A stretch of 27,500 bases of DNA, taken from the IMG/VR virus record IMGVR_UViG_3300022934_000139, positions 1 through 27,500 of that record; one strand, 5' to 3'. This stretch comes from a virus. The notes beneath the pieces were generated by a model. The model saw only the letters and a program-made list of their open reading frames with translations. It had not been told where the DNA came from and ran no database searches. Position numbers and translations under genes: made by a program. This document shows, in pieces, positions 1 to 27,500 of the stretch (within the stretch, counting starts at the first letter, position 1; the number at the start of each line of letters is the position of its first letter).

Positions 1-207
1 GACACTCGTTGGTATGTTAAATTACATCGTGGGTATCGCTTTGTAACATCTGACGGTACATTTAGTGGTGGTGATGAAAATACAACTGTTTCGTACAACG
101 GTACAGCATACACTTGTTACTTGTGGGAAGGTGCTACTGTAACAGGCGCAAACACTTCACACAATGGTGGCACATCGGTGTCCTTACGTAGAGACAACGG
201 CGTTTGA
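1..207 (+). CDS. C-terminal end of a virion/tail protein (partial)
   Basis: The frame is open from base 1 and ends at TGA 205-207, giving the last 68 residues of a protein whose start lies outside the window. The visible part is rich in Gly, Thr, Ser, Asn and Tyr with alternating polar and hydrophobic residues, as in a beta-structured tail or fibre domain. It is followed 19 bp later by the next gene on the same strand, in what looks like the late virion block. I do not recognise the family; a tail protein is inferred from position and composition only. Confidence 0.6.
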   Translation, partial: DTRWYVKLHRGYRFVTSDGTFSGGDENTTVSYNGTAYTCYLWEGATVTGANTSHNGGTSVSLRRDNGV

Positions 208-226
208 TTAAAACAGGAGAATATCA

Positions 227-985
227 ATGTTAGGCGGTCTATTTAAAGGCTTATTTGGATCAGGCGGTGAAGGCACTGCGGCTCAAGCGGTAAGTCTTGC
301 TAGGCAACGTGCAGGTGATGTTCGCTTTCAACCGTATACAGTACGCACTAGTGCAGGTGAGACTGCTTATGATCCTACCACAGGACAGTACACTACTCAA
401 TTATCTGGTCCACTACAACAGTTATTAACTCAGGCAACCTCAGGTGCGAGTGGGTTATTTCAAGCGGCTAGTGATTTTGACATAAGTGCTCGTGCTGAAG
501 AACTTTTTGGTGAACAAGCACGTTTACTAGAAGATCCATTTGCTCAACAACGTCAACAGACTGCAGAGGCATTATTTAGAACTGGTCGTGGTGGTCTTAG
601 GATTGCCGGTGAAGCCGTAGGCGCAGGAGCAGGTTCTGGTATGGTTCAACCAGAAGCATATGGTCTCTCTCGTGCTCAATCACAGGTATTGGCTAATTTA
701 GTTCCTCAAACACGTCAACAAGCCATTGGCGAGCAACAGGCCTTGCTTGGTATGGGACTACAACAATTAGGTGCAGGACTTAACTTAGCACAACTTGAGA
801 ATACCTTTATGGGCATGGGTCTCACTGCAGAACAAGCTCGTAGTGCCGCAGAACTCTCAGCGGCTAATCTTGAGCTTGCTCCAATGCTTTCTCAAGCACA
901 ACTACAGCAACAATCACGAGGGCAGTCTGCAGGGTTCTTTGGATCACTCCTAGGAGGAGCGATGTCTGGTGGTCTTTTTTCGTAG
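227..985 (+). CDS. Internal virion (core/ejection-type) protein, 252 aa; possible frameshifted extension
   Basis: The ATG at 227 follows a clear ribosome site (caggagaatatca). The N terminus is Gly-rich (LGGLFKGLFGSGGEG). The body is Ala-, Gln- and Leu-rich with helical heptad-like stretches (about residues 75-235), and the C terminus is again Gly-rich. A small Ala/Gln-rich virion protein ahead of two larger ones resembles the T7 gp14-gp15-gp16 order of DNA-ejection proteins, so an ejection role is inferred; no catalytic motif is seen. The normal stop is TAG at 983-985, straight after a run of six T. A +1 shift on that run opens a 34-codon extension ending at 1088, one base before an alternative ATG of the next gene. 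Confidence 0.7.
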   Translation: MLGGLFKGLFGSGGEGTAAQAVSLARQRAGDVRFQPYTVRTSAGETAYDPTTGQYTTQLSGPLQQLLTQATSGASGLFQAASDFDISARAEELFGEQARLLEDPFAQQRQQTAEALFRTGRGGLRIAGEAVGAGAGSGMVQPEAYGLSRAQSQVLANLVPQTRQQAIGEQQALLGMGLQQLGAGLNLAQLENTFMGMGLTAEQARSAAELSAANLELAPMLSQAQLQQQSRGQSAGFFGSLLGGAMSGGLFS

Positions 986-1088
986 CTCCCCCGGTGAGGT
1001 TACTGGCTTAGGGGGCTATGGAGGAACAACAGCAAGTAGTGGATACGATTTCTATCGTAGGCCAACAGCATATATGGGATCATTTTAA
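974..1088 (+). other. Possible +1 frameshift site and C-terminal extension of the 227-985 gene
   Basis: In the gene's own frame the codons are CTT TTT TCG TAG (974-985). Slipping one base forward on the T run gives TTT CGT AGC and so on, open until TAA at 1086-1088. The resulting tail is Gly/Tyr/Ser-rich with an Arg-Arg-Pro near its end, matching the Gly-rich ends of the main protein. TAA at 1086-1088 sits one base from ATG 1090, resembling the tight stop/start coupling of the next two junctions. It could instead be a one-base sequencing or assembly error in the homopolymer, or chance. Confidence 0.4.
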
Positions 1089-2451
1089 AATGGCTAAAGC
1101 AGATACAGTATATAGTCTATTCGGCATGAAGACTCCTCAGCAGGTCGCTCAGGAGCAACTACAGCGTCAACAAGCGTTGATTACAAGGTCAGCTAGAGAC
1201 CCCTACCAGTTAGCCGGTGCATCCTTAGGAGTGGCCTTAGGAAGGCTCTTTGGTGGCCCTAGTAAAGAGATGGAACAAGCTCAGGAAGCTCAAGAGGTCA
1301 TGCGGAACTTTAATGAGTTTGGTGCTGAGGTTGAGAAAGAAGCCTCAGAGCGTGGCATGGCTCCACTCGATGAAGTACAAATGCTGAATCGACGTGCCAA
1401 TGAACTTCAGGCAATGTCAAATCGTTTCTCAGCACTTGGGCAACCTCAAGACGTTGTTCAGAATATGTCCAATGAAGCACTTAAGACACGCTTCTTGGCT
1501 TTGGACAAACAACGTCAACAAGAAAAATTTGAACGAGATACCGCTAAATACGAACTTGATATGCAAGTTGGTCAAGCTCGTCTTAAGGAGCTTCAAAATA
1601 AAGATAAATTAAAACCGGCAGAATTAGCTGAGCTTCAACTGAGAGCTACTCCAGAAAGCTATCAACTGTGGTTACAAGGTAAAGGCACTTTAGAGCCTAA
1701 TCCAAGAGCATTTGCCAGTGAAAAACTTCCTGCGGCTATTAAAATTTGGAATAAATACTCAGAACTTAAAGAACAAGACCCATCAGGAAGTCTTGCAAAT
1801 GAATTTTTAATGGTTAATAAAACAATGAGTCCTTTTATTAGAGACCTAAACGACCGTGTTAGTTTTAGAGACCCTACGGACCCTACTAGAGAACTTGCAA
1901 GTGTTTCTAAAGGAGTAGCACCAAAAGATCAACCAGAACAAGTTGCAAAAGCAGAAGAAGCTAGAACTGTCGCCCGTATTCAAACTGAAAAGAAGTTGAA
2001 TGCTCCTGCTCAATTAGCTAATTTAACTATATTCAGTTCAAGTTTAACTCAATTAAAAAATCATCCGGGTTTTACCAATGCTTTTGGATTAGGCGGTGCC
2101 GCATTAAGCAAAATATCGGGATCAGCGGCGGCGGGAGCCAAAGCAAAATTAGATCAAGTAGATGCTCAATCATTTTTAGCTACTATACCGCAAATGAAAG
2201 GTTTAGGAGCGTTGTCAGATGCTGAGGGATCTAGAGTAACAAGAGCTTTAACATCACTTAGTCAGGAACTTAGTCCTGAAGAAGCCCGAAACGAAATTGA
2301 TGCAGTTTTGGGAATTATAAGTCAAATAGAAGCTCGTATTCAAAATGAAGCATTCTTAACTGTAGAAGAAGTTAGAACACGTCCTTTGGCAATTCCTCAG
2401 CAGGCCCAAAGAACAGCCGGTGGAACCACATATAAGGTTATTAGCCAATGA
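1018..2451 (+). CDS. Internal virion protein, 477 aa (T7 gp15-like position)
   Basis: This large protein has no recognised catalytic motif. It is rich in Gln, Glu, Lys and Ala, with long helical, probably coiled-coil stretches at about residues 75-215 and 400-450, and a Gly/Ala-rich segment near residues 355-375. It lies between two other large virion proteins, and its TGA overlaps the ATG of the next gene (ATGA), so translation is probably coupled. The start is uncertain. ATG 1018 has only a GGGGG run 2 bases upstream, while ATG 1090 (giving 453 aa) would follow the end of the possible frameshifted extension by one base. From roughly base 1540 to 2440 the codons are more AT-rich than in the flanking genes. 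A DNA-ejection or core role is inferred from context. Confidence 0.6.
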   Translation: MEEQQQVVDTISIVGQQHIWDHFKMAKADTVYSLFGMKTPQQVAQEQLQRQQALITRSARDPYQLAGASLGVALGRLFGGPSKEMEQAQEAQEVMRNFNEFGAEVEKEASERGMAPLDEVQMLNRRANELQAMSNRFSALGQPQDVVQNMSNEALKTRFLALDKQRQQEKFERDTAKYELDMQVGQARLKELQNKDKLKPAELAELQLRATPESYQLWLQGKGTLEPNPRAFASEKLPAAIKIWNKYSELKEQDPSGSLANEFLMVNKTMSPFIRDLNDRVSFRDPTDPTRELASVSKGVAPKDQPEQVAKAEEARTVARIQTEKKLNAPAQLANLTIFSSSLTQLKNHPGFTNAFGLGGAALSKISGSAAAGAKAKLDQVDAQSFLATIPQMKGLGALSDAEGSRVTRALTSLSQELSPEEARNEIDAVLGIISQIEARIQNEAFLTVEEVRTRPLAIPQQAQRTAGGTTYKVISQ

Positions 2452-4445
2452 AGTATGAAATCAACGGACGCATAATTGAAACTGAAGGGCCACTGACAGA
2501 AGAACAAATTGATGCGATTGCCGCTGATATGCGTACTCTGTATGGAGGTTTTGATCCTGATGTTCCTACGACAGACAACCTAACAACTCCTGAGGCTCCA
2601 TTCCCAGAAGCAGGAGAGCCTACATTCGGTCAACAGGTTGTCCAAGAGCTTCCTACGATCACTGGAGGTGGTTTAGGAATGGTTGGGATGGCTACTGGTG
2701 GGCCATTGGTTGCTATGCCGTTTGCAGGTGCAGGTGGTGTTGCAGGAGGAATGTTACGTGACATTATCCAAGGGAAACCCTTTGACCTTGCTAATTTAGC
2801 ATCTGAGGGACTAGCTCAAGCCGCCTTTGAAGGTGGTGGTTCATTAGCTGTTGATATCGGCGGCAATATCGTCAGATATGCTCCAGATGTCCTTAAGGCT
2901 TTCAATATCAGCCAAGGTGTTGATCCTATGCAAGCGGCTACTCAGCTAATGCGTCAGGGTGCTCCTACAGCAGGAACTATTGAATCCAAAAGGTCAACTC
3001 AGGAAATCCTTCAGGCAGGTGTTCCTAGTTCAATACCCGGACAACAAGTCACAGCAACACTCAGTCGTGGACAGACAGGACAAGCAGGGCCAATGGCTCG
3101 CCTGTTTGAGTCTCTGGGTGCGATTGGTCTCCTAGGACAAGGTGTCTTTCAACGTAATGCTGAACAAATTGACACAATTCTACAGACTAACATGAATACA
3201 ATCCTTGAGGGTTTCTCAGGACGTGTACGGACAACCTCAGAGATTGGTGAGGCATTTATTGATACAATCAATACTGCTAAACGTGCTCTGTCTGACAACT
3301 ACGGTGCTGAACTTTCAACCATTCAAAACTCATTCCGTACTGGTTACGTAAATACTCAATCACTAAAAGCACGGGTATCAGGATTACTTAAGTCTGCCTC
3401 TAAAGCCTCTGAATCAGGAAAACCTACACTTCTTGAGGACGCTACAGTAGCTGAGATGCGTTCTATCCTAGACTTACCTGACAGTGTATCTGGAGATGCC
3501 CTCCTAGGCGTTCTTAAGCGTCTCTCAGGACGTTCTTCAGCACTCCTAGAGAAGGGTACTACGGGGTACAATAGCGTCGCCTCAGCGGAGATTACGGACT
3601 TCCTGACGAATACCTTTAGACCGTTTGTTGACAAACAACTCAAGGCAATTGATCCTGAGGCATTTGGTCGGTATCAGACACTCAATTCTAACTACGCTAA
3701 TTCAACTGCGGCCTTAACTCCATCTCTGCTTAAAGCGGCGGCTAAGAGAGGACAACAGGAAAACTTTAGTGGTGTAGGTGCTTTGCTTGTAGAGACTAAC
3801 AACCCAGAGTACGTCAAGAAGGCATTCCAAGCATTACAGGAAGCCAAGAAAGTCAATAAAGATCTGAACGTCATCGATGCAATGGATGCTCTACGCCAAG
3901 GTTACCTTTTGAAACTCGTTGGTGGAGAAAGTCGTGACCTTAGTCAACTTGTGAAAGCCGCTGAAAGACTTAAATCAAACCCTAAGCAACAAGAGGTGTT
4001 TGATGAAGTCTTAGGTGCTTCTGCACCGGGTGTTCAAAAGATGCTCAATGCGGCCTTTGATGCAAGCCAAGGTGACTCTGTTGGTGCCTTGTCGTTAATG
4101 CTACGTGGACAGGAAAGCCAATCTTTACGTACAATCGTACAGGCAGGTGGTGCAGGTCTTATTGCAGGTACAGGAGGGACGTTTACTGATCTAGCACTCG
4201 CGGCGGCAGTCCTAGGCACACCTAGGTTATTCGCTAAGATGGCTTTGAAACCTTCTGCCGTCAACAAACTACTTCAGCTTGACAAAGCATCGCGTAATAT
4301 GAAGCCTAAGATGATTGCGGCAAACCTTGGTCGTATTGCGAATGAGGCAGGGATTGATCTTGAGAAAGAGATTGAGTCTTACCTACGTCAACTGAGTGAA
4401 GCAGAAGCCCAAGCACAACAGATACAGCAGGTGGTCGGACAGTAA
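2448..4445 (+). CDS. Large internal virion protein, 665 aa
   Basis: The start ATG overlaps the previous stop (ATGA) and the stop TAA overlaps the next start (TAATG). The N terminus (MKYEINGRIIETEGPLTEEQ) is of a kind common on large phage virion/ejection proteins. A Gly/Ala/Met-rich hydrophobic stretch spans about residues 63-105 and could contact membrane. A long helical region follows, with a second Ala/Gly-rich hydrophobic patch at about 562-590 and a Gln/Glu-rich C terminus. I see no lytic transglycosylase or peptidase motif. Position and architecture suit a DNA-ejection protein like T7 gp15 or gp16, but the exact homology is not recognised. Confidence 0.6.
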   Translation: MKYEINGRIIETEGPLTEEQIDAIAADMRTLYGGFDPDVPTTDNLTTPEAPFPEAGEPTFGQQVVQELPTITGGGLGMVGMATGGPLVAMPFAGAGGVAGGMLRDIIQGKPFDLANLASEGLAQAAFEGGGSLAVDIGGNIVRYAPDVLKAFNISQGVDPMQAATQLMRQGAPTAGTIESKRSTQEILQAGVPSSIPGQQVTATLSRGQTGQAGPMARLFESLGAIGLLGQGVFQRNAEQIDTILQTNMNTILEGFSGRVRTTSEIGEAFIDTINTAKRALSDNYGAELSTIQNSFRTGYVNTQSLKARVSGLLKSASKASESGKPTLLEDATVAEMRSILDLPDSVSGDALLGVLKRLSGRSSALLEKGTTGYNSVASAEITDFLTNTFRPFVDKQLKAIDPEAFGRYQTLNSNYANSTAALTPSLLKAAAKRGQQENFSGVGALLVETNNPEYVKKAFQALQEAKKVNKDLNVIDAMDALRQGYLLKLVGGESRDLSQLVKAAERLKSNPKQQEVFDEVLGASAPGVQKMLNAAFDASQGDSVGALSLMLRGQESQSLRTIVQAGGAGLIAGTGGTFTDLALAAAVLGTPRLFAKMALKPSAVNKLLQLDKASRNMKPKMIAANLGRIANEAGIDLEKEIESYLRQLSEAEAQAQQIQQVVGQ

Positions 4446-6271
4446 TGGCAAGTTACCTAGATACCTATCGTCAAAATTTAGCCAAAGTTCAACAAGAGTT
4501 TGACACAGGTAATCGTGGACTTTTTGATTACGTCTTAGGAACTGCCGCTTATGGCCTTGGTAAACCTGCGGCTGATCTTGTAGGTGTGCCAATTGGTTAC
4601 GCGATGGGTGCAATCCCTGATTTTGTCAAACAAGGAGCTTTAGAAGCCTCTAGGACAGCCGGTCTTCCTGAAGCCGCACAGTATGTCGGTCAGAAGATTG
4701 ACGAATATGTCCCTGAGGATGTTCAACGGCGTGTTGGTGAAGCAACAATGTTTGCTGAAGCATTGCCAATGTTCCGTGGTTTAGGCATCTTAAGAGACCC
4801 TGCGGCAAAGGGTATGTTTACATCTAGTGGTGAAGTCTATAAGAAAGGTAATTATCGCCCAGAAGACGTGCCGTTAAACAGTGTAGAGTCTTTAGTCGCC
4901 TCTGGTATTGATATGATACCTTTAGAGCGTTTTGCCGACACAACCATCAAAGGAATGACCCCGCAACAGTTAGTGACCAACGCAGGAAACATTTATAAGA
5001 AAGCCAAGGGAACTCTTGAGTGGGGTGGGAAAGGTATTGGCCGTGTAGCTAATCTTATGTTCAATCCAACAGCCCGTGCGTTATACACTGAGCGTGGGAT
5101 ATCTCCAGTATTCAACACTTACTATAAAATGTACAAACAAGCTGAGGCCGCAGGAGATGCAACTGCCGCTAATCAAGCCTTAGAACTTGCTCAGTCTCAA
5201 ATGCAACAAATGGCTAACATTAAGAAGCAAGCAGGGCAAGTTACTCGTGGTGAAGATGCCACTAAAGACTTTATTAATGCGGCTACTGATCCTGATGCAC
5301 CTAGTGGGTTCTTTAATGCAGGAGAGGCAGGAAAAGGTTGGTATCATGATTCAACTTCTCAAGCAAAGTCTGTCTACCGTGGGATTGACAAAGCAGACTC
5401 CGATTATATTGAAGATCATATCATGCGGGTCTGGAAAGCAGATCCTAACAAGACTGAAGTAATCGTCAAAACTCCACGTTCAGACTACACAGGAAATCAT
5501 TTTAATGATGTTCTTGGGAGAAACACTAATGTATCTCGTGTAGCTGAATTATTCGCTGATAAAGATGGAAACTTTGTTGCTTTTAACTCTGGTGAAGAAT
5601 TAGCAGAACGTATTGAGCAACTTAATAAATCAGCAACAACATATCAGAAGTCGAGAGGAGCTAACAAACCGGGTGATCCTAAGCGTGATCCACTTACAGG
5701 TAAAAAAGAAAGCAAGCTCTTTAGTATCATGAAGACTGAAGATGATGGTGTGTGGCTTCAGATGTCTAAAGCAGGAACCGCTAAAGTAGAAGGCGGTGTC
5801 AATATGCTTATTAAAGTTGATGTCAATGGAAATCTAACTGGTGTTATGTCTGACCTTCATGACTTCTACGAAAAACTGCCAACCGGCAAACTTGCAAGTA
5901 AGCTTGGCATCAAAGGTGTGCCTGATGTTCCTAATGTTCCATTGATGATGGCATTACCTAAGAACGTGATTGCTGTTAGCCCTCCAATGCAGACCAATGT
6001 AGTTTCGATTACAGGAAAGACCTTCAATCAAAAAACTAAAGATGCTATGGGATTAAAACAAACTGACACTACCCCCACCCCTGAGGCCGCTATGAAAGCC
6101 GCTGTGAGGGATCGTGTGGAGGCCACAGGACAGATTAAAGCATCCACTGGAGAAACTCTAAGGGAATCTCTACCTGTCGCTCAGAATGTTGCATTAGTAG
6201 GTGGTGGGGTTGCTTCTAATTTAGAAGAAGATCCGTTTGCTTACGATCCAGATCTTTTCGGTAGTCCATAA
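4445..6271 (+). CDS. Large virion-associated protein, 608 aa, last gene of the late block
   Basis: ATG 4445 shares its A with the preceding TAA stop. The N-terminal 100 residues are helical with a Gly/Ala/Pro-rich hydrophobic segment (about 26-55) that could associate with membrane. The middle (about 285-470) is more globular and mixed alpha/beta, with many Lys and Asp residues. The C terminus is acidic. It is the last gene before the convergent junction with the leftward operon. I do not recognise a family. By position it would match the largest ejection protein in T7-like phages, but it is about half the length of T7 gp16 and no transglycosylase motif is visible. Confidence 0.55.
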   Translation: MASYLDTYRQNLAKVQQEFDTGNRGLFDYVLGTAAYGLGKPAADLVGVPIGYAMGAIPDFVKQGALEASRTAGLPEAAQYVGQKIDEYVPEDVQRRVGEATMFAEALPMFRGLGILRDPAAKGMFTSSGEVYKKGNYRPEDVPLNSVESLVASGIDMIPLERFADTTIKGMTPQQLVTNAGNIYKKAKGTLEWGGKGIGRVANLMFNPTARALYTERGISPVFNTYYKMYKQAEAAGDATAANQALELAQSQMQQMANIKKQAGQVTRGEDATKDFINAATDPDAPSGFFNAGEAGKGWYHDSTSQAKSVYRGIDKADSDYIEDHIMRVWKADPNKTEVIVKTPRSDYTGNHFNDVLGRNTNVSRVAELFADKDGNFVAFNSGEELAERIEQLNKSATTYQKSRGANKPGDPKRDPLTGKKESKLFSIMKTEDDGVWLQMSKAGTAKVEGGVNMLIKVDVNGNLTGVMSDLHDFYEKLPTGKLASKLGIKGVPDVPNVPLMMALPKNVIAVSPPMQTNVVSITGKTFNQKTKDAMGLKQTDTTPTPEAAMKAAVRDRVEATGQIKASTGETLRESLPVAQNVALVGGGVASNLEEDPFAYDPDLFGSP

Positions 6272-6293
6272 AAATAAGCCCTCCTAAGAGGGC
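6271..6293 (-). terminator. Rho-independent terminator of the leftward operon
   Basis: GCCCTC (6278-6283) pairs with GAGGGC (6288-6293) around a CTAA loop. Read on the minus strand the hairpin is followed by TTATTTTT, a proper U-tract, while the plus-strand side has no U-run. It therefore terminates transcription arriving from the right, just before it would enter the late genes antisense. The stem alone may slow plus-strand transcription at the end of the 608-aa gene. Confidence 0.8.
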
Positions 6294-6313
6294 CAAAGAG
6301 TCACACCCAACCC

Positions 6314-6499
6314 CTACTCAAAAATGTCGTAGATATCCCCTATCATAATTTTAACAAAAGGGATGTTAATTACGAATCCATCAAAGAAGTACACATTAGC
6401 ATCCTCAATGTCTTCTCCTTCCTTCCAACCTAACACAGGTTGACTTTGGACTGTCTCTGCAGACAGCCCGAATACATTATGGAACCTAGCGGTAACCAT
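6314..6499 (-). CDS. Small hypothetical protein, 61 aa
   Basis: The start ATG 6497-6499 follows a strong ribosome site (AAGGAGGTCT) and overlaps the stop of the upstream small gene (TAATG). The product is acidic and hydrophobic toward the C terminus (Ile/Phe/Val-rich, ending in Asp-Ile-Phe-Glu). It is the last gene of the leftward operon, 21 bp before the terminator. No family is recognised. Confidence 0.7.
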   Translation of the reverse strand: MVTARFHNVFGLSAETVQSQPVLGWKEGEDIEDANVYFFDGFVINIPFVKIMIGDIYDIFE

Positions 6500-6657
6500 T
6501 AGACCTCCTTAGCCTTATACATATGCCTACCGTTGCCGGTGTATTTTGATGCACAGCCTGTCTTCATATACGCTTGGTTGATTGCATCATCAGCACTCAT
6601 GGCTCGATAGACTCCCATGAATCTATTCTCGCAGTATACTTCATAATATCTTACCAT
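6499..6657 (-). CDS. Small hypothetical protein, 52 aa
   Basis: ATG 6655-6657 overlaps the end of nrdB (the TGG TAA end contains ATGG) and TAA 6499-6501 overlaps the ATG of the next gene. The protein begins MVRYYEVYCENRFMGVYRAM, is basic near its C terminus and has a plausible alpha/beta character. The gene fills the gap between nrdB and the last operon gene exactly, which supports it as real. The function is unknown. Confidence 0.65.
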   Translation of the reverse strand: MVRYYEVYCENRFMGVYRAMSADDAINQAYMKTGCASKYTGNGRHMYKAKEV

Positions 6658-7601
6658 CCCCAAGTCCCCGTCATGCCTTGTGCATTGTAGTCCGTTACAC
6701 GCTTCTCAAAGAAATTAGAAATAGAACTACCTCCAAGCAGTTCTTCCATCCACGGTAGAGGGTTCTCCTTAACCTTCCAGTTCGTCTTGAGACCAAGTTG
6801 GAGTAAACGTCTGTCTGCGAGGTAGCGAATGTACTGCTTGACATCTGCCGCCGTGAGACCTTCCAAGTCACCCATCTCATACGCAAGATCAATAACCTTG
6901 TCTTCCAACTTGACTGCAGTCCTAAACATTTCGTATATATCTTTCTTGAAATCATCATTCACTACTCGTGGGTGCTCATCACAGAACTCCCTAAACAACT
7001 TAGCCATTCCCTCTGCGTGTTGGCTTTCATCGCGTACAGACCACTCAACGACTGTACACATCCCCGGCATCTTACCGTATCTTTGGTAGTTCAATAGCAT
7101 TGCAAATGCACTGAACAAGCTCATACCTTCATTGACGACTGATCGAGCGATTGCCAGAGCAGTGCCTTGGTGTGAATGTACGTCAATATCGGACATGAAC
7201 TCCACTTTTGCAGACATTTGCTGATACTCAAGGAACGTACTAAACTCCTCCTCAGGTAACCCTAATGTGTCATTCAGGAGAGCGTAGGCTCTTTGGTGGA
7301 TGAACTCTCGACTTGCAAAGGCCGTAAGCATCGCCCTGATCTCATTGTTCTTAAACTTGGGTATATAATACTCCAAGTAGTTTGTTCCCACCGCAACGTC
7401 ACTTTGCGTAAAAAGCCGCAGGATCTGGGTGATATGGTGTTTCTCTTTCTCCGATAGCTTACCGGACTTCCAATGGTTGACATCTGTCTGCAGTTCCAGT
7501 TCATCTTCAATCCAATGTATCCTTTCGTGTTCTGTGGCGTACTTGACTGCCCACGGATATGCAAATGGTTTGTAGGTCGTGTTTAGTTCTAATAAGCTCA
7601 T
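6651..7601 (-). CDS. nrdB: Class Ia ribonucleotide reductase beta subunit (NrdB), 316 aa
   Basis: NrdB holds the di-iron site and stable tyrosyl radical that start reduction of ribonucleotides by NrdA, supplying dNTPs for phage replication. The expected ligands are visible with E. coli-like spacing: D68, E99, H102 (EFIH), E158, E192 and H195 (RDESQH). The radical tyrosine is Y106, four residues after H102 as in E. coli (H118/Y122), so this looks like a tyrosyl-radical enzyme rather than a Mn/Fe Tyr-less type. The C-terminal tail (SNFFEKRVTDY onward) is the usual NrdA-docking peptide region. At 316 aa it is shorter than E. coli NrdB, as in many phages. The start ATG overlaps the end of the upstream 72-aa gene. 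It lies in the same operon as nrdA, separated by two small genes. Confidence 0.95.
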   Translation of the reverse strand: MSLLELNTTYKPFAYPWAVKYATEHERIHWIEDELELQTDVNHWKSGKLSEKEKHHITQILRLFTQSDVAVGTNYLEYYIPKFKNNEIRAMLTAFASREFIHQRAYALLNDTLGLPEEEFSTFLEYQQMSAKVEFMSDIDVHSHQGTALAIARSVVNEGMSLFSAFAMLLNYQRYGKMPGMCTVVEWSVRDESQHAEGMAKLFREFCDEHPRVVNDDFKKDIYEMFRTAVKLEDKVIDLAYEMGDLEGLTAADVKQYIRYLADRRLLQLGLKTNWKVKENPLPWMEELLGGSSISNFFEKRVTDYNAQGMTGTWGW

Positions 7602-7816
7602 ACTAATCGTGTCTCTCTTGTTTTTTCTTCAGCTTCTTTTAAATAATGTACAGTTTTGTAGCGAACATAAGCACCTAAACATTCTATTAGGTCTTTAGCT
7701 AGTTGTTCACGTTGTGGAGCTAAAGATGCAAAATCTGTATTGGTTAAACTTTCTTCAAGACAGTAGATGTTTTGAACCATCTTATCAATCTCATCTGCGT
7801 TTAATTTCTCATACAT
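7598..7816 (-). CDS. Small hypothetical protein between nrdA and nrdB, 72 aa
   Basis: I chose ATG 7814-7816, nine bases after AAGGAG. A TTG two codons earlier is too close to that site. The protein (MYEKLNADEIDKMVQNIYCL at its start) is helical and charged, with a Lys/Glu/Arg-rich C terminus. Its stop region overlaps the start of nrdB, and its start overlaps the stop of the 67-aa gene upstream. A role linked to the reductase is possible from position only; no family is recognised. Confidence 0.7.
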   Translation of the reverse strand: MYEKLNADEIDKMVQNIYCLEESLTNTDFASLAPQREQLAKDLIECLGAYVRYKTVHYLKEAEEKTRETRLV

Positions 7817-8012
7817 CTTCAATATCTCCTTGGTTCTGATAGATTACATTCATCAGATTATTATTATGGTAAATCAAACGATCCACCTCCGACTGCAGAG
7901 CACTCACGTGCTCATAACAGTCATTCAGTATGCGTTTATTAAATGGATCAGAGTCCTTGATTAAACTCAAGCGTTTCACAAGGGTGTCTGATGTTTCCTT
8001 TAGCCCTGACAT
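7809..8012 (-). CDS. Small helical hypothetical protein downstream of nrdA, 67 aa
   Basis: ATG 8010-8012 follows AGAGGAG with eight-base spacing; a GTG at 8021 is less likely. The start lies inside the end of nrdA, which suggests translational coupling. The product is mostly helical with a heptad-like Leu/Val/Ile pattern (about residues 10-60), compatible with a short coiled coil. The function is unknown. Confidence 0.65.
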   Translation of the reverse strand: MSGLKETSDTLVKRLSLIKDSDPFNKRILNDCYEHVSALQSEVDRLIYHNNNLMNVIYQNQGDIEDV

Positions 8013-9760
8013 GATACACACTCCTCTAAGTCTCCGGTAAAGTCCTTGAGCGCATTCCTGTCAATCTTAGTGCCAACTTTCTCTGCCGTAACGCCAGACG
8101 TGGTACGGAGATAATAGAGACCCTTGAGTCCCTCCTTCCAAGCCTTAAGGTGAACTTGATTGACGACAGTCTTGTCCGTGCCTGACGGAAAGAAGACGTT
8201 GACGGATTGTCCTTGGCAGATGAACTCCTGTCTTTTGGCCGAATGTTCAACAACCCACGTCTGGTCAAGTTCAAATGCGGTCTTGAAGGTATCCTTCTCT
8301 CCCACGCTGAGGAACTCCAGATGCTGTACTGAGCCTTCAGCCTCAACAATAGACGCCCATACTTTCTTGGTATTCTGCCCATAGGACTCTAAGACCTCCT
8401 CCAAATACGGATTGCGTACAGTGTGACTACCGGCACGAGTACGATGCACGTAGCAATTTGATATACGGGGCTCAATAGAAGCAGAACACCCACATAAGAT
8501 GCTAGAATTAGCGTTAGGAGCAATAGCCAACAGATGCATATTTCTAACACCAGTACCCACTCCATCAGGACATTCGCCACGTTCCACAGCAAGTTGGTAG
8601 GTTGCTTCAACAGCTTGGGCTTTGATGTCTTTGAACAGTCTGTAGTTTTCACTAGCGGCTTGCCATGATTCCCAAGCTATCCCTTTGCTTTGAAGGTAGC
8701 CATGCCATCCCATTGCTCCAAGGCCGACTGAGCGTTCTCTATAAGCTGAGTAGACAGCTTTTGATAGTTCTTCTGGTGCGTTGTCAATAAAGTATTGAAT
8801 GACGTTATCCAAGAGTCTGATAAGGTCTCCAACCATTCCGCTTGCTTTCCACTCGTCGTACTTTTCGAGGTTGACGGAGCTGAGGCAACAGACTGCTGTG
8901 CGCTCTTCACTTGTTGCGAGATGGATTTCATTGCAGAGGTTACTGCCATGAATTGTGAGTCCAAGTTTTCTTTGAGCTTCAGGTAAGCTCCTTCTGGCTG
9001 TGTCGATAAAGTTAATGTAAGGACTGCCAGTTCTGAACCTAGCTTCAAGAATTCGTTCCCATAGTCTGCGAGCTTTGACTGTATCTCTAACAATTCCTGA
9101 ATCTGGGTCGATAAGTTGCCATTCTTCGTCATTAATTACACTCTCCATAAATTTATCAGTCACGTTGACTGCGTTAAACAAATTAAAACATTTACGATTG
9201 ATGTCACCACCAGTCGGTACTTTGAAGGAGATGAACTCCTCAATGTCAGGATGACTTACGTCTAGGTATGCCGCATAGCTCCCCTTGCGTGTCTTCCCTT
9301 GTTTGTAGGCAGTCATCTGACTGTCCACTACTTTCATGAATGGGATTGGGCCGGGTGCTTTGTCGCTGATCCCACGAACATCTGACCAGTGACCACCTAC
9401 ACCACCCCCTTTGACAGAAAGCCACGCTACTTCACCATTATGGTCAATAAGGCTATCAAGAGTGTCCCCCACGTAAGTAAGGAAACAACTAATAGGCAAG
9501 CCCCTATTGCCTCTGCCATGTTCAGGTGCGTTCGAGAGCACAGGCGACGCAAACATAAACCAACCTTTAGAAGCGTAATCGTAAACACGCTGTCCAAAAT
9601 CGAGATCACCGCCACAATAGGCCACACTAGCACGAGCAAAAGCTTCCTGAGGAGAACTTTCGTGGTCGAGCATATAGTAGTCACGCATGAGCGTATCTGC
9701 TTGTTCAGATAATCGAGTGTCTCTTTCATAGTCTATCGTTATCCCTAGGTAATTTGTCAT
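8000..9760 (-). CDS. nrdA: Class Ia ribonucleotide reductase alpha subunit (NrdA)
   Basis: This is the catalytic subunit that reduces ribonucleotides to deoxyribonucleotides. Numbered from ATG 9760, the active-site Cys pair is C92 (PISCFL) and C291 (AVCCLS). The catalytic Asn-Cys-Glu triad is N274, C276 and E278 (NLCNE). The radical-relay tyrosine pair appears as GLYYLRT, and the C terminus has the redox-shuttle CxxC (ECVSCQG). The protein is about 586 aa and lacks the roughly 90-residue N-terminal ATP-cone of E. coli NrdA, so dATP feedback inhibition through that domain should be absent. Two starts are possible: ATG 9760, with GAGG twelve bases upstream, or ATG 9778, with no ribosome site. 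No glutaredoxin or thioredoxin gene is adjacent. Confidence 0.95.
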   Translation of the reverse strand: MTNYLGITIDYERDTRLSEQADTLMRDYYMLDHESSPQEAFARASVAYCGGDLDFGQRVYDYASKGWFMFASPVLSNAPEHGRGNRGLPISCFLTYVGDTLDSLIDHNGEVAWLSVKGGGVGGHWSDVRGISDKAPGPIPFMKVVDSQMTAYKQGKTRKGSYAAYLDVSHPDIEEFISFKVPTGGDINRKCFNLFNAVNVTDKFMESVINDEEWQLIDPDSGIVRDTVKARRLWERILEARFRTGSPYINFIDTARRSLPEAQRKLGLTIHGSNLCNEIHLATSEERTAVCCLSSVNLEKYDEWKASGMVGDLIRLLDNVIQYFIDNAPEELSKAVYSAYRERSVGLGAMGWHGYLQSKGIAWESWQAASENYRLFKDIKAQAVEATYQLAVERGECPDGVGTGVRNMHLLAIAPNANSSILCGCSASIEPRISNCYVHRTRAGSHTVRNPYLEEVLESYGQNTKKVWASIVEAEGSVQHLEFLSVGEKDTFKTAFELDQTWVVEHSAKRQEFICQGQSVNVFFPSGTDKTVVNQVHLKAWKEGLKGLYYLRTTSGVTAEKVGTKIDRNALKDFTGDLEECVSCQG

Positions 9761-9803
9761 TGATTTTTTGTACCTCATAAAGTAATTGGGCGAACCTACT
9801 ATT

Positions 9804-10034
9804 TTACCATATTTCTATCAGTTTGTCTAGGTAGTGTTTTGCTTTTTGTAGATCTAATGTACCACCTTTCTCTTGAAACCTTGCGATGTACTTGATAACA
9901 TTACCTAAAATAAATCCTTTGAACTGCTCTTCAGACATCCAACATTCCATAGCGTCCCAAGGCTGTATCTCTTTGTCTGTGTAGTGCGATCCACCAAGTT
10001 GATAGTTCCTAGCCATCTCAGTTAAGTCACTCAT
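9804..10034 (-). CDS. DUF3310 family protein, 76 aa
   Basis: The sequence around residues 16-45 (SHYTDKEIQPWDAMECW, then ILGNVIKYIARF) and the closing run of Lys/Asp/Leu (LDLQKAKHYLDKL) match the DUF3310 pattern seen in many phages. To my knowledge this domain also occurs in T7 gp1.7, a nucleotide kinase, so a link to nucleotide metabolism is plausible but not shown. It lies directly upstream of nrdA. The upstream 52-aa gene ends five bases inside its start region. Confidence 0.85.
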   Translation of the reverse strand: MSDLTEMARNYQLGGSHYTDKEIQPWDAMECWMSEEQFKGFILGNVIKYIARFQEKGGTLDLQKAKHYLDKLIEIW

Positions 10035-10185
10035 CTTCTAAGTCCTCCAGAAAATAATCAATCTTTTCCTCTATCTTATCTTGGAAACGATCGACCAGTT
10101 CCTCAGAGGTGATCTCAAGCACCTCTAGGACACTGATCTCATCCTGTTGTTTTAAGCGGTCACACACGTCGGTAAATGTTAGCAT
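10027..10185 (-). CDS. Small acidic helical protein, 52 aa
   Basis: ATG 10183-10185 overlaps the TAA of the endonuclease I gene and follows AAGGAAG. TGA 10027-10029 overlaps the DUF3310 gene. The sequence begins MLTFTDVCDRLKQQDEISVL and is strongly acidic at its C terminus. I have an impression that similar short proteins are common in marine phages, but I cannot confirm a family. The exact start/stop overlaps on both sides support it as a true gene. Confidence 0.7.
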   Translation of the reverse strand: MLTFTDVCDRLKQQDEISVLEVLEITSEELVDRFQDKIEEKIDYFLEDLEDE

Positions 10186-10586
10186 ACTTCCGCTTCCTTA
10201 AGAAGTTCAGTAATGGTCTCGACAGTGTAGTACCTAAAGCCATTTTTGTTAGCCCATTCAGCCATTGTGAACTTAGTACCATCATTTCTTCTCCTTGCTC
10301 TTGGCATTGGTGTGTCTGGGTGATAAAACACAAACACTAACTCTTCATATATTAAACTGTTTCGTATGTCTACATATTTTCTTGCTTCCTCAGAGTCCCT
10401 GAAGCGACCCTTGGCCTCTATCAGGAAGTCTCCGATACGGAAGTCAGGTTCGTACATTTTCTCCTGTGTGTAGGCAATACTGTCGGTGTGGTAATCACAA
10501 CCCTTAAGTACCCCTAAGTGCAACTCATACTCAAACCAACTGTCGTAGCCCTTAGGAGGCTTGCCCTTGCGCTTCTTTGTACTCAC
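10179..10586 (-). CDS. Endonuclease I, Holliday junction resolvase (T7 gp3-like), 135 aa
   Basis: T7 endonuclease I cuts branched DNA, matures concatemers and degrades host DNA. The fold's PD-(D/E)xK signature is visible as YEPDF (D48) followed nine residues later by E57-A-K59 (LIEAKG). An acidic cluster lies in the first helix (E19, E21). In T7 the matching residues are E20, D55, E65 and K67. The length (135 aa) is close to T7 gp3 (149 aa). The N terminus is Lys-rich. The gene starts inside the 3' end of the GIY-YIG gene (35-bp overlap) and precedes the 52-aa gene. Confidence 0.85.
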   Translation of the reverse strand: MSTKKRKGKPPKGYDSWFEYELHLGVLKGCDYHTDSIAYTQEKMYEPDFRIGDFLIEAKGRFRDSEEARKYVDIRNSLIYEELVFVFYHPDTPMPRARRRNDGTKFTMAEWANKNGFRYYTVETITELLKEAEVC

Positions 10587-11043
10587 GCATGACCTCCTGT
10601 ATTACTGGAACATACGTATTAAACCATTCTCCTTTATGATCGTGGCAACTCTTGTGTTTCCTAAGCATCTTATGAATAGCTTTTTCTGCTGTGTGTCGAT
10701 CTTTGAAATGTTCTCGATAGCACAGAACAAAATCACGATGTGGCGACGATGTTTGATATCCTTTCAGTCGATCAGTAGCATCAACAGCCTTGCCTACTTT
10801 GTACCAATTAGGCCATGCCATATTACGGATGATGTACACTTCCCCCTCTTTACTACGTTTATCAATCTCGCAATGAGACCATGCATCATCAAGGCTTTTG
10901 TATCTCCCCGGTTTATGAAGGGGATGTCCAAAAGGAATATATTTTCCATCAATCCACATCCGTTTAGCTCTACGTTTTGCATGAGCTTCTGGGTTGTCTT
11001 TGTAATAGTATGGTTTACCTGTCTTTGGGTTTATGTCGGACAT
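10552..11043 (-). CDS. GIY-YIG-like (T5orf172-type) nuclease domain protein, 163 aa
   Basis: Residues about 66-145 show the T5orf172 pattern: GEVYIIRN, then WYKVGKAVDATDRLKGYQTS, an HTAEKAIH helix and a GEWFNT end. This is a GIY-YIG superfamily domain in which the Tyr-Ile-Ile stands for the first motif and the Glu of GEWF is the metal-binding candidate. The N-terminal 60 residues are basic and Tyr/His-rich and could bind DNA. It may be a free-standing homing-type nuclease or a DNA-processing enzyme. Its 35-bp overlap with endonuclease I and coupling to the upstream nuclease argue for a fixed operon gene rather than a recent insertion. Confidence 0.75.
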   Translation of the reverse strand: MSDINPKTGKPYYYKDNPEAHAKRRAKRMWIDGKYIPFGHPLHKPGRYKSLDDAWSHCEIDKRSKEGEVYIIRNMAWPNWYKVGKAVDATDRLKGYQTSSPHRDFVLCYREHFKDRHTAEKAIHKMLRKHKSCHDHKGEWFNTYVPVIQEVMREYKEAQGQAS

Positions 11044-11918
11044 TAGACCTCCTTTAGTTTCAACTCAGGAACCTTAGGCTCATTTGCTACTTCAGTGAGG
11101 AATCTTACGCCAGTAGAATAAGCAAATCCTCTTAAGGATGGGTAGCAATGGAGCTTGTAACCGCAATACGAGCAACCCGTAGCGAGCTTTTTGTTTCCAG
11201 ATTTCCCATCGTCCACGGGCTCGTGACATAAGGACGGAGGCTCTGGAAGCTCCACCACCTTTTTTACATGGCGTACTCGCTCTGCAATATCGTAGTTAAT
11301 AAACGAATGCACTGGAGCCTGTGTATCAAGCTCATCATACTCAAGGTAACACAAGTGACCATTCTGTTTGTCAATGGCAATCCAACCATACTTGGTATCG
11401 CCCTCAGAGTGTGCGTAGGCTTTCAATTGAGCAACGTAGCCAAACGGATCGTCATAAGCAAGCGTAGCATCCTTAAACTTCTTGAAGCCGTAGGTTGAGG
11501 TAGACTTAACATCAACCAAACGACCATCAACACGAGCGTCCATAGAACCCTTGACACCCTCGACCTCACAGGCTTTCTGTTGGTCTTCTACTGTGTGCCC
11601 TGCCATACGGGTCAAGAACAGTACAAACTCCTCAAGCATGTGTCCGTACATAAACTTAATGTAGTTATGCGGTTTGAGTTTCTCCTGAGTGTACTTGTTG
11701 GCAGAGTACCATAGTTGCCTATCGTTCTTACCAATGGCACTCAAGCGTAGCTTACGTCCATCACTGAACCCGCCCGGTTTGAACTCTTTTTTCATGAGGT
11801 CTTTCATAGCCTCACCAAAACGATCAATCTCAGAGTCCACATCCACACCCTTAGGTGTGTTGCGGTTCTCCATCAATTCATAGATATCGTCTATGAGCGT
11901 GTTGATTGTCTTATTCAT
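11043..11918 (-). CDS. PD-(D/E)xK exonuclease, RecB/Cas4-like with C-terminal Cys cluster, about 291 aa
   Basis: Numbered from ATG 11918, the nuclease core shows D127 (SMDARVDG), D136-V-K138 (LVDVKS) and a downstream Gln helix (AQLKAY), the RecB-family layout. Near the C terminus are C231, then C249-x2-C252-x5-C258 (CSYCGYKLHC), typical of the 4Fe-4S clusters of Cas4/AddB-type nucleases. It likely acts as the phage recombination or DNA-degrading exonuclease (the role of T7 gp6), since it lies between polymerase and endonuclease I. The TTG at 11930 is less likely than this ATG. The start overlaps the end of the 68-aa gene. Confidence 0.8.
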   Translation of the reverse strand: MNKTINTLIDDIYELMENRNTPKGVDVDSEIDRFGEAMKDLMKKEFKPGGFSDGRKLRLSAIGKNDRQLWYSANKYTQEKLKPHNYIKFMYGHMLEEFVLFLTRMAGHTVEDQQKACEVEGVKGSMDARVDGRLVDVKSTSTYGFKKFKDATLAYDDPFGYVAQLKAYAHSEGDTKYGWIAIDKQNGHLCYLEYDELDTQAPVHSFINYDIAERVRHVKKVVELPEPPSLCHEPVDDGKSGNKKLATGCSYCGYKLHCYPSLRGFAYSTGVRFLTEVANEPKVPELKLKEV

Positions 11919-12117
11919 AATCCATCTCAATTAAACACTCGTCAATCAAATTATGCCCAAGCATATTTGCGGCAATATCCATCTTCTTCAATTGGAACTG
12001 AAGGCGACGATCTTGCATACGAACGAAATCCATTAGTTGCTGTACAGCTTCAGTGCCAATCGTTAGCTCTGACAGACGCTCTTCAAAATCTTCTACGCTA
12101 TAAATCGGTTGTGACAT
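11911..12117 (-). CDS. Small helical hypothetical protein, 68 aa
   Basis: The ATG at 12115-12117 has a strong ribosome site (AAGGAGATACTT). It is the first gene after the putative internal promoter at 12141-12169. The protein is helical, with basic residues about 35-46 (RMQDRRLQFQLKK) and an acidic C terminus, and has no recognised family. The stop overlaps the start of the Cas4-like nuclease gene. Confidence 0.7.
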   Translation of the reverse strand: MSQPIYSVEDFEERLSELTIGTEAVQQLMDFVRMQDRRLQFQLKKMDIAANMLGHNLIDECLIEMDYE

Positions 12118-12140
12118 AAGTATCTCCTTACTATTCTAAT

Positions 12141-12169
12141 AGTATAACACATTACAAACATCTAGTCGA
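12141..12169 (-). promoter_or_regulatory. Putative sigma70 promoter inside the leftward operon
   Basis: On the minus strand TCGACT (12169-12164) and TATACT (12146-12141) are separated by 17 bases. They match the consensus at 4 of 6 and 5 of 6 positions. The site lies in one of the few real gaps in this operon, between the end of the polymerase gene and the 68-aa gene, and would drive the nuclease and nrd genes. Confidence 0.55.
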
Positions 12170-12173
12170 TATT

Positions 12174-13886
12174 TTAATGCGTCTCTGCCCAGTTATTTCC
12201 AATTTTATATTCACCATCTAGCGGACAGTTCATCTCAAAGGCAATACCTGCGGCCTTGATTGACTCAACCATCAGGTAGCCCACCTTGTCTGCGTGGTCA
12301 GCCCTAGCTTCTATCTGGTACTCATCGTGGATAGACCCAAGGAGTTTGTAGTCAAGATTCCACTTTGGAGCATACTGAGAGAAGATAGCCAGAGCCTTCT
12401 TCATAACCACTGCACCCGCTGACTGAAGCAGGGTGTTTAAGGCAGAATGTTCACTTCTGATGTGAAGGCATCGTCCGTCCAGTCCTCTGAGGTGACCTCT
12501 TTGGGAAGCGATTGAGACTCTTTCTCTAAGCTCTGCAAGTGCGGGAGTATTGTCGAGAAACCGCTGTCTAAGTCTCGCTCCAGTCCTCTGACTGCCATCC
12601 ACAATAGAGCCGATTTTAGCGTCTCCTGCTCCGTATAGGAAGGCGTATATAAATGTTTTTGCCTGAGATCGTGTAGACAATCCTGCATTTCGCTGATTTG
12701 TTGTATGAATGTCTCCGTTAAGGATTTCATTCGTATACTCCTTATCGTTCATGTAATGTGCAAGCATTCGTAGCTCAAGGCCACTAGCGTCTACACCAAC
12801 TAATTTACGTCCCTCAGGTACAATCCACAAAGCACGACACTCTGTACCATAAGGAACTCCTACGGCAGGCACTTGAGCCATGTTGGGACTACTGTGCGTC
12901 ATCCGTCCTGTGACTGCCCCAATGGCGTTGACCTGTCCATGCACTCGACCGTCGTCCTCGACTGCGTCAATCCACGATTGGACTTGTGCGATCCGCTTCT
13001 GAACCATGAGATACTCAGCAATAAGTTGAGCCTCAGGTATATCAGTAACAGTTTCCAATGTCTTCTCGTCAACAATAGCCTGACCATTCTCCGTAAACTT
13101 CTCAGGCTTCCATCCGAAACGCCTAAGATACCTCCCTATCTGCTGACGGCTACCTAGATTAAACTCAGGCCAATCAATACGGCTGAAGGTTCCACCTACG
13201 GTGTCCCAAGCATCCCCTAGAAACTTAAGCCCGACAGACGATAGATTACCGTCCTTCTTGTATTTAGGAACGATCTCTTTAACGAACGTCGGAAGCGGTT
13301 TAAACTTCTCATGCACTTTGTCTTCAAGTTCATTCTGTTTCTCCTTAAGCTCTGCAACTAAGTCGAACGCTTTTCTTTGGTCGAGGAGCCATCCATTAGA
13401 CATTTGCTGATGGATCTCACGCTGTACTCTGTGCTCCAAATCAACACTTGTATCTCCAAACGGTTCAAGGGCTTTCTCAAGAAAGGCAAGTACCTGCTCA
13501 GTAACTCTAACGTCTTGCTTGCAGTACTCAAGCATCTCAGGCGTAAGCGCAGTCCAGTCATAGTATTCTCCTTTAGGAAACTTCAAACGCTGTCCCCAAG
13601 CATCCAGAGAGTGTCCTCCGTCAAGGCTTGGATTGTATAGTCTTGAGAGTACCAGTGTGTCTGTAACGCCTCCAATTACCTTGACACCTAGCAAACGCTC
13701 AACCGCAGGGATATCGTAGTTAATGAGATTGTGTCCGACGTGTTCAGTCACATCAGCAAACAACTCCTCAACCATCTCCTTTGTTGGCATCTCAAGTGTA
13801 TACATCTTGTCATCTTTGATAGCGCACAAGCACCAGATGACAGACGGCTTGAGGCCATCAGTTTCGATGTCCCAGATACAACGCAC
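12174..13886 (-). CDS. Family A DNA polymerase with 3'-5' exonuclease (T7 gp5-like), 570 aa
   Basis: This is the replicative polymerase. The N-terminal exonuclease is intact: D6-I-E8 (WDIETDG), N56-Y-D58 (LINYD) and Y121-xxx-D125 (YCKQD). Polymerase motif A is VDASGLELR (D366), motif B is R406-x3-K410-TFIY414 with LYGAGDAKIG, and motif C is H520-D521-E522. Tyr at position 414 of the O helix corresponds to T7 Y526. At 570 aa it is shorter than T7 gp5 (704 aa), mostly in the region between exonuclease and palm (residues 150-300), where T7 carries its thumb and thioredoxin-binding loop. Thioredoxin use therefore cannot be assumed. It follows the primase-helicase gene directly. Confidence 0.95.
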   Translation of the reverse strand: MRCIWDIETDGLKPSVIWCLCAIKDDKMYTLEMPTKEMVEELFADVTEHVGHNLINYDIPAVERLLGVKVIGGVTDTLVLSRLYNPSLDGGHSLDAWGQRLKFPKGEYYDWTALTPEMLEYCKQDVRVTEQVLAFLEKALEPFGDTSVDLEHRVQREIHQQMSNGWLLDQRKAFDLVAELKEKQNELEDKVHEKFKPLPTFVKEIVPKYKKDGNLSSVGLKFLGDAWDTVGGTFSRIDWPEFNLGSRQQIGRYLRRFGWKPEKFTENGQAIVDEKTLETVTDIPEAQLIAEYLMVQKRIAQVQSWIDAVEDDGRVHGQVNAIGAVTGRMTHSSPNMAQVPAVGVPYGTECRALWIVPEGRKLVGVDASGLELRMLAHYMNDKEYTNEILNGDIHTTNQRNAGLSTRSQAKTFIYAFLYGAGDAKIGSIVDGSQRTGARLRQRFLDNTPALAELRERVSIASQRGHLRGLDGRCLHIRSEHSALNTLLQSAGAVVMKKALAIFSQYAPKWNLDYKLLGSIHDEYQIEARADHADKVGYLMVESIKAAGIAFEMNCPLDGEYKIGNNWAETH

Positions 13887-15491
13887 TTAGAACTCCTCTA
13901 TCGTGTTGGCTTCTTGAATCTCAGGCTTCTGCCCACGCTCTACTCGACCTGTCAAGGCATTGTAGTAGAGCCACCCGGCACTGCCTGTGATTCCTGTGCG
14001 ACGACACTTGACGACCTGCACTTGCGTTGAGTTCCGTGCGTACTCATCCTCTGCCATCTTGTCACGACTGAGCAGGATCGTATTAAATGCAATCTGGTTG
14101 ATTGATCCTGATCCCTTCAAATCGTACTCGTTGACGTTGTGAGGATTCGTCAGGCTTGGTTTACGCATATGACTGACAACAATCACGGACACATCGGTCT
14201 CCTTAACAAGCTTGAGAAGTCGATCCATGAAGTCATCAATCGTCTTGTTCTCGTTGCTTGTCACAGCGGCTTGCAGTGGGTCGATAATCAACACATCACA
14301 ACCGCTACCCTTGACCATCGCACGGAGCTTCAGGAACAACTCATCAGTGTCCACAGCACCGTTATGATCCAACAACAGTATCCGACCGTCAGTAATGATC
14401 TCAGAACGTAACTTGTCAAAGTCGATGTTCTTGCGATCCTCAAGCGACAGGTTGTGTCCTGTATGTATCGTCAACAAGTTCTCTACGGCTTCACCATTGG
14501 ACGCCTCAAGGAACGCACAGCCAATCGTCTTGGTTGTGTTCTTCCAGAAGTGGTACGCAATCTCGTTGACCATTGTGGTCTTACCGACAGAAGTCAATGC
14601 ACCTATCACGGTGATTTCTCCTGCGGCAATGCCACCATTGAGCATCGAGTTCAGCATACCAAAGCTCTCAGGAAACGGAATGATCTCCTCAGTGCCACGC
14701 TTGATGAAGTCACCCCAAGCGTCCTCCAAAGTTATCACTCCGGTCATGCGGTAGGTCTTAGCCTCCCACCACTGAGCCGTGAAAGCCCTAACCTTGTTGT
14801 TCATCAGATAGTCTGAGGCGTCCTTAAAGTCCGTCAGAGAGACTATCTTTGCTTTGTTGGGGGATAGTACCTGAGCACACTTCTCAGCCGCCTCACGGCC
14901 CGCAGAATCGCTGTCGAAACAAATCACGACGTTCTCAAAGCCCTCAAGCCACTCTAGGTTCTGCTTAAAGTCCTTGACTGCCCCTGCCGCCCCTTTGGAC
15001 ACAGAGACAACCGGGTAACGTCCAAGCATCTCATAGGCCGCCAGTGCGTCCAGTTCGCCCTCCACGACGGTCACATAGCGACCGCCTGTGTTGAACAATT
15101 GCTGACCGAACATGACGTTTGTCCGTAGGTCGCCTTGAGCACGAAAGGTCTTAGTAGCGACCTCCCTAACCTTACAACCGACTAACTTTCCGTTGTTGTC
15201 ATAGTAGGGGTAATATTGCGAGTGTTGGTCAGAATGTACGTTGAACTTTCTCGCAGTTGCTTCCGATATCTTTCGATCTGGAATCGCTTGAGTGGTTCCA
15301 TACATTTCCACTGGCTTAGTGTACGACACAACATTACTAGCGGTCTCCACAGATGTAGCCTCCTTAAAATAGGTTTGACACTTAAAACAGTATCCATGTC
15401 CGTCCGTGTAGACTGCGAGAGCATCACTGCTCCCGCACTTCTCACAGGACTCGTGGCGAACAAACGAGTCATTAGAACTCTCCATCATCAT
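13887..15491 (-). CDS. Bifunctional primase-helicase (T7 gp4-like), 534 aa
   Basis: The protein makes RNA primers and unwinds the fork. An N-terminal Zn finger is formed by C16, C19, C35 and C38. The TOPRIM primase core shows E144 (VVEGELDAL) and D193-x-D195 (CFDSDSAG). The C-terminal RecA-like helicase of the DnaB/gp4 type has Walker A GALTSVGKT (K304), Walker B DVLIIDP (D404) and a later VVSHMRKP motif. The tail ends in acidic residues and Phe (TIEEF), as in T7 gp4, where it contacts the polymerase. Its ATG lies within the last codons of the SSB gene (20-bp overlap), and the polymerase gene follows with no gap. Confidence 0.95.
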   Translation of the reverse strand: MMMESSNDSFVRHESCEKCGSSDALAVYTDGHGYCFKCQTYFKEATSVETASNVVSYTKPVEMYGTTQAIPDRKISEATARKFNVHSDQHSQYYPYYDNNGKLVGCKVREVATKTFRAQGDLRTNVMFGQQLFNTGGRYVTVVEGELDALAAYEMLGRYPVVSVSKGAAGAVKDFKQNLEWLEGFENVVICFDSDSAGREAAEKCAQVLSPNKAKIVSLTDFKDASDYLMNNKVRAFTAQWWEAKTYRMTGVITLEDAWGDFIKRGTEEIIPFPESFGMLNSMLNGGIAAGEITVIGALTSVGKTTMVNEIAYHFWKNTTKTIGCAFLEASNGEAVENLLTIHTGHNLSLEDRKNIDFDKLRSEIITDGRILLLDHNGAVDTDELFLKLRAMVKGSGCDVLIIDPLQAAVTSNENKTIDDFMDRLLKLVKETDVSVIVVSHMRKPSLTNPHNVNEYDLKGSGSINQIAFNTILLSRDKMAEDEYARNSTQVQVVKCRRTGITGSAGWLYYNALTGRVERGQKPEIQEANTIEEF

Positions 15492-15849
15492 CCAATTCGA
15501 CCTCGCCCTTCTCTACGACCCGTACAGCCTGAAGGTACACAGATGTACCGTGGACAGGGTGAGGGTTTCCAAGGTTGTACTTAATACGCACCTTGTCACC
15601 GTAGCGAACAGACGACTTGCTGACAGGCTCACCGTCATTGTCGATGACAGGAAACTCGTCAAACTTAGTAGCGAACTTGCGCTGTGCTTGATTTTTGTAC
15701 ATCTTAATCTTAACGCCTTCAGCCTCAAGCTTTTCAGCTTCAGAGTCGTCAAGGGACAAGACAAGCGAATACTTGCCAGTAGATTGGCCGTTGTAGACCT
15801 CATGCTCTGCTAGGTTAGCAAAAGCGACGACACCATTAATTACAGACAT
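15472..15849 (-). CDS. Single-stranded DNA-binding protein (T7 gp2.5-like), 125 aa
   Basis: The predicted fold is rich in beta strands, with basic and aromatic residues in the middle (KIKMYKNQAQRKFATKF). The C-terminal tail is acidic and ends in Phe (ELDDDGEF), the hallmark of phage SSBs that contact polymerase and helicase. At 125 aa it is roughly half the size of T7 gp2.5, so it may be a minimal OB-fold. Its last 20 bases encode the start of the primase-helicase, an arrangement consistent with joint production of replication proteins. The identification rests on tail, size and context. Confidence 0.75.
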   Translation of the reverse strand: MSVINGVVAFANLAEHEVYNGQSTGKYSLVLSLDDSEAEKLEAEGVKIKMYKNQAQRKFATKFDEFPVIDNDGEPVSKSSVRYGDKVRIKYNLGNPHPVHGTSVYLQAVRVVEKGEVELDDDGEF

Positions 15850-15851
15850 TA

Positions 15852-16031
15852 TCAGACCTCCTCAGGTTCCGGTGCTGTGAAAACAGGTAGAGCCATATCA
15901 AGTATCAACAGATCGTTGCGCTTGAGTTCAGACAATACCCCATCGTATTGCGGCTCAGGATCTTTGAGTTGATCATTAATCCGTTGCCTCAATTCTAATA
16001 TTATAACCGCTGTTGAAATATGATTCAACAT
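15852..16031 (-). CDS. Small hypothetical protein upstream of SSB, 59 aa
   Basis: ATG 16029-16031 is preceded by GAGGTG at ten-base spacing, and TGA 15852-15854 lies three bases from the SSB start. The product begins MLNHISTAVIILELRQRIND, has a Leu/Ile-rich helical centre and ends in a Pro/Glu-rich tail. No family is recognised. Confidence 0.65.
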   Translation of the reverse strand: MLNHISTAVIILELRQRINDQLKDPEPQYDGVLSELKRNDLLILDMALPVFTAPEPEEV

Positions 16032-16108
16032 AATTTGTTCACCTCATTCAGAAACTCTTTGTGTTCTATGGTATACCTAAGTTTCTTCTTTACGTTTATT
16101 TTTTTGAT
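16025..16108 (-). CDS. Possible 27-aa basic peptide with a non-canonical start
   Basis: An open frame on the minus strand fills the 78-bp gap between the Zn-ribbon gene and the 59-aa gene. It would begin with ATC (16106-16108), five bases after AGGA, and end in TGA 16025-16027, overlapping the next ATG as other junctions in this operon do. The peptide is Lys-rich (KKINVKKKLRYTIEHKEFL). No ATG, GTG or TTG is available. It may be a tiny gene using a rare start, a decayed gene, or chance. Confidence 0.25.
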   Translation of the reverse strand: MKKINVKKKLRYTIEHKEFLNEVNKLC

Positions 16109-16109
16109 A

Positions 16110-16304
16110 TTAGTCCTCAGGTTCTTCCTGAGTACCTTGGTTGTTCTTAAGTACATTGTACACTGTCTCCAGTTCTGAGTCAAACACTGCTTGACGTGCT
16201 GAGGTCAAACATTGGACGCATAGATCAAAATAATCATTTGCTTGGCTGTCCTTGAGAGTCGCCTCATAGTCAGTCAATTCGTCATTACAAGCTCTGCAAC
16301 GCAT
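16110..16304 (-). CDS. Zinc-ribbon small protein, 64 aa
   Basis: Two CxxC pairs, C3/C6 and C29/C32, are placed as in a small zinc-binding ribbon or knuckle. The C terminus is acidic (EEPED). TAGGAG lies six to seven bases before the ATG. A protein- or nucleic-acid-binding role is inferred from the fold only. It sits in the block of small genes upstream of the replication genes, a usual place for host-takeover proteins. Confidence 0.7.
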   Translation of the reverse strand: MRCRACNDELTDYEATLKDSQANDYFDLCVQCLTSARQAVFDSELETVYNVLKNNQGTQEEPED

Positions 16305-16313
16305 AACAGTCTC

Positions 16314-16376
16314 CTATTTGTACATCCATATTATAACAGCTACAAGTAGCACAATTCCAAAAATCATCAACATCAT
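16314..16376 (-). CDS. Tiny membrane peptide, 20 aa
   Basis: ATG 16374-16376 overlaps the TGA of the 36-aa membrane gene (ATGA), and TAG 16314-16316 lies just before the next ribosome site. The product is almost wholly hydrophobic (MMLMIFGIVLLVAVIIWMYK), a single membrane helix with a Lys end. It is supported by coupling and by the clean composition; there is no recognised family. Confidence 0.45.
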   Translation of the reverse strand: MMLMIFGIVLLVAVIIWMYK

Positions 16377-16483
16377 TCGTCCTCATGTCGTTCATACAAT
16401 AACCAAGCTAGGAAAGCACCTAGTCCCATTGCTACTGTCCACCCGGTTAGTATCACTAAGACAAAAAACAGGTCTATCGTCAT
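16373..16483 (-). CDS. Small single-pass membrane protein, 36 aa
   Basis: ATG 16481-16483 overlaps the TGA of the 73-aa gene, and its own TGA overlaps the next tiny gene. One membrane segment (about residues 4-28, FFVLVILTGWTVAMGLGAFL) is followed by a charged tail (YERHEDE). It could be a holin-like, superinfection-exclusion or other membrane protein; the sequence does not decide. Confidence 0.55.
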   Translation of the reverse strand: MTIDLFFVLVILTGWTVAMGLGAFLAWLLYERHEDE

Positions 16484-16701
16484 CGTTTCCATTTCTTGAT
16501 GGCCTCCTCTAGCCGTCTGTCGTGTAAAGAGCCCCTAGGAGCTACGGAGAGCTCCTGTGAGCGACGTTCGTAATATTCTGATAGGGAGGTATTACCTTCC
16601 CAATGATGCTCCTCAGCGAGGAATTTGCACCAGAGACCCGCACAGGCAGTCGTGAGACCACCTGTGAGAATGTCACGCTCAACGTGAGGGATTTTGTTCA
16701 T
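16480..16701 (-). CDS. Hypothetical protein, 73 aa
   Basis: The start overlaps the stop of the upstream 134-aa gene (ATGA), with AGAGGT just before it. The protein has a Cys pair (C20, C25) near a Gly/Ala/Thr-rich helix, a central acidic/His segment and a basic C terminus (KKWKR). No family is recognised. Confidence 0.65.
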   Translation of the reverse strand: MNKIPHVERDILTGGLTTACAGLWCKFLAEEHHWEGNTSLSEYYERRSQELSVAPRGSLHDRRLEEAIKKWKR

Positions 16702-17102
16702 CGTGTGACCTCTCCACGTTTTACCGCTTCTTTAAATGCTTGATAGTTTCTAAATAGCCTCTCAACAAGCACTCTGTTCTCGTCAAATGTCCAGAATTCA
16801 CATTGTCCTTTATTTGACAAATACCCTAATGACGGAGCCAGACCACATACCATCTCGTCTGTCTCAATGTCAATCACTCGCAAGTCATCATATAACTCAC
16901 CATGAAACGGACAGTTATTCTTAAAGATGACTGTATGTTTGTCACCGTCGACTAGACCACTTTTGACTAGAAACGCCAGTTTGCCTTTTAGCTTAAGCAT
17001 CCTGTTCTTGAGTGATTTATCCAGACAGAACCAATCAAAGAACAAATAGCAGTCATTTTCAGTAGCTAACGGATCAGCTAGAAACTCATTAATTGTAATC
17101 AT
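16698..17102 (-). CDS. Hypothetical protein, 134 aa
   Basis: The start overlaps the previous stop (ATGA) and the stop overlaps the next start. The protein contains an aromatic-rich segment early on (CYLFFDWFCLDKSLKNRM) that marks a helix with exposed aromatics, then a basic stretch and a mixed alpha/beta C-terminal half (about residues 70-125). No catalytic motif is apparent. It belongs to the block of orphan genes that would be transcribed first in the leftward unit. Confidence 0.65.
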   Translation of the reverse strand: MITINEFLADPLATENDCYLFFDWFCLDKSLKNRMLKLKGKLAFLVKSGLVDGDKHTVIFKNNCPFHGELYDDLRVIDIETDEMVCGLAPSLGYLSNKGQCEFWTFDENRVLVERLFRNYQAFKEAVKRGEVTR

Positions 17103-17338
17103 CGTGTAACCCTCCAGTTTCCAAAGTACACGTCGACATCTGCTGTCGTCTCAATCCAGACCTTAGCACCACAGTCAAGCGGTTTGTCTGGGCTGTATAC
17201 AAGCTCGCTGTCGCCCTTGATGACGACACGCTCGCCCTTCAAGTTCTCTTTGTAGGTCTTGACCGTGAAGACCGGCAAGTCCTCGCCCTTGCTGTTCGCA
17301 CGTATGTTGTGCTGATTCACATGGATTCGTTTAATCAT
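17099..17338 (-). CDS. Conserved hypothetical protein, 79 aa
   Basis: The N terminus (MIKRIHVNQHNIRANSKG) and the SPDKPLDCGAKVWIET segment near residues 49-64 match a short conserved protein that I recall from many phages and some bacterial chromosomes. No function is known to me. The fold is probably all-beta. The start overlaps the upstream stop and the stop overlaps the next start (ATGA). Confidence 0.7.
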   Translation of the reverse strand: MIKRIHVNQHNIRANSKGEDLPVFTVKTYKENLKGERVVIKGDSELVYSPDKPLDCGAKVWIETTADVDVYFGNWRVTR

Positions 17339-17486
17339 TGCCTACATACTCCAACCAAATATCAAACAGGGAGATATCCAACATCTCGTCGATGTTCATA
17401 ATCTCCTCGTTAATGTCCCGTGCCAAATTGACACAACCTAAGTAAATATCGACCTCAAGGTCGGTCATAAAGTCGCTCTGCATCAT
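17331..17486 (-). CDS. Small acidic hypothetical protein, 51 aa
   Basis: The frame is open further upstream to 17621, but that part overlaps the 82-aa gene in another frame and is Arg/Gln/Lys-rich, so I place the start at ATG 17484-17486, six bases after GAGG. A second choice is ATG 17466-17468. The product is acidic and helical (LEVDIYLGCVNLARDINEEI). Its end overlaps the following gene. The function is unknown. Confidence 0.55.
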   Translation of the reverse strand: MMQSDFMTDLEVDIYLGCVNLARDINEEIMNIDEMLDISLFDIWLEYVGND

Positions 17487-17703
17487 ATCGTGCCTCGCCC
17501 TCTGCTTCTGCTCGCTGTTGCGCTTGATACTCGTCCCAAGCCTCATTGGCTGTCGAGCCTGTAATCGTCTCATAGACATCAAACCACGTCGCGTCTGTTT
17601 GTTTTTGTTGAGTGATCGCAAAGATCACCTCCTCGATGACCCACTGAAGCTGTGGGTCGTAGTCGTCAACATCGTTGATGTCGTGTTCTTGATGGTCAAT
17701 CAT
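17455..17703 (-). CDS. Acidic hypothetical protein, 82 aa
   Basis: ATG 17701-17703 has GAGG nine bases upstream and overlaps the end of the tiny membrane gene. The protein is strongly acidic at its N terminus (MIDHQEHDINDVDDYDPQ) and ends in an Ala/Glu/Gln/Arg helix. A small, highly acidic protein could be a DNA mimic, but this is only composition-based. No family is recognised. Confidence 0.6.
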   Translation of the reverse strand: MIDHQEHDINDVDDYDPQLQWVIEEVIFAITQQKQTDATWFDVYETITGSTANEAWDEYQAQQRAEAEGEARYDAERLYDRP

Positions 17704-17785
17704 CGTCGTTGTCCTCGTCTGGTAGTCGGTCTCTATCCCAGAAAATAATCAGGAACAGAACCAAAGCTCCAATGATATACCACAT
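17696..17785 (-). CDS. Tiny membrane protein with acidic tail, 29 aa
   Basis: ATG 17783-17785 overlaps the TGA of the upstream 39-aa gene, and TGA 17696-17698 overlaps the next gene. One membrane helix (residues 2-16, WYIIGALVLFLIIFW) is followed by a highly charged tail (DRDRLPDEDNDDD). It could be a small membrane-acting toxin, holin-like or exclusion factor; the sequence does not decide. Confidence 0.55.
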   Translation of the reverse strand: MWYIIGALVLFLIIFWDRDRLPDEDNDDD

Positions 17786-17904
17786 CAATCCTGCTCCTCT
17801 ATCCAGTAGTTTTGAGGGTCTAACCTCTCGCCGTCGGCTATCGCGTCCTGTTCGACAACATACGCGCCGTAGTATTCATAGTCAATGTAGAGTAGATATC
17901 TCAT
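17785..17904 (-). CDS. Small acidic hypothetical protein, 39 aa
   Basis: ATG 17902-17904 overlaps the stop of the 99-aa gene, and TGA 17785-17787 overlaps the next ATG. The protein starts MRYLLYIDYEYYGAYVVEQD, is Tyr/Asp/Glu-rich and would probably form a small beta hairpin followed by an acidic helix. No family is recognised; it is supported by exact couplings on both sides. Confidence 0.55.
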   Translation of the reverse strand: MRYLLYIDYEYYGAYVVEQDAIADGERLDPQNYWIEEQD

Positions 17905-18203
17905 CAGACAGCCTCCCCGTCAACATAGGTAATACCCTTGCGTGTCTGTACGTCAACCCCAAGGGCTCTCAGGCGTGACTTAGTGGTGTTAGTCGGCCAG
18001 TTGCTCAGTGTGTAGGTGTTGACCTCGACATCACCAGACCAACCCCAACCTGACGAGTAGACATCGACCGTGGCAATGTGGTTGCCGTGTAGGTAGATCT
18101 TGCGCTTGCGTGTCTCTGGCTCGACAGTGACCATCGTGTTAGCTGATGACCAGTTACGGCCTTGAGCGATTGCGTAGTTCATTTCTTTCTCAATTTTTCT
18201 CAT
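17904..18203 (-). CDS. Hypothetical protein, 99 aa
   Basis: The ATG follows AGGAGAAAACTACC, the ribosome-site type repeated in this cluster. The N terminus is basic (MRKIEKEMNYAIAQGRNW), the middle is beta-rich with a Trp/Gly segment (SSGWGWSG), and the C terminus resembles a small nucleic-acid-binding domain (SRLRALGVDVQTRKG). The function is unknown. Confidence 0.65.
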   Translation of the reverse strand: MRKIEKEMNYAIAQGRNWSSANTMVTVEPETRKRKIYLHGNHIATVDVYSSGWGWSGDVEVNTYTLSNWPTNTTKSRLRALGVDVQTRKGITYVDGEAV

Positions 18204-18235
18204 GGTAGTTTTCTCCTGTTTCTATTGCTACCCAG

Positions 18236-18256
18236 ACCCTCAAGATACCTGAGGGT
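18236..18256. repeat. Inverted repeat between two small genes
   Basis: ACCCTCA (18236-18242) pairs with TGAGGGT (18250-18256) around a 7-base loop. No U-tract follows on either strand, so it is not a standard terminator. It lies in the 89-bp gap between the 99-aa and 49-aa genes and could act as an RNA processing or stability hairpin. Confidence 0.4.
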
Positions 18257-18292
18257 TTCGCCTAGCGCAACCTAGGGCTCATCAGTGGGCGT

Positions 18293-18442
18293 TTAATACT
18301 TAGGGTCGTACCACACCTCCTTGTTGCTGTCTGCGAACTGCTTACGGGCTTTCCAGAGAGCTTTCCGTAGTCTCTCCTGACCGTAGCCCTCCCAGATTAA
18401 CTCAGGGTTGCGAGTGCCTAGGTATATGCGATAGTGCGTCAT
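18293..18442 (-). CDS. Small basic hypothetical protein, 49 aa
   Basis: ATG 18440-18442 follows AGGAGAACGACT and the frame ends in TAA 18293-18295. The protein begins MTHYRIYLGTRNPELIWEGY and is basic and Trp/Tyr-rich, with a KALWKARKQF helix suggesting nucleic-acid contact. No family is recognised. Confidence 0.6.
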   Translation of the reverse strand: MTHYRIYLGTRNPELIWEGYGQERLRKALWKARKQFADSNKEVWYDPKY

Positions 18443-18497
18443 AGTCGTTCTCCTGTGTGTTCAGTAAGGGCGACACTACATCGCCCCGTTGATGCTG

Positions 18498-18770
18498 TCA
18501 AGCTACGACTGCTATCACAGCCGCATCATACCACTCAGGGTACGCTTTATATTTCTTCAGGATACTAGCGATCTCTTGCCGTGTTCCCTGATCGTCGTAC
18601 AGGCTAGACGATGACTCACAGTAGTAGTCTCCCGCTGTGCCCTTATCGTCGACCCACTTCTCGCAATTAATCTTGAGGTCACCTGTGTACTCCCAGTCAG
18701 TCATTACAACGTCGCCCCAACCTGCCTTGGTCAATGCGTTGATGATCGCTGTGCGCTTGCGTGTGTTCAT
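18498..18770 (-). CDS. Hypothetical protein, 90 aa
   Basis: I chose ATG 18768-18770, with TAAGGAGAACGACT directly upstream; the frame is open 12 codons further but only from a TTG without such a site. The protein begins MNTRKRTAIINALTKAGWGD, has a Ser-rich middle and an Ala/Val C terminus. The opening helix looks like a small DNA- or protein-binding domain, but there is no firm family match. Confidence 0.65.
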   Translation of the reverse strand: MNTRKRTAIINALTKAGWGDVVMTDWEYTGDLKINCEKWVDDKGTAGDYYCESSSSLYDDQGTRQEIASILKKYKAYPEWYDAAVIAVVA

Positions 18771-18781
18771 AGTCGTTCTCC

Positions 18782-19072
18782 TTAGTAAGAAATCTTGTAA
18801 GTCCAATCTGCGGCCTCAGTGCCGTAGATAGTACCGTCCTCAATCCACGCAGAGCGCATATGCTCAACAGCGTGTGCGAGGGTCTTGAGAATCTCCCGCT
18901 TGGTCACAGGTATCTCTGGCTTGTTCCAGAGAGAGACCGAAGTCAGACGAGTGTCACCACCGTCACGCTTGATCTCGATCTCGTACAGGTATGTGTACCC
19001 GTTGACGTGATCGTATAGACCCACGACCTCTAATAGATCGTCCTTAATGATTGTCTTGATGCGGTTAGTCAT
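18782..19072 (-). CDS. First gene of the leftward operon, hypothetical, 96 aa
   Basis: The ATG at 19070-19072 follows AGGAGAATACAT. This gene would be transcribed first from the divergent intergenic region, a position usually held by early host-takeover genes in phages. The sequence is mixed alpha/beta (TIIKDDLLEVVGLYDHVNGY, then KREILKTLAHAVEHM). I do not recognise a family. Confidence 0.7.
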   Translation of the reverse strand: MTNRIKTIIKDDLLEVVGLYDHVNGYTYLYEIEIKRDGGDTRLTSVSLWNKPEIPVTKREILKTLAHAVEHMRSAWIEDGTIYGTEAADWTYKISY

Positions 19073-19145
19073 ATGTATTCTCCTGTTTCGTTTGATTAGA
19101 CAGTAGCAGACACTGTGCCAGCTTTAGAAACTCCTTTGTATTCAA
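19065..19145 (-). CDS. Possible 26-aa leader peptide
   Basis: A minus-strand frame from TTG 19143-19145 to TAA 19065-19067 overlaps the start of the 96-aa gene. Its start (NTKEFLKLAQCLLL) resembles the HKEFL peptide at 16025-16108, and the surrounding DNA is also similar (gaaactcctttgtattc versus gaaactctttgtgttc). It may be a leader, a remnant or chance. Confidence 0.2.
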   Translation of the reverse strand: MNTKEFLKLAQCLLLSNQTKQENTYD

Positions 19146-19186
19146 TAGCTTATAATCCCAGGTACTACCTAAGTCTTAGTTACTAA

Positions 19187-19236
19187 TGGTAACACTTGTG
19201 TGCTTTGGTAACACTTGAGGTAACACATGGTAACAG
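19187..19236 (+). repeat. Four GGTAACA direct repeats (iteron-like)
   Basis: GGTAACA occurs at 19188, 19207, 19219 and 19229, two of the copies within the longer TGGTAACACTTG (19187 and 19206). Spacings are 19, 12 and 10 bp. They could be binding sites for a phage initiator or repressor near the expected leftward promoter. Confidence 0.5.
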
Positions 19237-19316
19237 ATTGAGTGATGCTTTGGTAGTGCTTGAGGGTGTCCTGAGGGTACTTCTTAGGCACACACACGCA
19301 CTACTTTTGCACACAC

Positions 19317-19486
19317 TTATGCACACCTAGGTAGCCTGTGGATAACTTATGCACAGCCCCTAGGGTCACCCTGTGGATAACTTAAGTGTTTCACGTGAAA
19401 CATTTGGATAACCTGTGGATGACTCTAACAACCTGTGGAGTTCCTGTGAATAACTTGTGAATTCCTTGTGGGTTACCTGTGGATAA
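19317..19486. promoter_or_regulatory. Cluster of six perfect DnaA boxes
   Basis: Exact matches to TTATNCACA are seen at 19317-19325 and 19347-19355 on the plus strand. On the minus strand they are at 19337-19345, 19372-19380, 19445-19453 and 19478-19486. Single-mismatch copies lie at 19403-19411 and 19414-19422. This is the binding sequence of the bacterial initiator DnaA. Six exact 9-mers in 170 bp is far above chance and resembles a bacterial oriC. Confidence 0.85.
19387..19402. promoter_or_regulatory. Perfect parS site (ParB-binding palindrome)
   Basis: The 16-bp palindrome TGTTTCACGTGAAACA is an exact match to the widely conserved chromosomal parS consensus TGTTnCACGTGAAACA. It sits inside the DnaA-box cluster. 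No parA or parB gene is visible in the window, so the protein that reads it would be host ParB or lie outside this window. Confidence 0.85.
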
Positions 19487-19545
19487 CCCCGGGGGAGGGC
19501 TTATGTGTTGCACAAATGTTACAGTACCTGCCCATATTTGCTAAG

Positions 19546-19575
19546 GAAACCCTCAGGAAACCCTTAAGAAACCCT
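19546..19575 (+). repeat. Three phased GAAACCCT repeats
   Basis: GAAACCCT occurs at 19546, 19557 and 19568, exactly 11 bp apart, so a bound protein would meet all three on one face of the helix. They lie between the DnaA boxes and the AT-rich tract, where bacterial origins often carry accessory or unwinding elements. Confidence 0.5.
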
Positions 19576-19717
19576 TAAAAAGTGACTAAAAGTACTACAT
19601 TGGTCATTCTTATGTAAACTTATGTATTAATTAATAAAAATAATGATAAAAAGTAACACAAAAGGGTTGACAAAAGGGTAAACTTGGGGCATCCTAAGGA
19701 TATCTTAAGTATACCTA

Positions 19718-19746
19718 TTGACATTTAGTTATTTTTATGGTATAAT
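19718..19746 (+). promoter_or_regulatory. Perfect consensus sigma70 promoter for the packaging operon
   Basis: TTGACA (19718-19723) and TATAAT (19741-19746) are separated by 17 bases, a full match to the bacterial housekeeping consensus. The -10 lies in a longer motif, TTTTATGGTATAATATA, shared with the promoter at 23992-24020. It points to host RNA polymerase transcribing the terminase, lysozyme and portal genes. Confidence 0.85.
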
Positions 19747-19841
19747 ATAGATATATTAAGAGATATTAAGTTAGTTCGTTATGAATTAATCATTAATTAC
19801 TAACTAAAGGCACTTAAGTACCCTTAAGAAGGAAAATACTT

Positions 19842-20219
19842 ATGGAAAATGGTAAAAAGATTGGTCGTCCTAGAAAACTGGATGTCGAATCTAAAAAACC
19901 AACCAAAAGAGGTAAGATTGGTCGCCCACCGGGTGATGCGGCGATCATCAATGAATATAAAGCCCGTATGTTGGCTTCACCTAAGTCACGTAAGGTACTC
20001 GACAGTATACTTGATGCGGCTCTTAATGATGACCATAAGAACCAAGCGGCGGCTTGGAAGCTCCTAATGGATCGTATGCTACCCATTAGTTACTTTGAGA
20101 AAGACAAAGAAGGTGGTGGTCGTCCTGCAGTCAGTATTACCATATCTGGCATTGGTGAGGCTAAAGTAACTGAAGAAGACATTATTGACGCAGAGGTGAT
20201 TGAAGATGACAAAGAATGA
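19842..20219 (+). CDS. Putative small terminase subunit (TerS), 125 aa
   Basis: The ATG follows AAGGAAAATACTT. The N terminus carries two AT-hook-like motifs (KKIGRPRK at about 5-12 and GKIGRPPG at about 24-31). A helical region follows (about 37-85), then an acidic C terminus. Small terminase subunits recognise the packaging site and feed DNA to the large subunit. The assignment rests mainly on being the first gene of the operon leading to the large terminase and portal, plus DNA-binding motifs. The lysozyme gene starts inside its last codons. Confidence 0.65.
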   Translation: MENGKKIGRPRKLDVESKKPTKRGKIGRPPGDAAIINEYKARMLASPKSRKVLDSILDAALNDDHKNQAAAWKLLMDRMLPISYFEKDKEGGGRPAVSITISGIGEAKVTEEDIIDAEVIEDDKE

Positions 20220-20664
20220 ATTGATTGAAATCGTCAAAGAAGACCTCATTCGTCATGAAGGTTATGTTGCTGAGATATACCTTGACTCAGAGAATCTACC
20301 GACCTTTGGGATTGGTCATTTAGTCACAGAAGACGACATGGAATACTCATGGCCCGTCGGCACCCCTGTGACAGACGAAAGAATCCTTGACGTATTTCAT
20401 AAAGACTGTGATGTCGCCTACACAGATGCCTGTGCTCTTGTCTTAAACTTTGCAGGACAAGCCCCAGATGCCCAAAGGGTCTTAGTCAATATGGCATTTA
20501 ATCTTGGTCGTAATCGTCTATCAAAGTTTAAGAACATGCTACGTTACGTCAACGAAGGTAACTACATCATGGCCGCCAATGAGATGGTTAATTCCAAGTG
20601 GTACGGTCAGGTAGGTCGTCGTAGCAAAGAGCTTGTCGATATTATGAAAGAGGCTAAGGCTTGA
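20206..20664 (+). CDS. Endolysin, T4-type lysozyme (GH24), about 152 aa
   Basis: It cleaves the peptidoglycan glycan strands at the end of infection. The GH24 catalytic triad is visible with T4 spacing. Counted from ATG 20206 it is E18 (RHEG), D27 (YLDSE) and T33 (PTFGIGH), with intervals of 9 and 6 residues as in T4 E11/D20/T26. The C-terminal half shows the usual lysozyme helices (MAFNLGRNRLSKFKNML). No signal peptide or N-terminal membrane anchor is seen, so it needs a holin, which is not identified here. The ATG at 20206, after AGGTG, is preferred to a TTG at 20200. It overlaps the genes on both sides and lies between the two terminase genes. Confidence 0.9.
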   Translation: MTKNELIEIVKEDLIRHEGYVAEIYLDSENLPTFGIGHLVTEDDMEYSWPVGTPVTDERILDVFHKDCDVAYTDACALVLNFAGQAPDAQRVLVNMAFNLGRNRLSKFKNMLRYVNEGNYIMAANEMVNSKWYGQVGRRSKELVDIMKEAKA

Positions 20665-21920
20665 GTACAGAACTCAATGTCGAGCTTCTTCCGTGGCAAC
20701 AAGAGGTCTTTAGCGACCCTAGCCGATTCAAGGTTGTTGCCGCAGGTCGTCGTACTGGTAAATCTCGCCTAGCGGCGTGGTTACTTATCATCAACGCTCT
20801 ACAGACTGAACGAGGTCATGTCTTCTACGTAGCCCCTACCCAAGGGCAAGCAAGAGACATCATGTGGAACACCCTGATGGAATTAGGTAACCCCGTCATC
20901 ACAGGTAGCCACATTAACAATCTGACAATCAAACTGGTCAACGGTGCAACTATCAGCCTTAAAGGTGCTGACCGCCCAGAAACAATGCGTGGTGTATCCC
21001 TTAAGTTCCTTGTAATGGACGAATATGCGGATATGAAGCCCTCTGTATGGGAAACCATCTTACGTCCTGCCTTGGCCGACCAGAAGGGTGAGGCAATGTT
21101 CATAGGAACACCTATGGGACGTAATCACTTCTATGAGTTGTTTCAGTATGCGGAGATGTCAGGTGATGAGACTTACAAGGCGTGGCATTTTACGTCTTAT
21201 GACAATCCACTACTCGACCCAGACGAGATTGATGTTGCTAAGAAGTCAATGTCGTCTTATGCTTTCCGACAGGAATTTATGGCTTCTTTTGAGGCATTGG
21301 GTTCCGAAATATTTAAAGAGGATTGGGTTAAGTTTAGTCCTGATGAGCCTGACTTTGGGGATTACTACATTGCAGTCGACCTTGCGGGTTTTGCTGATGT
21401 TGAAAGCGCAACGAAGTCTAAAAACAAGAAACTCGACCAAACGGCGATTGCGATAGTCAAAGCGAACGAAGACGGATGGTGGGTAGCGGATATTGTTCAT
21501 GGACGATGGGATATCAAAAAGACCGCCAAGAAAATATTCGACGCTGTCAATACGTATCAACCAGTAGCAGTTGGTATCGAAAAAGGAGCCTTAAAGAATG
21601 CGGTACTGCCTTACCTGACAGACCTCATGAAATCCAAGCAGAGATTCTTCAGAGTCGAAGAGTTGACACACGGAAACAAAAAGAAAACTGATCGTGTTGT
21701 CTGGGCTCTGCAAGGACGTTTTGAACACGGACAGATTATACTGAATGAAGGCGATTGGAACCCTGAATTTCTTGACGAACTCTTTCAGTTTCCTAATGCC
21801 TTAGTGCATGACGATTTGGTTGATGCTTTAGCATACATTGACCAATTAGCTAAAGTATCGTACTATTACGATTACGAAGAAAATGACTTTGAAATCTTAG
21901 ACCCTGTGGCAGGTTACTAA
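20661..21920 (+). CDS. Large terminase subunit (TerL), 419 aa
   Basis: TerL is the packaging motor and nuclease. The ATPase domain has Walker A AAGRRTGKS (K34) and Walker B FLVMDE (D120, catalytic E121). The C-terminal RNase H-like nuclease shows D240 (IAVDLAG), E307 (VGIEKG) and a closing acidic patch HDDLVDA (D384, D385, D388). The length suits this family. The start is TTG at 20661, overlapping the lysozyme stop (TTGA); no ATG exists near the N terminus, so the TTG start is well supported. The portal gene follows one base after the stop. Confidence 0.95.
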   Translation: MSTELNVELLPWQQEVFSDPSRFKVVAAGRRTGKSRLAAWLLIINALQTERGHVFYVAPTQGQARDIMWNTLMELGNPVITGSHINNLTIKLVNGATISLKGADRPETMRGVSLKFLVMDEYADMKPSVWETILRPALADQKGEAMFIGTPMGRNHFYELFQYAEMSGDETYKAWHFTSYDNPLLDPDEIDVAKKSMSSYAFRQEFMASFEALGSEIFKEDWVKFSPDEPDFGDYYIAVDLAGFADVESATKSKNKKLDQTAIAIVKANEDGWWVADIVHGRWDIKKTAKKIFDAVNTYQPVAVGIEKGALKNAVLPYLTDLMKSKQRFFRVEELTHGNKKKTDRVVWALQGRFEHGQIILNEGDWNPEFLDELFQFPNALVHDDLVDALAYIDQLAKVSYYYDYEENDFEILDPVAGY

Positions 21921-21921
21921 T

Positions 21922-23874
21922 ATGGAATATGAAAACCAAACGATTGATCCTACATCCTTAGAATCTTGGGTAATGAACAAATGCGATCAGTGGCGAGATC
22001 ATTACGAAGGAAACTACAAAGAGAAGTTTGATGAATACTATCGTCTTTGGAGAGGCCAATGGGCCGCTGAAGACTCCATGCGACAGTCAGAACGCTCTCG
22101 AATCATCTCCCCTGCCCTTCAGCAAGCTGTAGAATCTGCAGTAGCAGAGGTCGAAGAAGCTACGTTCGGAAGAGGGAAGTGGTTTGACATTCAAGACGAT
22201 GTGCAAGATGGTCAATCAGCGGATATTATGCTTCTTAGGAACAACCTTGATGAAGATTTCAAGTTTGTCTCTGCACGTAAAGCGATTGCTGAATGTATTA
22301 TTAATGCCGCTGTGTTTGGTACAGGCATGGCTGAAATTGTTGCTGATGAAGAAATAGAATTAATTCCTGCAACACAGTCAATTATGGAAGGTGATATGCA
22401 AGCTGTGGGAGTTCTACAGCGTGACAGAACTGTCTTTAAGTTGCGTCCGGTCATGCCACAGAACTTCTTGATTGATCCAGTAGCCACAAGCATCAAAGAA
22501 GCCTTAGGTGTTGCTATTGATGAGTATGTTCCACTTCATCAAATCCATATGGCACAGGAAGCCGGTATCTACCGTAAAGATGTCGAAGTCACCGAAGCGG
22601 CTATTGATATTGACCTTGAGCCTACTCAAGACCTGACGCTCTACACAGACGACAAAGTACGTCTAACAAAATACTATGGTCTTGTTCCTAGTGATTTGTT
22701 TAATACCGGTGCAGACGAAGGTGAAGCTGAAGAAAAAGACTCTGAGTATGTCGAAGCAATTATTGTTATTGCTAACGGCGGTGTCTTGCTCAAAGCTGAA
22801 ACAAACCCATACATGATGAAGGATCGTCCTGTTGTTGCTTTCCCTTGGGATGTCGTTCCGGGCAAATTCTGGGGACGTGGTATCTGCGAGAAAGGCTATA
22901 ACGCCCAGAAAGCTCTTGACACTGAACTACGTGCTCGTATTGATGCTCTGAGTCTTACAGTGCATCCAATGATGGCTGTAGATGCCTCTAGGCTCCCTCG
23001 CGGCACCAAGCTTGAGGTACGCCCGGGCAAGGCTATCTTGACCAATGGTAACCCTTCAGAAATTCTTCAGCCATTTAACTTTGGACGTTTAGATCCCACA
23101 ACATTTAACCAATCTGCAACACTACAACAGATGGTACAAATGGCTACAGGTGCTATTGATGCCGCAGGTATTCCCGGCTCAATCAATGGCGATGCAACTG
23201 CCGCAGGTATTAGTATGTCCCTTGGGGCAATCATTAAGCGTCACAAACGTACATTGATTAACTTCCAAGAAGCATTCTTGATTCCTTTGGTGCAAAAGGT
23301 TGCATATCGTTACATGCAATTTGATCCTGAGCGTTACCCTGCACAAGACTTTAAGTTTGTCGCTAGTAGCTCATTGGGTATCATTGCTCGTGAATATGAG
23401 GTTACACAGCTTGTACAATTGCTACAGACTATGGGTCAGGATTCCCCAATGTATCCATTGCTCATTCAGGCAATTGTAGACAACATGAACTTGAGCAACC
23501 GTGAGGAAATTATTGCAAGCCTACAGCAAGCAATGCAACCTAACCCACAAATGCAAGAATTGCAAGCCCAAGTCCAACAAATGCAAGTGGCAAAAGACCA
23601 AGCAATCTTGGAGTATACTCAAGCGCAGACTGCAGAGGTTATCTCAAGAGTTCAACAGAATCAAGTTGAAACTGAGTTGCTTCCAATTGACAGTGAAACA
23701 AAGCGTTACGCCGCTGTGATGAAAGGTATGGGTCAAGATCCTACTGAGCAAGAGTTTAATCAACGTGCAAAAATTGCAGAACTTGCACTCAAGCAACGTG
23801 AGATTGAAACCAAAGAAGACATAGTAGAAATGCAAATGAGAGGCCAAAATGGTAACGAAGCAAGAACTGGATAA
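21922..23874 (+). CDS. Portal (head-tail connector) protein, 650 aa
   Basis: The protein forms the ring through which DNA enters and leaves the head. The position directly after TerL and the N-terminal region with an RLWRGQW segment and RSRIISPALQQAVESAVAE are typical of podovirus-type portals. The core is followed by a Gln-rich, helical C-terminal region (about 535-640, e.g. MQELQAQVQQMQVAKDQA), likely a coiled-coil barrel or crown. At 650 aa it is longer than T7 gp8 (536 aa) and closer to P22-size portals. The next small gene starts inside its last codons. Confidence 0.9.
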   Translation: MEYENQTIDPTSLESWVMNKCDQWRDHYEGNYKEKFDEYYRLWRGQWAAEDSMRQSERSRIISPALQQAVESAVAEVEEATFGRGKWFDIQDDVQDGQSADIMLLRNNLDEDFKFVSARKAIAECIINAAVFGTGMAEIVADEEIELIPATQSIMEGDMQAVGVLQRDRTVFKLRPVMPQNFLIDPVATSIKEALGVAIDEYVPLHQIHMAQEAGIYRKDVEVTEAAIDIDLEPTQDLTLYTDDKVRLTKYYGLVPSDLFNTGADEGEAEEKDSEYVEAIIVIANGGVLLKAETNPYMMKDRPVVAFPWDVVPGKFWGRGICEKGYNAQKALDTELRARIDALSLTVHPMMAVDASRLPRGTKLEVRPGKAILTNGNPSEILQPFNFGRLDPTTFNQSATLQQMVQMATGAIDAAGIPGSINGDATAAGISMSLGAIIKRHKRTLINFQEAFLIPLVQKVAYRYMQFDPERYPAQDFKFVASSSLGIIAREYEVTQLVQLLQTMGQDSPMYPLLIQAIVDNMNLSNREEIIASLQQAMQPNPQMQELQAQVQQMQVAKDQAILEYTQAQTAEVISRVQQNQVETELLPIDSETKRYAAVMKGMGQDPTEQEFNQRAKIAELALKQREIETKEDIVEMQMRGQNGNEARTG

Positions 23875-23995
23875 CATTCTAACACAAGTGAATGCCATTC
23901 TTAAGCAATATGATGAACGTCTGAAAGCTTTAGAAGAGCAATCAAATAAACCTAAAGCACCACAAAAGAAGGCTCCATTAGCACAAGCCTCTTGA
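23849..23995 (+). CDS. Small helical protein overlapping the portal end, 48 aa
   Basis: ATG 23849 lies within the portal gene after GAGAGG, and TGA 23993-23995 falls inside the -35 box of the next promoter. The protein (MVTKQELDNILTQVNAILKQ at its start) forms a short coiled coil and ends in a Lys/Pro/Ala-rich tail. It may be a minor virion or assembly protein; the family is unknown. Confidence 0.6.
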   Translation: MVTKQELDNILTQVNAILKQYDERLKALEEQSNKPKAPQKKAPLAQAS

Positions 23996-24020
23996 CAAGT
24001 CAAGTATTTTATGGTATAAT
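23992..24020 (+). promoter_or_regulatory. Perfect consensus sigma70 promoter for the capsid genes
   Basis: TTGACA (23992-23997) and TATAAT (24015-24020) are separated by 17 bases. The surrounding sequence matches the promoter at 19718-19746 from -18 to beyond the start point (TTTTATGGTATAATATA, later ATATATTA). It would boost scaffold and major capsid expression. Confidence 0.85.
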
Positions 24021-24052
24021 ATAAGAATATATTAAATACAGGAGAAACTCTA

Positions 24053-24286
24053 TTGAGTCCTGAAGACGAAAAGTATTACGAAAACTACCTTGATTTGTTT
24101 CTTCATTCAGGTTGGAAACAATTTGTTGAAGAAGCAGAAGAGCTTTTAGACTCGTATGTCATTGAAGACATCAAGGATGAAATAGATTTAGCCTTTGTCA
24201 AAGGACAGCGTAGTTCACTGTTGAACCTCACTCGTTTTGAGACAGGGATAAAAAATGCAATTGAAATGGAGTCTGACAGTGATTAG
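24053..24286 (+). CDS. Hypothetical protein before the capsid genes, 77 aa
   Basis: The start is TTG at 24053, eight bases after AGGAG; no ATG is nearby. The acidic, helical N terminus (SPEDEKYYENYLDLFLHSGW) is followed by LLNLTRFETGIKNA, a pattern I associate with small phage proteins encoded close to capsid genes. A head-assembly role is inferred from position. The stop overlaps the next gene. Confidence 0.7.
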   Translation: MSPEDEKYYENYLDLFLHSGWKQFVEEAEELLDSYVIEDIKDEIDLAFVKGQRSSLLNLTRFETGIKNAIEMESDSD

Positions 24287-24488
24287 ACGTTACGATTTCA
24301 AATGCACTAACTGTGACCACATTGAAGAGCAATGGGTAGATTCAAACGATCTATTCGCAACTTGCCCTGAATGTGGTGACACCGCACAGCGGATAATCTC
24401 AAGTGTATCTTCACATTTCGTAGGCACGGGTTGGCCCGATGCTGATGATAAGTGGGCGAGAGATCACGAGAGAGCCGCTAAGAGATAA
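24279..24488 (+). CDS. FmdB-like zinc-ribbon protein, about 69 aa
   Basis: From GTG 24279 the protein begins with IRRYDFKCTNC and has C9, C12, C29 and C32 (CPECG), the pattern of the FmdB-type regulatory zinc ribbon. The family usually begins directly before the first Cys pair. That and GGAG seven bases upstream favour GTG 24279 over ATG 24255, which would add eight residues. Such ribbons occur near structural genes in many phages with unknown role. Confidence 0.7.
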   Translation: MIRRYDFKCTNCDHIEEQWVDSNDLFATCPECGDTAQRIISSVSSHFVGTGWPDADDKWARDHERAAKR

Positions 24489-24523
24489 CATATCCATAAT
24501 GCTACGGCACGGAGTTTAACAAT

Positions 24524-25336
24524 ATGGCACAATTAATTGATCCGAAACCCGAAGATCAACAAGAAACCGAAGAGTTTGCTACTTTAGAAGAACAAGAGGA
24601 AATCCAAGAGGACGCTGAAGAGCTAACCCTTTCGGAACCTGAGGAAGCCGAAGAAGACGACGGCATACCTGATAAGTATCGTGGAAAAGATATCAAAGAT
24701 ATCGTTCAGATGCATCAGGAAGCTGAAAAACTTCTAGGACGCCAAAGTTCAGAAGTAGGCGAACTAAGGAAGATTGTTGATGATTTCGTTAAGTCTCAGA
24801 TTCAATCGGCCTCAAGCCCACAACAAGAAACTGACGAAGAAATAGACTTTTTTACAGATCCAGAGCGAGCTATTGCAAGAGCTATTGAAAAGCATCCGTC
24901 GTTACAGGCGGCAGAGCAGACTTCAAAAGCAATGGCACAACAGCAAACACTGGCTCAACTGCAAAACACTCACCCGGACTTTCTTGATGTTATTCAAGAT
25001 ACGAAGTTTCAAGAGTGGGTACAAGGCTCCAAAGTGCGTCTTGAGTTGTACCAACGTGCAGATCAACAGTTTGATTTTGACAGTGCTAACGAACTTATCT
25101 CGACGTGGAAAGAGCGTCAGAATATGGTGAGTGAGACTGCCAAAGTGCAGAAAGAAGATCGTAAGCGTCAACTTAAAGCGGCATCTACAGGGTCTGCCTC
25201 AGGTTCCACTGAAGCACCAAGTCGTAAAATCTATCGTCGTGCTGATATTATTAAACTTATGCAAACTGATCCAAAGCGTTACACACAGCTACAGCCAGAA
25301 ATTATGGCGGCTTACGCTGAAGGTCGTGTCAAATAG
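24524..25336 (+). CDS. Capsid scaffolding protein, 270 aa
   Basis: The N-terminal 55 residues are extremely acidic (Glu/Asp-rich), the middle is Gln/Ala-rich and helical (about 55-210), and the C terminus is basic (RKIYRRADIIKLMQ onward). An acidic, helical protein with a basic C-terminal capsid-binding end, placed directly upstream of the major capsid gene, is the usual form of a phage scaffold that guides procapsid assembly. No protease motif is seen. Confidence 0.85.
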   Translation: MAQLIDPKPEDQQETEEFATLEEQEEIQEDAEELTLSEPEEAEEDDGIPDKYRGKDIKDIVQMHQEAEKLLGRQSSEVGELRKIVDDFVKSQIQSASSPQQETDEEIDFFTDPERAIARAIEKHPSLQAAEQTSKAMAQQQTLAQLQNTHPDFLDVIQDTKFQEWVQGSKVRLELYQRADQQFDFDSANELISTWKERQNMVSETAKVQKEDRKRQLKAASTGSASGSTEAPSRKIYRRADIIKLMQTDPKRYTQLQPEIMAAYAEGRVK

Positions 25337-25354
25337 TGTTAAGGAGAAATTAAC

Positions 25355-26299
25355 ATGGCACTTGGTACTAACCACGTCACCAATACTACTGCGGCAACTT
25401 TTATCCCAGAGATTTGGTCTGACGAAATCGTAGCGGCATACGAGAAATCTCTCGTTCTTGCCAATCTTGTAAACCGTATGCCCATGACAGGCAAGAAGGG
25501 TGACACTATTCACATCCCTAAGCCTACTCGTGGCGATGCATCTGCTAAGTCAGCTTCAACTCAGGTCACACTGATTGCGGCTACTGAGTCAGAAGTGCAA
25601 GTTGCAATCGATCAGCACTACGAGTATTCTCGTTTGATCGAAGACATCACTGACGTGCAAGCTCTGTCTTCACTCCGTCAGTTCTACACTTCAGACGCAG
25701 GCTATGCACTTGCAAAGCAGGTTGATACTGACCTGTTCGCATTGGGTAAGTCATTGGGTGACTCTGATGGTGCTGACTGGATTCACAGTAACTCATACTA
25801 CATGGATCAATCTACAGGCTTGACAGCTTATGCCGCTGATACTGTTGTTCCTGCTGACGTTTTTTCTGACGCAGGTTTCCGTGCGGCAATCAAGCAACTC
25901 GATGACGCAGACGTTCCTATGGATCAGCGTTTCCTCGTAGTTCCTCCATCAGTCGTACAGACAATCCGTGGAGAAACTCGCTACAACTCATCTGATTTCG
26001 TATCAGGTCAGCCTACTGTAAACGGTAACATCGGATCACTTTACGGTGTCGACATTTACGTCTCTACAAACTGCCCAGTGACTGAAACAGCCGCTGAAAA
26101 CGCCGCTACTGGTGGTGGTGAATTGAAGGCAGGCATCCTAGGACACAAAGACTTTGCAGTATTTGCAGAGCAAATGGGTGTTCGTTCACAAACTCAGTAC
26201 AAGCAAGAATACCTTGGTGACTTGTTCACTGCAGACACTCTCTACGGTGTCAAGGTACTCCGTCCTGAGTCAGCTTTGGCATTGATCTTCAACGCCTAA
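25355..26299 (+). CDS. Major capsid protein, 314 aa
   Basis: It follows the scaffold gene with a strong ribosome site (AAGGAGAAATTAAC) and is closed by a terminator, the classic place for a major capsid gene. The N terminus (TTAATFIPEIWSDEIVAAYE) and the beta-rich central part (GKKGDTIHIPKP) fit the HK97-type capsid fold of podophages. Codons here are more even and C-rich (GAC, ATC, CTC) than in neighbouring genes, which fits high expression. Confidence 0.9.
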   Translation: MALGTNHVTNTTAATFIPEIWSDEIVAAYEKSLVLANLVNRMPMTGKKGDTIHIPKPTRGDASAKSASTQVTLIAATESEVQVAIDQHYEYSRLIEDITDVQALSSLRQFYTSDAGYALAKQVDTDLFALGKSLGDSDGADWIHSNSYYMDQSTGLTAYAADTVVPADVFSDAGFRAAIKQLDDADVPMDQRFLVVPPSVVQTIRGETRYNSSDFVSGQPTVNGNIGSLYGVDIYVSTNCPVTETAAENAATGGGELKAGILGHKDFAVFAEQMGVRSQTQYKQEYLGDLFTADTLYGVKVLRPESALALIFNA

Positions 26300-26312
26300 A
26301 GCAACTAGGTAG

Positions 26313-26334
26313 CCCCTCTCCGGAGGGGTTTCCT
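26313..26334 (+). terminator. Terminator after the major capsid gene
   Basis: CCCCTC (26313-26318) pairs with GAGGGG (26323-26328) around TCCG, a stable tetraloop type, and is followed by TTTCCTCC, a weak U-tract. T7 has a terminator at the same place after its capsid gene; here it may likewise lower expression of the fibre gene. Confidence 0.75.
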
Positions 26335-26369
26335 CCTTCCTATACAAGAATTCTATACTGGAGATGTAA

Positions 26370-27500
26370 ATGGGTATCTTTCGTGGCACAGGTGGTACAG
26401 GTGATTCTACAACAGATACTACAGTCACTACTGTAACCGAAAAAGCCGCAGAAGCCGCATCTTCAGCTACCTCAGCCGCCAATAGCGCAACCTCAGCCGC
26501 TAACAGCGCATCCTCTGCATCCACTTCAGCAACTAATGCCGCTACCAGTGCAACCAATTCGGCTACTAGTGCAAGTAATGCGTCTACTTCAGAAACTAAT
26601 GCGGCTACTTCAGCCAGTCAAGCGGCTACCTCAGCTACAAATTCAGCCTCCTCAGCCACTGCTTCAGCGTCAAGTGCATCCTCTGCATCAACATCAGCAA
26701 CCAATGCCGCTACTTCAGCCACTGCGGCACAGACTGCAGAAACCAATGCAGAAACTGCAGAGACCAATGCAGAGACTGCTTACGCAAACACTTTAGCAAT
26801 CTTTGGTAATGCCACAGACGTACAGAATGCTGTTGATGATGCAGAAAAGTTAGCGATCAACCCTGAAGATTCTCAGTATACATTAAGTGATGCAGTTACT
26901 ACAGGCTACTCAGCCCTTCACTACGCCGCTAAAGCAGAAGACTATAAAACAGCCGCAGAAGTCTCTAAGAATGCCGCTGAGACTGCAGAGACTGCCGCAG
27001 AAACTGCCCAAGGGCTTGCAGAGACTGCTAAGACTGCGGCAGAAACTGCTCAGAGTGCCGCTGAGACTGCACAGGCCGCCGCTGAGTTAGCTCAGTCAAA
27101 TGCTGAAACAGTGTATGATAATTTTGATGATCGCTACTTAGGTAACAAGTCAGGTGACCCTCTTGTTGATAATGATAACGATGGTCTTACCACTGGTACA
27201 CTGTATTTCAACACCACTGAAAATGAAATGCGAGTGTACACCGGGACTGCTTGGGTTGCTGTACAAGAACTCTCTGGTGACCAGACTGTTAACTCTCTCA
27301 CCTCCAACAACAATGTAGTCGTCAAAGGCAACCTTGAAGTCCAAGGCACTACCATCACTGTTGACTCTGCCACTGCTCAGACCATTGACCTAGGTGATAA
27401 CGATAAGATTCGCTTAGGTGACTCTGATGATCTTCAGATTTACCATGATGGCTTAAAGAGCGTCATTCAAGATTCTGGCACAGGCACTTTAGACATAAGC
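26370..27500 (+). CDS. Tail fibre protein, partial (first 377 codons)
   Basis: ATG 26370 follows GGAG by six bases and the frame stays open to the window end. After a short N terminus (MGIFRGTGGTGDST) come long Ala/Ser/Thr/Asn repeats (about residues 24-136) and a second Ala/Glu/Thr block (about 194-247), typical of trimeric fibre shafts. A beta-rich part follows, with DDRYLGNKSGDP and LYFNTTENEMRVYTGTAWV, then KIRLGDSDDLQIYHDG, a repeat common in marine phage fibres. The receptor-binding tip lies outside the window. Confidence 0.85.
   Translation, partial: MGIFRGTGGTGDSTTDTTVTTVTEKAAEAASSATSAANSATSAANSASSASTSATNAATSATNSATSASNASTSETNAATSASQAATSATNSASSATASASSASSASTSATNAATSATAAQTAETNAETAETNAETAYANTLAIFGNATDVQNAVDDAEKLAINPEDSQYTLSDAVTTGYSALHYAAKAEDYKTAAEVSKNAAETAETAAETAQGLAETAKTAAETAQSAAETAQAAAELAQSNAETVYDNFDDRYLGNKSGDPLVDNDNDGLTTGTLYFNTTENEMRVYTGTAWVAVQELSGDQTVNSLTSNNNVVVKGNLEVQGTTITVDSATAQTIDLGDNDKIRLGDSDDLQIYHDGLKSVIQDSGTGTLDIS

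Follow-up and report, generated by a model that had tools for sequence, protein, structure and literature searches.

A chromosomal-type parS site inside a probable DnaA-dependent replication origin of an uncultured phage

Introduction

Bacteriophage phi29 replicates by a protein-primed mechanism and infects a sporulating host. Its DNA is carried into spores by the host ParB protein, Spo0J, according to the work of Meijer et al. (2005) as cited in PMC9437464. In SGI1, mimics of parS hijack the ParABS system of IncC plasmids, and losing one of these sites alters copy number (PMC10954446). Actinobacteriophage parABS prophages of the RedRock type have their own ParA and ParB, use 8-bp direct repeats, and form plasmid-like lysogens (PMC7157519). 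In bacteria, the parS1-4 sites of Pseudomonas aeruginosa overlap oriC (PMC10419367), and the ParA1 and ParB1 proteins of Vibrio cholerae contact DnaA (PMC7022226). In Bacillus subtilis, control of DnaA by ParA needs no parS near oriC (PMC7614844).

Here we describe a phage locus in which a chromosomal-type parS site lies among DnaA boxes. The stretch of DNA analyzed, termed the window, is 27,500 nt long and corresponds to positions 1 to 27,500 of IMG/VR record IMGVR_UViG_3300022934_000139, a linear virus contig.

Results

An exact parS site between divergent gene blocks

A first-pass annotation had reported a perfect chromosomal parS, beyond chance expectation, in a large intergenic region between divergent transcription units. 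All of these points were upheld. The site, TGTTTCACGTGAAACA (19387-19402), is an exact copy of the 16-bp chromosomal-type palindrome TGTTNCACGTGNAACA, and in a scan of the whole 27.5-kb window it is the sole site with three or fewer mismatches to parS. It is located in a 769-bp intergenic region (19073-19841) between the leftward and rightward gene blocks. In 0.70 Mb of sequence upstream of the terminase genes of 241 relatives, exact parS is present in three loci, compared with none for 200 composition-matched permuted palindromes. We also scanned 50,697 sequenced phage records: parS with AT flanks occurs at 1159 places in 376 records, and a scrambled palindrome with the same flanks in one. 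Given these controls and the lack of any other near-match in the window, we rejected chance occurrence. A cruciform or hairpin was rejected, its signal being weak (z -0.78). Several CTTAAG hexamers are distributed across the intergenic region, one of which abuts parS, and four iteron-like GGTAACA copies are found at 19185-19240, left of the DnaA boxes.

The leftward block encodes ribonucleotide reductase, an exonuclease, a family A DNA polymerase, a T7-type primase-helicase and a Gp2.5-like ssDNA-binding protein; the rightward block encodes lysozyme, the large terminase, the portal and the major capsid protein (Table 1). By its position, the first gene of the rightward block may encode the small terminase. 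The ribonucleotide reductase consists of two subunits (6651-9778), and a gene for a GIY-YIG-type (T5orf172/MUG113) domain protein (10552-11043) adjoins a T7 endonuclease I-like gene (10179-10586). To the right of the major capsid gene, positions 26300-27100 are highly repetitive and of low complexity. The window contains no tRNA genes and no RNA families, and no tyrosine integrase (PF00589) was found in the window or its relatives.

The earlier description of the phage as T7-like fits only its DNA polymerase and primase-helicase; the capsid and packaging proteins belong to other families. None of the window's large ORFs that could be identified encodes an RNA polymerase; a search for the T7-type enzyme (PF00940) gave no match in the window, and none in the control genomes either. 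The DNA polymerase is 50% identical to that of Pelagibacter phage HTVC103P, and the nearest named relatives by this protein suggest that the phage is marine. We rejected naming a host from the polymerase matches, which are to Pelagibacter and roseobacter phages, as they are too distant. Only three bacterial contigs hold relatives, all of them metagenome-assembled (Sphingobacteriales, Verrucomicrobiales and Crocinitomicaceae). Host assignment from these was likewise rejected, as the groups differ and the contigs are probably misbinned phage contigs.

The first-pass annotation had also seen no parAB, and our search for parB agrees. ParB_N (PF02195) was not found in the window, in the 36.8-kb parS-bearing contig of relative L206, or in 12 other relatives, mostly fragments, in a search to which control genomes responded. 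The L206 contig carries packaging, tail and replication genes. Because the genomes of relatives reach about 36-39 kb, about one quarter of the window phage's genome probably lies outside the 27.5-kb window, and L206 is therefore the one near-whole genome in which ParB is seen to be absent. A ParABS system has parA and parB in cis; with no ParB_N found, the window is not such a system of its own.

The site lies within an array of DnaA boxes

The context overlooked in the first-pass annotation is an array of DnaA boxes around parS. All six TTATNCACA boxes of the window fall within 170 bp (19317-19486), on both sides of parS, and none occurs elsewhere. The expected count is 1.05, and none of 100 shuffled sequences reached six. 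An AT-rich stretch, a candidate unwinding element, follows the array. Cumulative GC skew shows a sharp local minimum at the 19317-19841 region, and gene direction switches at the same point; a similar skew switch, again with a switch in gene direction, is seen in the L206 contig. The region also contains a sigma-70 type promoter, probably the start of rightward transcription, whose TTGACA and TATAAT boxes recur in the alignment with L130 and L132. Because the box array, AT-rich stretch, promoter, and switch in skew and gene direction occur together, we consider the region 19317-19841 a probable DnaA-dependent replication origin with parS inside it.

The promoter raises the possibility that parS is an operator between the divergent blocks, at which host ParB or a phage repressor would silence or time transcription, with replication uninvolved. 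The site does lie between divergent units, upstream of a perfect promoter, and an SGI1 parS mimic is found beside a regulated promoter, its loss changing copy number (PMC10954446). However, the promoter is far from the site, 316 bp to the right of parS, and the common neighbor of parS in independent lineages is a DnaA box, as described below. We consider an operator role unlikely.

Table 1. Coordinates of the parS site, origin elements and selected genes in the window
Feature	Position	Strand	Remarks
Family A DNA polymerase	12174..13886	-	phrog_17, E=1.3e-147
T7-type primase-helicase	13887..15491	-	phrog_239, E=5.7e-161; Helic-prim_T7_N
First gene of leftward (replication/nucleotide metabolism) block	18782..19072	-	no family match
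Probable DnaA-dependent replication origin, whole	19317..19841	.	boxes, skew minimum, AT-rich stretch, gene-direction switch
DnaA box TTATGCACA	19317..19325	+	motif match
DnaA box TTATCCACA	19337..19345	-	motif match
DnaA box TTATGCACA	19347..19355	+	motif match
DnaA box TTATCCACA	19372..19380	-	6 bp left of parS; common to L130, L132, L212, L215
parS TGTTTCACGTGAAACA	19387..19402	.	exact chromosomal ParB-site palindrome
One-mismatch DnaA box TTATCCAAA	19403..19411	-	directly right of parS
One-mismatch DnaA box TCATCCACA	19414..19422	-	right of parS; perfect in L130, L132, L212, L215
DnaA box TTATTCACA	19445..19453	-	motif match
DnaA box TTATCCACA	19478..19486	-	motif match
AT-rich stretch, candidate unwinding element	19550..19849	.	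70-82% A+T per 100 bp
Sigma-70 type promoter, TTGACA-17-TATAAT	19718..19746	+	12/12; probable start of rightward transcription
First gene of rightward (packaging/virion) block	19842..20219	+	no family match; stays beside origin in relatives
Large terminase, family marker	20661..21920	+	phrog_2, E=1.2e-46

parS recurs beside DnaA boxes in relatives

Relatives were collected from IMG/VR by a terminase search, which gave 80 loci at 76-97% identity, and by two added searches with divergent terminases, which gave 160 further loci. In many relatives, a DnaA-box cluster recurs approximately 1.2-1.4 kb upstream of the terminase gene; at least three boxes within 300 bp are present in 53 of the 158 terminase-tree members with enough upstream sequence. 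The distribution of parS is bimodal: in 257 loci, 18 have a site with 0-1 mismatch and all others have three or more, which is background. The expectation that the palindrome would occupy the same inter-operon position in relatives is thus borne out in part: it recurs there, but most relatives lack it. We rejected parS as a fixed family trait, and since most relatives do without it, the site is dispensable for the family. Absence from close relatives, which the first-pass annotation had listed as evidence against the site, is seen in L124 and L125, whose terminase is 95% identical to that of the window and which keep the DnaA cluster; it is not seen in others, which keep parS exactly. L017 also belongs to the family; its parS is exact, and DnaA boxes are missing from its vicinity.

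When we scanned for parS and a DnaA box no more than 30 bp apart, 32 stretches were returned, compared with seven for a reversed-box control, in which the stretches have 0-1 boxes near parS. The scans picked up 18 members of the family, with terminase identities as low as 55%, and further phage contigs that carry terminase genes or SU10-like portal genes (L227, L210 and L238). An unselected collection of 241 loci (2.04 Mb) contains five parS sites. All five have a DnaA box at a distance of 200 bp or less, a zone that covers 3.1% of bases; they represent only about two independent lineages. A short viral contig piece (L211:292-448) has three TGTTCCACGTGGAACA sites, two of which flank three DnaA boxes within 70 bp, forming a compact parS-DnaA-parS cassette.

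There is usually one parS per genome. This number bears on whether the site is a decoy, through which multiplying phage DNA would titrate host ParB, and with it DnaA, and disturb host segregation or replication. Many phage copies would bear many sites, and extra parS copies destabilize IncC plasmids, probably by titration (PMC10954446). A single site per genome is nevertheless weak for titration, and a decoy leaves the position inside the DnaA array unexplained. We regard titration as improbable.

parS is constrained in sequence and variable in placement

In the clade consisting of the window, L212, L130, L132 and L215, none of the 16 parS columns is variable, compared with 7 of 54 columns in the DnaA boxes and 310 of 610 other ungapped columns. 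This alignment indicates that parS is under purifying constraint in the window's clade. The only variants among relatives are T/C at position 5 and A/G at position 12 (Y/R), as in cellular parS. Placement differs between lineages: parS lies within the box array in the window's clade and in L229/L233/L235, to the left of the array in L228/L230/L232, L221 and L219/L231, and to its right in L206/L209 and L213/L321. On the terminase tree, at least eight presence/absence changes are needed. The simplest reading is that parS is a selected site, gained and lost repeatedly within the origin. Because it is exactly kept in some lineages and differently placed in others, its presence or absence appears to be a selected trait and not a matter of chance.

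A neutral passenger, a fragment of host oriC acquired by recombination and devoid of function, would be in keeping with the patchy presence of parS in the family. It is at odds with the invariant site amid variable flanks, with the several separate placements, and with the parS-less relatives, which show background similarity at the site and not a decayed parS. We find this explanation very improbable.

ParB of P. aeruginosa binds half-parS sites (PMC10419367), and half-sites were seen in some origins. In L324 (contig IMGVR_UViG_3300047554_000198), which is closely related to the parS-bearing L213/L321, the same place (L324:4795-4935) is occupied by about six direct half-site copies, TGTTTCAC(G), in 90 bp, and a full parS is missing. 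In L130, L132 and L215, roughly 70-90 bp separate parS from two GTGAAACA half-sites. The L324 array notwithstanding, half-site enrichment in parS-less origins is not significant relative to permuted 8-mers and was rejected.

Host-type parS is enriched in sequenced phages

In the sequenced-phage collection, GC-flanked parS occurs in 250 records, and host-type parS is enriched hundreds-fold over the scrambled palindrome. The scan is a survey and not a controlled test, and many of its Listeria records are unverified wastewater assemblies. The phages with parS include Microviridae, Herelleviridae, actinophages and phi29-like phages. Phi29 has four exact TGTTTCACGTGGAACA sites in NC_011048. Exact parS is also present in Goe6 (three sites), Lactobacillus phage Lpa804 (three), Bacillus phage vB_BcoS-136 (four), Vibrio phage phi 3 (four), Pseudomonas phage phiPsa300 (two), Gordonia phage Woes (two), Listeria phage A511 (one), Spiroplasma phage 4 (one) and Butyrivibrio phage Arian (three). 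None of those searched for ParB_N has it, phi29, Lpa804, vB_BcoS-136, Vibrio phi 3, A511 and Woes among them; Microbacterium phage Paschalis has one parS and does have ParB_N. In the sequenced phages that were read around the site, no DnaA box lies within 200 bp of parS, save one near the site of Microvirus phi-CA82.

Of the four sites in Vibrio phage phi 3 (KP280063), those at 821 and 2934 fall within the left terminal repeat as annotated; the other two repeat them at the right end. In Pseudomonas phage phiPsa300 (NC_073687), parS at 385 lies in the direct terminal repeat. Such terminal-repeat DNA would enter the cell first or last.

Escherichia, Klebsiella and Salmonella phages are missing from the ten names that occur most often and from a sample of 60 records spread over the 376 with parS; in other searches of the same collection they are among the largest groups. 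Enterobacteriaceae have no chromosomal par genes (PMC7022226). Two enterobacterial Autographiviridae have DnaA-box sequence between genes, as repeats or as one box, and no parS: Klebsiella phage VLCpiA2a (ON602764, 15015-15067) and Pectobacterium phage Jarilo (MH059637, 19146-19176).

These data bear on the identity of the reader. A different phage or host DNA-binding protein could recognize the palindrome, its identity with parS being convergence. Several small phage proteins have no family match, which would leave room for such a reader. However, cellular parS has precisely this sequence and these Y/R variants. The palindrome is enriched in unrelated phages too, and enterobacterial ones were not seen among the commonest names or sampled records; this pattern is what reading by host ParB would predict. 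We give little credence to convergence.

Discussion

With moderate confidence, we propose that the region 19073-19841 is a phage origin opened by DnaA and that parS serves as a loading site for the chromosomal ParB of the host. In this model, the host initiator DnaA would open the origin, and parS would be the entry point for ParB-CTP clamps, which would then slide across the origin, DnaA boxes included. To the host, the phage origin would therefore resemble the oriC region of its own chromosome. Two consequences can be envisaged. First, host ParA and SMC may position and separate ParB-coated phage origins and deliver them to the two daughter cells during a delay in lysis, by analogy with SGI1 and with phi29 as its case is cited in PMC9437464. 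Second, ParB and ParA may adjust DnaA firing at the phage origin, by analogy with V. cholerae. One or both of these would be the most likely outcome of ParB loading. Since parS is repeatedly placed beside DnaA boxes, a role tied to the origin is favored, and this applies equally to both. Because the site lies in a probable origin and no segregation gene was found, the phage probably borrows host ParB where copying starts.

Several observations count against this model. ParA controls DnaA in B. subtilis without parS near oriC (PMC7614844), the exact parS of L017 is not accompanied by DnaA boxes, and parS is dispensable in the family. In addition, the skew switch could stem from gene direction alone.

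A more specific version, which we find possible but doubtful, is that the phage origin mimics the host oriC-parS arrangement. From a loading site 6 bp away from a DnaA box, ParB would directly tune initiation and hand the copies to host segregation, and the cassette would have been assembled independently by several lineages.

Our findings suggest that phages without partition genes can borrow the host segregation system, in this case exactly at the replication origin. The locus offers a single-site system for asking whether ParB beside DnaA boxes alters initiation, a question that is open in bacteria as well. The survey of sequenced phages further suggests that parS is common in phages without parB and may follow the presence of ParABS in the host. 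If so, parS could be a clue to host range and a marker of the way in which phages place or retain their DNA.

Phi29 already exemplifies a phage that has host parS but no parB, and this combination is not in itself new. What we did not find described in the open literature is parS in a DnaA-box origin, the way its presence and absence have evolved across a large uncultured phage family, and the recurrence of the arrangement in other lineages. Like phi29, insofar as that system is described in PMC9437464, the window phage has a canonical parS and no parB that could be found, so that host ParB would handle phage DNA; in phi29, however, the sites are dispersed and lack DnaA boxes in the 200 bp around them, whereas the window has one site inside a DnaA-box origin and shows no sign of a sporulating host. 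Lpa804, vB_BcoS-136, Vibrio phi 3, A511 and Woes resemble it in having exact parS and no ParB_N found, but the sites examined have no DnaA box in the surrounding 200 bp. SGI1 is similarly a mobile element without parAB that bears the parS of another replicon, but it is an integrative element with a 22-bp site for a plasmid ParB, whereas the window is from a phage and has a chromosomal-type site. RedRock-type phages also have centromere sites near the replication region; they encode ParA and ParB and use 8-bp direct repeats, in contrast to the 16-bp palindrome of the window, where no ParB was found. Bacterial oriC-parS regions are alike in that a DnaA-type origin lies close to a 16-bp site of this type; here that arrangement is seen in a phage genome with no parB found, and only 6 bp separate parS from the neighboring DnaA box.
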